DNA from: Ulota crispa
Taxonomy: Eukaryota > Streptophyta > Bryopsida > Orthotrichales > Orthotrichaceae
NCBI GenBank assembly: GCA_963920765.1
Contig: OY987247.1
Location: 22,478,471 to 22,542,470 of the forward strand
Direction of reading: 5' to 3'
DNA: 64,000 nucleotides
A program made the position numbers and the translations under genes. Shown here piece after piece: positions 1 to 64,000 of the stretch. The notes under the pieces were generated by a model. That model searched no databases. It was not told the origin of the DNA and saw only the letters and a program-made list of their open reading frames with translations. Position 1 is the stretch's first letter, and each line of letters starts with the position of its first letter.

Positions 1-1100
1 CTATCGAGCTCACAACCCATTTTCTCTCTAGTCCAGCAAACCCAATCTCTCTTAAGCTCACAGCCCATTTCCTAGTTGAGTCCAGCCGAGCTCAATCTCT
101 CTTGAGCTCACAGCCTAGTCCCTAGTTGAGTTCAATAGCTTTGTCTCTTGAGCTCACAGCCATTTTCCTTCTAGCCCAGCAAACCCAGTCTCTCTTGAGC
201 TCACAGTCCATTTCCTAGTTGAGTCCAGCCAAGCTCAGTCTCTCTCAAGCTCACAGTCCAGTCTCTAGTTGAGTTTAGTAGCTTAGTCTCTCAAGCTCAC
301 AGCCATTTCTATTTGAGTCGAGCAGCTTGATCTCTCAAGCTCACAACCCATTTTCTATTTGAGTCCAGTAGCTCAGTCTCTTGAGCTCATAGCCCATTTT
401 TTATTTGAGTCCAATAGCTCAATCCTCTCAAAGCTCACAGCCCATTTTCTACTGTAGTCCAACACCTTAGTCTCTTGAGCTCACAACCCATTTTCTAATC
501 AAGTCTAGTTGCCCAGTCCTCTCAAAGCTTGCAGCCCATTTTCTATTCAAGTCAAGTACCTCCATCCTCTCAAGCTCACAGCCCATTTTCTATTTGAGTC
601 TAGCAAGCTCAGTCTCTTGAGCTCACAGCCATTTTCTATTCAAGTCCTGCAAGCTTAGTCTCTTGAGCTCACAGCCCATCTCTCCAAATTCACAGCTCAT
701 TCTCGCCTCTTAGTCATGGGCTAGTCTCTCAAATTCCAAGTCCAGCACTCAGTCTCTCTCAAATCTAGTCACTAGCTTCTCCCCTTGAATTCCCACGTCT
801 GGCACTCTGCCCTAGAATTCCAAATCTAGCACTCAGTCCCTCTCAAATCCTGTCACTAGCCTCTCCCCTCAAATTCCCACATTTGGCACTCTGCCCTCAA
901 AATCCCACATCCGGCACTTTATCCTCAAATTCCAACATCCGGCACTCTGTCCTCAAATTCCAAGTTTGGCAATCTGCCCTCTCAATTCCCACAATTTGGC
1001 ACCCTGCCTTCCAGTCCCTCTCAAGCTAGAGCTCAGTCTCCCTCAAGCCAGAGCTTCGTCCTCCTCAAGCCAGAGCTTAGTCCCTCAAGCCAAAGCAATC
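1..1100. repeat. Degenerate tandem repeat array in three segments
   Basis: From 1 to about 720 a unit of roughly 45-52 bases recurs, each containing AGCTCACAGCCCATTTTCTA followed by a GAGTCCAGCAGCTCAGTCTCT-like part. From about 720 to 1010 the unit shortens to about 35 bases built around CAAATTCCCACATCCGGCAC. From about 1010 to 1100 it becomes a unit of about 20-25 bases around CTCAAGCCAGAGCTTAGTCC. Copies differ by substitutions and small indels, so this is an old array. It is pyrimidine-rich on this strand. It may be a minisatellite or repeats inside a long terminal repeat; the left end is cut by the window. Confidence 0.85.
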
Positions 1101-1949
1101 TTCAATGTTGGACCCCTTGGCTCTTCACCTTCGGCTGATATCCAGCTGCGATACCTGGCCTGTCGGACCTCAGCCCTTGTCTTTGGGCTTTGGACCCCTG
1201 CTCTTGCCAGGGCCAATAGGTTTGATTTACAAATTTCAGAGTATTTTTGACTTGGGAAAGGGAAATTGGGCCCCTTAATTAGGCTCACCCACTCCCTTGG
1301 CTTCACTAACTATTTTAACAATTGTTCTAAAACACGTGAAGATCTTTGGATTTGCCTAAGTTAGAAGTGGCGTCATAGTGCCCACGGGAACCCGCAACCC
1401 ATCATACTTCCAATATTGACTAGACAAGGAGGACCCTTTTGGCATCCAAGGACATCCATAACTAACCCAAGGATTAGAATAATCCTTGGTTCTTGGTCAA
1501 TGGAAGTTGATTTATGTTGTGATTACTTGTCACAACATAGTAGCCTAGACCGGTCTTCTAGAATGGGTTAATCTACCAGCCTATTAGAATGTTATGATTA
1601 TTTGTCCCTAGAGTAGAGTCATTATATGCTTGATCTAGCACACGCATGAGAGAATGGAGGCCGTTTATCAGCTAGCTGAAGGGTATGTCAAGCCCCATGA
1701 CGAGGTATGATTACTTGTGCCCTGCTTATAACTGGCCATGTTTGGCATATCAAATCAATTATTTCTTTGCTTATCATTGTATGATGTAGGTCCATTAGAA
1801 AAGATCCATTGCTTGGAAGGCGTCTTTTAGTTGGAAATATACAAACCAAATCCACCTTCTTGCTGTTTTTTTACACTTAGCTCATCTCTCAACTGAGATT
1901 AGAACCCGGTTGTGCTTGTGCTTACTTCTCGAGGGGGAGGTTTAAGCAC
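1101..1949. other. No gene seen; possible primer-binding-like site
   Basis: This stretch is unique-looking sequence of higher GC than most of the window. At 1368-1391 it reads TGGCGTCATAGTGCCCACGG followed by GAAC, which loosely resembles the TGGCGCC...GGGGA primer-binding site that many plant Ty3 retrotransposons use. That would make the upstream array part of a long terminal repeat. I see no CA dinucleotide immediately before it, and no gag or pol frame after it, so this is a weak suggestion only. Confidence 0.2.
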
Positions 1950-2243
1950 TCACAGGCCCCAGTCTTGTTTTTCACTCAATGGCCAAACATCACAGAGGAT
2001 CCCTAAGATGTTGAACACTATAAACTTGCGGTTCAAGTCATGAATGAATGCCACCAATGGAGAGTGTAGGAGATGAAGTGGCTTGATTTTTTTGGAGGAC
2101 CTGCCTCGCCCAAATGTGCATTTCATCTTCACCCGCTTCTTCATGGGCGTGTTGTTAGGATCCACTACATTATTCCCAACAACGTCTGCTTCTGTGATCA
2201 AAGAGCACACCTTTAGACAACTGTCCATGATGTCATTACCCAT
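1950..2243 (-). CDS. Unrecognised minus-strand coding fragment
   Basis: An open frame of 97 codons starts with ATG at 2243. It has a basic centre (MKKRVKMKCTFGRGRSSKKI, residues about 34-53) and then a hydrophobic stretch. The composition looks coding rather than random. It lies downstream of the other minus-strand fragments at 2462-5843 and may be their 3' part. I recognise no domain, and no family can be named. Confidence 0.3.
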   Translation of the reverse strand: MGNDIMDSCLKVCSLITEADVVGNNVVDPNNTPMKKRVKMKCTFGRGRSSKKIKPLHLLHSPLVAFIHDLNRKFIVFNILGILCDVWPLSEKQDWGL

Positions 2244-2461
2244 TTCAAAAGCAATTCCTTCAGTTTAAAGCTCAAGTTGAACCAACTTTGTTTCATACCT
2301 ACCTTGTTCTGCACGTTCTCCCCTGCATAGACCTCCTAGGCCTTCTCTTTGGCCATCGTTGCTTGTATTGGGATGAGTTGATGTGATGGTTGTGCTCTGG
2401 AGATGGTCTTCTGCCCCTCCTCAAAAGATTGGTAGAGTGTGGAATTTGGATGTGTTAATTC

Positions 2462-2938
2462 CTAAGGTTCAAGGACGTTGTCTAAACCCAATTGTACGCC
2501 CTCGTTGGGCAAACTAATAGATCCCTCAGGGTTGGTCACAGGTGTATGTGCCTTTTGCATTATTGCGTTGTGGCAGGATGGGCCTCTTGAGGAGGTGCCC
2601 TGCACTTTGACTTCTGGCTGGTCGACAGCTATCGCCGGTGCAAGCATCCTTGTTCTCAAAGTTCCTTCTACAATCAAAGGGGCAGTGGCCTCCAATCCAC
2701 CGTGACTGACCTTATCAAAAATCTTTGCCATCATCGCAGAGATGTGTCCAAATTTGGAGTTCCAATCCTTCTGCAGCTCCTTCAATTCCAGCCTTACCTT
2801 CTCAACTGACGTGCCTTGGATTTCCCTTGTGGATGCCACAACCTTACTTTTTGTTTGCTTGGGTGCACTACCTTGTCCTGGATTCTCCAAAACTGACTCA
2901 ATGGCCACACTAGTGGACGGTCCCTCCAATTCATTGGC
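2462..2938 (-). CDS. Unrecognised minus-strand exon, Ser/Lys-rich
   Basis: On the minus strand a TTTGTTGTAG acceptor ends just before 2938. The frame from there stays open for about 158 codons to the stop at 2462. The product has a polar N-terminal half, a short helical segment (VEKVRLELKELQKDWNSKFG) that could be a coiled coil, and a Gly/Pro/Ser-rich end. It runs in the same direction as the fragments at 3217-4599. I infer one disrupted gene or a transposon accessory protein, but no family is recognisable. Confidence 0.4.
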   Translation of the reverse strand, partial: ANELEGPSTSVAIESVLENPGQGSAPKQTKSKVVASTREIQGTSVEKVRLELKELQKDWNSKFGHISAMMAKIFDKVSHGGLEATAPLIVEGTLRTRMLAPAIAVDQPEVKVQGTSSRGPSCHNAIMQKAHTPVTNPEGSISLPNEGVQLGLDNVLEP

Positions 2939-3216
2939 CTACAACAAAGACGTATATGAAGTTTTGAGCTGGAAGTACTCTTGTGGGAAACAATTGTTTA
3001 GTATGTTATGAGTTGTATATTTCTCTATTAAAGTGGTTATACATAAACGTAACGCTCAAATCAAGGATAACATATCCTATAGTATTCAAGGATCTACACT
3101 GTAGTGCATCCTAATGGTGATTGCATTTGTCAATGAGTTCAAGGAAACTCCTACACTTTCATTCTTGTTCACTAGATTAGCACATATGACATTGAAGACA
3201 TTGGTGACTACATGTT

Positions 3217-4152
3217 TCACTTGCAAACAAGCCTAGATTGTATCGATCCATCAAGGGGCCTTGACCACAAGCCTCCAGATTTTATACGCCATGCTAGACT
3301 CATGCGCTTTGCCTTCGCCATTTTGTCTGCCCGCACAATGAGCTTCTTGGATTTGTCGAGGTGGGACTTCTTCACATTTGCAAGTGGCTGCTTCCCCTAA
3401 TTTACACCCCGCTTCACATTTGACCTTTTTGTTTGAACTTGCTTGTTCAATTTGGACAAAAAAATCAACTTTGGAACATCTCCAAGCCCTCCCCAGTAAT
3501 CAAACAAGGCTACCATCTTGTCCTTTATGGCTAGGAAAAGTGGCTTGGGGTGCTCAAAGAAAGAATCTGCACTCCAATCCAAATCTCTTGATAACCCTCA
3601 AAGTTTTCTCAACCAATCAAAATAGTGTTGTCCGACTAGTTTCTCATCCTTGTCTAATTGTACCCAGTCCAACTTGGGCCCTAGTTCCCCTTCTGCTGCG
3701 TCTACTTGAGCTTGTCTCTCCTTTGAGGATGTGCCATAGGCGGGGCTTCTCTTCTCACAATGAGGGGGGAGACCTCCTCCATTGTGGCCACTCGCGGCAA
3801 TGGGCTTAGGGTCAAAGGCCTTACCCTTTCTTTGTGATTTTAGCTTCACGTTACCCTCCCTTGCCCTTCTTTTCAAGATAGCAATCTCCCGCAACTCCAA
3901 ATCTTCTAAGACTTTGTTGTGGACTAGATCACCTCCACTGGTGTTGTTGTCCTCTTTGCTGCTCTGCATATCCTCCTTCAATGGCAACTCCAACTCCTTT
4001 GCAAATTCGTCGTCAGCAAAATTATCCTCTTCCTTGTTTTCAGCTTCCTCTGCAAAGGCCAACGCTCTTTGGTAGGCATTGTTCCTTTCTTGGATTGAGT
4101 CATTGTTTCCTAACCCTTGTGAGTTAGCCATCACTAGCTCCAACGCCTCCAT
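3217..4152 (-). pseudogene. Unrecognised 311-codon reading frame with two internal stops
   Basis: From an ATG at 4152 a single minus-strand frame runs 311 codons to TGA at 3217-3219. It is interrupted only by TGA at 3598-3600 and TAG at 3397-3399. The frame keeps coding character on both sides of each stop. The N-terminal third is acidic (AEEAENKEEDNFADDEFAKE), the middle is basic (ILKRRAREGNVKLKSQRKGK), and the C-terminal part is lysine-rich. This pattern suggests a recently inactivated gene, possibly a mobile-element protein. No catalytic motif or known fold is seen. The exon at 4207-4599 lies immediately upstream and probably belongs to it. Confidence 0.5.
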
Positions 4153-4206
4153 GTAATAAAAACTTAGTCTAGCATTCTTTAGAAATCAATCCTTCAAAAA
4201 ACATGA

Positions 4207-4599
4207 CTATAGTAATGAAGAGTTCCAAACCTCATTGCCCCCTCTTTCAGCCTCTCTAGCCTCCACCTCCGACAAGAGTTGCTCCTTGAAATTGTAGTCC
4301 TCTTCTTCTTCCTCCTTGCGGTAAGTGGGATCTTGTATCTCCTCCATTGATACGGCAAGTCTTACAGATCGCCTCTTTGGGCGCAAGGAAATTTGCTTTT
4401 TGTTCTTTTCGTCGTCCAAGACCGCTGCTGACCTCACTTGCTTGCTAATTTTGTGAACATACGCCAATTTGTTAGCCATCAACTTTAGCACAAGAGTCAT
4501 GATTGCAAGGAAGGTGGCGACTTCACAAAAAGTTTTGACTTGAATGTAATCAGGGAGGTTTGCAATTCCCTTGGTGAATTTTTTTGACTCAATTGACAT
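4207..4599 (-). CDS. Unrecognised minus-strand exon with basic and acidic tracts
   Basis: This 130-codon open frame starts at ATG 4599. It has a hydrophobic segment near residues 25-45, a basic patch (LRPKRRSVRLAVSMEE, about residues 72-87) and then a glutamate run (RKEEEEEDYNFKEQ). It ends about 55 bases before the ATG of the frame at 3217-4152, and a short intron or a small disruption could join the two. The hydrophobic segment is too weak to call a membrane protein. The family is unknown. Confidence 0.45.
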   Translation of the reverse strand: MSIESKKFTKGIANLPDYIQVKTFCEVATFLAIMTLVLKLMANKLAYVHKISKQVRSAAVLDDEKNKKQISLRPKRRSVRLAVSMEEIQDPTYRKEEEEEDYNFKEQLLSEVEAREAERGGNEVWNSSLL

Positions 4600-5564
4600 T
4601 TCAATATCTATTTCTTTTCAAATGCGGATTGCCCGCCATGGAATTGCAAGACGTACTAGATGCGGACTTCACAAAACAACAAGAAACATACCATTGTAGG
4701 AATGAAAATGACAACAATGGATACAATAGCAAAACTCATTGTCCTACACCTGACGTGACTATACAGAGTTGGCATAGAAGTGACCTTCGTGACGGCCAAG
4801 AATTGTTAATTAGATAGCTTGCTTGATCTATGGTCTTTGATTAGAGTTTTAGGGGACATCCTTGAATACAAAGGAAAGGGAGCTTTTCACAATTGCATTA
4901 TTAAATTCCCAATTTCAGCATATTCACTAATAAACCCTATCTAACTTCCAAGGGAAAAGGGCTTTCCTGGATGATTAGGAACGACTAATCAGAAATACAA
5001 CAATGCAACTGTTGATGACATTCATGGAGAACTAGCATTTGACGACGGCGTGCATTAAACCTACCAAAACTAATTGTTTCTACTAGGAACTCTACCTCTA
5101 ACAACAATAGGACTACCTGTACAGACTCCAATGATCCACCCGCCCCTCTAAATGATTTCCCGCAAGTTGCAAACAAGCACTCTAATAGTGACAACCGTGA
5201 GAGCACAATGGAAGAGTAAGTGCCGCGTTGAAAAGCTCTATATTCTTCTTAGTACTATAGGTAGCATACGTGCAAGTTTGGTGACCCCTCAATACTCTCC
5301 AATTGCCTCTTCAAGCTCACAATCTCTGTTTGTATGCACAACTCTTTGCATCCACTGCTGCAAGCGTTCCAATTTCAAATTTGCACTCTCTATTGCAACT
5401 GAAGTCAATTGGAGTGGGCAAGTGATTGATGCATCGAAAGCAATGCCTCATTCTAAATGCACAGGAAGGAGGTTAGTCACTCACCTTTTGTCCTTGTGAA
5501 TTTTGCAAGCTAGCGCAAGCTTTGGTAGTCAAAGTTCCCTCAGTCGCTGGTTGTTCTTTGCTAT
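4600..5564. other. No gene seen
   Basis: Only short frames are found on either strand. They lack ATG starts in good context and recognisable motifs. This could be an intron of the surrounding minus-strand gene remnant. Confidence 0.4.
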
Positions 5565-5843
5565 TCACTGGAGCTTGAGTTCCTCATACTTTGCTGCAAT
5601 TTTTGTTTCCATTTTGTCTTGTACTAAAGTGCAGGGAGCTTCGCCGCCACTATCGTCTCCTCTTGCAAGTTCCTGATCTCTATACGGAATGGTTGAATAC
5701 AACTCTCCAGGCACGGGATTGGCTATGGAGTCAACCCGTGGGAGTGACATCAGCAGCACCTGACAAGTACGTCTCAATATTTCCTTTTTGAGCTGGCATG
5801 TCACGTCCGTCATTGGTGGCAAAGCACTCAAGTAGTCTGTCAC
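5565..5843 (-). CDS. Possible minus-strand exon, unrecognised
   Basis: A 92-codon open frame without an ATG start (its first in-frame start-like codon is GTG) encodes a polar peptide ending in QDKMETKIAAKYEELKLQ, which looks helical. It precedes the minus-strand fragments at 4599 and below, and could be an upstream exon of the same decayed gene. No domain is identified. Confidence 0.3.
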   Translation of the reverse strand: MTDYLSALPPMTDVTCQLKKEILRRTCQVLLMSLPRVDSIANPVPGELYSTIPYRDQELARGDDSGGEAPCTLVQDKMETKIAAKYEELKLQ

Positions 5844-6076
5844 TTCTACCAGCGTAAGAGTGTCACTTTGCTAAGTCATTTGATGGTTAGTGCTATTCTA
5901 CTTGGAGTGTGTATTGCCACTTCTTGAACTACTAGACGTGAAATGAAGTAATACTTAATATACTCATGGATGCAATAATCTAACTTTCCATGCACTTTAA
6001 CAAATATTGAACTAGATAGTTGAAAGTCCAATTATGTCAAAAGATGAAGACTCTTGGAGCTTCCGCAAACTTTGAC

Positions 6077-6212
6077 TATGGCAGGAAAAAGAGGCCCAAG
6101 CAGATGCACTGTGTCTTTGCCAATACACTTGTCCTTGCTGTGATTACGGTGGAGGGAAAGTGCTGAACAAGTCCACAATTTGAAAACATCTCAAAACAAG
6201 GAAATGAGATCC
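6077..6212 (+). pseudogene. Zinc-finger N-terminal exon remnant, Cys/His-rich
   Basis: An ATG at about 6077 begins MAGKRGPSRC. After a frameshift the reading continues CLCQYTCPCCDYGGGKVLNK, then STI, a TGA stop where Trp would fit, and KHLKTRK. The CxCxxxCxCC...GGG...ST...HL spacing recalls the Cys/His finger found at the N-terminus of plant tnp2-type transposases. Compare YPCACERCH...VVESHHQKYG in the frame at 31488-31733. It may be the first exon of element A (tnp2 at 8373) or part of the SET-domain relic just downstream. It is frameshifted and stopped, hence not functional as read. Confidence 0.4.
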
Positions 6213-6525
6213 TACTTTCACTTGCTCAGTTGTGGTATGGTATTACCATATCCTTTGCTTTTCCTCCAAATTTATGTTAACTGTGATTTATTAATTACTT
6301 CAATTTTGTTTTGCCAGCATTTGTAGGAGCCTAAGCAAGCCCCTATTGAGGAGGTATGTTGATTTCCCTTCGTTTGTTTTTAGACAAACAAAGTAGCTCC
6401 TACACAAGAGGACTTTCATTTGTAAAAGGGAGGGCACTGAATTCTCAAAGCTAGCTTGACAACAACTATCATACGCAATAGATGAATGGACCCATCCCTA
6501 AACTAACAGAGTTCATTTACTTTGC

Positions 6526-6919
6526 TAGGAAGTGGGAAGTTCAAGTGTCCAGATTTCCACATATGGGGTGGGGTCTATTTGCTTTACAAGAGGCCTCCAA
6601 AGGAGACAATCTCTTACTATTTGTGGGCTAGGTTTATGACAAGGAGGATTACAATACTCTAGAAAGTAATGATCATTGCATGAAGTCATATGTCATGCAA
6701 GTGGACACTGACATCTTTATCAATGGAGATGTTGTAAGGGGGAATGTAGTTGGTTTTATCAATAGCTCAATAGGCAAGGAGGGTATTGGTAATGTGATTT
6801 GGGAATACAGGATGGAACTCTAGCCGTGGAATTCCTATGAGGTGGGATTTGTGATGACAATAGCCAGCAAGAATATTGCTGTCGGAGAGGAACTTTATGC
6901 AGAGTACACTATGAATTGA
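6526..6919 (+). pseudogene. Decayed SET-domain (lysine methyltransferase) fragment
   Basis: After an AG acceptor-like site near 6527 one frame reads a GxG-type start (ISTYGVGSICFTRGLQ). A frameshift near 6600 leads into a single frame from 6602 to 6919. That frame contains the N-x-x-x-F-I-N-S core (RGNVVGFINSSIGKEGIGNV, then IWEY) and the C-terminal GFVMTIASKNIAVGEELYAE followed by Tyr-Thr, the usual GEEL..Y segment. Stops lie after FVG (TAG, about 6629-6631) and after YRMEL. The GxG, NxxxFIN and GEEL-Y motifs in correct order identify a SET domain. SET proteins transfer methyl groups from AdoMet to lysines, usually on histones. The NHSC motif is replaced by NSSI and I see no post-SET cysteines. 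It is not of the SUVR type seen at 57-58.6 kb. Confidence 0.72.
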
Positions 6920-8372
6920 ATTGCATATTGAACGTCCTTGAGATTGTATCAAATGAGGTACATTAGTTTACTGGCACCTTTTTTGTAAAACAAATGTCAA
7001 ACATGTACATCAATGTTTCCAATTCTGCAAGTGTGTATCTATGTTTGACATGTATACAACACAAAAAGTACGTTTAGGAATGTATAAGGAGGTAATCGTT
7101 ACATTGGGGAAGGGTATGTGTATGGGATTTTGGATTTCAAGTTTTGCAAAATAATATTTGCTGAACATTTTGTAATGACCAGAACATGAAGAAGAATGCA
7201 AAAGTGAATTTCTAAGTAGTTCCATGTTTATGGTGTTGTAAGTAGAGATCCTTGATGCAATGCTGGTTCAGCATTTTCAGAGAACGCGCTGCTATGCAAT
7301 TGGATTTTGATTTCTAGCATAGAGTCAAGTGTGACTGGTTTGAGGTGCCCACGACAAATAGTAGTAGTGACGGAGTGGTGTTCTTGAGGAGCACTTTGTT
7401 ATTGAGAATTGACTCTGTCCAAAGTAGAACTAGCATCCTCTGTTTCACTGCTCTGTTCCTTATTTTGGTCCATTCAAATGCATAACAAATTTGAAAAGAC
7501 TTGGACGTCTTCTTCCTTTGATCCATTAGGTGGAGAGAAGCATGGTCATTATTGACAAAATTGAAACTAGTTATCTGTAATTTAATACTATCCTAACCTT
7601 TAGGCAGATGCTGAATTATTATTTAGCAATTGTTAGATTTAAAATCGTAGGAGACATTCTTGACCAGAAACTATTCAGTCAAATCTTTGACATTGTTGGA
7701 GGAAAGAGAGTAAACCAATTCTTACATAATTCCTTCATATGTCCGCGTTCTAAACTGTATTAGATATAAGTCATACCATCAATATTAGAGGGCATTTCAT
7801 GACTCTGATTTATGACTACTATGAGTCATTTATGAATTTGAATGACTCAAGGCAGTCATAAATTACAGTCATAAAGTACCCATTTTCTTGTATGCACATA
7901 CAAGCATTACATCATCTTTTGCTTATGGGTTAGCATTGTATACGCTATCAAACATAGAATCGGAACATACATAGGAGAAACGATTTTAAGCCTTTCACAG
8001 GTGTGCCCAATGTGCAGACAAATCCAATAGGAGGATCATTCAAGCTACACTCTTAGAGATGGTTAGATTATTTTATATGAAGACATCCTTGTATTGAAAT
8101 GAAAGAACATAACCGGTCCTCCCTTGTAGGTTGGAGTGGTTGTGTAATAATTTGTGACTATAGTTGTTCACTACCATATAGAATGTCGTTAGTGCTATCT
8201 CTGAGTCACCGCGCGCAGTCAATTGTTTGCATCTTTGTAAAGATGTGTTCAGCAACCATTGCCTTGGACAGGCTTTGTGTAAGAGCTTCTGATTAGGGAA
8301 TGTAGCTTCCTTCCTACAATTGTCACATAACCTTCTCATAGTGATACACATGTCTAGGACGACAATGCAAAG
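6920..8372. other. No gene seen; contains one hairpin
   Basis: There are only short, unconvincing frames. The stretch separates the SET relic from the tnp2 relic of element A and may hold introns or the element's leader. The hairpin at 7799-7872 is listed separately. Confidence 0.4.
7799..7872. repeat. Inverted repeat with 32-base arms
   Basis: Arms at 7799-7830 and 7841-7872 are inverted copies (27 of 32 positions match by eye) around a 10-base loop. Both arms contain repeated ATGACT and TTATGACT words. It could be a small foldback element or a subterminal hairpin of a DNA transposon. No target duplication was recognised. Confidence 0.7.
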
Positions 8373-9943
8373 TTGGGCCTGGTGTACCCAGCTTGGAGAC
8401 AAAAAAGCAGCACAATTAACAATAGAGAAAGGTCAAGAGGAGAGGAGCCAACAACGAGGTCGAGGGAAGAAGAATTGAGTACGACAGTCGACGCAGACAC
8501 AAGTCATGTCAAGGTCATGCATATGATTACTGATTGGTTTGGGAGGTACAATAGCATTAATATCAACGACTAGCAAGACAATATTGGCAAATTGAATGCA
8601 CATGAAGGAGACAAAGAGGAAGCAGGCCTTGGGGAGAATTTAGATCACTCTCCGTTGCTAGAGAATTACTCAGAGGAGGATTTGTCCGCTGCGTTGACCT
8701 TGCATTCAAAGGACCCGTCCGATGTGGACGTGGAAGAACTCTTGAACAAGGCAAACACCCCTCTTTTCTCCAATAGCACAAGAAATCGATTAACGTTGAC
8801 CTTGTTGCTCCTAGTTTGTTGTACAACTTTTGGAGTGTTCAATAGTTTTGTGGAGGAATTACTAAAGCTCTTGACAGGGACGCTACTACCCAAGGAGAAC
8901 ACCATGCCCTGTACATTCCACAAGGCCAAAACTTTGTTGATGCGGTGAGGCTTATCATATAACTCGATTCATGCTTGCCCAGATGGGTGCTACTTATTTT
9001 GTAATGAATTGCAAGACGCTAAGGAATGCCCACACTGCCACAAATCAAGATACGTAAATAATTCAAAGACGGTGCTAGCTAAAGTGCTTAGGCACTTTTT
9101 GCTGATACCAAGGTTGAGATGTATGTACAGCTGCGTGCAACTTGCAAAGCTGATGAAATGGCATGTTGCCGGGAAGAGCAAGGACAAGATTACAAGGTTG
9201 GTCATGGACTCTAAAGCTTGGAGTCACGTGAACAACAGGTGGCTTGACTTTGCCAAAGAAACAAGGAACCTCAGATTGGGTCTAGCATTAGATGGTGTAA
9301 ATCCATTTCAAAATCAAAGTCTCAGTCATTCTACGTGGCTTGTGATCATCATCAACTACAACCTCCCTCCTTGGTTGGTATCAAAAGAATTCTTTCTAAT
9401 GCTAACTTTAATAATACCCAAGAAAAAAAGTGTGGTAGATCAAAATATTGATATTTACAGGGCCCAACTAATTGAGGAGCTGCAGCTTCTATGGAAAGGT
9501 GTGGAGTGCTTGGATGGCTCCTTGAAACAGTCCATGGATAGGAAATTCAAGCTTCATGGCATCTTGCTTTGGACTATCAACGACTTTCTTGCTTACGGCC
9601 TCATCTGCGGGCAAGTGACAAAGGGTCACAAAGCTTGCCTTGTATGCGGTCCTAGCTTGGACACTAGGCAATCAAAAGCTTTAAAGAAAAACGTGTATTT
9701 AGGACATCGTTGTTATTTGGGAATGGATCATTTCTAGAGGTGTTAAAAATCAAGTTGCAATGGTAACCCCAATCTACGACCTCCGCCACAAAGAATGAGT
9801 GGGTCAAAGCTTGCCCAATTTGCAACGACACGTGAGGACTGGAAGTGCAGTGAAGGAAGAAGAAGAAATGGGCGCATAGAGAATTTGTGCATGCGCACGG
9901 TGTGAAAAGGCGGAGTTCTCTACATGACTTGCCGTATTGGAAG
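8373..9943 (+). pseudogene. tnp2-type CACTA transposase, N-terminal and central part
   Basis: One plus-strand frame runs from 8373 to 9737 with only two internal stops (TAG 8571-8573, TGA 8946-8948). Landmarks of plant Transposase_21 (tnp2) appear in order: ANTPLFSNSTRNRLTLTLLL, SYNSIHACPDGCYLFCNEL, then CPHCHKSRYV, and later LRLGLALDGVNPF and GHKACLVCG. After 9737 the frame breaks but the conserved RPPPQRMSG and a SSLHDLPYWK segment follow, ending at a GTAATA splice donor (9944). The family cuts and moves CACTA elements in the nucleus by binding terminal and subterminal repeats. As read it cannot make a full protein. Confidence 0.85.
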
Positions 9944-10322
9944 GTAATATACAATATGTAGTTTGTGTAAGGAAGTGTTGGTCTTGTAGCTGCTATTGCG
10001 TAATTGTTGTCTTCCACTGCCCTAAACCATTCAATTAGTAATTTGTGTCAATCTGGTCATGCAATGCCCTATTGGCGTTAGAGCATATCAAGTTATGCAT
10101 TCAAAGAATTTTGTGATGAGAGTGATGTGGGAATTACAACATGACTATAGAGTGATATCAATCGTATGTGTAGTCACTTTGCGCAGTGTATTCTTAGTGT
10201 AAGCTGTAAACACGGAAGTGTGTCTTTCTCTGACGCTTGATAGAGCGTCCTTGACATGAATTGTGGATGGGGTGGTTGGTTGCTGTAATTGAAGTTCAGT
10301 AATCTGTGCGTGGCTGTGCATT

Positions 10323-11235
10323 TTGCAAAACTTGTTGATTCAACACACTCTTGACGTCATGCATTGCAAAATAATTTTATCAGAGAACATCATGAAAGTT
10401 ATTTTTGGTGAGAAGGATACACTGGGAGTTTATCTGGACATGAAAGAAGCCAAGATTAGGAGGCACCTAAGGCCACTACCAAGGAGGACCATTGGCAGCA
10501 CTGTATTACCAAAGGCACCTTATGTGTTGCCTAAGGAAGAGGCCCTAATATTCATAGAGCAAATTTGATGTTTGAAAACTCCAACACAATATGTGGGTCA
10601 TCTAAAGAAGCGAGTGCATGATGAGAGTATGAAGGGATTAAAATCCCATGACTACCACGTTCTACTCCATCAAGTCTTATCTCTTTGTGTTAGAACAATT
10701 ATGAAGAAAGAAGTTTGCATAGCTATAATCATGATGTCACAAGTTTTTTGAATGATATGTGCAAAGTATATTAACCTAGAAGACATTGCAAACCTTTGAG
10801 AGGACATGGTGAAGACACTTTGCATATTCAAACAAGAATTCCCTCCCTCTTTCTTTGACATCATGACTCACCTAGTGCTTCACTTGGTTGAAGAATTGAG
10901 CTATGTAGTCCAATCCACACACAATGGATGTATCCCATAGAGCGGTACCTTAAGACAGTGAAAGGTTATGTTAGAAATCATGCTCAACCAAAAGGCAGCA
11001 TGGCAAAGGGATACGCGATAGTGGAAGCTCTAGGTTTCTGCACCAAATATATGTAGGAGTATAAAATTACATCTTGGAGAATTTGGAACGATAAGGAAGA
11101 TCCCTCCATGTTTGACGAGATACTGGAAGGTGAGGGCAAGAAACGCCGTCTAAGCCTGGAATTTAGGGACTAGGTGCACAAGTTTGTGCTGAATAATGCT
11201 GCCTCATTTGAGGAGTGGAGAAGGTGTAGCCCACT
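10323..11235 (+). pseudogene. tnp2 C-terminal core and DUF4218 domain
   Basis: This continues the transposase after an intron from 9944. HTLDVMHCKIILSENIM matches the conserved HNLDVMH.EKN.CEN motif. MKGLKSHDYHVLLHQVL and FKQEFPPSFFDIMTHLVLHL follow, the latter the start of DUF4218. A frameshift near 10940 splits the WMYP(F/I)ERY motif, and YPIERYLKTVKGYVRNHA continues in another frame. Stops lie after IEQI (10566-10568) and at several later points. A terminal block (WRIWNDKEDPSMFDEILEG) matches the linker to DUF4216 also seen at 62330-62650. This is a clear but dead relic. Confidence 0.8.
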
Positions 11236-11495
11236 GTAAACTTGAAATGCTAAGTGTGGGATTCAAGGTAGAGTGTTAGTGTGTTCAATCATATTGTCCC
11301 ACTTTGGAGGGAATCTGGTGTCACAGACTCACAACAGTGAGGGAAGTCACCCCTCTATATAGGTTTGAGTCATGGAGAGAATCTTGCGGAAGTACACGAT
11401 CCACAGCATTTATGCTTTGGATACCGAGTGTACTTTTGTAGACTCGACAACATGGATGTGTGACTCTCATTCTCTTTTGCACATGAAATGATTCC

Positions 11496-12300
11496 TTGCT
11501 GCCATCAGTGTTTGAAAATCTTTACTTTGTTTGGCGCAGTAGATACGAGGAGGGGATGGTAAACCGCAGGACAAGGCACGTGGAGCTCAAGCGTCAATGC
11601 CAAAAGAGACACGTAATTTATTCCATCGACATGCGTGAAGAAGCATCCCACAGGTGGTTCCCCAAGGCGATCATCCATGCAGTGGAGATCAGTGTTGAGG
11701 AGATCGATGACAACATTAAAACTCTCATGCTGCCTCCATCAGACCAAGCAAAGTCTTACCGTTCCATGTTTGCTTTTGGGAACCACATCAAGGTGCACGA
11801 CTGTAAGAAACACTTGACGACAATGGATTCTGGCGCAGCAGCGACATTCTGGCAGCTTTGTTGAGCTGGCAAGACGGATACAAATTTTAAAGAAGCGGAC
11901 CTAGAGTATGTAGGGTGGGTGGAGGAAATAATTTCAATTGACTACAAGCACTTCAAAGTTGTTGTTTTGTGTTACAATTAGGTGTTGGTGAACACCAGAG
12001 GTGATGGCGTGACCATGACTCAAGACCCCTACAAATTCACAAGTGTCAACTTTGATAAACTAGTGACTTGTTTAGCAAAATCTTTTGCGTTTTTGCTACA
12101 TATTGAGGAGGTCTTCTTCTCATTCGACATGGCAAAACCGAGATGGCAGGTTGTATTGTGCAAGGAACTTAGGGGAGCTTGGAATTATTCAAAGTCTCAA
12201 GACGCCAATGTTGTCGATTGCATATTGTTGGGAAGAACATCTGACTTCCAAGCATTGCACAAAATGGACGGAGCAAAGAACCCCACTATGGAAGTATAGC
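11496..12300 (+). pseudogene. DUF4216-like C-terminal domain of CACTA transposase
   Basis: Two frames (11496-11864 and 11982-12299) are separated by stops and a frame change. Blocks shared with the copies at 26448-27038 and 61398-62035 are YRSMFAFGNHIKVHDCKKHL, the tract LEYVGWVEEIISIDYKHFKV, and VFFSFDMAKPRWQVVL. These match the domain following DUF4218 in plant CACTA proteins. Its biochemical role is unknown. The downstream frame 12301-12380 gives a short acidic tail. It is broken by at least two stops. Confidence 0.7.
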
Positions 12301-13119
12301 CGGACGCGGTCGCAGAAGCATTTCAGCGTCTTGGAGCAAACAATGTAGAGGGAGAAGATCTCAACTACAGCAACATAGAGTGACATTAGCAAAGCAGCAC
12401 ACTTTCAATGTGACTGCCATAATTGAGGGCGTGTTTTAGATCATGGGCAGAAGTGCTAGCTCAATTTGTCTGAAAGTGTCCTAAACCATTCAAGGAAGAG
12501 AGAGTGGATGGATTCATCAATTTGTAGGCTTTATAGCAGCGGAAAAGGCCTAAACCCTAATTTCTTAGTTGATTTCAGTTTAAGATTACTGGCGACAGGT
12601 GTCAACAAACAAAAATAAATGCAATAAGCTTTCCGCCGGTAAGTGAATTCATCTATCCAAGGGAAGACAATAATAGCAACCTAGTCATGAAGGTTCTCTC
12701 CATTGAATAGCAAGCAACAAAAGGTTAAACTTAAAAAGAGTACTTCACATGTACAAGTTCACAACGCATATAGCATTTAAGAAACTGCAAACCCCTAATA
12801 TTTGAATGGACAACAAAATGACAATCCAGTGCACTGCGGATCCCTTAAATTGTCTTGACTCTAGTAAGGTAAATCCCACGCCTAGGCAGCAGTTAAACAC
12901 TAGTCAGTGAACGCGTCATTAATCCACCTTGCCCTAAAAAAACTAATCCTTGCCCAATTTTGCATGTAACACCATGTCTTCCCTATCTGCAAACCCAAAA
13001 AAAAAATTACCTGCCCTATCTAGAAGTACTATAAAGACGTTCCCGCGGAGAAGTCAGGGACGGTCCCTAAACAAATATTTCACGTTTCCAAGATATGTAT
13101 ATGGGAAGTATTGCAAAGT

Positions 13120-13251
13120 GGCTCGTACATGTGACTTTTAGTGACATGTCGGCGACTGCATGTGACATCAATGTCAAAAACAAAACCTTCAACCACAACA
13201 GCACTCTTAGTCACATTGGAGTAGTCGTTTTTGGGCCCCTTTCTAGTAGTG
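13120..13251. repeat. Right terminal and subterminal repeats of element A
   Basis: The terminus TTTCTAGTAGTG ends at 13251. Inside it, TGTGACTTTTAGTGACATG, GCATGTGACATC and AGTCACATTGG repeat a GTGAC core in both orientations. Clustered short motifs of this kind near CACTA ends bind the accessory transposase protein in well-studied elements. The following triplet ACA would be one copy of the target duplication; its partner is not identified. Confidence 0.7.
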
Positions 13252-15969
13252 ACATCACTTTTTTATTTGCACTTGTAATTGTAAAAGAACAAATATTGAC
13301 TAACCCCTAAAAGACTAAGTGTGCCGCTGCAAGTAGTACAATACGGGGTATTTTCCTTGTATTTGGAATGGATCCACATTTCTACTACATTTGAGATCAA
13401 CAAAGAAGTTGGAGAATAAATCAAAGCGGTTCTAGTGAGCTACTTGAGATCCCAAATTTAAACTTTTTACTAGCAACAAATACCGATTTTACGCTAGTGT
13501 ATATACTATGCCTTATGGTCCTTTAAGGGTTAAGCAAGAAATTCCTAAATGTATTCTAGTGTATAATTTTTTTTTAACCATCTTGTATTGTAGGTTCATT
13601 TAGAGTAAGTAAGACATCACAATTGTATCTAAAATTTTGCATGATTGAACTTAGTATCATATACTTATGAATGCTTCAGATCCTTAAATTTATGTAGAAC
13701 AAAATATTCTAGCTAAGGGGCTCAAATTTTGCTATCCCTTCAAGGCAATGCCAAAAAAATCTTTTTTTGGACCATGAATGTTATAAATTTTTAATACACA
13801 TGATCAAATGGGCTAAAATTTCTCCACTTGTTCATTATACTTTTATACCAATGGAATTCTAAAAAAAAGCTTAGATATTGGATTTTGAATAAATCATAAA
13901 AATGTACACTTTTGAGCTTTTTTTTCCTTCTAAAACATCCTCCAACCTTTACTGGTTAACAAATTCATCTTTACTGTAGATGTATAACTTCTTTCTATCT
14001 ATGCATAGCTTTGGCTAAATAGCCTCCAAGTTGTTTTTATTTGGATTGTGGATAGTCATGAAATTCTAGTGACCCTTTTAGGCTATTTTTATGACGGACT
14101 AATTTGGTTGTATTTTTTTCAATATTTCATTTAAACCATCCTATTATACCTTTAACAATAGTAGTATGAGTATTTATAGATATTCTTATTTTGTAGAGTT
14201 AGCTACAAATTATCTATTTTTTACTTTGTTTTGTGGATTGAACAAGATCTTTTTCTATTGCCATTGTATTCACACTTAATTTTTAAAATTTTGAGAATTT
14301 TCTTTGCTACTCATTTTATTTTTTGATTATGTGGTCTAATTTTCTTCAAAATAAATAACACCAGATATGTGTTATGTAATCCTTTTGTTAAGACTATTTT
14401 TGTCTAATGTTGAACATTGTATTTGGGTTTTTTTTGCCTTAATGGTTCAATAGATGCATAAAACAGCAATCATTTTTAAGGAATGTGAGCGCTCTAATCT
14501 CCTCCATAAAGAAATGTGCAAACACAATTAGGTTCTAAACTATTCAAGTGAAATTTGTAATTAGCTAATTAGAAGGATGCATTGTAGATTTCAAGTCTTT
14601 GCTGTTTTAGCAATGGATCTTCTAATTTTTAATTCAAATCTGAAAAGTCTCAAAAATTGTACACTAGTTAGGAGTTAATTGATGGTCTGAGCTAGAGGGA
14701 TTTAACAAAATAGCTTAGGAAATTGCTCTAACTAAAAAAACAGAAGTGAGTTAGAAGGAAAACATCATTATACCTCATGTAGGAGAAAGGCATTGCTATA
14801 ATTGCGGTCATACGCTACCTCAATTTTTAGTAATCTTGGTTGTGAATTGCCTAATACGCTTATCCAACTATATGCAAACCTCTAATATTTGTTATTTTCT
14901 TCTAATCCGTTATATCATGCTTCTAGTTTTAGCCTGCAATACCCTTTTTTATGTTGATTTTGTATTCTAGATAAAGAGAGTCAATCAAAAAGCCAATCTA
15001 TAAAGAAGGAAAAAAAAATTCAAATCTTCAAATTCCACAAACCACAATTGCAAACGGCAAAAAGGAATGCAAATTAGCTAATAATTTTCTAAAGCTTTTG
15101 AAAATTTTATGGATTTTTTGTAGGACTTAATTCTTAAACGATAGTTGCTAATTAAAGAAGGCCTCCAAAGTTACCCAAAGACTTCTAAACTATCTCTTAT
15201 ACCTCAACTATATAATCCAACCTCTAAAAATACTAGAGTGAATTCTAAATTCTAAGAAGAAATTCAAAGAAACTACTCCAACCTGCTTCAACTCTAGGAA
15301 AAATTCCTTAACCTTTCTAATTTAATTTTGTAGATTTGAGAAGAAGGAAATTATTAAAAAAATAACAAATATCTCAAAATGTAGAGGAAAATTATTATAA
15401 GGAAACAAAAAAAACAATTATATTAGAATAGAAGAAGAAATAACCCACAAAAATTAACTCAAAACCTAAGAGGAAGAAAAACCAAGAAATAAACTAATCT
15501 ACATTAAAAAAAAAACAACAAGAAATTAGAGGTGGCTAGCCCCCTTGTCTAAGCCTTAGCTCATTAATGGGTTGAAAACCCTTTGGCCTATACTCGCAGC
15601 TAGCGGGTACCAACAACCAGGTACCAATAACCATATATCAACATCTAACTGAGCTTGGACTCTAGCCCGTTGCCTTCCTTCTCTTTACTTTTTAACATTT
15701 TGCCACAATTGGCTGGCCGTTGCTGTGGTTTAGGTTGGGGGAAGGAACGCAGCAACTCTGATATAAAAAGCAGCAACTTTTTCTTCCTCTTTAAGTCATT
15801 GGATTTGCTATTAGTCTTGGGGTTGATCTGTTGGTGTTGTGACACTATGTTGCTAAACGCAAGGTCTAGAATTCAACCCCTAGCTTTGGCATCTCACTCT
15901 TTGACCGACCTTTTGGTCCAATTGTCCTAGGATTGCTACCGAGCTAGCCAATTTTTAGGAGGCGCGCGT
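13252..15969. other. No gene seen; AT-rich
   Basis: This is mostly A/T-rich sequence with homopolymer runs and no convincing frame on either strand. Around 15540-15930 GC rises and short frames open on both strands. They have no recognisable motif and I do not call them genes. Confidence 0.5.
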
Positions 15970-16150
15970 CACTACAAAACTCCAACACTCCAAAATTTTT
16001 GGAGTTTTCAATTCCAGCACTTCTAAAGTGGGTCTAAACCTCACTTTGGATCAAACTTTTGGGGAATTTAGACCAAGAACTTTAAATCCTCTCCACTCTT
16101 CCTGAATAGACCAAACCCTCACTTCTTCAAACTTTCTATAGTTGACTTTG
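15970..16150. repeat. Possible degenerate transposon end with short inverted words
   Basis: CACTACAAAACTCCAACACT starts at 15970, directly after a GC-rich GGCGCGCGT. CTCCAAAATTTTTGGAG follows as a perfect palindrome, with further CACTT/AAGTG words. This resembles the start of a CACTA-like or foldback element, but no opposite end was identified. Confidence 0.25.
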
Positions 16151-17154
16151 AAGGATTTGTCACAACAAATTCAAGAATGATTTGGATAATGATTGACATG
16201 GAGGGGCTAGGACTATAGCTCCGCCAACTAACAAAAAACAACCAAATAATGATCACACATGGCAACTAGGATGATAACTCTGCTGTCTACTAATAGTACC
16301 CAATTTTTTTGACAATATTGACATAACAAGACTCTATAGTGCCTTAGCCAGCAGCATTGCTAGGTCACAATTGAAGTGGTACTTCAAGGCTAGTAACAAA
16401 TAACAAAGAGTGACAAACGTTGACAATAACTAACAAAGACTAACAATACACTTGCCAAAGCAAAGCTTGGCTACACCATTTAAAATACAAATAAAACAGA
16501 CTTTCTCACATGCTGGAGGGACCCATCTTTTTCTCTCAGCAAGTGAGCCTAGCAAGTCAACTGCCAATGCTTTGAAGACAAAATAAATGCAAAAAGTTGA
16601 CTCTATTAACAAAGAAGTACACCAATAGGGTGGGCCTCACAACTAACACTCTGCCTGAGCAATGGGTTTGTTTTAGAAGGAAAATGGGAGGATTTATATA
16701 AGTTTTCCAATGGGCCCTCCCATTTATGGCCTCTTATAACTTTGGTCTTTTCTAGGAGTTCTGCACTTTATCCTAAAAGTGCTAATTTTGAAATTGTAGC
16801 CTAGCCATAGATATTTTCTATTTTTGGACTAATTTGATTTTACAAAAAATCACTATAAAGGTTGATCTAGACTAAGTTTAGGAGAAAAATCCCAAATTGC
16901 AAACAAATGATGCCACTGGCTCCAAAATGTTCAAATTAGTTTGTTTTGATATAAAACTTCAATTCTTTTTAATTTTAGGTCACATTTTATCTGAAATTGC
17001 CAAATTTGTCTGGAAGAGCAGAAATTTTAAGGTAAAGGGTTTTACTTTTGATCAAAAATCAAATTGCATCGTGTTGTTGAGAGCTGTTGTTGGAGTTGGA
17101 AAACTCTTTGCTCTATTTGATTTGGTCGCCATTGCCCTCCAAAATCCAGTCAAT
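16151..17154. other. No gene seen
   Basis: Only short open stretches exist, for example 16897-17160 on the plus strand, which runs across the element terminus and is therefore unlikely to be a gene. Confidence 0.4.
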
Positions 17155-18873
17155 CACTAGTAGAAAAATGTATTGAAGTTAACATGTATTTAATCCAAAA
17201 ATTGCGTTGAAATTGATGTGTTGCAGAAACAAAAAGTAATCACTTGGGAATTGTTGAGTTCCACATTTGTAATGGAGATGCTTAACATGATCACCCATAG
17301 TTGCATTGTGCTATCTTTAGTATTATATTTATAGTAGTGTCATGTAGGTACAACCACGTGTTTGTATTCAAATTTTACATGTCAGAATTTACTTCATTCC
17401 TAAAATGAGATAGCCTTTATTTGCAATTACATACTATTGCTTTGAATGCGTGACATGTGGGTGTAAACAATGCTCTATTTTTGGTATCCTCATTACATGT
17501 GCCTGCTGACATGTGGATACAATTTGTAATTTAAAACTATGTGTTTTTTAGCCACATCCGGTCTCACAAAATTACAGGATTCTATGTGTAATTTATTTTG
17601 CATTTACCTCAAAGGAATTATGGCCTTTCCCTCTATTTACGGTTTAGGGTGTTAATGTGTAAAAAACATTTTATCACCATGTTCTATCTACAAACATTGA
17701 AAATTACCGCTATGACTACCACGTTTTAAAACACAGCTTCACGCGCACATGGCAAATAGAACCAATAAATTTCCTAGACAACATATTTCCAAACATGTAA
17801 TATAGTACACAATTTGTTTTATAGTTGCACTAACTTTGCTGTTAATCAAAATAACAAACTGTCATAGTTTCATAGTTACATGGAAAATGAGAACAAACCT
17901 CTTGATTACTGAATTGCTCACATTGCAACACATCCTGTAGTACATTACTATTTACAACTGCTAGGATTTACCAAAACTAGCTAAGACTAGGCTTTCACAA
18001 ATAGCCATTGAGCTGTGTTATAAAACTCTTTTCTCAAATTTTGTTGCAGCCTGCCACCTGGTATATGGGTATTGCTCCTTAAATGGAACATCCAAATATG
18101 TGCAATTGTTTTTTCCTTGGTCTTCCGAATTTACAGATGGCATTTCAAGTCTTCATCCAAAAACCTTATTCACTTCATCTCGTATTATTGTTTTGTGCAA
18201 AGGGGTGGCTTCTTGACATTACTTCTTTTGCTGCTTGTGCTTATCATAGTACAAAGCCCCACTAACCATTAACACTCTGAAGTCTCCATGAACCGTACAT
18301 CAATGGTTACAACAACATCAATCTACACAAACTGGAGTATGGTTCAATGAAACCCCATATGCATGTACAGAAAGTACTATAGATCATAATAACAACTTCT
18401 ACAATTCCTTGAGAAATGAACTTCACGGCTTTGTCCTCATTTGCTAATCCTTATTCATAAAAGTGTGCAATGCAATTATCAACTAAATAATGAGGTACCT
18501 CAAACAATGCAGCTCTCACTAGAATATTGGGTTATTTAACCATTTTTACTTTTGCCACAATGACACCAATCAAACATACTGTCAGAAGATGTGATCCAAA
18601 TGCAATACCACTTCTTTGTATTGTGCCATAGTTTTTCCTCTCAAAAACTATGAACATGGTTGAGCTTCAAATGCTCATGAAAATATGATGTGATGTCTAT
18701 GCACAACATACAGTCTAAAAACCAATGCCTACCTTATGCAAAGGGTCTACACTTTCTGATTGCTTACGCAGGGTGTAACATTGCACCAAATGATCTTAAT
18801 AATTTATCACAAGGTTAAGGAATAAAACAAATACATGAATGGAATGAATAACATTGACAAGCATTATACCCAC

Positions 18874-19095
18874 TCACATGTAACATATCAATTTAAAGGC
18901 ACATGAATTCACCAAACGTTTATTGCCCTCCGGTGTCCTTTTCACTGATTTTGCCCTCTTCCTTGAGTTTTGTATTTTTGGTGTTCCGGTCTCCCCTTTT
19001 GTACCTATGTTAGCAATGAGATCTTTGTTGCTGAGTAATGGCTGGTCTTCAAATTGACTAAACTTTTTCCCAATGCCCTTTTTCATCTTAGGCAT
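18874..19095 (-). CDS. Basic minus-strand fragment, possibly second CACTA protein
   Basis: This short lysine-rich frame (MPKMKKGIGKKFSQFEDQPL at its start, and NSRKRAKSVKRTPEGNK) lies inside element B and reads in the same direction as its transposase. It could be an exon of the accessory (tnpA-like) protein. No diagnostic motif is present. Confidence 0.22.
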   Translation of the reverse strand: MPKMKKGIGKKFSQFEDQPLLSNKDLIANIGTKGETGTPKIQNSRKRAKSVKRTPEGNKRLVNSCAFKLICYM

Positions 19096-19343
19096 TTCAT
19101 GTTGTTCAAGATCCTTGCTTTGTACTCAGAACCCATCAATAGATAATTCTTAAAACATTCATGTAAGCATCCAGCACTTGCACTGACAATAGAACTCTGT
19201 ACTTCACCAAAAATTCTTAAATATCAAACTATTTCAGTAACTACATAATCCATGAAGTTAAATTTCTATTATACACATGACCTCATTAAAATTCCACAAA
19301 TTCAATAAACGCATGGCAAGAACAAAACTTACCCTAGTTCAAA

Positions 19344-19658
19344 CTACAAATCATGTAGGGCATACTGAAAATACTTATGTAGATTTTTGTGGAGTGATAT
19401 TCCATGGTGTCTACAGCATGACGCCTTGACAATTTTTTGATTCACTTGGTTTTTTCCAACTGTAAATGTGGATTTGGTGTTTGTTGTCAATTTCTTTGTC
19501 ATGGTAAATGGAACAAATGCTTTGTTACTCATCACCGGAGGAGCAATTGTCCCCACCTCATCAACGGTTGCAGACTTCTGTAATGGAATTGAAGTTGTTG
19601 TCACTGGCAATCTTGCAGCAGCTTGTCTTGAAGTATTCTTGGGTGTTTTAGCTTGCAT
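19344..19658 (-). CDS. Thr/Lys-rich minus-strand fragment in element B
   Basis: An ATG-initiated 104-codon frame encodes a Thr-, Ser- and Lys-rich peptide (MQAKTPKNTSRQAAARLPVT at the start) ending in a His/Cys-containing tail. It lies 30 bases from an apparent CACTAC terminus at 19690, which may have severed its upstream exons. Direction and location suggest a second-gene exon of element B. It is not recognised by family. Confidence 0.28.
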   Translation of the reverse strand: MQAKTPKNTSRQAAARLPVTTTSIPLQKSATVDEVGTIAPPVMSNKAFVPFTMTKKLTTNTKSTFTVGKNQVNQKIVKASCCRHHGISLHKNLHKYFQYALHDL

Positions 19659-19689
19659 GGCAACAAGGACATGAGGTTTTGATACATTT

Positions 19690-19851
19690 CACTACAAGGA
19701 TAATGGGCCCTAATTGACACAAAATTGACATTTGTTTGTGCAAAGTAACACTACAATATTTTCTACATGTGCATTGTGTCAATTGTTCCAAAGTTTCAAA
19801 GTTTGTGTCAATTTAGTGTCAATTCATTGTCTAGTTTGACACTTTCTGTAG
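19690..19851. repeat. CACTAC terminus with inverted TGTCAATT motifs
   Basis: CACTACAAGGATAATGGGCC starts at 19690 and matches the common CACTACAAG-type CACTA end. Within 150 bases, AATTGACA occurs twice and its complement TGTCAATT at least three times, ending near TTTCTGTAG at 19842. This is either a decayed small CACTA derivative or one terminus of a larger one. No clean right end or target duplication was found. Confidence 0.4.
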
Positions 19852-22800
19852 AACCACCAAGCCTAAGTCCAACACATGGTGCCCAAAAATATTTTGAATG
19901 CTTGGAAACACATTTTCAAACTTCAGTCACCTTCCCAATTTGGTTAAAGCCGTCCTCGCAGAATTAGACTTTACCCAAAGTTGTGCTAATTAAACATACC
20001 GTCAGTAAAGGTGACCGACATCAAAACAAACGGACATTGTGAAACAACCAGTACTCTTAAACAGTGAAGGTCATTATTGCATGCACGTTGTACGGCAGTT
20101 TCCGTGCAGCTTACACACATACAACTAGCACATACCTACAAGGAAGCATACATTTCTATCATCCAAAACATGACAATCTACAATTTCAATACATCTCACA
20201 ATTTCAAATAAGCATTGAACTTCATCACTTCCTTCTGAACTCTTCTATCTTCAGCTCAAGTGGCATCTAATCCTTTATCCAAGAGATGCCATGAGAAGCC
20301 CGTACATAATAGTTCAAAGTACTTCTATAAAGAAATTACCATTGCAACCTACTCTTGCTAACTCCAAGCATCGTTTGAAGTTCAAGAACTCTAGCAACTT
20401 CTACTTCACATTCTCATTACCCAATACTCTCCAAAAGTGACAAAAAATAACCAAATGTTCATACACTCTTGAAAATACTCTTGCAAACATTTTCCACACA
20501 TATTTCCATATTACAAACCTAGAACCACAATCATACTGATAAATTTTTGTCCTACAACTTGGACATTTTTAGTACACTTGGAATTATCATATTGCAAACA
20601 CAAAATACAAATTATAGATCTAGAAAACAATGCGCTTGACCTTCTTTTCCCAAACTCCGTTGACTTCCAGTATGCACTAGAGCTAACAGAGCAGGCAACA
20701 TCCAATATTCCTCTACCCATATTCCATATGGTCTTGTCACTTCCATTTTCTTTTTGGTCTAACCTGAACCTCATTACTTCATGCCGTCAAATTAGGTTTC
20801 AGAAGGGCAGGATGTATAGGGACTACTTCCAGACAATCATTTGTACATACTACATCACCTTTCCACTTATCATCAAATAACAATGGAGACTACACCTTAT
20901 TAAGAATAATACATCATTCTTATTTCATAAAATTTTACAAACCAGAAAACACATTTTGAGAAGCAAATCTCCTCTATGTAATTTATGAGAAGAACTACAA
21001 ACTTAATATAGTACTCAATTTCATTGATTGCAAACACCTCCACTAGTAGAAAATTGTGTTGAAATCAACATAAACTACATGATGTTTTCATGCTTCTAAC
21101 GCAAATTTGTGCATTAGAAGCATGAAAACATCATGTAGTTTATGTTGACTTCAACAATTTTCTATTAGTGCTCTTACCAAAACATATGCAATAGTCCACC
21201 ATCTAGCACTATGCAAACAGAGGTTAGGGATCTTCAAAAATCTGAAAAAGATAAAGAAAAATAACAGATAACATTCAAAAAAGCAAAAAACCTCAAACAT
21301 TTTCAAGAAAATGAGGCATAGAAGGATAGATATTTTGTGTCCTAATCATCATCAACTAAAAATTGCACACAAAGTCAAACCTAAAATCTACTTACCTTTG
21401 GAAATACAACAAACTAAATACTAAAGTCAAGAGCATGTTCGTCCTTCAAAAGATGCATTTGCTAGTACTTATAGTCACACCACTACTGCCTGCTTCATAA
21501 TAATAAATACTTTATACCCTCTTGCTCCCGCCATGCATAGCCTTCTACAAGAACTAGCCATAATAGCTGCCGGCATGACCTCAACCACTAATTACAATAG
21601 TCTCTGCCTTACAGACACTTCCTCACAAAATGTCAAGTGCAGCATGAATGTCCAATAACATATCAACATTTCATCCTAAGAAAAAGGGGACGCAAAAACA
21701 AAAAATAAATTACAAGACCTCTTGTAACATTAGCTTCCAAGACTCCTTCCATTTGTAGCACCCTAGATTCCCCTACATAGCACAATATTGCATGCACAAC
21801 GACATCAGAACAATTACTTGCACACTATTCTATGCAATGTTGTTTCATAGCCCACTCGTAAGTCTACCCAATTCTTCATGAAATCTATGCTCACCACACT
21901 TTACCAACACACCATCGTACCACCAAATTTTTGGAAATGCAATGGCCAATTATAGGAACATCATACCTTTAGACAGCAAATAATCTAATGTACATTGCTA
22001 CCAATTCCTATTATTACATCCTGCCCACCATCGTACCTATATCCATACGGCAGCCCCCTGAACAACGTCCAACATAATTTCAATCATTGAACACTAAAAC
22101 CATTCAAAGAACATGGCAATGCCACTAAAAATGAACATGCACCTCACTCACTTTCATAACACTCTACACTTTGCAGGCACTTTTGTCCTCAAGTACTGGT
22201 ATAGAGAAATTTAAAAACTGCTAACAAAGGCAAACAATAAGCTGCATCACTTGTCTTCACCACATCCTTGTATTTCCTTCCACACTTTGTTCTCCATCAC
22301 ACACTTTGCAATCCAAGTCCAATGACATTGCACAAATATTAATATGAACAGCAAAAGCTTGGCACGTGTTGAAATTCACCTCTAACACAAACACAACACC
22401 AAACTGTATTTGCACATACCAAAAACAAAGCAAAAAAGCCCCTATCAGTTACTTCACAAGAGTGCGGAACATCTGAAGCTACAAAAAAATCGTAACACTT
22501 GCACTGTGCTTTGAGAACCCGCATTTTCCTTCCATTCTCAATACAAAAAAAGGCAAATTGTCTCCACCAATAAATGCATTACATCATTCAGACCTTCTGC
22601 ATGTTTACCACCTACCTCTTGGCTGCACATTTACTTATCCAATCAAATTTTTTGTTACACTCTCCCATTCTTATGCGCCCTTCATCCTTATGTAAGCATT
22701 ACAACAACCACCACAAAGACATCACTCCCTTTACAAAATCAATTAAGTCGGAATATCTCCCTGCCTATTCCAAATAAAACATTCTCTTTTTACATGTACC

Positions 22801-24141
22801 CAATGCACTACATGATTATGGACAATTGACAACTGCCTATTAATTATGCACAAACCATAATCGTTATTTGCAAAAAAAGGTTAACAATTCCGCATTTTAA
22901 AGATCACTACATTATGCCTCTTTTACAATAATTTACTAAATTGAATTTACACATTCCTTAAATATGACAAGATCTATCATCCTTCATGTTTGGTTTTCTG
23001 AATTTAATACAAAAAACATACCTTTCAATCACCAGAAACCTCCCAAAACCATTTGACATCAAGAAACCCCAAACATGCATTGAAATTCCTAATTTCCAAA
23101 GATAATGCTTGCCTTTACTCCTGCCAAATTTCAACACTTACAATTCAACAACAAATACGATAGCAGACTTTCTTCACCTTCATATGCCAAACTACATCAT
23201 TTCCTTTGTGAAACAAAGTTCATCCACCAAAATCTCAACTTTACAAAAGGACGACACATGACCGTCAAAAACCCCTTAACTGTCATCTCTGAAATACTGC
23301 AACATCCAAGAAAGTGAATACTTTTAATTACAAGGACGTAAAACATGTGAGCATGAAACATTCACATTGGTTATAGATGCTCTCCTACTTCACTCTTGCA
23401 AAACTCACAACTTCCTATAACTATACCCACATAATAAATTAAAAGTAAAATGCCATTTTTTTCATGTTCTTCATAGGATCATAGACCTCAGTAGCTATAC
23501 AATAATACTCCTCATGTTAAAAACACTTAAATTGAGGCTTACGGATAATCCTACCTTTCCTACCACATTCTAGTTCTCAACAGCAGCTTCACATGCTTCA
23601 ATTTCATGACACAAACAAGACATCATTCACACTTCATGAGCATAATATTCCATAACCATAGACATACTCCCTTGCACACTAGACTGCATCTCCTTAACTT
23701 TTGCATATGTTCCACTGTAACACAACAAAAGCATGAATTCTCATATTTGATGTCACAAGATACATCCAACTAAACAACGCACTCTAGTTGTGAACAATTA
23801 TGAACAATACAAACATTTCATTGACATTGACATGCCCCATACTCTCCCCTTATAGATTATCCTAGTCCAAATGCAAAATGAATATCACCTAAAATGCTCT
23901 CCCTTGCATCAACCACGTAGCTATTCCACAATTATAATGTCATCATTCTCTCTATAATGTGATTTGTATTTTTGGTGCATTTGTCAATAGCACAGTTGTC
24001 ATAGCACAAGAAAGTACTTATCCTCCTGTTGGCATTATAAGTGACTTACAACTCTAAGAAGATTACTTGTTTTTGTTCCATAGGGTTTTAGTTTGTAGTT
24101 CGTGAAAGATGATTGGAATAGGATATAGAGATCTTGTTTAT
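19852..24141. other. Gene-free, C-rich and G-poor stretch
   Basis: No frame with recognisable motifs is present. Composition is strongly asymmetric: for example 22681-22740 contains 19 C and 3 G. Short frames of 60-100 codons occur by chance. Apart from the MITE at 21041-21170 I see no structured element. By its position it is probably the 3' non-coding or second-gene intron part of element B. Confidence 0.5.
21041..21170. mobile_element. Palindromic CACTA-derived MITE (130 bp)
   Basis: It starts CACTAGTAGAAAATTGTGTT and ends with the inverse (AATTTTCTATTAGTG). It folds almost completely on itself: the left-arm segment ATGATGTTTTCATGCTTCTA is matched by TAGAAGCATGAAAACATCAT on the right. CTC directly flanks both sides (21038-21040 and 21171-21173), the 3-bp duplication CACTA transposases make. 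It has no coding capacity. Its ends match those of element B and of the copy at 34351-34481. Confidence 0.88.
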
Positions 24142-24172
24142 AACACACATATATACACATACACACACACAT
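24142..24172. repeat. AC/AT dinucleotide microsatellite
   Basis: ACACACATATATACACATAC followed by ACACACACATG is an imperfect AC/AT dinucleotide tract. Confidence 0.85.
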
Positions 24173-24240
24173 GAGAAATAATTGGAAGATCTACTCTAAC
24201 ATACTATCTAACTCCTAATTAGATCTTCATGTACACACAA

Positions 24241-24490
24241 ACAATCTGGACTTTTAGAAGGAGTGTCCAAACCTTGTGCCTCTTCCAAATCCGGTTACAA
24301 CATAAATTACAAGTAACAGAATTACACATACACACAAATAGAGGAAAGGTAACCAAAAGATCTCTAGTCAATGGACAGGACTTCTAATTATCCTCCTTTC
24401 TTCACTAACAATCCAGACTTCCGGAAGGAGTGGCCTGTCCCTGTACCTCTTCTAGATTCGGTCGCAAAACACACACCAAATAACAGAAGT
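24241..24490. repeat. Direct repeat of about 80 bases, period 167
   Basis: A unit beginning ACAATCTGGACTTTTAGAAG at 24241 recurs at 24408 as ACAATCCAGACTTCCGGAAG. Both continue GAGTG..C....CTGTACCTCTTC-like and a [A/G]TTCGGT/TCCGGT word, ending near AACAGAA. This is an old local duplication in a patch of higher GC content. Confidence 0.65.
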
Positions 24491-25089
24491 TTAGCCTCTA
24501 TATTAAAGGGTTTTGCATTTTGATTAAGGAAGGCTGCGTGAGTTCCTACCTTTCAAGACTTTAAAGTGTCTGAAGTAGCACTAAACCAAACAATAACAAA
24601 GACCACAAAGACAACATGGTGCAATTACTTCCTCACAGCCAATCCAGAAGTGATTTCAAACAGACAAGTCACACAAGAAACCCCTACAACCCTAAATTAC
24701 TAGAGCAACAGAACCTTCTTGACATAATTCCTGGTGCTAAGATGATAACCGGACAATAAAAATGATCATTGCTCCTTTGCTTACAATCACTCCAGGTGGT
24801 AGTGGAACCTCTCAACCGTTAACTAGCATGCATTGAGATTGCTATCTAGATTGCACCTAATCTAAGGCTGGCTATCCCTCACAAGAGTATCTAGATCATA
24901 AACTCAAACAAAAATTGCCCCTTAATACACACAATTTTCCAACCACCTCCCTATTGGCTCCAGAGACTAGATTGGATAAGATCCGGGGGTTATCCTATCT
25001 TTCCAATGCTTAGCATCTGGCTACCTGTAACAAACAATAGTTCTAGCATTGCCAGCATTTCAATTGCAAATTAAGTGATCAATTTAAAA

Positions 25090-25595
25090 TCATGAAGTGG
25101 AAGTCCAAAAATCCCGGATTTGAGGCTTCCAATTTGCTAGGAAATGACACGTGTCATTTCTTGATCTAAAATGCAACCCTGAATCTACTTCTGCGGTTAA
25201 TTCCATTTTGTCCACTTTGAAGATCTTCCCATCCAGAATTGACTTTTGATGTGGGATCCAATTCCTTCTTGCTGGTTGATGTCTTGGTGGCGCAGGTTTG
25301 ACTGGCTTTAGAGCGGCGCATGTGGATGCTTCTTCCCCTTCCACGCAAGTGCCAAAGCCAACGGATTTGAGTTTCATGATTTGTCTTGCGAATCACCTGA
25401 GATGCCTTCATTCTCCAAGGATACTAAGGATGAGTCATCACTGAGGTCGATCTTGACAAGTGAGGTTGTCCTCCGCTTCACCAAACTTGAAGTGTCATTA
25501 GTCTTTGCTATCGTTTGAAACTGCCTTTCGAACCGGGATCTAGTTCCTGATTCACCAAAATCCTTGTATTGCCCCGGATAGACTACTCTGGACAA
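25090..25595 (-). pseudogene. Unrecognised coding patch split by a frameshift
   Basis: Two minus-strand frames abut exactly. The frame entering at 25595 ends in a TGA that overlaps the ATGA beginning the frame at 25377. A one-base shift would join about 167 codons. The first half is Arg/Ser-rich (GTRSRFERQFQTIAKTNDTS). The second has KPVKPAPPRHQPARR and a Trp-containing C-terminus (FLANWKPQIRDFWTS). Base composition is richer in GC than the surroundings, so this could be a host gene fragment picked up by element B. I do not recognise the family. Confidence 0.4.
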
Positions 25596-25914
25596 CTATT
25601 TCCGGTTAGGCAGGAAATTATAACTTTTCCTCCTTAACCATTCTAAGTATATGAGGACTTGTAAAATTCCTTAATTCATCTTTTTGCTAAACCTTTTTCC
25701 TTTACCATGTAAAAGCAAAAAGTTTGCTCAAGGATGAACTGCATATATTGATTTATTGATATAGATACTAAAGTTCTGAATTCTAGATTGCCACAATAGA
25801 AATCAATACTTGTCCATAGTACATAGCATAGTGCATGAATCTCCAAACAAAAGTATTAAAACATGTGGTTTTTGAACTCACCCAAGTTGTTCTTATAAAT
25901 CACACATTGAAGAG

Positions 25915-26328
25915 CTATTCCTCTTGTACAGAAGTCAACGATGATGGCGCGCTAATTGACATGAATGCCTCACTGTCTTCCTCTTTGGATAGCAGTTCAT
26001 GACCTTCCCTATTGCGCTCCAAGCATCTCAAATGTTGGTGTCCACGCCTCCCTCTATTGACATTAGTTTTGGCCCTCTTTTTGCAATTTTTGTTCCACGT
26101 TCCTTCCCCTTTCTTACGGAATAAGTTCATCGTCTCTTCTTGCTCCTCTGCTCCCCTGTGACCTTCACTTCCTGCCTTAATGCCATCAAGTACTGCCATT
26201 GCTTCTGGCATTTGTGTTGTCCCCATTATTGTATGTCTAGAATTTCCTCCTTTTTTGCGGCCATTGCGTGCTGTTTGTCCTTGTACACCTGAGCGTTTAT
26301 TTGAATGCGCCATATTGGAAGTGCTCAT
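25915..26328 (-). CDS. Highly charged protein in element B
   Basis: This 137-codon ATG-started frame begins MSTSNMAHSNKRSGVQGQTA. It is rich in Gly, Arg, Lys and Glu, with a basic middle (KNCKKRAKTNVNRGRRGH) and an acidic end. It lies directly downstream of the DUF4216-like exon (26448-27038) on the same strand. That is the position of the C-terminal tail or of the next gene in CACTA elements. It is intact as a short frame, but no domain is identified. Confidence 0.4.
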   Translation of the reverse strand: MSTSNMAHSNKRSGVQGQTARNGRKKGGNSRHTIMGTTQMPEAMAVLDGIKAGSEGHRGAEEQEETMNLFRKKGEGTWNKNCKKRAKTNVNRGRRGHQHLRCLERNREGHELLSKEEDSEAFMSISAPSSLTSVQEE

Positions 26329-26447
26329 GGCTCTTCCTATTGTAGAGAACCCTTGGCAATATACAATGTCACTTATTCAGATTGAAGGTGCCCCTTCCTC
26401 TCTAACGTCTCTATCCGGCATAAGTCCTTGAAATTTATCATCTCCTC

Positions 26448-27038
26448 CTATATTAAAAATTGATGCATTTGCGTCTTGTTTAGGCAACACTCTTTTTGCC
26501 CTAACTTTATTTGCAACACCACTCTCCACCCAGGTGCTTTGTTAGCATAACAAAAAAAAACTTGTTCATAGTGCTTGGGAAATGCAAAGCTATCTTGAGA
26601 ATCAACTCCAAGTTGTTGTCCATAATTGGCTAAAGTGAAACCCCACTTGTCATTTTTTATCGTTGCATTCTCTCCCTTGTAGTTGGCCTTCACAAAATTG
26701 CATACCATAACCTTCACGTCATGGCGCCTATAGTTCAATTTCAAAATCTCTACTATATGTTCAATGTACTCTACCGTTGCTTCAATTGGGTTTGCATCAT
26801 GCACACCATTTCTGCACAATTGAGCAAACACAATTGCAACCCTACTACCTAATGTTTTCAAGGACACTTTTGACTTCACTGCTCTAAAGTGGTTACCATA
26901 TGCGTACATTGATTTATACGCACTTGCCATTTGCAAGGGTCCTCTTGCAACATCTACTACATTCTCTTCCACTATAATACCAACCCGCTGGTGACATCGT
27001 ACTTCCTCCAATGACCACAAAAAGTAATATGGCAACAA
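26448..27038 (-). pseudogene. DUF4216-like domain of element B transposase
   Basis: This is an open frame of 196 codons without a convincing ATG, so it is an internal or last exon. Shared blocks with elements A and C are YKSMYAYGNHFRAVKSKVSL, NPIEATVEYIEHIVEILKLN, KWGFTLANYGQQLG and VFFCYANKAPGWRVVLQ. It is the best-preserved of the three copies, with no internal stop, and defines the domain boundaries for the other two. I call it part of a pseudogene because the upstream exons are disrupted. Confidence 0.7.
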
Positions 27039-27756
27039 ATGTAACTCAAGGGGATAAACAAAGCTCCTTCGACTACCTCTTCAACAATGTTGGCGTTTAA
27101 ATACCATTCTATCTATGCTTCAACCTTCACGGCCTCTTGATATCTCTAGCAGCATCCTCCAAAATTAATCATGCCCTTTGGTACACTACAACTATTTCAG
27201 CAGTACTTGGTAATTTCATTTGTACATTGCAAAAACTTATTAGCAAATTACCATATTATATTCTCTATGATTATACGTGCCTGCATCATAACAAATTAAA
27301 CTAAAAAGCAAGTGAACCGACATTTCCTACAATAATTAATGTCCACGTGAAGGCACTGTCATAAATTACAAAGCCTCACTAATATTTATATTATCTTGAG
27401 AACAACATTTCCTTGATCACTTGAACAACATTTCAGTACAATCATACAAAAGCACTAATCCGTCAATACCAAGTTGTTCAAATAGTAATCTCCCAATACT
27501 AAAAACAGCATAACTTAATTTTACTTTTTAATTGTTAATACAAAATCACACCAATTTAGTCAACACATTATGTACCTTCTGTAGCATTCCATGTCCTTGT
27601 CATTGTCTAGCACAAAACCATGGATCAATTTCAAAAACTCATTTGACAGTACATGCTTTCTTTTTGCACCTTCTAGAACTTCATCATTCACTGACGGCTC
27701 TTTGTCAACATCTCAAGCTCTTGTAGTAGTAGGTGTGTAGTTAGAAAGATACTCTG

Positions 27757-28480
27757 TCATGAATCCCACAAATCTTTGCACAGGTACCCATTTTTCATAC
27801 TGCCCTTGAGTTTACTTTTATTTTTGACAAACCTTTTAAGACCTTTCATGTACCTTTCAAAGGGATACATCCATCTACAATGGACAAGTCCACAAATAAA
27901 TAGTTCCTCTATGACATGGATACATAAATAAATCATTATAACAAATATTGAAGGAGGAAACTCTTTCTCTAGATAGCATACAATTTTAGTTGCTTCTTGT
28001 AACATTTGATCTTTCCTTGCTGCTTCTACAATTTTAGCACATATTTTTTAAAATAGTCTGCTAAACCTGATAACTGCCCCCACAACATTGGCAGATCCAA
28101 CGTTCCTCAATTACACAAGTAAAATTTGTTGCAACAATACATGGAAATTGTGGGTTTTTAAACCAGAGAGTCTCTTGTTGGTAATTTTTTGCTTTATGAA
28201 TCCCACATAATTAGTTGGGAATTTTAGCTACTTCAAAATGCTAGAAAATTGATCCTTCTCTTTGCACCTTAAAACATAAGGGGCATCAAGTTTAAAAAAT
28301 GTCACACGATCTGCATAAGGCTGGAAGTAAAGGTTTGCACAAATACCTTGAGCGCGCATATCTTCCCTTGACTTGATAGTATTAGTCTCATTTAACAACG
28401 TTCAAATTAGATTCTTGCACACATTTTTTTCAATATGCATTGGATCTAGAAGGTGATGCATTGGAAGCCTATGCCAAATC
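27757..28480 (-). pseudogene. tnp2 C-terminal core and DUF4218, element B
   Basis: Reading the minus strand from 28480, MHIEKNVCKNLI matches the conserved H.EKNVCENL motif. SREDMRAQGICANLYFQPYA and then LKTHNFHVLLQQILLV follow, with a few stops between. From 28005 the frame is open: YLEKEFPPSIFVIMIYLCIH, then VHCRWMYPFERYMKGLKRFV, the hallmark of DUF4218. Order and spacing agree with element A (10323-11050). Several stops make it non-functional. Confidence 0.8.
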
Positions 28481-29928
28481 AATAGACAAAGACAATGATT
28501 AGTAAGGATCTAAATCAATAGTTTCTTAGAATATTCTTCAAAACATGAAAACATTGTTGAAAAGTCAAAGGTGGTAATAATATTAATGATACAACAACCT
28601 CAAACAAACATGATGACGGTTCATTACAAGGTAGACTAAGAACCAATGGATTTAAGTAAACGCTGCTGAAAAGTATACAATAACTAATTAAAACTTCCAC
28701 ATACGTAAAAAAAGCAATAGTCCATAAGCATCATATTGCACTTAGTAACTAATAATGTCAAGCTTTCATATACTAAATCAAGAATGTTTATTCAAATTGA
28801 CCATGTGCTCAAGGTATTAACTTCATCTAACCACCTAAACACGAATACATCATGCAATATTTAGTGCAAGTCATTACAGGACAAATCAAAAGTATTTGTT
28901 ACCAAAGCTCTATGCAGCAGCAAGTATTGCTAATGTACTTCTAAGCAATGCAACAATAACATTCCCCTCCCCCACCACACTTTAGCTTGTATATTTTATG
29001 AATACAAGAAGTTCAAAAAACTAGAATTGAAAAAAATGCAATAACATTGGTAGCTTTTGATTGTTCTACATTCAAAGTAGGGGTAATTGAGTCTAATTAG
29101 TAGTAACAGAGTTTTGTACAATAAAGACTAAAACATATGAAAATCATGTGAACTCTAATCTTTACTCATTTGTGTGCCATTTTCTTGCAATCACAGCTCA
29201 ATTACTATTTACCCTATAATTTCAGGCAAAATAAGAACTATTATATGGACAACCTGCTCGATTGCCCTTATGTATCCACCCACCAATAACCGCGTTGTAA
29301 TTGTCACGTACTATACAAGCTTCAATTTTAAGTTGTTTTACACTCACATTAATTTATATTTACTATCACCATCTTCTTAATTGTCCGGAATATAAAAGTA
29401 GCTTCTCTCTTCTATCCTTCCGCATGTTTGACTTGCGTATGTAGTTTCCGGTATGAGCAGTCAATACATAGCTTGTGCAAATGAACTACAATATTTAATT
29501 AACAAGTTCTAAATAGGTAATTTTAATTATTGAAACTATAACGTGCCAAAACTATAACAACAATTAGGACCCATTATGAAAAACCAGTACTTCTAAACAA
29601 TAACAACATATAAAATAAAAGCTCACTTACATTGACCTTTCTTAGAACGGCTATTGATCTTAGTGAGGTTTAGGGTTTACTTAGTTATTAAGTGCATTTG
29701 CCCAATGAAATTCATGTAGACGCAATGATTCAACACCATCTCGTTTCATAAAAATGTATCCTCTATTGCAATTTTTCTTCATATGAAACGCAAAGCACAT
29801 TATAAAAAGCAATTGCAAAAATTTGGATTAGAATGTACCTCCCAATAAGGCAGCAAAAATAAGATGCTAACTCTTTTTACCCTTGTGCATTTTACAAGAT
29901 TGTGCTCTCCACCTCAACGGCCACCATT
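28481..29928. other. Intron or non-coding part of element B
   Basis: No frame with transposase motifs is seen between the two coding blocks. In element A the corresponding gap (9944-10322) is an intron. Here it is about four times longer and may contain insertions. Confidence 0.4.
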
Positions 29929-31398
29929 TTAAAGGTATGATTCCCTCATTTGTCCTAGACAAACAATATTTGCGCCACTCTGGCGCAAAGGGGGGGGGAC
30001 AGCACAGAGTTCCTTTTCTTTGTCAAAAACAACTCTAGCTTCTCTCCAACAATGATCACTATCTAGCCATTGGCAATGTCCAAGGTATATGGTCTTGTCA
30101 AATTCCTTTGAAAGCTTACCTCTTGTGCACTCTCCACACACAAGGCAACCTGCACTTTCTTAGCCCACTTGTCCAAAAATTAGAGTATAAGCGAGAAAGT
30201 TGTTTATGGTCCAAAGTAACATTCTTCAAAGTTTGAAATATTGCTTTGCGTCTTCAGTCTCAAGCATGTTCACTGCAGATACTCTTCTCCACAACTTCTG
30301 AAGCTCTAACACAAGGGATTGTAAAAATACATCTATGGTGTCCTCTGATGGTGAGTGTGGCCTTGGTATAATCATACTGAAGCTAATGAAAAACCTTTTA
30401 GTCAAAACATATGGTGGTAAATTATAAAACATAATCATTATTGGCCATATTGAGTGACAAGAGGATTGAAGGCTATAGGAATTTATCCCATCCAATGCAA
30501 GCCCCATTCTCACATGTCTTAGGTCCCTACAAAAGCTTGAAAAATTCTGGTCTTCAAATTGCCACTGCTCATTGTCTACAATGGACCTGAGCTTCCCATC
30601 TACTAAGTGATTCTCAAAATGCCACCTCATATATTTTGATATTTCAAGGCATCGGAACATTCTTTTTAATCTCTTAATGATAGAGAAGTACCATAATACA
30701 TGAGTGGGCACTAATGTCAAGCCAGGAACATATCTGGACTTATGGCAAGCTGGACACCTATCCAAAGCAAAAATATCTTTTCAATACAACGTCCGCCCAC
30801 ACTCACAAAAGTGTATATTCTCATGAGAGAGACCAAGCTTGAAGACTAAACGCTTCATTTTGTAAGAGTTCACTGGACAACTGTTACCCACTAGAAGGAC
30901 ATCATTTTTAAGAAACAACAATATTTCTTCTAAACAATGACTGCTAATACTAAAGAGCGTGCATAACAATATAAGGATGACACTGAACTATAACTTGCTG
31001 CTCCTTGAGCCTGGAAAGAGAAGAATTGATACTTCCTCTATTAAATTGTCGCACAAGTCTGTTTGGTCGTCATCCTCATCTTTACTGAATTGTTTGTTTA
31101 GATTAATTCCTTCTTCCTTGCTTTCCGTATAGAGTTGATGGATGTCATTCACACAATTGAAATTGTTTTTAGCCATGTCCATTAAATTAGCCTTTGCTGC
31201 TTCTGACATGTCTAATGGGTTGACATTGTCATCTGCATCACAATATTCTTCTTCAAGGTCTACTTCTTTACCAGATGGTATGTCAAAATCCATAGGATCA
31301 GTATCTCTCATGTCTTCCATTGCAAAACTCTGTTCATCAAAAGATACATGTGAATTACACCTTTTGCAAGACACTTGTTTAAATTGTGGAATGGCCAA
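29929..31398 (-). pseudogene. tnp2-type transposase relic, N-terminal and central part, element B
   Basis: A single minus-strand frame of 490 codons spans 31398 to 29929, interrupted by stops near 30988, 30781, 30226 and about 30160. It reads an acidic N-terminal linker, LLCTLFSISSHCLEEILLFL, DRCPACHKSRYVPG, the block RHVRMGLALDGINSYSLQSS, TINNFLAYTLIFGQVG, GCLVCGECTRGK and TIYLGHCQWL. These are the ordered landmarks of Transposase_21 proteins. Compared with element A the pattern is collinear. The frame is kept throughout, so decay is mainly by point mutation. Confidence 0.85.
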
Positions 31399-31487
31399 TC
31401 AATATCGTGTACAAAGATTATTGCTACAAATAAGTAATGCCATGACACAATAGAACATCCTCTTGAATCATGATTAACATAGAACCA

Positions 31488-31733
31488 CTAACTACCAAAT
31501 TCTGCCCTTTTTTTTTTTTGTATAGGAAATAAAGGTGTAACGTGACGTTCTATAAGAGGTTCCGTGAGTCTCTGGTCTAGACCATATTTTTGATGATGAC
31601 TTTCAACCACATCAATAGTATGTTGCCTTAAACCATGGCATCTTTCACACGCACAGGGGTACCTGTGAATGCCGTCACGCACTGCAACTGCTCTCTCTAC
31701 ATGATTTGCGTGAGAAAATCCTTCTAGTCTCAT
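31488..31733 (-). CDS. Transposase-associated zinc-finger exon, element B
   Basis: This 81-codon frame from ATG 31733 contains HRYPCACERCHGLRQHTIDV followed by VESHHQKYGLDQRL. The CxCxxC...V..HH..YG arrangement is that of the transposase-associated finger at the N-terminus of plant tnp2 proteins, thought to bind DNA. It sits just upstream of the main tnp2 frame at 31398 and is probably the first coding exon of element B. Confidence 0.65.
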   Translation of the reverse strand: MRLEGFSHANHVERAVAVRDGIHRYPCACERCHGLRQHTIDVVESHHQKYGLDQRLTEPLIERHVTPLFPIQKKKRAEFGS

Positions 31734-34350
31734 ATTAGGAAAACTTGCACATGCAATAACCTATATTGTTAGAAGATGACAATACACATTTTGATTGTAC
31801 AACTCATTACAATGTATGGATGAAAACTATTGCAAAAAATTCATGGGCAATAGATGAGTTACATATAGTACAGTTCATTCCATTCCAAATGTATAGTTTG
31901 TGAGTGTTGTGATTGGATGAGTTCATAGACAGAGGATATTGGCTTTCCACATGTCATTCTAATTTCAAAACAATAGTGTCAAAGTAGTGCTTCTTCAAAT
32001 GAATGTCTTCTCCTATATAAGAGGAAAATTGATAACATTGTTATTGTTCATGGGCAAGCTGAAGAATATCAAACTAAACAAAATACAACCGGATTATTGA
32101 GGACGTGAAAATTTAACAAGCATAACTACTTGTATGTACTACCTTTTCAACAAGAAGCTGCAAATGACTTGGAATTGGGAAAATCTTGTCCAGTGGAATG
32201 CTCCAATTATATCACATTGAAAGTCAAAATTACGCTGAATAAAATTGCAATATCTTGCATTTGATGGTCAACTTTATTGTAGATGATAGTGCATTCTATG
32301 AATGGTCTGCCACATGCTCTACAACTTCTCCAACATTTTGCACACAAAATAGCAGCTCCATTGGTATAAGATTCCGGTCACTCACATTCAATATGAAGAC
32401 AAGTCACTGACGTATTATATAATTGTGACCTACAAATGCAGCTAAAATTTAATAGATTGATGACAGCAGAATGCTAGCAGCATAAAAGTATTAGTTTCTC
32501 CAATCATCATACAATACACAATAGTCACTCGCAAGAATTAATGTACTCTTTCAGAGTTTGCCAATTACTGTATGCACGCAAAGTCCTAATTAAATGAGAA
32601 GTGGAAATGAAGTAATTTGTGTTACACACTTGTGCAAAATTTTATTCATCCTCTACGGATGTTTTGAAATACAGAACCTTCCATTTCATAATCAATATGC
32701 TTGTCTTAATTGAAATATTGAAGAAATGACAATAACATGAATGATGTGTCTACAACAAAAACATAAGAACATAAAACACCAACATGTGATACCCAAGAGT
32801 GAACCATGAGGCTGGAAATAGTAGAACCTGTCATAAATGTAATTACTCTTTTTAGTGAATGAATAACAAAAGTTTGTAAGACTTGTTGAAAAAAGAGCTA
32901 TGTGACATTGGTCTAAAGCACAGGTATATTACATACAGAAAAATGCGTGTAGACAACTATATCACCTACACTACAGATTCTAGTATACCTTTACATACTG
33001 CACCTCCATCCTAGATATAGTTATTCTACGCAAATCTAACATTGAAATTTGTAGGTTTTCAAACTTTGCAGAGGCAATTAGTAAGACTTCAATACTATAC
33101 TATAGATTGCATGTTTGTTTTGTTTTGTAACTTGCAAAAATAGAAATTAAAGAGGAAATTGATAAAGCACCTACATGTACTCTTTCTCCTACTTTATATA
33201 AAATGAAGTTAGCATGTGTTCAAAGTTCCATACAAGTATGTTGTAATATTCTTTACTTTGTGGACACAACAAAAATTTATTTGAAAAATAAATTTGTAGT
33301 ATGTGTAGTTGAACAAGACTCCACGGAATACATTACTACACATTGTCAACAGAAATCGTAAAAAATAATAGATTAGCAATGCAGTCACAATATGTAACTT
33401 TGAGAAGATATTATATGTAAGCAAGAAGACTATTATCTTATTAGTCTTTGTCTCTAACATTACAGCTAGACTCTAAATTCTATTATGGTATTAAACAAGA
33501 CGCAGCATAGACATAGGGTATCATTTTAGCATAGACTTATGTATAGACACTCACTTTGTGGGCAAACACTAACACGCAGTGGTTGACAAATTAGATTCAC
33601 TTGTAAAAAAGCAAGAGTTGCACGAGTCTTATAGAATAGAGTGCAAAGAGCTATATGCTGGACTCTTCTATTTCTAGTTTAATTACAATGTCATTATGGA
33701 GCAAAGAAAAACTCAGTCTGCCATTTAAAAAAGCCAGGTATTTGCTAATCTTGCACATATCTTATATTTTCTGTTTTTTTTGCTTAAAGTACAGGTTAAA
33801 ATTTCTATACTTGCAAACAAATGCAATAATATTATGTAGTTTGGTGTAATGACCAATTTTTTTCCAATGCATATGACAGCCAGCCTGCAAATACCTAAAA
33901 CACACCCCACTTTACACGTACATTAAAAAATATACAAAACATGTTAAAAAAAACGAGCACATTACTTCTCGAACATTGACACAGGAAAAATGTAGAGGTC
34001 AGCACATATGGAGTGATTTGAATTGCTAGGATTGATATCAAAATAGCTTGAATCAAATTGTATGGCACTCTTACTTTCACATGAAACTATCACTTAAGCC
34101 AAAGAATTTACCCTCCCTTTCTATCTAGGTGTCAAGTATTATGTTACTCGAGTTTAGGGTTCAAAGAAGTACATTTCCTACCAATATTGAAATGGCGGGC
34201 GTAAGAAATAATACAGAGGTTGCATTAGCAAAATGATGTGAAAACGGATTTCATTGACTAAGGTGCATCCTAACTAAAGTGACTAGAAACATTTCTTTCT
34301 AGTGTTTCCCTTTTGATACTCCATAGGAGCATTTCAAAATAACTTGGTAC
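31734..34350. other. No gene seen; 5' flank of element B transposase
   Basis: There are only short frames on both strands without motifs. If element B is real, this stretch contains the transposase promoter and 5' leader, read leftward. Confidence 0.4.
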
Positions 34351-34481
34351 CACTAGTAGAAAACTGTGTTGAAGTGAACATAAACTACGTGATGTTTTCA
34401 TGCTTCTAATCCAAATTTCTACGTTAGAAGCATGAAAACCTCATGTAGTTTATGTTGACTTCAACATATTTTCTACTAGTG
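34351..34481. mobile_element. Palindromic CACTA-derived MITE (131 bp), second copy
   Basis: It starts CACTAGTAGAAAACTGTGTT and ends ATATTTTCTACTAGTG, with arms that pair along nearly the whole length around a short centre. TAC flanks both ends (34348-34350 and 34482-34484), a clean 3-bp target duplication. It is clearly the same family as 21041-21170, differing by scattered substitutions. Confidence 0.88.
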
Positions 34482-34888
34482 TACATACTATAGTACACAA
34501 TTATTTTGAGAAGCACACATTGCGGTAGTAATTACTAATATAAATAAAGTAGTTTGAACTATTGAGAAAACAAAAATCCTTCCATGTACGTGATGGATGC
34601 TTCAGAAATTGAAGCATGGAAGACCTAGCAACAAGTGCAGCAAATTCCCTCCTCCTAGAATGTCCGCGACAAAGCTCTTGGCTATGGTGGTGAACAACTT
34701 CAGTGTCTGGCTACACATGCATCTTCCTTTCCTACATTAGTGTATCACATCTTTCCACAATCTGCACATTAGACGCGCAACTTTGGGCGTTGATTTAATA
34801 AAATCACAAATGAGTAAAACTACTGTCTAGTAAAACAGCAACGCATGACTTTCTTGCTCTAGAAGAAAATTGGGCTAGAATCTACAAG

Positions 34889-34960
34889 ATGTTTTATGTT
34901 CCAAATGCAAAATTTTGCACTATAAATATGAAAATTTGCGTTGGGAACAAAAAAACATCA
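34889..34960. repeat. Hairpin related to the MITE core
   Basis: GATGTTTTATGTTCCAAATG pairs imperfectly with the inverse segment ending at 34960 (GCGTTGGGAACAAAAAAACA, then TC). The GATGTTTT...AAAACATC frame and the GCAAA word are shared with the centre of the two MITEs. It lies about 310 bases inside the right end of element B. Confidence 0.5.
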
Positions 34961-35272
34961 TAATGCCATATTTGTTAAGTTGGGAAAAACAAAGGTACCA
35001 TTTTATACTCCACCTCAATCCAAAATACTCACCTCAAACTAGATTCAAAAGCATCAGATTCAATCTATGCCACTAAAAAAATTGCCCTCACAAATTTCTC
35101 CTCTCAAGTGAGGATATGTGTACCACAAAAAATGCTAGAGCTTGCTTTGGGGCTTGCTTTGGGGTGATCATCCCAAACTTTCAAAAGTCCTAAAATGACC
35201 AATTTGTCCCAATTTAATGAATATGGCTTTTCATGTAGTTTATGTTGACTCCAACTCGTTTTTCTACTAGTG

Positions 35273-37975
35273 TTGGCTAATGATTTAAAATTGAGTGGAT
35301 GAAAAGAATATGACATGTTAAAAGATGATTTTTTTGGGTGACATGCCTTGATGTTTCTTTTTCTAGAGTTATCTGCTTCCTTTGCTTGTGACTTTGCAGG
35401 TTGTGGTCCTCTAGTTTTCCAATTTTGCAAACTAGTTTGCGGAAGATGTTGCATAGCCGCTGGAGGTTATAAGAACTTGTTTGGAGAGAGTTTATGAGAG
35501 AACGTCAACATACAGGATTGTGCAAGAAGAAGAAGAAGAACTAAACAAAGCCTTGAGGTAAATATATTTGGTGAATGAATTCACTTTTGCAAAAAGTGTT
35601 TGATTTCTCATTGATGCAAGCTTGATTCACACCCCACAAAGCAAAGAGCAGTATACATCATAGGGGAAACTATGCTAAAAAGTGTCATGCTATTACATTG
35701 GTAGGCAAAGGTAACTCAATACAAGGATAGCCTTAAGGAAAACTTGCACAATCTAATTCCTTTGCTTGTTCATACAAAATATGTAACATGAAGGGAATTG
35801 ATGTACTTAGAGTTCTGTAGGAGGGTACTAGAAAGTACATGCTTTAGTTGGAACTTGTTGCATTGAAATGGAAATGGTATATGAGCACTACATCATTTTT
35901 CAACTAATATAGGACAATATCCATTCTCTTGCAAAAATTTTGGGAATCGTAATTGTGTAGGTCATGGAGACTCACAAGAATTTTCAAATGTCAATAGGGA
36001 AGATAGTCCCCAATAAAGGCAACTGTTTATCCAAAAAATAATAATTGAACGACTCTGCTAGAAAGCTAATTTCACATAATCAAAAAGGATGCAATGGAGA
36101 GTATGTGACCTCCATGACTAATATGCCAACAATAAGAGGGTACCATAGTGGAGAGTCTTTGAAGTAGCTTGGTACCACAGTTACATCATGTGGAAGCGGT
36201 GGGCAACGATATGATGGACTAGACCAACATCACCCAACTACTACCAACGGCCATCATGCTGACAATGAAGGGAGAGATCCAACTATAGCACATGCAGGTA
36301 CACTAACTAGCAATAGTATTACATTACACTGTTGACAGTCTTGCAAAAATTGAATGATTAAACCATGTTTGACATACCATTCTTTTGTAGTATATCAATG
36401 CAATGTGTAAAAGTAACACTTGAGCAATTCTAATATCATGTGCATGGTTGATTAGCAGGAGAATCGGAGGCAAGAATAAATACATGATCCTTGCCCAAAA
36501 TCTCTAGAAAGTCATCAATAATTCCTGGAAAAGCTACTTTGCTATTGGTAGAGCTTGTCTTTAAAAAACCAAGAAGTTGCCACTTACAAACATCCAAAAC
36601 ACTAAAACATATGAGTGCCCAAGTATAGAATGAGGGCAAGAGGTTGTGCAGTACAAAGTTGGAGAATGTTCATATGGGCAAGATTATAACAGTGATAAGG
36701 AGGGAATGCTTTGACAAGGTAGTCAGGGCTCATTGAACAACAAAATTAGACGCAAAGAAAAACTAACGCTATTGGCAGAGGCAGCAATTGTGGCTCAAAA
36801 ATCAATGGTAAGATCAACCTCACTATGAACATCATACTAAATTACTAAGGAAATGCCTCATGTCATGTAATTTTGTATATGTTATGATGGACTTAGCCCT
36901 ATAGTCCTTTGATGAAAATATCAGAATATATAGACAATGTTGATGTATGTAGTATTGAAACCGCTAACCTCTAATATTGCACATGTGTTGTCAACCAATT
37001 TGTAGAATTCCGTACTATGACTCTTCTATTAGATTTACCAAAACAATAGAAACATGTGGTAGGAAAGAGCAATTCTGGTTTTTCAGCTATAGAAATAGTG
37101 GAAGATAGTTTTAAATCTTTGACATCAATGTCATGATGTAGGCTTTAATAAATATGTTGCAAGCAATAGTTCTCGTATTAAGAGCAAGAAATAAACAAGT
37201 GGCACTCACGTTAAATATGTTCTTTTCTGTTGCATGAAGCTACATTAGGAATTTCTAAGTATTGGATTATAACTGTTTGTAATGGAATGGATGGGCATCT
37301 TTTGAACAAATTATGACGTACATAATGATCTACAGTGCATACGTGTAGGTTGGTTTGTGCAAGATTTGCAAATTATTGAAATAGACTGCCAACAATGCTG
37401 TTAAAAGTGACACAAAGTGGGACAAAAGGACGCTTGATGTTCAAGTGACTACACATGTCCACAATCTTCCAAATAACTCGTCGGCATCTGACAAAGACAA
37501 AGTAGCTGAAAATCATCGAAACATCCTATTTGCATCAATTGGTAGATGAGGTGATTTTGCGGATTTTATTTTTGCAACAAATTTGGAGAAGAGAAGAGCA
37601 AGATGCCAAGTGCAACGACAACGCAAAAGAAAAGGATTGAGACATAGGAGATTTAAACTGCCAACAATCACTTTATCTATTAATGAATACTTATGGAAGC
37701 TTTACGGATTGGGAGTGAAGGCATGGGAGCAAGAGTTGAAGTTCCTGTCTTGTACCTTAAATCCCGCAATAATGAACATAAACTAGCAACCAAAAGGTGC
37801 TATAGAGGAATTTTCCAAGTGGATAAAGCATTCCTAGGAGTACACTACACTAGTGGGATTTCAATATGTCTAAAATGCTGTGGCACCTGAAGTGAGATTG
37901 AGAAGGTTGGCCATTTGGAAAATGATTAAGAACAAAGAAGAAATCCTTCATGACTTGTCAAAATATTCCTAGGAC
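35273..37975. other. Mostly non-coding, with scattered plus-strand coding-like pieces
   Basis: A coding-like run GSGGQRYDGLDQHHPTTTNG near 36193-36252 ends at a GTACAC donor close to 36298. Frames at 37583-37786 and 37693-37890 are basic and overlap out of frame. These could be upstream exons of the relic at 37976-38604, but none is certain. A GCTTGCTTTGGGG word is repeated in tandem near 35132-35158, just inside element B. Confidence 0.3.
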
Positions 37976-38604
37976 ATGCTTGCCACATTTGCCAATAGCC
38001 CTGCATACATTCAGAAATCCAAGAGCTACAAGCATGCCAATGCTGCTAGAGTTAATTTTGGAAGAACAAGGTCTACTGGATTGATTGGTGCGGTGAAGAG
38101 ATTGCGAGATAAGCTCAATAGGTCACCGGACCTAGAGGAGGTATGTGACAAGATGCAAAGAAATAAAGGGTACAGTCAAAGTATTCAACAAGAATAAAAG
38201 CAAAAGGGAGTGATGACAATAACTAACAAGGGACAAGGAAATCCCGCTAGCATTCCTTGCATTAGAAGGAAAACCTACAAATACTTGAATAGCAGTAGTG
38301 CAGACAAAGATGTCAATGAAAAAAAGAGCAAACCACAAAATGTCAAATGGGATTTTTGGAACACAATGGAGGCAGCATTGAAGAAGATGAAAACAAGAAA
38401 AAAGTATTAGAGGAGCAAATTCTTGCTCATCCTCATGTTAAGGAGATGATGAGAACAATACAGGCTTTGCAAGCTGGAAGCAATGCAAGAAGTGCTGAGG
38501 GAGGATCTACCTTGGCAAAGGAAAGGAGTTCACTAGAGATGGAAATGCAAGACAGCACATTAATTCAAATTCAAATCAAAGTCTCAAGCAATGATTGTAC
38601 ATGA
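37976..38604 (+). pseudogene. Possible Transposase_24 (tnpA-like) CACTA second protein
   Basis: One frame from 37976 continues through a stop at 38195 to 38410. Another (38347-38604) takes over after a frameshift. The first half has NFGRTRSTGLIGAVKRLRDK then LNRSPDLEEVCDKMQRNKG, which resembles the GS..H..(R/K)L...LGR.P...E.....H block of the plant Ptta/En/Spm accessory transposase. The second half is a helical, coiled-coil-like end (EEQILAHPHVKEMMRTIQAL). The accessory protein binds subterminal repeats. The match is suggestive only. Confidence 0.38.
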
Positions 38605-41600
38605 GGAAGAGGTGGAGGCTTGGTTTTGTAATCATTTTTATAAATTGCTTGGAAGGAGATGGTTTATCAATGCTCATCTGGAGGATTAACCTGCATTTCT
38701 TTGGACATTGAACTTTGCAAATGAATAAAGCAACTACCTATATTGAAATGTAAGAGTTATGCATGTAGGATGGTGGACAAGACAAATGGAATGTGGAAGA
38801 ACAGCCCCCTAGCAAATGTTGGAGTCAAAGGAAGAGAATAATTGACAATTGAGCATTGCCAAACTGCGTAAGGTTTGCTGCTGTTATTGTATGCCTTTGA
38901 CATTGATCATGCAACATGAGTGGTTGTTATTTTTTCTTTTATGGATTCTATTGCACTAAATACCGTGTATCTACTATTGAAATGTTGGGTCACTCTATAG
39001 AATGTTGTACAGTAGGTTGCCTATATGGCTAAAGCCGATGAAGTTGTGTACTTCATCATGATGGAAGGTGTGTGTTGATTGGCACGTGAAAAGGTAACGT
39101 CCCTAAAATACGTCAAAGTGGATGCATGATGTATATGTTATGTTGCAGCAAATCTCTTCATATTCCTTTCAATCTCTTCATATGCCAATGAATACGGAAT
39201 GTTAATTTGTAAATTGTGTGAATCTCTTCCGTCATAAATGTTTTCAGTTGCTTCACATCCAAGTAAGTAAATTTATTCACTCGCGGCTAGAAGAAATGGT
39301 GTGAGGTTTATGTGACGGCAATAGCAGTGATGCTTGACTGGTGTTGGCTAATACAAGGGTAGGGCAATCCTATATTGCATGGCACTAATTATGTTGTTGG
39401 AGTAGGAAAGTACTGAACTGAATTTCCTGGTGCACACTGTTTATGTTAGTAACATTTGTCATATCAAAGACGTTTGCATGGTCAAGTAGACCAAAAATGG
39501 CAAATAAAACCTCATAAAAAGCCCATAACTTTGAGATTTTTGCAAGTATGGATCACAAAGTGTTTGTTTTCCTTTATACAAATACATGCATGATAAAAAA
39601 AAGACCAAGCCATATAGCCATTAAGAAGGCTTTTGCAAAAGAAAAATAAATAAACTAAAAAATATTAAAATCATTAAGATATTGCCGCTTAAACATTCAG
39701 CCTTAATTTGGGCACTAAAATGTCCATAGCTTTTATTGTATATCACTTGTTTAAAATTATAGCACGTTTTTCAAATACTTAAAAGATGTTAAATCACATA
39801 TGTAGTGCTTATGTACGCATTATAGCTAACTTGATATGTTATGTCTATCATTTTCATAGGATGCTGTGAATGGAATAGTCCAAATACATGCACTAAAAAG
39901 TCCCTTATTTCTTATATTATCAAATTTAACAAACATTGATTACATATTTTGTTTTATGAACAAGTATAGAATATATTCACTAATTTAGGATGTTTCCAAG
40001 CTCTTTCTTCTATAAGAAATAAGTCAAAACATGTTCTTGAAAATTGAATGGGACATGCATTTTGGTCCAACCAACCATGCATCCACCCTAAAGAGAAACG
40101 CATAAATGTATGTCGTAGTTTGATCATGTGTTGATAACATTATAATTCTAGGCTCCTCTAATGAGATGCTATATGAGTAGCAAGTACGTGATATGTGGAT
40201 CCCAACCTAAACATGATTGAGTTTTTGATTTTATGAGAATGGACTGTTAGGCTTGAATGTCAATGAGTTTGTTTTGCTTTTGGCTTCATAGAACATGAAG
40301 GTGAGCTGTAGAATTGGCTGCATAAGCGTATGTGTTCACTTGTTAATATGCAAGGTATAGGTAGTCATTGCTTGAAGAGTATGTTCGATTTGGATTACAA
40401 ATGTCAATTCTTTGTGTACTTCAAAGGTAAAGGGAATGGTGAAGTTGGTAGTCCTCTAGAGTCTTTGAAGTGTTGGTAATGTTGTTGACTAAGTTAATGT
40501 GTGAAGAGACAACCTTCCAAACTTGAAAGTTTGAACTCCCTTTTGGATGTATTGAATTTTGATTATGTATAAAAATTTCTATGTCTTCAGTTTTCAAAGC
40601 TGTGGTTAATCATTTGCAAAGCTTGGACCTAGTAGAATGCACTATGGGCATAGTATTTGAATAGCAAAGCTTTTAGACTGTGTGTTGTTTTTTGTCTCAT
40701 GCCTTCTTATAGGATAGTACCAAACATAAGAAGTGAGAGTTTATTTATGGCGGGTAAAAGCACACTACGGTGGTCCAAAATTGTAGTCACGGGAGAATTT
40801 TTGCACAAGAAGAAAGTTTGGAGTCCATTTTGCTATAGTTCCTTTGACTTTTTTCTTCAAAAGAAAACGGAGTGAAGTCTTACATCTTGTAAATTTTGGA
40901 AATTTCATGTTGAAAAGTGATTCTCATCTATTAATTAATGTATGGAGTACAAACATTCAATGTTTGTACTGTCACAAATTTTGGTTTAGCATTGTTGTAC
41001 TTATTTTGTTAAGTTTAGGGTTTCATTCTTGCAATGCAAACAGCTAAGTTTAGTGTTCTAATATTTAGGTAGAGTGTTTTAGCAATATATAAGGGTTTAG
41101 GGTTTCTTATAATTAAATATTCTTGCAATTGTGTGATTTTAGTATGAGGCCTGTATTTTGAGTTTAAAATGTTTTTTTTTTAGGTTTAGTTTGAGAATCT
41201 AGGAAAAGACCGTTTTATGTAGATGGGCCAACATCAAAGTATGGTTTATTATATGTTTAGGGTCTAAAATTCTACCAGAGAGATTTGCACCATTTTTTAG
41301 CCTTCATCATGTGGAAGCCTTTAGAGTCTGCCCATTGTTCAAGGAGTGTATAGTGCCTACTTGTTGTACATTAGGGACCAATAGCTGTTCACCATGTACC
41401 ACTCTAAATCAAGATACACTTGCAATGTCCAATATATGCACTGTGCTTTTGCAACGGCATTCCCTCCTGCTAATTTGATGAAAATTGCGGCTGTGTCCTA
41501 ATTTTGTCTTCTCTCCATAATGTCTCTAGTCATTTTGAATTTGAAGTACTCTAAGTGGAGTTTCAAGAAAGTAAACCAACTTCACTCCTTTGTTTACAAT

Positions 41601-41690
41601 TTCTAGATTCAATCTAGAGGTGCAAGGGGTCGCAAATATTTTTTGCATGAGTGGAGAGCATCAAAGTTTACAAGTTTTCAAGGGTGCTTG
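38605..41690. other. No gene seen
   Basis: AT-rich, with no frame of interest. Isolated TTTAGGG words occur near 41020-41270 but never in an array. Confidence 0.45.
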
Positions 41691-41693
41691 TTG

Positions 41694-41776
41694 CTAAACG
41701 CGGTGAGGAAGTTTGCGCTAAACGCAGTGTGGGTGTTTCTTGCTAAACTCGTTGCAAATGTTTATTACTAAACGCA
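41694..41776. repeat. Short tandem repeat with CTAAACGC core, period about 25
   Basis: CTAAAC(G/T)C occurs at 41694, 41718, 41743 and 41768. The spacers also share TTGC and GTTT words, giving four degenerate copies of a 25-base unit. Confidence 0.65.
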
Positions 41777-41933
41777 ACAATATTGATTTCCACAAAGGTT
41801 GATTCCTGCCATTTTGATTGAGAACGCATGTCTTGTACACAAAATTCATCATTCTACATAATATTTAGAATATGTATCAGGTCTGTAAGTCACATTTTTT
41901 GTTGAGGCCAATTGGAAACTTGAGGCTTGCTTT

Positions 41934-42264
41934 TAAGGTAGGAGGCTCAAATTTGGCACAAGCTCAAATTTGGAGCACCTCCTCAAATGCACTCTTTCTA
42001 TACATCTTATTTTTCATAGCCCTTCAACAATGTACAACTCATGTACATTTGAGGAGGTGCTCCATTTTAGAGCCCTATGGCCTTTCCACTTCAAATATTC
42101 ATTACTAATTTCACAAAGTTCCAAAAAATATGAAACAACTTGGATTAGATGCAGATTCTTCTTGTCTTTCAAGGAAAGTTTATTGAAAATCATTTCAAGG
42201 AGTTCCACCTACCCAAAATTCAGTTTTAGTCCTTAGATGCTCCATTTATGAGCCTCCTACCTTA
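41934..42264. mobile_element. Foldback MITE with nested inverted repeats (331 bp)
   Basis: The left end TAAGGTAGGAGGCTCAAATT and right end CCATTTATGAGCCTCCTACC plus TTA are inverted copies over about 23 bases with three to four mismatches. Inside is a perfect 18-bp inverted pair, GGAGCACCTCCTCAAATG at 41972-41989 and its complement at 42046-42063. There is no coding capacity. No clean target duplication was recognised; neighbouring TTA/TAA triplets hint at a Harbinger-type insertion but do not prove it. Confidence 0.7.
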
Positions 42265-42877
42265 GTGATCATTTGTTGATTACATTTCTTTTAGCGGTTA
42301 TTTTCATTTTTGGCATCCATTGGCTACAACTATTGTAAAAGATATACAATGATTTAGTAAATCGTTTGCATTTTAGATATAGTATGTATCACTTACGAAG
42401 AAGGCTTTGTTTACAAAATTCATTGGGTATAATCAAACTACAGTATGCATAATGCTTTAGTACAACGTTTTTGTCTATGGAGTTCATTGAGTACAGTCAT
42501 TGTGCAACATATACAATGTTTCAATTCAATGTTTATGTTGTTGGATAGGGTGGGTAAAGACTTCTCCTAGATTTAGGGTCCATTGTCCCTTTTGCAATGA
42601 CAAAGGAAACTTCACTAGTACACTCATTGTATAGCCTGTACTGCTTTACAAGAGATTGTATCCTAATTATACAACATGTACTATATGTAGTATTTCCAGA
42701 TACATCTTGTACTTTCTTAAATATACACTTAACAAAATAGACATTGTTAACTAAACTAAACATTGCAATTTTCTAAGTGTGTTGGACAGCCAAATTCAAG
42801 TAAAATCATTCTAACTATGCTTGAAGTTTCTCTCTCACTTTTTTCAATGTATTCTTTTTGTTTTGCAGCCACTATAG

Positions 42878-43876
42878 ATGATGGCGTCTGACAACAAATG
42901 GGTGGTGAGAAGCCAAGTCTTTTCCAAAGAAGATGATCATTGCAGTGGTTTTAGCAATAATGGATTCATAGACGATTGTCTTGCTGCTACCTCGCTGGGT
43001 GTCAAAGATAGTTTAAAACCAAACGTGAATAAGGACCCCCTATACAAAGAATTGGAGAAGTTGGCTTTTCTAAAGAAACATCCTCCTCCACACGATGTTT
43101 CTATAGAGGACTTCAAAAGCAAGTACGGTTTGCCAAAACATGGTAAAAACCCACAAAAACTTATGATTCCACAAGACCTCCTTGAAAAAGACTTGAAGGA
43201 TGTATTTGGATCAGCAAAGGGGAAAAATGGAAGAACTGGATATGCTTATGCGGAATGCCAAGATGAAGATGTCCTTGCTCGCATTGCCGAGAATTTCCCA
43301 CTTGTGTATCTATGTGATCTACCAAGGTCCAAGGTTATAGCAAAGGAATTTGCTAGGGGTATAATTATAGAGATGATCAAGAAAAAGCCTGTCAGTTGGG
43401 CAGAGTTTGTTGGAACATTCAACAGAAATCAACGGAGTAAATGGTTGAAGAAGGTCTTGTTATGTTTATTGGCCTTGGCAAACATCATTGGCAATAACAA
43501 AGACAAACTATACAAAGCAGAGGGCATTGACGACTTTTTCCACAACTGCATTGCCAAACTTCAAAAGACTAAGCACAAGGAGGAGTGTATTGTACAATAT
43601 AGTACAAAGAACGCACAAGATGGTATAGAGATCAAAAAAGACATTACAAACCTTGCCCAACTAGCAAAGTTTGTGGGATTACAGCTACATGCGGTAACGG
43701 AGGAATATATCAGCACTGGAAAGGAGAAGGAGCAATTGTCTATCAAGGCATCACAAGAAGAAAGGGTGTTGCGGAAGACTGAAGCCAAAGTTATGAAGTT
43801 GTACAAGGTTCAGAAAGCGGATTCCACTAAGGTAACCTTAGATAGAGCAGAGCAGGGGTTGTCAAAACTGACTTGA
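42878..43876 (+). CDS. Unrecognised 332-residue protein, paralog of 53557-54420
   Basis: Two in-frame ATGs follow a TTTTGTTTTGCAG acceptor at 42867, so the start lies just inside a second exon. Residues about 55-75 (PLYKELEKLAFLKKHPPPHD) lead into EDFKSKYGLPKHGKNP. Then come FGSAKGKNGRTGYAYAE, FARGIIIEMIKKKPVSWAEF and a C-terminal helical region rich in Lys and Glu. These blocks recur in the same order in the decayed copy at 53557-54420, which shows that they are conserved. No catalytic motif, signal peptide or membrane segment is seen. The stop at 43874-43876 coincides with a probable insertion; the gene likely continues at 44190. Confidence 0.6.
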   Translation: MMASDNKWVVRSQVFSKEDDHCSGFSNNGFIDDCLAATSLGVKDSLKPNVNKDPLYKELEKLAFLKKHPPPHDVSIEDFKSKYGLPKHGKNPQKLMIPQDLLEKDLKDVFGSAKGKNGRTGYAYAECQDEDVLARIAENFPLVYLCDLPRSKVIAKEFARGIIIEMIKKKPVSWAEFVGTFNRNQRSKWLKKVLLCLLALANIIGNNKDKLYKAEGIDDFFHNCIAKLQKTKHKEECIVQYSTKNAQDGIEIKKDITNLAQLAKFVGLQLHAVTEEYISTGKEKEQLSIKASQEERVLRKTEAKVMKLYKVQKADSTKVTLDRAEQGLSKLT

Positions 43877-44175
43877 TGTGGGCTTTTCATGTCGAGATGT
43901 CATGATGCGTCTGTCATGACACGTCTTGACCCGTCACAATCTGTCCCCTGAACCAATGGTCCATCTAGGCATGGATGAAGTTCATCAACTTGGGCCATCC
44001 ATTGAGGTATTTTGTTTACCAAAATTGTCCACCACTGACGATGGAACTTCCATCTAGAGGCTATTCTCATCCGTTGTTGATGATACTATAGACGAACACA
44101 TCCAGACAAACTTCAAAGTTGAATCTTGACATCTTGTCCGTCATCCGTCCGTCATGACTTGACGTGACGGGGACA
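43877..44175. other. Probable inserted element rich in GTCATGAC words
   Basis: The coding frame stops at 43876 and coding character resumes about 44170. Between them GTCATGA, ATGACACG and GTCCGTCATGACTTGACGTG recur. The two ends share inverted GTCATGAC/TGTCCCC-type words. Its position inside an otherwise continuous coiled-coil gene suggests a short DNA insertion of about 300 bp. Exact ends and target duplication could not be fixed. Confidence 0.35.
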
Positions 44176-44189
44176 ACTTTGGAGCAGAG

Positions 44190-45685
44190 ATGTACAACAA
44201 GATGGTAAATGACGCAAAGCACGATTATGATGCAGCTGCGTTAGAATTAAAAGAATGTATTGTGAAGTACGAGCAGCTTGAAGCCAGAGAGACGTGTTTG
44301 AGGAGGCAATTTGATGCCTTGTCATCTCAAATTGCTAATATGAAGATGGGTGAAGTTGGAGTGGAGTTCAGACCAAGACCTCTTTCCTCCCAATTTGACT
44401 CTACCATAGTCTGCAATTTTGGCACCATTTCCATGACACCCTGTGCACTTTGCTTCAGTGGATTTGCTCTCAATGATAATATAGTCTACACATGCGGCCA
44501 TTTGTATCATCCATGGTGTGCTGAGGTTTGGTTTGGAGTTGCTAGCAAGTGTGCCAATACTTCTTGCAGTAAAATAGAGCATCCTTTTTGGTTTAGGAGT
44601 TTTGGATTTGCCAAACTACACGCACCTCTTTAGCAATTGGTACAATCTTTGGAATTAGAGGAGGAACAAGAGAGGCTCCTCACAAACAAGACATTGACAA
44701 TTCTAGATGGGCATCCACTAATCGGTACACAACTCTAACCTAGTGCTTAAAGCCTTATGCAATGTCGAAACTTGTATATTAGTAGTACAAGTACTACATA
44801 CCTTGGTACCGTAAGGTAAACATTAGTACGTTATAGTCTAATATTATATACAACATGTGTGCAAGTAGTACGTAACAATGGAATAACATTGGCTTTACTA
44901 TACATACTGCAAAGGAATCTCTATTGATCTGCGGTTTCAGTCTACTAATTTAAGAAATAACTTCTTCTGATTTTTGTGGTGTAGATCTAGAGAAACTATA
45001 CCAAGAGCAATCAAAGAAATACATGGTGTCAACACGGACTCGTAATTTGGTCCAGTCCAACACTGTAGCTTCTACAAAAAGCACAATGCCCTTGCTCACT
45101 CTTACCGGTGGGACTACCGGATTGATTGGTGGAATTGATGTTTTTCAAAGCTTGGGCAATGGCAGTGCCACTGGTAGCGATCGAGGTTGTGGTAAGTTTG
45201 CCCAACATCCTTCACTTGTAACGTCAATTCCCCTCCTACCATCTATAGATGAAGTCATAAAGCCTCTTCAGATTAGCCCTGAGGTTGCAGAGGCAATTGA
45301 AGATGCTATCATAGAGCCTCTTGCAGGAGATGTTTCCAACATGTCTTGCAGGGTAGGAGTTGAGGCTGAGTTACAGGAGCATATTTAGAAGTTGAAAGAG
45401 GATGATGCAAAATTTGAAAGAATAGAAAATTTAAGACAAGAAGCTAATGACTTAGAGCGTTGCAAGAAATTAAGAGAGGACGCATCCAAGGTAGATGGAG
45501 TGACTAAGGTGGTGGTGAAGGTCTTGCAGCTCCCACTTCTACCTACATGTGACAATGACATTGCTATATTCAAGCAAAAGACTAGGAGTGAAATAACGAT
45601 GGAGGAAGCAGCAATGGAAGTAAAAGAAGCAAAGAAGAAACCAAAGAAAAATAAGAGGAGTCACAGGGTTACTCCACTTGGTTAG
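44190..45685 (+). pseudogene. Coiled coil, RING-like finger and Lys-rich tail; continuation of 42878 gene
   Basis: Exon 1 (about 44166-44724) encodes a coiled coil and then a finger reading MTPCALCFSGFALNDNIVYT, CGHLYHPWC, KCANTSC. The C-x2-C, C-x-H-x2-H-x2-C, C-x4-C spacing is RING-H2-like, except that the last pair is wider than usual. After a TAG at 44631-44633 the frame goes on to a GT donor at 44725. The intron ends at 44984, and the next exon joins in phase (G+AT giving Asp-Leu-Glu-Lys). It runs to 45685 with one TAG at 45386-45388 and a basic tail (KEAKKKPKKNKRSHR). RING-type fingers often mark ubiquitin ligases; here function is not inferable. The finger recurs at 54619-54770. Confidence 0.6.
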
Positions 45686-47261
45686 AGTTTCTGATGCGTT
45701 TGATACATTGCATACAATGGTGTATGCAATGTAGAAATAATCAGGTCATGAACAGAATGTTGTAAGCTAGGCCAAGCTGTGGCACTTGTTTTTTCAAATT
45801 GTATTTCAATGTTGGTATAGACATACAGTATCAATATTATTTATATCATTATGTGTTTGGATCCCTGTCTCTCACTTATTCAAAAATGCATTCAAGAATT
45901 TATAGAAATGACTTGTTTGCTTTGTCGGGACTGTATTGCTGATACAATATATGTCCTATATGTACTCTTAGAATGAGGGATGCTATGATTTTGTGAAATA
46001 ATATTATTGTTTCTGTCCCTCTTTTGACATTTGTGGTCTTCCAACACTCCAAGTTATGTGTCCTTGATTCATGTTACAATACTCATTGTTTTCAAAGGGT
46101 TTAGGGTGCCTTGGCTAGAATTGTCTGACAACAGCAACATATAGCTTGAAAAACATAAAATGAGTTCATGTGCATTCTCATAATTTTTGTGGTACTTTTG
46201 CATACTATATTAGTTTGTACTTGCTCTATTGATGTGTGCTTTAGAAAGCATTGGAAATTACTTACATACTTCTATTGTGGCCTATTGGTTTTAGTGTAAA
46301 GTTCATGCATGCTTGAGTTGCAGTTGCATAATAGTTGTATATACTATAATCTTTTTAACAAAATGTTATTTGCACGTCTATTTTATATTGGTATTCATGG
46401 GAGTTGATTTGGCAGTTTGGCAACTTTTTGGCTTTGCTACACGGATTCATATCGCAATGGGACAAATGCAAACCTGCAAAGGGCCTATTTTTTAATGGCA
46501 TGAGTGATTATTCCTTCAAAACTTAAACAATCAAATCGAGGATGAAGTTGTGAGTTACTAGTTGTACCAAGGACTATGTACTCTATGTACATGTTGTATT
46601 TAGTGGACCAATAAATGTCCACCACAAGTACTCTAAATCAGGACCACAATCACCACATTGCAATTGGGTCCAAGTTTAGGGTTTTTATTTTTTATACTTT
46701 CCATTTTGTTCTTTTGAAGAAAAAAGCCGGAACTCCAAGAGATTATATTGGGCGGTAACTCCCTCATCCCGCCAAGAATGGGCCTATCTAACGCATTCCC
46801 TCCAAAAATCAACCCATACAACTAAGCCATGCAATTCATATGCGGCAAATAAAAACCCATGCGGACCTCTTATTTTGTCATTTACACAAGGAAAGATTTG
46901 CATCCAATGTGCAAATACATGATGATTATATGTGTATAATAATAGCAATTCTTAAATATTTATGGTTGCATGTATTTCTTTATTGAAAAACTATAAAATT
47001 CTCTTACTAATTAGCGTCAACTAAAGTTTTCATAATGAATCTTAGTGCTAAATATTAGTTTCCACGTCATATTATAAAGGGTCCATGTTACCTCACACCA
47101 TTTAGGGGAGGTCATTTTAACACTTTTACGCAAAATGACTTGATTTAGGCCAACTTTTATCTTCATGTAGGATATGGTTGAGTGTATATATTTTTAATAC
47201 ATTCATAGATTTAAAAAATCATTTGTTTGTGGGTTAGATAGTTGATTGTACCCTTGATTAT
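45686..47261. other. No gene seen
   Basis: AT-rich sequence follows the end of the RING-like gene. Frames at 46313-46495 and 46633-46821 are short and unsupported. Confidence 0.45.
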
Positions 47262-48175
47262 CCCCAGAGGAAAAAGGAATCCACTTTGGGCTTTATGAAA
47301 AAATTGGGCAGGCTTTATTGACTTCAAAACTTGGAGGTTTTTCATGATACTATTAGGATGGATGCTACTCATCATAATCTACATGTTCTGCTTTATTTCA
47401 TATCATTACAATAAGCAATGCAAAAGTTATAATTTTTTTCAATTTCAATGTCAAATCAAGTAGCAAAACATATTTTCTAATTTTTATTGCTATTCTATTA
47501 TAGAATTGTATAGATTGATACCAACTCAAAAAAAACCAAATCACTTAATTCCAAATAATGAGGTAAGAGTTAAATGTAGTTTTCTTTTGCTGGCAATGAT
47601 GGTAGAGATAGAGTAAAAACATATAAAGTTATCTTTTACTCTTAATTTTGAAGATTTTCAAATGAAAATCAAATTTAAAATTACAAGTTGTCTATTAAAG
47701 CATTCATACCTTTGGGATTAACAATTTTCAATTTTTTCCAAAACTTATTAGCGTATCAATTTAATCTTTCATTTATCAATACTTTTCATTGTACAAATTA
47801 TGTAAAAATGAGTCCAAAATTTTTTTTGGTTATTTTTTTTGTATATGCTTTAAGCCCATTTTCCAACATATTGCCAAAATTGCACAAGAAATACAACATA
47901 CGTGTTTTTCTTTAAAAATGTTGAAGAACAAAACTTTGCCTTTTGGAAGGACTAGAGAAGCCTACATTTTTAAGTTTAGGCACATTGATTTTGCAATTAG
48001 TGGGGATGTTTTTTTTGAAATTTTGGGGTAATGTACTTGTGCAAGTCAACCAAAGGATCCTACGGTTGCACATTTTATACAGTATGTTTCAATGAAGATT
48101 TTGACCTTGCTTTGGGGATTAGTATTTTGAAGCAATTTTGGGCCTCCAAATACAAAAGAGTCTTAGGGGTATAAT
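47262..48175. repeat. Left arm of a large inverted repeat
   Basis: The arm begins near CCACTTTGGGCTTTATGA (47281) and ends near GAAGCAATTTTGGGCCTCC (48129-48147). Its reverse complement is found at 50715-51630, with shared landmarks such as CTACTCATCATAATCTACATG, the TTTCAATGTCAAATC word, ACATATAAAGTTATCTTTTA and CCAACATATTGCCAAAATTG. Similarity looks like roughly 75-85 percent by eye with small indels. It has no coding capacity. Confidence 0.82.
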
Positions 48176-50714
48176 TAATAAATGTTTTTTTTGATTTGAT
48201 AGAATTTACTATGGATTTTGTTATAATTGACATACTTGTTCTTTATATACTTTGGTTCCATATTCAATGTATAAGAACACAAGTTCTAGTTTGTTAATTT
48301 TTATTTTACGGTTTAGTATTCCCATTAATAAATCTAATAATATATATAATTGATTTATTATTCTTCTCATAAAGATTAGAAATTGTGTTTTTTAGTTATT
48401 ATTGTTGGCTTAAGATTCTTTTAGAATGTTTGAATAACAGTTCACAAATTAATGTCATTGATTATTTTCTTTAGAAGGGTAAAATTAGTTGTTATTTTTT
48501 CATCATAGAATATATTGAAAAATTAGATAAACACACACATTATCAAGTAATAGTATATTTTAAATTGAAGTGATTCCTTGGTTGTTTAAAATTGTTAATG
48601 CTTTTATACTTTAAAAAAAAGGACCCCCATTACTTTTATTATTGTTCAATATTTTCTTTATTGAATAAGAACACTTGCTTGGGGGGGTTTACCAATGGAA
48701 TTTTAGGAAACTAAGTGAGATAAAAATAAAGTCAATTTTATTCATTGCAAATAATATTTAGGGTTTTTGTTATATCTACCATATGATTGACAATATGTCT
48801 CCTACTTAATCTAATGTAAAATTTGGTAGCTCATATTACCTCCACTTCAATATATTGTATAAAAATTTAGGGTAGGGATAATAGGATATTCCTGTAAATG
48901 TTTTGTAGGATCATTTTGATCATAATTGCAAGTATAGTTTGGAGGAAAGTTATTGCATCTCCTATACAAATTTTCAAATTTGGTGGAGGGAAATCAATTA
49001 GGGTTTAGGGTTTCATTAGACACATGGTGCACAGATGTTCTCATTGTCAACAAAAATATGGTTGCTTTTTTTGAAAATACTCATTCTCCATTGTTGTTCA
49101 AGGATTCTTTTGTTCAAATTCCAACATACAATTTAGAGTCTTAATTTTCATTAGAATTTAGGCACATTGGATTATTGCATGTTATTTACTTTACTTCAGT
49201 GTTATGCAATCATATGTTTTTTTTGATATAGAATTCATTGATTGTGCACATACTTCAAACATTAGAGTATTGACTTTATTTTTTACTAATTATGTTTTTC
49301 TCTATATGGGTACATATAGATTCCGTTCATTGCATTTGTAAAGTATTCTTCACATTTACTACTTGCAATAAAGTGGCAATTTCTGTCGCTTTGCAATTCA
49401 TAATAATTTTGTGTTCTCTTCTTATCACATTGACCTCTTGACTCATGTTGCAAGCATCCTATATGCAATTTAGGGGTTTTCTGGGTTTTGACTTGTTTAG
49501 ATCACTTTTGTAGAGCCTACTTAGGGCTTATAGTATGAATTTGTGTAACCATTAATAGCAATTTTGAATTTTTGGTGTTATTAAATTTAGAGCAGGTTGC
49601 AAGACAACAATGGTGGTCGACCTTAAAGTATAGATTGGTTTTTTTTTCCCATATTTTGCTTGGACAATAAGGAATTAGGGTACAATTTTAGGGGCAATCT
49701 TGTGCTAGGTTTTGTTATTTTGCAATTATTAAATAAAATAGGGATCCCAAAAATATCCTCCCTATTCATTTAAAAATAAACTTGTAGAATACACTAGAAT
49801 ACTTAATAGTAGCTTTGTACCTATAGATTTGGAAGAAAAATTTAATGTAAAGAAGATAAATGGCCTCCCCTTGAATACCTTGTTGTTGCACATAATATCC
49901 AAGTGTAAAGGATGTGACCCCTCCATTACAATTGTTAATGATTTCTAATTATTGATGAATTTTTTTTTCCATAACTATAACAACACATGTACATGTTACA
50001 TTTTTGTCCAAGCTACCTTTTATAAAAAAATGTATTTATTTATTAGGTTTGACATTATTGATGAATACTCTTTTAAAAAAATAAAAAATCCTTTTTCATT
50101 TTCATTTTTTCATTTCTATATAATTCATTTTTGACACATAAAAATATCCACTAACTCTAAAAATTACAATACTCTTTAATTCTTGAAAAATAATATATTT
50201 AATTACTCATTGAGCATTTAGATATAGGGGACTCATTGAATTTTTCTTCCAATAATAAGATTATTGATTTGTTTTACTTATTAATTCATTATTAAGGTTT
50301 TGTATTTTATCATAAAAAAGAAATTGCCCAATGTTTTGCAGTGTTATGTTTAAATTATATTTTTATAAGAATAGGAATACCCATTTTTCCCATTATTATA
50401 ATTGAGTATTTATCCTATAATATTAGGAATTTTATTATTATTATAATCGTGTTTCTATATTTATTTAAGGAAATCATGACTTTAATTATTTCTCCTTCAT
50501 ATAATTCAACACTTTATTATTGAGAGTAGAAGCATTGGGTTTTATTTCCTTAATACAATTGAATCTATTCTATATACTATTAAGAATAGCCATTTCTACC
50601 AACTTTGAGGTTGTGTATTTCCTTTAGAAAAAATGAGAGGGTTTTTGAGTTTGTGTACTACTTTATTTAGAAGTTAATCAATTTTTATTTCCAATGTGTA
50701 TTATGAATGAATGT
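48176..50714. other. AT-rich interior between the inverted arms
   Basis: About 2.5 kb of A/T-rich sequence with no recognisable gene. If the arms are terminal repeats of one element this is its cargo; otherwise it is the spacer of an inverted duplication. Confidence 0.45.
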
Positions 50715-51630
50715 TTTTTTTTAACCCCTAATATTATTTTGTGTTTAGAGGCCCAAAATTGCTTCAAAATACTAGTCCCCAAATCAAGGTCGAAATCTTC
50801 ATTGAAACTAAATTTTTAACAAATCCAACCATAGGATCCTTTGGTTGACCAGCATAGGTTCATTATCCCAAAATTTTAGAATGAATTCATATCTCCACCA
50901 ATTGCAAGATCAATATGTCTAAACTTCAAAATGTAGGTTTTTCTAGTCCTTCTAGAAGGTGAAATTTTGTTTTCAAACTTTTTAGAAAAAAACTCATATG
51001 TTGTATTTCTTGTGCAATTTTGGCAATATGTTGGAAAATGGTTTGAAAGCATATATAAAAAAATTTAACCAAAAAATTTTGGATTCTTTTCTACAAAAAT
51101 TGTAAAGTGAAAGGTATTGATGAATGAAAGATATAACTTATATGCTAATAAGTTTTGGAAGAATTTGAGAATTGTTAATCCCAATGGTGAGAATGTTGTA
51201 AGAGAAAATTAGTAACTTTGCTTTTCATTTTCATTTGAAAATTTTCAAAATTGAGAGTAAAAGATAACTTTATATGTTTTTTCTACCTTCTTCCTACCTT
51301 CATTGCTTGCAAAAGAAAACTCCTTGTAATTCTTACCTCGTTATTTGGAATTGAGTGATTCGATTTTTTTTGAGTAGGTGTTAATCTATACAATTCTATA
51401 AAAAAATAAAAAATAAGAAAAGAATATATTTTTTGCTGCTCGATTTGACATTGAAATTGAAAAAACCTTATAACTTTTGCATTCCTTATCGGAATGACAT
51501 GAAATAAAGCTTCCCATGTAGATTATGATGAGTAGCATTCATCCTAAAATCTTCATGAAAAAATTCCTAATCATGAAATTGATAGAGCTTGCCCAAGTTC
51601 TCATAAAGCCCAAAGTGGGCTCCTTAGGCT
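50715..51630. repeat. Right arm of a large inverted repeat
   Basis: This is the inverse of 47262-48175: GAGGCCCAAAATTGCTTC at 50747-50764 corresponds to the inner end of the left arm, and TCATAAAGCCCAAAGTGGG at 51601-51619 to its outer end. Similarity fades beyond about 51640. A transcript across both arms could form a long hairpin. Confidence 0.82.
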
Positions 51631-53068
51631 TTTAGGGATAAAACCCAAATACACCCATGTCTTCCTTCATTATTATATTTATGTGTGTTTTTACAACAAT
51701 AATGATACTATTAGTGATCCCTTATTAAAATTTAGTGTCTCTTTATGAGGGTTTAGGGTAACAAGTGTTTTGGTTTATTATCAAGTAATTATTCTTTTAT
51801 GAAAATAATGACACCCTCTTTTGTTTGTTATTTGGTTTCTAATTTTTTTAAATAAGAATAATAATGCCTAGATCTATTATTGTTTACATGTCAATGTTTT
51901 CTTTATTAGATGAAATACACATGTATTACTTTGTAATGTGTATCCACTTGAAAATTAGGTAATGAATTTTTTTTGAAACTATCAATGCATCAATTGGAAA
52001 AGACATTATAAGTTTAAGTAGATAATAATTATGTTCGTTCTTTGCATTGAATTCTGGTGTTTAATTTCACTTGCTTATTTGTGCTACCTGTCACGTCCAC
52101 TTCCAAGTTGATTGGTGGTACCTGGTTGGCCTTCAAACAAACCAATGATTAACAGTACCTTGCTGAGTTGCTAACTTGGAAGCCTCCAATTTTCTCTCTC
52201 AAGTCTCAACGTGTGATTTTAGGTGTCAGCACTCTTGTTTTTTGAGGTCATCGTCTGTGTTGGAGTTTTTTTTGTTTAGAGCCAATACTATTATAAATTT
52301 TTTGCTTTTAGGGTAAATACTACGTTCAAAGACAAGGATTTGTTGTATCCACAAGCTCAAAGGGTGTAACACATTGCAAGAACAAATTGCTACAAGGAAG
52401 TACGCTCCCCTTTGTAATGTGCCATTTTGTTTCAGTAGAGTTGCTTTTGCTCTATTGTGTTATTTGTTTTCCTATTGTTTTGGGACATTTCTACAAATTG
52501 TGCTAGTCCATCTAAGTAGGATTTTCTTTTCTCTTTCAACTAAGGTGGATTCAATTGCAACGAAACCCTAGTTGCTGGAGTGCAGTGCAAGGGATTGAGA
52601 GCTTGTAAGCGACTTCTCTAGTCAATCGGGATGAAAATCACCATAGCGCAAGCGGTGTAGGGTGCAATTTTCCACAAGTAATGTGGAAAGAGAGGAATTG
52701 TGGAATCGAACACGGTAGTGAGGAGGTAAATTTTATTAAAATTGTTCCTCCCATTGTTTTTAGTATGTGCAGTGCGTGAAATTTTTGTGTAGATTATATT
52801 GTTTTGGAGGGGTAGTACTTAGTTTACATGAATTACAATGCATTCTCAATACTTTCCATCTTCCCTCCTCTTGCATACAATAATTGTACATCTTGTACTT
52901 CTTTTGGATGTGTAGTATTCATTTTAAACATATGATAGTGCGCCTAGAATGCTTTTTGTCTCTCCTTCATTGTGAATTTCTTGTAATCAGTAGGTAAATT
53001 TAGCAAAATAGCAGTGCTTTATTGCTTTTCTCTTCTACAAGAGAAATTTCTAGGTTTAGAATTAAGAT
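51631..53068. other. Possible promoter and 5' untranslated exon of the 53-kb gene
   Basis: GCCAATACTATTATAAATTT (52281-52300) contains CCAAT and TATA-like words. A less AT-rich segment from about 52360 to 52726 ends AGTGAGGAGGTAAATTTT, a plausible splice donor. A T-rich tract and AG precede 53069. This fits a leader exon and intron before the coding region, but there is no expression evidence. Confidence 0.25.
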
Positions 53069-53617
53069 GTGCAAGATAATATTCTCACTAATTTTCCTCA
53101 TGGTCTAAACAAAATGGTCAATACCATTTCAGGGCGACAAATGATGAAGGTCAGAGGTAAAGGGTTTGTTGCGATATTGCAAGCACAATCGCAAAGGGCC
53201 GGTTTTCTATTGCATCTACGTGGTGAAACTAGACGTGGCACTGCTAGTTGGGAGAAGGAGGCTGTGATAGTGGGAGTGGAAAATCAAGCCTTTGTTGACG
53301 CAGAGAAGGACAACGACAAGGGCAGCAAGGGGGCAAAGAGTAGCAAGGGGGGCCCCAGCAGCAAAGGGGCCGACAACAGCGATGGGGGCAAGGGCAGCGA
53401 GATGGCCAAGGGCCGCAAGGGGGCCAAGAGCAGCGACGGGGGCGAGGGTAGCAAGGGGATTGACAACAGCAAGGGGGGTGACATTAGTAAGGAGGCCAAC
53501 AGCAGCAAGGGAGGTGAAGGTAGCAAGGGGGCGGAGGCAACGACTGCCACAAAGAGGAGGACAATTTGGAGTTGGGCGTTGACAAAGAGTTGGAGAAGCT
53601 CACCCATCCACCACTAG
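53069..53617 (+). CDS. N-terminal exon with Gly/Ser/Lys low-complexity repeats
   Basis: The frame opens at about 53069 and encodes an ordinary N-terminal part to about residue 75. It then runs through roughly 80 residues of SKGG/SKGA/DNSKGG repeats (53310-53545). The repeat DNA is GC-rich (AGCAAGGGGG units of about 27-30 bases), which keeps several frames open on both strands, so only this frame is likely real. The frame changes at about 53557, where the conserved block of the gene family begins. Low-complexity expansion is common in disordered linkers. Confidence 0.45.
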   Translation: MQDNILTNFPHGLNKMVNTISGRQMMKVRGKGFVAILQAQSQRAGFLLHLRGETRRGTASWEKEAVIVGVENQAFVDAEKDNDKGSKGAKSSKGGPSSKGADNSDGGKGSEMAKGRKGAKSSDGGEGSKGIDNSKGGDISKEANSSKGGEGSKGAEATTATKRRTIWSWALTKSWRSSPIHH

Positions 53618-54951
53618 TACTCATCAGAGAAGATTTTGTCAAGAAATATGGTTTCAAAGATGAAGGATACTTGCCAAATTGCTTAATCAAATGGGGAGGC
53701 AAACCATTTGATGACAACAAATGTGTCTCTCTATTTGGATAGCCGATGGGGAGGGATGGACGCTACGGTTACAATTGGAAGGAAGTGAAGTTGCAAAGGA
53801 TTCAAAAGAGGATCAAAGAGCATTTTTGAGCCCTGTATCAATGAGGAGATCCTTGTGCATTGCTTCCTCACAAGATGGCAAGGGGGATTGTTTTGGAAAA
53901 TGAAAACACTCCAGTGAATTGGGTTGCTTACGGGGAATTGACAAACAAGACTAAGCTTTCCAATCACAAGAGGAATGTCATCCAATTCCAGAAAATTAAA
54001 AAGATGAAGGATAGGGCAAAGGAGACTGGAAAGGCTAGACATCAAGCTTGGCAAAAACTTCACGTGGACAAAAGAGAGTTGCAGCCAAAGATTTGCAAAG
54101 GGAGAGGAAGCTTGATGGGTGGAGGAGTTTTGGAGGAGGAAGAATGCAACTCTAGGTTTGAATCTTTGGGCCAGTTGTTGGCAGTGGAGAATTTAGAGCT
54201 TGAGGTTAAGTTGGATGTTGAGCAGGAGGTTAATGCAGCAGAGGAAAAGCAAGTGGAGGGACTGAATCATCACAAAGGGGTATTGGAGATTATGAAAATC
54301 AAACAAAAGATATATGAGAGGCAATTATTTGCAGCAACCACAAATGGGCTGGTAGGATTGAAGTTAAGGGAGAAAGTGGAGGCGTACAACAATTTAGTAT
54401 GTGGCGTTCAAAAAAAGTGAAGAAGTTGGAGAGGTTTGTCTCTACCTTAGAGGAGACTCTTAAGCTCAAGCGCAATGGAGTTGTGAAGATGCGGATGCAG
54501 GTTTGTGCTTTGAAGGAGGAGCAAGCTTATTTTGGGCGTCCATCATGCGGGTTTCATTTGCGACCATAACCTTTGGTATATGTCATAGGGGAAACAAATA
54601 GTAGAGGAGAATCTTTTTGAGCCCTCTGCGGATTTCCCTTCCCTCATTCTGAGATGATTGTCTCTGCATGTAAACACCTTTATCACCCATGGTGTGCGTT
54701 GGTAAATATCACTAAGAGCACAAAATGCGCTACTTTGGATTGCAAGCAAGGCCAGCCCATTGAATGTACTATGAGTTTTGGTTGGAGGGGTATTTGTGGG
54801 TGTGGACATCTTGGAGGTGGGATTGAAGAGTGGACAAAGTTGAAGGCCAAATGTAACATTGGTATCACTGGAGGATTAGCAACTAGGAGTGATGCAGCAA
54901 CAAAAATCTGTACATCCATCCAACAATTTAGAACAACCACTGACAAAGAAG
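53557..54951 (+). pseudogene. Decayed paralog of the 42.9-45.7 kb coiled-coil/RING-like gene
   Basis: A single frame from 53557 to 54420 (288 codons) carries stops at 53740, 53827 and 53842. It aligns block by block with the protein at 42878: DKELEKLTHPPL, EDFVKKYGF, GRDGRYGYNW, KMARGIVLENENTPVNWVAY, then coiled coil. A run of seven A at 54410-54416 marks a frameshift. The following frame continues the coiled coil (KKLERFVSTLEETLKLKRNG) to the finger ALCGFPFPHSEMIVSACKHL then YHPWCA and KCATLDC. The first finger cysteine is replaced by TGA (54618-54620). The exon ends at a GT donor at 54952. Confidence 0.68.
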
Positions 54952-55582
54952 GTAATATATCTCTACAACTTCTTCATGATTTGTACACATTTGTATTGAT
55001 TGGTACATATTCTAAAATCATTTTTCAATTTGCTTGGATTTAGATGATTTGTGCTATTACAAATGGGGAAAGACAGTTTTTGTATCACTAGTTGTATTGT
55101 TTATATCATGGTATATTATTTTTGTAACAAAATTGAATTTCTTGTGTATGTTGTTACAAGAAGGGTGCTTCAAGAGTATGAAATTGTACTTGATGTTTAG
55201 TACAAGCCTTGCAATTGTATTCTCTTTGTTTTAGAATTTCAAATTTGTAAAGGTCTGTATTGTATCAGAGACCTTGTTAGCCGCAATCATTCTTGGATTT
55301 AGGGTTTAGTGGTACTTCATGTTCAACATAGTCCTCATTGCTATACCTATAGTACAATTTGGTTAATTTGTATAAGTTTGGGTGTTCTCAATAATGACAA
55401 GATCGTTGTATTATTTGCAATACATTCTGTTCTTACCTAGATTATATATTTTGTATGACGTGTATGTGTAATTTGCACAAGATTGTACCCTTTGTACTGT
55501 GATCGGTGTCATGTTCTCTTGTTCATACCCAACTTAGATACAAACATGTTGTACAAAATTGAATTTTGTGTTTGGATGCAAG

Positions 55583-56063
55583 GCTTGGTTCCTTGGATGG
55601 AGAAAGAAGGAGAGAAAATTCTGCCACAAGATTACGTGGCAATGAACAGGTGGTTCATGAAGAACACACTACGGTAGATGTGGGTTCTGTGTCTTGGGTA
55701 GAACAACATGCGCAGGTGGCGTTATTAAGACCAACCCAACGTCATTCAAAAACAACAACCGGGTACTATTTCCAAACCTTTCATTCTATTTAATGTATTT
55801 TTTTGGTACTTCTTAGGCGTAAACATAAAACTACGTTATGTACTAGGTTTACAATTTGTTGTTGTGAGGTGTAGGATGGAGGCACTTTTCTTCATTTCAA
55901 TGAGTGGCAAGTTACAATGTACAGCAGAGGCGCTTCCATTGATTGTAGGCATTGCCGGAGAGAAACAAGATCAATTAGTGGTGCGGGGTTGTTTAGACCC
56001 CTTCTGTATTGGCTGTGAGGAATGTGCTAAAGCAATGCAAAATGTAGGCCAAAACATCTCTGG
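55583..56063 (+). pseudogene. Two candidate exons, Cys-rich second exon
   Basis: The first candidate exon, 55583-55762, lies between AG and GT and encodes GERRRENSATRLRGNEQVVH then SVSWVEQHAQVALLRPTQ. The second, 55875-56063, joins it in phase and encodes a peptide ending RGCLDPFCIGCEECAKAMQN. In an alternative frame the same exon reads SIDCRHCRRETRSISGAG. Together the two frames resemble a CxxC...FCxxC finger split by a frameshift. They lie between the RING-like relic and the SUVR exons, and could belong to either gene or to a third. Confidence 0.35.
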
Positions 56064-56588
56064 GTATGATTTTCAAACTTTTTCTAATTTGTAGTTTTTT
56101 TTTAGTAACTTTGTATTTTCATAACTTACTGGATATGCAAATGTGAAATGTATTTTCTATAGATATTTGATGTGTGACTCTAGGGATGTATGTGTGTCTC
56201 CTGGAATGTACGGAGAGTTCAAGGAAGAAACATAGATCAAGATCTCTACATGAAGCTTAAGAAATGTTTGCTATATTTGATAGGTATTACATCTTCACAA
56301 AGTGTGTCAAATGTACAAATGTGAATAATTATATGAATGTGTCCAATTTGGAATATAAAGCCGGAATGGTTGGACTAATTTTTGGTAGTGGATTTTGTAC
56401 AGTTTTTTCGTATTTGTACAAATCACTTTTAATTTGTATTAAGTTGTACAAAATTCTAAGATGTGTTTTCTTTGAAATGTAGAAGTACATTGGGGAAATG
56501 TGTTTTGTGTACAGATTTTTACAGTTCGTTGTGTGTGGAATGTGTAAGCCGTATCAATCAACAAGTAGAAGTCAACAACAAGGACTAG

Positions 56589-58567
56589 GATGGTGGTGAC
56601 AAGACAGACAGTGATGGTGGCCTGTGCGTCATTGAGGAAAACCCTGGCAAAAAGGGAGTGGCTAAAGCCACAACTGAACAAACAACGCAGTGCTCACAAG
56701 CGGTTGGCAAGGGCGGTGTTGAAAAAACCATAGTCGGCACAAGCGATGTTCATGACAAAACCACTAGCGGAGTTGGAGGGGGACAAGGTCCTAGTACTGG
56801 TGGAGTTGCAAAAGGAGAATGCCCTAGTGCTGGTGGAATTCAATTAAGAAAAGGTTGTCGCATCAAAAAAAAGGTGGACAACAGAATCGTTGGAGGGGGA
56901 GTGGATGCAGAAGGCACCACTAGAGAAAGGGAAGATGAGGTTGTTGAACCACGATACCCCACAAGATTTGGGTATTTTATTGTCTTAGTGATTTTAATTT
57001 TTTTGGTTTCCTCTTATGCATACAAGATACAATCATCGTCTACAAGTACATGACATTTTTTTTTCTGTTGGTTTTAGGGGGAAGAAGCAAAAGGACAAGG
57101 ACATAGGGAAGCAAAAGGATAACAAGACAAGCACTTAAAGAAATAAGAAGCCCAAGCAAAAAAGACCCAAAGTAAGCAAATCAACAGTAGTGATATGAGC
57201 TGGGAACCCAACTCCTTGCTCCTTTTAATGTATTGTTTGTTGTTTCATTCATATAGAAAAAAATCTTGGCCATTAGGAGCTTACATGCTTTTGAGGTTGT
57301 ATTCCTGTGTATAGGAGCAACTGTGGTATGATGCACGAGACTTGTCCAACGGATTGGAAAATTTTCCAATCACGATGTGTGTGCCATGTATGGGATTCCA
57401 TGCTTTAGAAGAATTTACTTATTGTCCTCAGTCCAAGCTATCTACAAGAACATCTGAGAAGCTGGCTAAAAGGGAAATAGATTTCCCCACTTCTTGCCGA
57501 TATGGTGACTGTACTTGTCATGGGCAATGCTAATGTGGGGTGAATCATATTTTGTGCTTGTGCGTGGCGTGTGACAAACAAGGTTGTCTATAGAGTTCCA
57601 TTCTAAACAAACAAGTGAGTAAATTTTTTATATCTTTGCATTATGCAATATTTTTTACCTTTGCGCTCATACAACTTCATACTTTTATATGTAAACATGT
57701 ATATTGCGTATTGATTATGTACTAGTTTAACATTGGATAATGAGTAGATACTGATTTGTACACTTGGTATGTTGTGAAGGATGAGACGTTATTTTGCAAG
57801 GTACAATTATCTGAGGAGCAAGATTCTGCATGCCCTAGCCATATCAACTGGGTTTTCCTTCAAGAGTGCATACACTCTTGCATATGCAGTGGAAAAAGAG
57901 TAATGAAAAAAGGATTACAAATTCCCATTGAGGTTTTCTGGACAAGAGAGAAAGAATGGAGATTGCGTGGGAAAAAGCGTGTCCGAAAGGGGAGTTTTGT
58001 CTTTGAGTTTGTAAGGGAAATAATTACAAACGAGGAACTAATGCAGCGGAGGGCTTCTTCAAATATGAGAAAAGCTGAGGCATTCATGCTAGCACTTGAT
58101 GCGGATTGGAAATCCAAGCTGCTAGCAACTGATGATGTGGCATTGTGCATAGATAGCACTCTATCGGGGAATGTCAGTAGATTCCTAAACCACAGGTATT
58201 TGCCATAATTATACTTGTTCCTTGTAAATTATAGTTGTTGTGATTGATATAGTATAAATTTACAATTCATGATACTTGTGATGTTTCAAATTTTATTACA
58301 TGTGGTTGCTTGTTTTCTAGATGTGAAGATGCAAACCTCGTTGATGTGCCCATCAAAATGAGCTGCAAAGACCCAAGAATTTACCATGTTGCATTCTTTG
58401 TATGGAAAGATATTCCACCATTGGTAGAGTTGACATGGGATTATGGATGTAGTTTTGAAATGCCACTTGTAGATGTTGTAGTACAATTTCATTGTAAGTG
58501 TGGTAGCACTCACTACCATGACAAAGAAAATCCCCCAATTCATCCAATCAATGACTTTTTAGCATAG
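56589..58567 (+). pseudogene. SUVR-type SET-domain histone methyltransferase pseudogene
   Basis: Five exons (56589-56971, 57078-57171, 57315-57614, 57780-58195, 58321-58567) have GT-AG introns and matching phases, giving 480 codons with stops only at 57136, 57531, 57591 and the end. Exon 3 has the pre-SET start (ALEEFTYCPQSKLSTRTSEK). Exon 4 has HINWVFLQECIHSCIC, the SET N-terminal half and ALDADWKSKL. The exon 4/5 junction restores SGNVSRFLNHRCEDANLVDV, the NHRC motif of plant SUVR1/2/4 proteins, followed by PPLVELTWDYG and FHCKCGSTHYHDK. SUVR proteins methylate histone H3 lysine 9 in silent chromatin. The cofactor GWG is EWR here, EYxGE is EFVRE, and the third post-SET Cys is Tyr, so it is inactive. 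Confidence 0.85.
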
Positions 58568-61397
58568 TGTGAGAACTAATGAATCTACGTGGTGGATGTA
58601 TCAGTGAAGTAATTGGTGCTGGGTTGTATCTAGCATTATGATACTAGTGCTGCTATATTGTGTTCCCATAGTTGCAAATGTCTAGACATCCGCCCAACAC
58701 ATGTTAGTACTAAAAGATAACTACATTGAAAGACAAAACAATCATGCAAGGAAGATTGAACTATGTTTAAATGTAAAGTTTGTATATTTTGTACAAAATT
58801 GTATGCATAGTATAAAGTTGTATTTAGGGTATGAAATTGTACGCATGGAATGATATATGCATGTGTTGCAAGCAAGGACAACAAATAGTTGTAAATGACA
58901 TATATTCATACGCACATTTGATTATGGGGTGAAAGACCATCAGTGCATGAAACGCATGGACTCTTGTAACTAACTTTGGTAAAGCTAGTTAAAACTTGTA
59001 TTATATAAAAAAGAACCACCTATGTACAATTGATTGTGAATAGTAGTTCTAAACGCTAGTCTTTTTGCAAGACCATTGTCTACCACATTCTCCCTCTATC
59101 ATTGCTAATAATATCAATTTCAACCCATACTGACAATATGACCTACATAGTAATCATTAGCATTATACTCCTGCAATATGCCACAAATTATCCTCAACAT
59201 TCAAAGCAATAAACATCTAAAATCAACAGCTAATTCTATTTGTAACAAGCAATGTCATATTATGTCTAGAATCAATGGGGATAGAAGCCCCACACTACAA
59301 ATTCAATATTATAAAATATGCCACACTACAATGGTAATTTTAATACTAAACCATAAACCCTAAGCATTGGAGGGAAATAAGTCTTCATTTGCCAAAAAAC
59401 ACTTCTATGTCAAGTAATGTCCAATATCTAGACAATGCAGCAACATGGCCACATCCTTCTGATTGTGCAGTACATTCCAATGTTTGTGAGCCTCATTGTG
59501 CATGATAGGATAGTGGAAGACGCTGAATTGAATTTTGCATAGAAGCCTCTGCCCACAAATCTACCTAGCAATAAACACATTCAAAAGCAATCGTAAGACT
59601 ACATACACGCACAATTTAGTACTAAGTTCAAGTCTAGTAATTACTTATGGAAGAAACATAAACAAATGATGATGTAAAATTAGCGCTGTAAAAGATGAGT
59701 TACTCCCATGCAACTTGGCTTTGGTACCACTGAGACCAAATACTCCAAGGATCTCCAAAGGAAAAGGATTGTGAACTCCACCTATTGCAAACACTGCAGA
59801 AGCACTTTCACAAGTGCGTGAGCTGCTTCTCTTGCACTTCCGCTTGCTCTCATAATTTGAAATTGCGAGGTCCTTTCACCATCGTAAGAGTACTTAGGAG
59901 CTTAATGAAAACCTCGGTCTACTAATTTTGACTCAGGGCTCAATATTAGGGAACAAAACAACCACATCCAAGAGATTCAAATAGATTGTATATAGCTTAA
60001 TAAATATTGAATGCCTCTAGTCCATGACCTTAGTGTAATTGTTGTCATCAATAAAGATAGTACATAAGGTCCAATTGAATTTACAATGAAAGGTATACCT
60101 ATGGATTTAGTACTCCATGTTTAGATTTTCTTATTGGTAGTACAATTGTTAATAATTTAAATCAAAGACAATTGTTCCATTTGGATTGACTAGAACTATT
60201 GTAAATATTAGAAGTACAACATGTAATCACAAACATCACAAACAATGAAAATTTGGAACTAAATGTAATTCAATGATTTTGAACATGAATATGGGTTACA
60301 ATTAGTACAATTAGTACTAATGATACCAGAAGGTGGTACTGCAGTGATGTACTAACATTCCTTTAGTTACAAGTTTTGGTACAAATGCATTTGTACTACT
60401 GCACACATTAGAAACACTACAATTTCTAAAGTTCAAGCAACTCAACAATTTAGAATTTGGACCTTGGTTGAAGGTAGTACAATTTGTATTCTTTGAACTA
60501 TAAGATGGTAGCGCAACACTTTCCAAACATTCAATTCAATTACCAATGTTGGTGCAAATGCAATTGTCCTGTTACAATGACATACAATTCATAATAAGAA
60601 TAGTACATGAACCATCACAAAAACTGCTGATGTACAAAGAAATGAGGAACTTCCATAGTGAGTTCAAGAATTGTACGTCATGAATCTGAACTCCATTCTC
60701 TCTAATGCATAGAGGATAAGCGCTTGAAATTTGTAGCCACTATTATACTACTTGAAGGAAACAACTAAATCAGAACAGTACGCTCATTTCTAGATACTAA
60801 TGGCTTTTCATTCCATTGGATTAAGATAGTAAATCTATGACCATCTTACACTACAGTTGAACATAATTCAATGTAATGAATGCTTACAATTTGTATAACA
60901 TAGAAAGATAATAATTAGTGCATTAAAATGAAGAATATGTCTCAATTATGTTGTCATGGGTAAGGATTTGAAAAAATGGAGAGCAAGACAAGAGCTGGAC
61001 TTGTTGACTACGCCATGTGCAAACTAGAAATCTGGAACTACCGCATTCAATTCGAGACTATAATCAAACACAGCGCTAATGATGCCTTCAAATTGACCAT
61101 TGGAAGGAACCATTTTGAGATTCCTACAGTAAACAAACCAAAAGCACAGTGTCAATTAGTTCTAGGGTGTGTGCATTACATTATAGCTTGTACGATAAGC
61201 ATTTGAGAAGCTAGCTGAGAACTTCTCCTACTCCCTTGTCCTTTCAGACTTTGGAGCCTTCTTTTTTTGCCAATGGAGGCCCGCCCTAGCCATTGAGGAA
61301 CTTGACGGAGCCCTCACGACTGCCCATGTGCAAGGCCATATTATCTTTACTCTCCACACTAGGCCCTCTAACCTTGATCAGTAGTACAATTCTCTAG
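58568..61397. other. No convincing gene; GTACAA-rich
   Basis: Short frames only. The one at 60976-61206 starts with ATG (MESKTRAGLVDYAMCKLEIW) and is not recognised. GTACAA/TTGTAC words are frequent between 58780 and 60680, often paired in inverse order, as in GTACAAATGCATTTGTAC (60372-60389). Confidence 0.45.
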
Positions 61398-62035
61398 CTA
61401 GCCTGCCTCCCCTTCCACGTAAAAAAAAAATACTTGTTGACAATGCACAAGGAAAGCAAACAATTCATAACCAAAAGGAGCAAGGCAATTGAAGTTTGCC
61501 ATGGTAAGACCCCACTCATCTTTCTTGACAGTTGCATTTGCACCCCTGTAATTTGCCTTGACCCAATCACATACAATTAGTACAATGCAGTGGCGTCCAT
61601 AGTTTAAGTCAATTATCTCCAATATTTGCCTTATATACTCAAGGGATGCCTCTACGGGGTTCAAATCTCCTCTGCTAGTTCAATAAGGTCTATGAAATAT
61701 AGCAGCTATCCAGACTCACAGGTTTTAGTGATATTCTCCTTTGCACTTTTCACTCTATAGTGGTATCTGTAAGTATACATACTCTTGAATTTTTGTGCAA
61801 GTAAAGATGGTGCTCTTGAAAAGTCTGCAACATCATCAAGAACATGGTGGCCATTTGCTTCAGCATTTGCAACTTGCGTTTTCAACCACTCTGCAAACCT
61901 CGAAATGTCCTCTAAATCACTAGGATATGGCACCCATCTTCTGCCGGTCCTTTGTGGATGTGCTCTACGGAATTTTACCCTAGCGTCCATTGTGTCTTGC
62001 CTAGCCCGAGCCCTTTTGTATGTCCTGCACAACAT
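61398..62035 (-). pseudogene. DUF4216-like domain relic, element C
   Basis: Two minus-strand frames in different phases (62035-61706 and 61664-61398) together read ARVKFRRAHPQRTGRRWVPY, QKFKSMYTYRYHYRVKSAKE, NPVEASLEYIRQILEIIDLN, YRGANATVKKDEWGLTMANF and CQQVFFFYVEGEAG. This is collinear with 26448-27038 and 11496-12300. A frameshift and stops near 61680-61705 break it. It belongs to a third CACTA copy, distinct from elements A and B. Confidence 0.72.
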
Positions 62036-62329
62036 TCAAAACGGCATTCTAAGTCAGTGATTGGAAGTTACAAATGTATTGATGCCAAGCATAAGCACTG
62101 CTACATACCATAAATCATCACTCATTATTATAAATTGTAAGACTCAGTAGCTTCATTCTTAGATATTCATATGGATATTTCATTGTACATGAAAACTACT
62201 ACTTCAAATTCTTATTTAGAGCATGCACTAATAGCACAAATGTTCAAGCATAAGTACTTTCTTGATTAGGCTATCAAAAAAAAACATAGTACATCAAGAA
62301 TAAGCTCACCTATGGTACACCTCAAGATG

Positions 62330-62650
62330 GCTTGAATTGTCTAAAACAAAATTGTGCATTGCATTCCACAATTCTAAAGACAAATGTCTTGATTTCCTCT
62401 TTCCCTCTAGAATCTTGTCCACCATTGTTGGGTCCTTGTTTTCATCCTATACTCTTCTGGATGTAATGTTATACTCAGACATGTACTCTATTATGAATCC
62501 TAAAGCTTCCTTTATCTGATAACCTTGAGCATTGTTTCCTTCCGATTTAGCTAGATTTTTAACAAATCCCTTCATACTAGAAATAACACTCTTACAAGTA
62601 CATCCACTTGGTGTGGAAAGGCCCAAGCAAGAAACAATGTTATCTTACTT
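62330..62650 (-). pseudogene. DUF4218 end and linker of element C transposase
   Basis: Reading leftward, GPFHTKWMYL matches the conserved R/KWMYPFER motif. VISSMKGFVKNLAKSEGNNA, IKEALGFIIEYMSEYNITS and DENKDPTMVDKILEGKRKSR follow in one frame, with a TAG replacing the Trp of the W-D/N motif. The same linker occurs in element A at 11080-11150. It shows that a full tnp2 gene once lay here; its upstream part to the right is missing. Confidence 0.65.
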
Positions 62651-62869
62651 GGAGCACAAACAAGCATAGTTGTTAGGATGTTGTACATCGTTATAGAATA
62701 GCCACATGTAATGCACAAAATATTTTGGGTTCTCTATCAAGACTTCTAACATGCAAACATCCTTCTTTTCTTATGTATTTCCATGGACATCACCTTAAAA
62801 CACTCACACAAGGCAGTTCAAAAAATTCATGAAAAATTTACAAGGTAATAAAACTACCATTATTTGAAC

Positions 62870-63309
62870 AGGGTATTGGCAAAGAATTGAAAGTTAAGTT
62901 TTCCATAACTATTTCAATATTTGACTTTGATAATCAAGTTGCTTCATTTGTGCATGGAATCATTCTAGATGTGGATACTTGCTTGAGAGAAGGAGACCGC
63001 CTTGAGCCATGGAGTGCATCAAGGAAATCTTTGCAAAGCACATCAAGAAGGAACAATGCAATTATGGCTTCCCTAGTTTTTGGAACTTGCATTCAGACAA
63101 ATTCTGAACAAGAGCCTCTAAAGAAAAATAGAGGACGCCCAAAATTGAAGTCAAAGTTACCACTTTGAGACAAGAACAATGGAAAGGTAAAACTTTGAAA
63201 GTAGCATCTACAGATGTTGTACTAGTTCAATTGAAGAAAGCGATACCTAATTTGGACGAGCTTTGCAAAAAGAGAGAAAACAATGCTGTAGCATGTGGAC
63301 GCAAGGTTA
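62870..63309 (+). pseudogene. AT-hook-containing exon, frameshifted, unrecognised
   Basis: After a TTTGAACAG acceptor near 62871 a frame encodes VDTCLREGDRLEPWSASRKS and then KKNRGRPKLKSK, a typical AT-hook (RGRP core) that would bind AT-rich DNA. It stops at 63168. A one-base shift continues as TLKVASTDVVLVQLKKAIPN to a CAAG|GTTAGG donor at 63310. The exon is followed within five bases by a CACTA terminus (63315). The family is not recognised. It reads opposite to element C and may be the host gene or cargo. Confidence 0.42.
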
Positions 63310-63314
63310 GGTTA

Positions 63315-64000
63315 CACTAGTAGAAAATTTAGCATAAAATCAACAAAATTTCAACCAAAAATTGTTGGTTTTTTCTATTGATTTGGTCAAGTTGATTTGG
63401 ATACTTTTCAACAAGAGTATGTTGATTTTCTGTTGATTTCTTGTTGATTATTTATTGTATTCTATTAATTTTTTGTTGATTTTCTCTTAAATTTCATGTA
63501 TTTTATGCTGTTCAATTCTATTTTTTTTAATTATTATTATTTTTTCATAGAATTTTCCTTTTTTTAAATAAAAAAGTGAAATTTTTATAAGGGCCGAGCA
63601 ACTGCCCGTAATGCCGGGCAATTGCCCATGGCGCCGGGCAGGGTTGCCAGCAGTGGGGTTTGAACCCCCCACCATTGGGTTTACAAACCACAAGACTACC
63701 ACATCATTCACAACCACTAGCACTCATGCACTCACACGTGCACAATAGAATCATGATTATATTTGTACATTAAATGTTCATGTTTTTGGTAAGCCCAAAG
63801 ACTTTGGAGGCTATTTTGGCCCATTAAAAGACTTTATTTTCAAGAAACTTAGAATTAAGAAAAGTTGGTAAATGTATTTTACTCTCACCTCCAACAAATT
63901 TTTTTGGATTTCAATCTTTTTATCAAAAGTTATGAGCTAAAATCAAAGAAGGTGTTTAGAAATTTTAAAAAAATTGTTTATTTCCATCCTTTTGATTTTG
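63315..64000. mobile_element. Left end of a further CACTAGTAGAAAA element, truncated by window
   Basis: CACTAGTAGAAAATTTAGCA starts at 63315, matching the ends of element B and of the MITEs. GTTGATT recurs at least five times between 63391 and 63480 as subterminal repeats. The element's right end lies beyond 64000. It contains the GC-rich tRNA-like segment at 63596-63716. Confidence 0.6.
63596..63716 (-). repeat. tRNA-like sequence or SINE head, plus CCGGGCA repeats
   Basis: On the minus strand, GGGGGTTCAAACCCC (63655-63669) is a perfect B-box/T-arm. Upstream lie a GATGTGGTAGTC A-box-like word and a GTGGTTTGTAAACCC loop resembling an anticodon arm. Downstream, three GCCGGGCAATTGCCC-like units occur in tandem (63592-63645). 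A real tRNA is unlikely because the acceptor stem does not close. A tRNA-derived SINE head or tRNA pseudogene fits better. Confidence 0.4.

Follow-up and report, generated by a model that had tools for sequence, protein, structure and literature searches.

We find that a SET-domain gene of Ulota crispa is likely the decayed cargo of a large, here truncated DNA transposon that probably moved by cut and paste, and in which its product would have played a working role in chromatin. The gene lies in a stretch of 64,000 nucleotides (hereafter the window) and is, judged by its sequence, an SUVR-type gene, i.e. a member of the H3K9 clade of SET genes. Plants use H3K9 methyltransferases to silence transposons, and a transposon-borne gene of this type is surprising because the enzyme normally acts to silence such elements. 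The features of the window copy, together with the full-length copy on contig C4, are as follows.

40752 to 61243, plus strand: truncated copy of a transposon with RING-like, SET and (in other copies) transposase-like genes, 89-91% identical to the copies on C3 and C4, excluding the inverted duplicate
40752 to 40776, plus strand: left end of the element, with GGGT as its first bases; together with the right end it forms an imperfect inverted repeat
42878 to 43876, plus strand: RING-like gene 1, N-terminal open reading frame of 332 aa, supported by dN/dS
44163 to 44633, plus strand: RING-like gene 1, coiled coil and RING-like finger, recognised by motif
50720 to 51641, no strand assigned: inverted duplicate of an internal element stretch, 83-85% identical to C3 and C4 in inverted orientation and not at this place in either
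53845 to 54782, plus strand: RING-like gene 2, paralogue of gene 1, finger 39-43% identical
56589 to 56971, plus strand: proposed first exon of the SUVR-like gene, with weak evidence that it is coding
57078 to 57171, plus strand: proposed exon 2, contains the stop at 57136
57315 to 57614, plus strand: exon 3 (pre-SET), contains the stops at 57531 and 57591
57780 to 58195, plus strand: exon 4, N-terminal half of the SET domain, by Pfam
58321 to 58567, plus strand: exon 5, C-terminal half of the SET domain and post-SET
61244 to 64000, no strand assigned: foreign sequence replacing the right part of the element, where other copies have the transposase-like gene
C4:11780927-11804066: full-length copy, about 23.1 kb

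The gene model of the first-pass annotation held in its essentials. The five exons add up to 1440 nt, or 480 codons including the stop, all four introns are GT-AG, the three in-frame stops listed above are present, and so are the altered motifs EWR and EFVRE and the post-SET Tyr. The retained introns also agree with its statement that the gene is not a retrocopy. The coding status of exons 4 and 5 is well supported; together they give a Pfam SET match with an E value of 9.6e-15, and exon 5 of the window copy is 81-96% identical to that of 15 siblings. For exon 3 the case is less clear, and for exon 1 it is weak, with the start of the gene proposed only; we dropped exon 1 as firmly coding, its dN/dS being 0.62-0.84 in the claimed frame.

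The affinity to SUVR proposed in the first-pass annotation is borne out by a tree of 13 rows limited to cargo, host SUVR and SUVH sequences, the host rows being named from sequence features. The two SUVHs are separated from the host SUVRs and from both groups of cargo with a support of 100/100. The cargo groups each form a clade (support 100), but their branching order relative to one another and to the host genes is unsupported, so that the tree is compatible with one capture or with two. In a PDB sequence search with a composite query, the best rows were Clr4 and EHMT1/2, followed by SUVH6, all of them H3K9 enzymes. We found two host SUVR genes (L008 and L081), which have neither of the partner genes described below near by and share 42-46% identity with W and C7, two SETs of group 1. 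By eye, an intron inside NHxC, after NHR, sits at the same place in the group-1 cargo and in both host genes, whereas the intron that the host genes have between the pre-SET and SET parts is absent from the group-1 cargo. The Pfam pre-SET family matched both host genes above its cut-off and a group-2 copy below it (E 0.0012), and gave no match at 0.1 for the group-1 exon 3 piece. A WIYLD domain was found neither in six window open reading frames upstream of the SET exons and seven non-SET frames of loci L076 and L007, nor in the two host SUVR frames scanned, which stop short of the N-termini.

Is the gene a lone copy? Exons 4 and 5 were used to search the genome to which the window belongs, an assembly of 157 contigs and 274.8 Mb, and gave 100 matches. 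These include 17 close loci, the window copy among them, with 52-91% identity between copies, and numerous distant SET matches, mostly at about 30-48% identity; merged, the matches make up 57 SUVR-like SET loci. In the close copies the DNA identity extends through the introns and the flanks.

The element has a recurrent gene order: one or two RING-like genes, then the SET gene, then a convergent transposase-like gene. The motifs of the latter resemble, by eye, those of DDE/D transposases, and may be similar to those of Sola2. Searched in the same genome, the transposase-like gene gave 78 matches, merged into 70 loci, and it occurs within 12 kb of 48 of the 57 SET loci, in all 48 downstream and convergent (random placement: mean 0.185, maximum 3 in 200 placements). 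The nine SET loci without it are the two host SUVR genes, two SUVH-type genes (L002, L003), the window copy and four others; for the window copy, the transposase pieces found no match within the 64 kb. A query with the RING finger gave 72 matches, and 45 of the 57 SET loci have a RING-like gene on their own strand no more than 17 kb upstream, at most of them at 2.5-3.7 kb (random placement: mean 0.22, maximum 2 in 300 placements). Both controls placed loci uniformly on the chromosome, irrespective of transposon density. Two upstream RING-like genes were found at 14 SET loci, and the window copy's subfamily has two paralogues of these coiled-coil/RING-like genes. By hand count, both partners are present at 43 of the 57 loci, and the order is kept even where the SET gene is only about 30-40% identical to that of the window copy. 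"RING-like" is a judgement from motifs, since the Pfam matches stay below the cut-offs (zf-RING_2 on the C4 copy, E 0.005). Likewise, the transposase-like frames of the C4 and C1 copies, which are partly decayed, matched no Pfam family, any transposase included, and a sequence search with the protein returned no PDB match; its assignment as a transposase therefore rests on the ends, the target duplications and the association.

Conversely, 22 of the 70 transposase loci have no SET locus from the search with exons 4 and 5 within 12 kb, although at C6:19.81 Mb a hit from a separate SET search (78 hits) adjoins one of these loci. The family member at C4:27999-30763 (reverse-complemented stretch) has no detected SET neighbour either. 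Since there are transposase-like loci with no detected SET neighbour, the SET gene may be dispensable for mobility.

We aligned 16 of the close copies, omitting the near-duplicate C11c, and found that most of the damage in the window copy is its own. The stop at 57136 is confined to it (eight copies have a sense codon, seven a gap), as is the stop at 57531, and the stop at 57591 is shared with one sibling, C8b. The catalytic and zinc-binding residues are partly lost in the window copy; this is mostly decay of a single copy, and the siblings keep most of them. In GWG, the first G is present in 12 copies, the W in 12 and the last G in 15; in EYxGE, the G in 13 and the E in 15; in NHxC, the N in 16, the H in 15 and the C in 16; and the three post-SET Cys in 16, 16 and 12. 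The F of EFVRE, previously counted as a loss, instead characterises the family: 11 of the 16 copies have F and five have Y. As to the missing pre-SET Cys, the window copy does have a stop at 57531, but only eight of the 16 copies have a Cys at this position (Tyr in six, Arg in one), so that this loss, read from the alignment, probably began before the window copy was inserted. None of the 16 is an intact group-1 copy, each having a stop, a deletion or a lost splice site in exons 3-5.

A gene that is decayed in 16 of 16 aligned copies could have been carried without use, a host SUVR gene swept up as in transduplication of the Pack-MULE type. The rates of substitution bear directly on this reading. 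Between clades 1, 1b, 2 and 3, SET exons 4 and 5 show a dN/dS of 0.28-0.36 (0.43 for the close pair 1 versus 1b), with a dN of 0.16-0.18 against an intron divergence of 0.42-0.47. Within clade 1, their dN/dS is 0.49 and the dN of 0.072 equals the intron divergence of 0.071, the pattern that copies decaying neutrally once inserted should show. For comparisons inside clades 1b, 2 and 3, the dN/dS is 0.36-0.38 and the dN is lower than the intron divergence; these values are near those between clades, so that the contrast of constrained and neutral is clear for clade 1 only. RING-like gene 1 shows a dN/dS of 0.28-0.36 against the single clade-2 copy C3b and of 0.38-0.51 within clade 1. For the transposase piece (10 copies), the values are 0.12-0.17 between clades and 0.24 for 1 versus 1b, compared with 0.36 within clade 1 and 0.21 within clade 3. 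Exons 4 and 5, RING-like gene 1 and the transposase piece are thus shown by these ratios to be constrained between element clades. Exons 1 and 3 show little constraint in several comparisons, as a passenger would; for exon 3 most comparisons give a pooled dN/dS of 0.54-0.66, those inside clade 2 a value of 1.00 and those of clade 2 versus 1 or 1b values of 1.20-1.23. However, the constraint on exons 4 and 5 between clades and the three-gene order at 43 of 57 loci, some with strongly diverged SET genes, argue against carriage without use, which we regard as unlikely. We therefore favour a cargo that was of use to the element.

The ends of the element are well defined. The homology of the window to the C3 and C4 copies begins exactly at 40752 and ends at 61243, and all three copies start at the identical base, with GGGTAAAAGCACAC, after unrelated DNA. 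Two stretches of the window copy, 41935-42262 and 43852-44182, are additional relative to C3 and C4. In C4 the termini, GGGT...ACCC, are imperfect inverted repeats of one another over about 25 bp, with 18 of 25 positions matching by eye; long terminal inverted repeats were not found in the element copies compared. A query of 2.5 kb over the right side of C4 gave 17 matches, of which eight end at query positions 772-774, and this sets the limits of the C4 element at C4:11780927-11804066; the remaining nine are C4 itself, six shorter matches and two to other repeats. Target duplications were scored by eye at both ends of C4 and of eight further copies, and eight of these are assessable, the left end of the copy at C6:7.42 being damaged. 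Exact 4-bp duplications flank the copies on C7, C9 and C2 (for the latter two if the right end is moved outward by one base), and duplications with one mismatch those on C4, C11 and C10:2.93. We found none at C8 and C10:2.19. A 4-bp duplication with at most one mismatch is thus present in six of the eight assessable copies, of which C7 and C9 are not independent. The fixed ends and the recurrent three-gene order show, on structural grounds, that the element has been mobile.

A mobile or viral integrant of another kind, large, not moving by cut and paste and carrying SET and RING-like genes, would be compatible with a transposase-like gene that Pfam leaves unclassified. We consider it very unlikely, given the short terminal inverted repeats, the 4-bp duplications and a scan of part of the element frames in which no viral family scored above the cut-off. 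The weakest candidate, a young pseudogene or a tandem or segmental duplicate of a host SUVR gene that arose without transposition, would fit the preserved introns and two pairs of copies that resemble larger duplications, but is extremely improbable, as there are 16 other close copies with common ends at nine other places or chromosomes and dozens of more distant ones, both partners accompany the SET gene at 43 loci, and the host genes L008 and L081 are as distant from the cargo as stated above and have neither partner near by. A DNA transposon, probably of the cut-and-paste kind, thus remains the preferred carrier. Of the two origins that the first-pass annotation had left side by side, the young pseudogene of one parent gene has to be given up, while the captured and decayed copy describes a gene that has stops and is the cargo of a DNA transposon; the remark that it lies among transposons can be sharpened, as it sits within a transposon copy.

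The two pairs are as follows. The copies at C7:0.17-0.19 Mb and C9:18.89-18.92 Mb (L068-L071) have common flanking DNA and the same TGCT duplication, and probably one arose from the other within a larger duplicated stretch. The copies at 5.57 Mb and 6.13 Mb of C11 have identical scores in the SET search, which points to a recent duplication inside that chromosome. Neither pair therefore represents independent insertions. Segmental duplication as the sole cause was rejected in view of the sharp common ends and the unrelated flanks. A CACTA-like terminus begins at window position 63313 (by eye) and another interrupts the C3 copy; the idea that CACTA carries the SUVR gene was likewise rejected, as these ends merely interrupt the element. 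Of 40 matches to the left end, about 25 have 70-75% identity and these lie, by eye, mostly away from SET loci (for example C6:20143687 and C1:36390892); related elements that lack the SET gene may be numerous.

The window copy also carries a mutational footprint. On its branch 716 of 14182 sites are substituted, compared with 464 and 465 on the other two branches. C-to-T changes on this branch affect 41 of 290 CG, 69 of 414 CHG and 219 of 4314 CHH sites (contexts counted in the C4 copy), and the enrichment of CG and CHG over CHH is, to judge from these substitutions, the trace left by DNA methylation. In plants, CHG methylation accompanies H3K9me2.

We infer that in active elements the SET protein would have been a working H3K9 methyltransferase that served the element's own life, most likely by setting the chromatin state of the element copies, and that the RING-like proteins perhaps acted together with it. 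After insertion each copy would have been methylated and then have decayed, as the window copy presumably did. A bolder version, tentative and rather improbable, by analogy treats the element as a mark-converting module: the SUVR-type enzyme would turn the silencing marks H3K9me1/2 on the chromatin of the element into H3K9me3, with the element's RING ubiquitin ligases helping, as Arabidopsis SUVR4 has a product that depends on ubiquitin, and so permit escape from H3K9me2-linked silencing, and CACTA elements would have recruited a second SET gene. Recent work in Arabidopsis describes H3K9me3, in the passages cited, as permissive (PMC13017857). If this version were true, transposons of this plant would have recruited histone methyltransferases repeatedly, as a strategy.

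Two further features of the window concern this second SET gene.

6548 to 6916, plus strand: second, unrelated SET-domain remnant, from the SET search
8949 to 9737, plus strand: CACTA transposase open reading frame (Transposase_21, tnp2; Pfam E 9.3e-53), downstream of the second SET remnant

Of the 78 hits of the separate SET search, 27 form a class 330-355 bp in length, to which the remnant belongs. Thirteen of the 78, each a member of this class, are followed on the same strand by a CACTA tnp2 domain at a distance of 1.3-2.3 kb, as scored for 150 of 596 CACTA candidates (random 0.44, maximum 4); the other 14 of the class have no CACTA partner within 4 kb among the candidates scored. This suggests a second, CACTA-linked transposon lineage with a SET gene.

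With 43 linked loci and strongly diverged subfamilies that keep the SET and RING-like genes, a possible manipulation of the H3K9 pathway by transposons becomes directly testable. A caution also follows: in such a genome, an "expanded SUVR family" may consist largely of transposon genes.

How does the element compare with known systems? By sequence the cargo shares the SUVR family with Arabidopsis SUVR4, an enzyme that methylates H3K9 and whose product ubiquitin influences (PMC7218100, PMC4260354) and which a title cited for it places on transposon chromatin; on the direction of the ubiquitin effect, the relevant passages of PMC7218100 are inconsistent. SUVR4 differs in being a host gene with a WIYLD domain. 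A link between the RING-like genes and this ubiquitin effect would be speculation by analogy, all the more so because the element frames scanned contain no WIYLD. In our own weighing, a working methyltransferase in the cargo is made less likely by Arabidopsis SUVR1 and SUVR2, for which the cited passages report no methyltransferase activity, SUVR2 working without catalytic residues (PMC4260354).

SET genes in DNA transposons are already in print for oomycetes, and the present element is thus a variant and not the first of its kind. HarbingerS and MuDR elements of Phytophthora carry SET histone methyltransferase genes (Kojima and Jurka, Repbase Reports 2014, as reported in PMC12730594), and the likeness is that a DNA transposon encodes a SET-domain methyltransferase. 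As far as that account goes, the Ulota element differs in the kind of host, in the plant SUVR-type SET gene with introns and in the RING-like genes alongside, and its transposase-like frames, unlike HarbingerS, match no Pfam transposase. In the open-licence literature searched, we found no plant transposon with SUVR cargo. Sola2 (Sola2-Fanzor) is similar in its 4-bp target duplications, its short terminal inverted repeats (12-21 bp, partly imperfect) and its uptake of accessory genes; the duplications are described there as AT-rich, whereas those found here include TGCT (PMC3627910). The fungal DNA transposons with TET/JBP genes, like the Ulota element, carry an enzyme that rewrites a silencing mark, which in their case is of the DNA demethylation type and here a histone methyltransferase (PMC12730594). 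Finally, VANC of the VANDAL elements is, in the sources as cited, a sequence-specific anti-silencing protein and no histone methyltransferase; the parallel is a plant transposon that encodes its own anti-silencing protein, a role which the SET protein of the Ulota element may have had (PMC5735166, PMC10398659).
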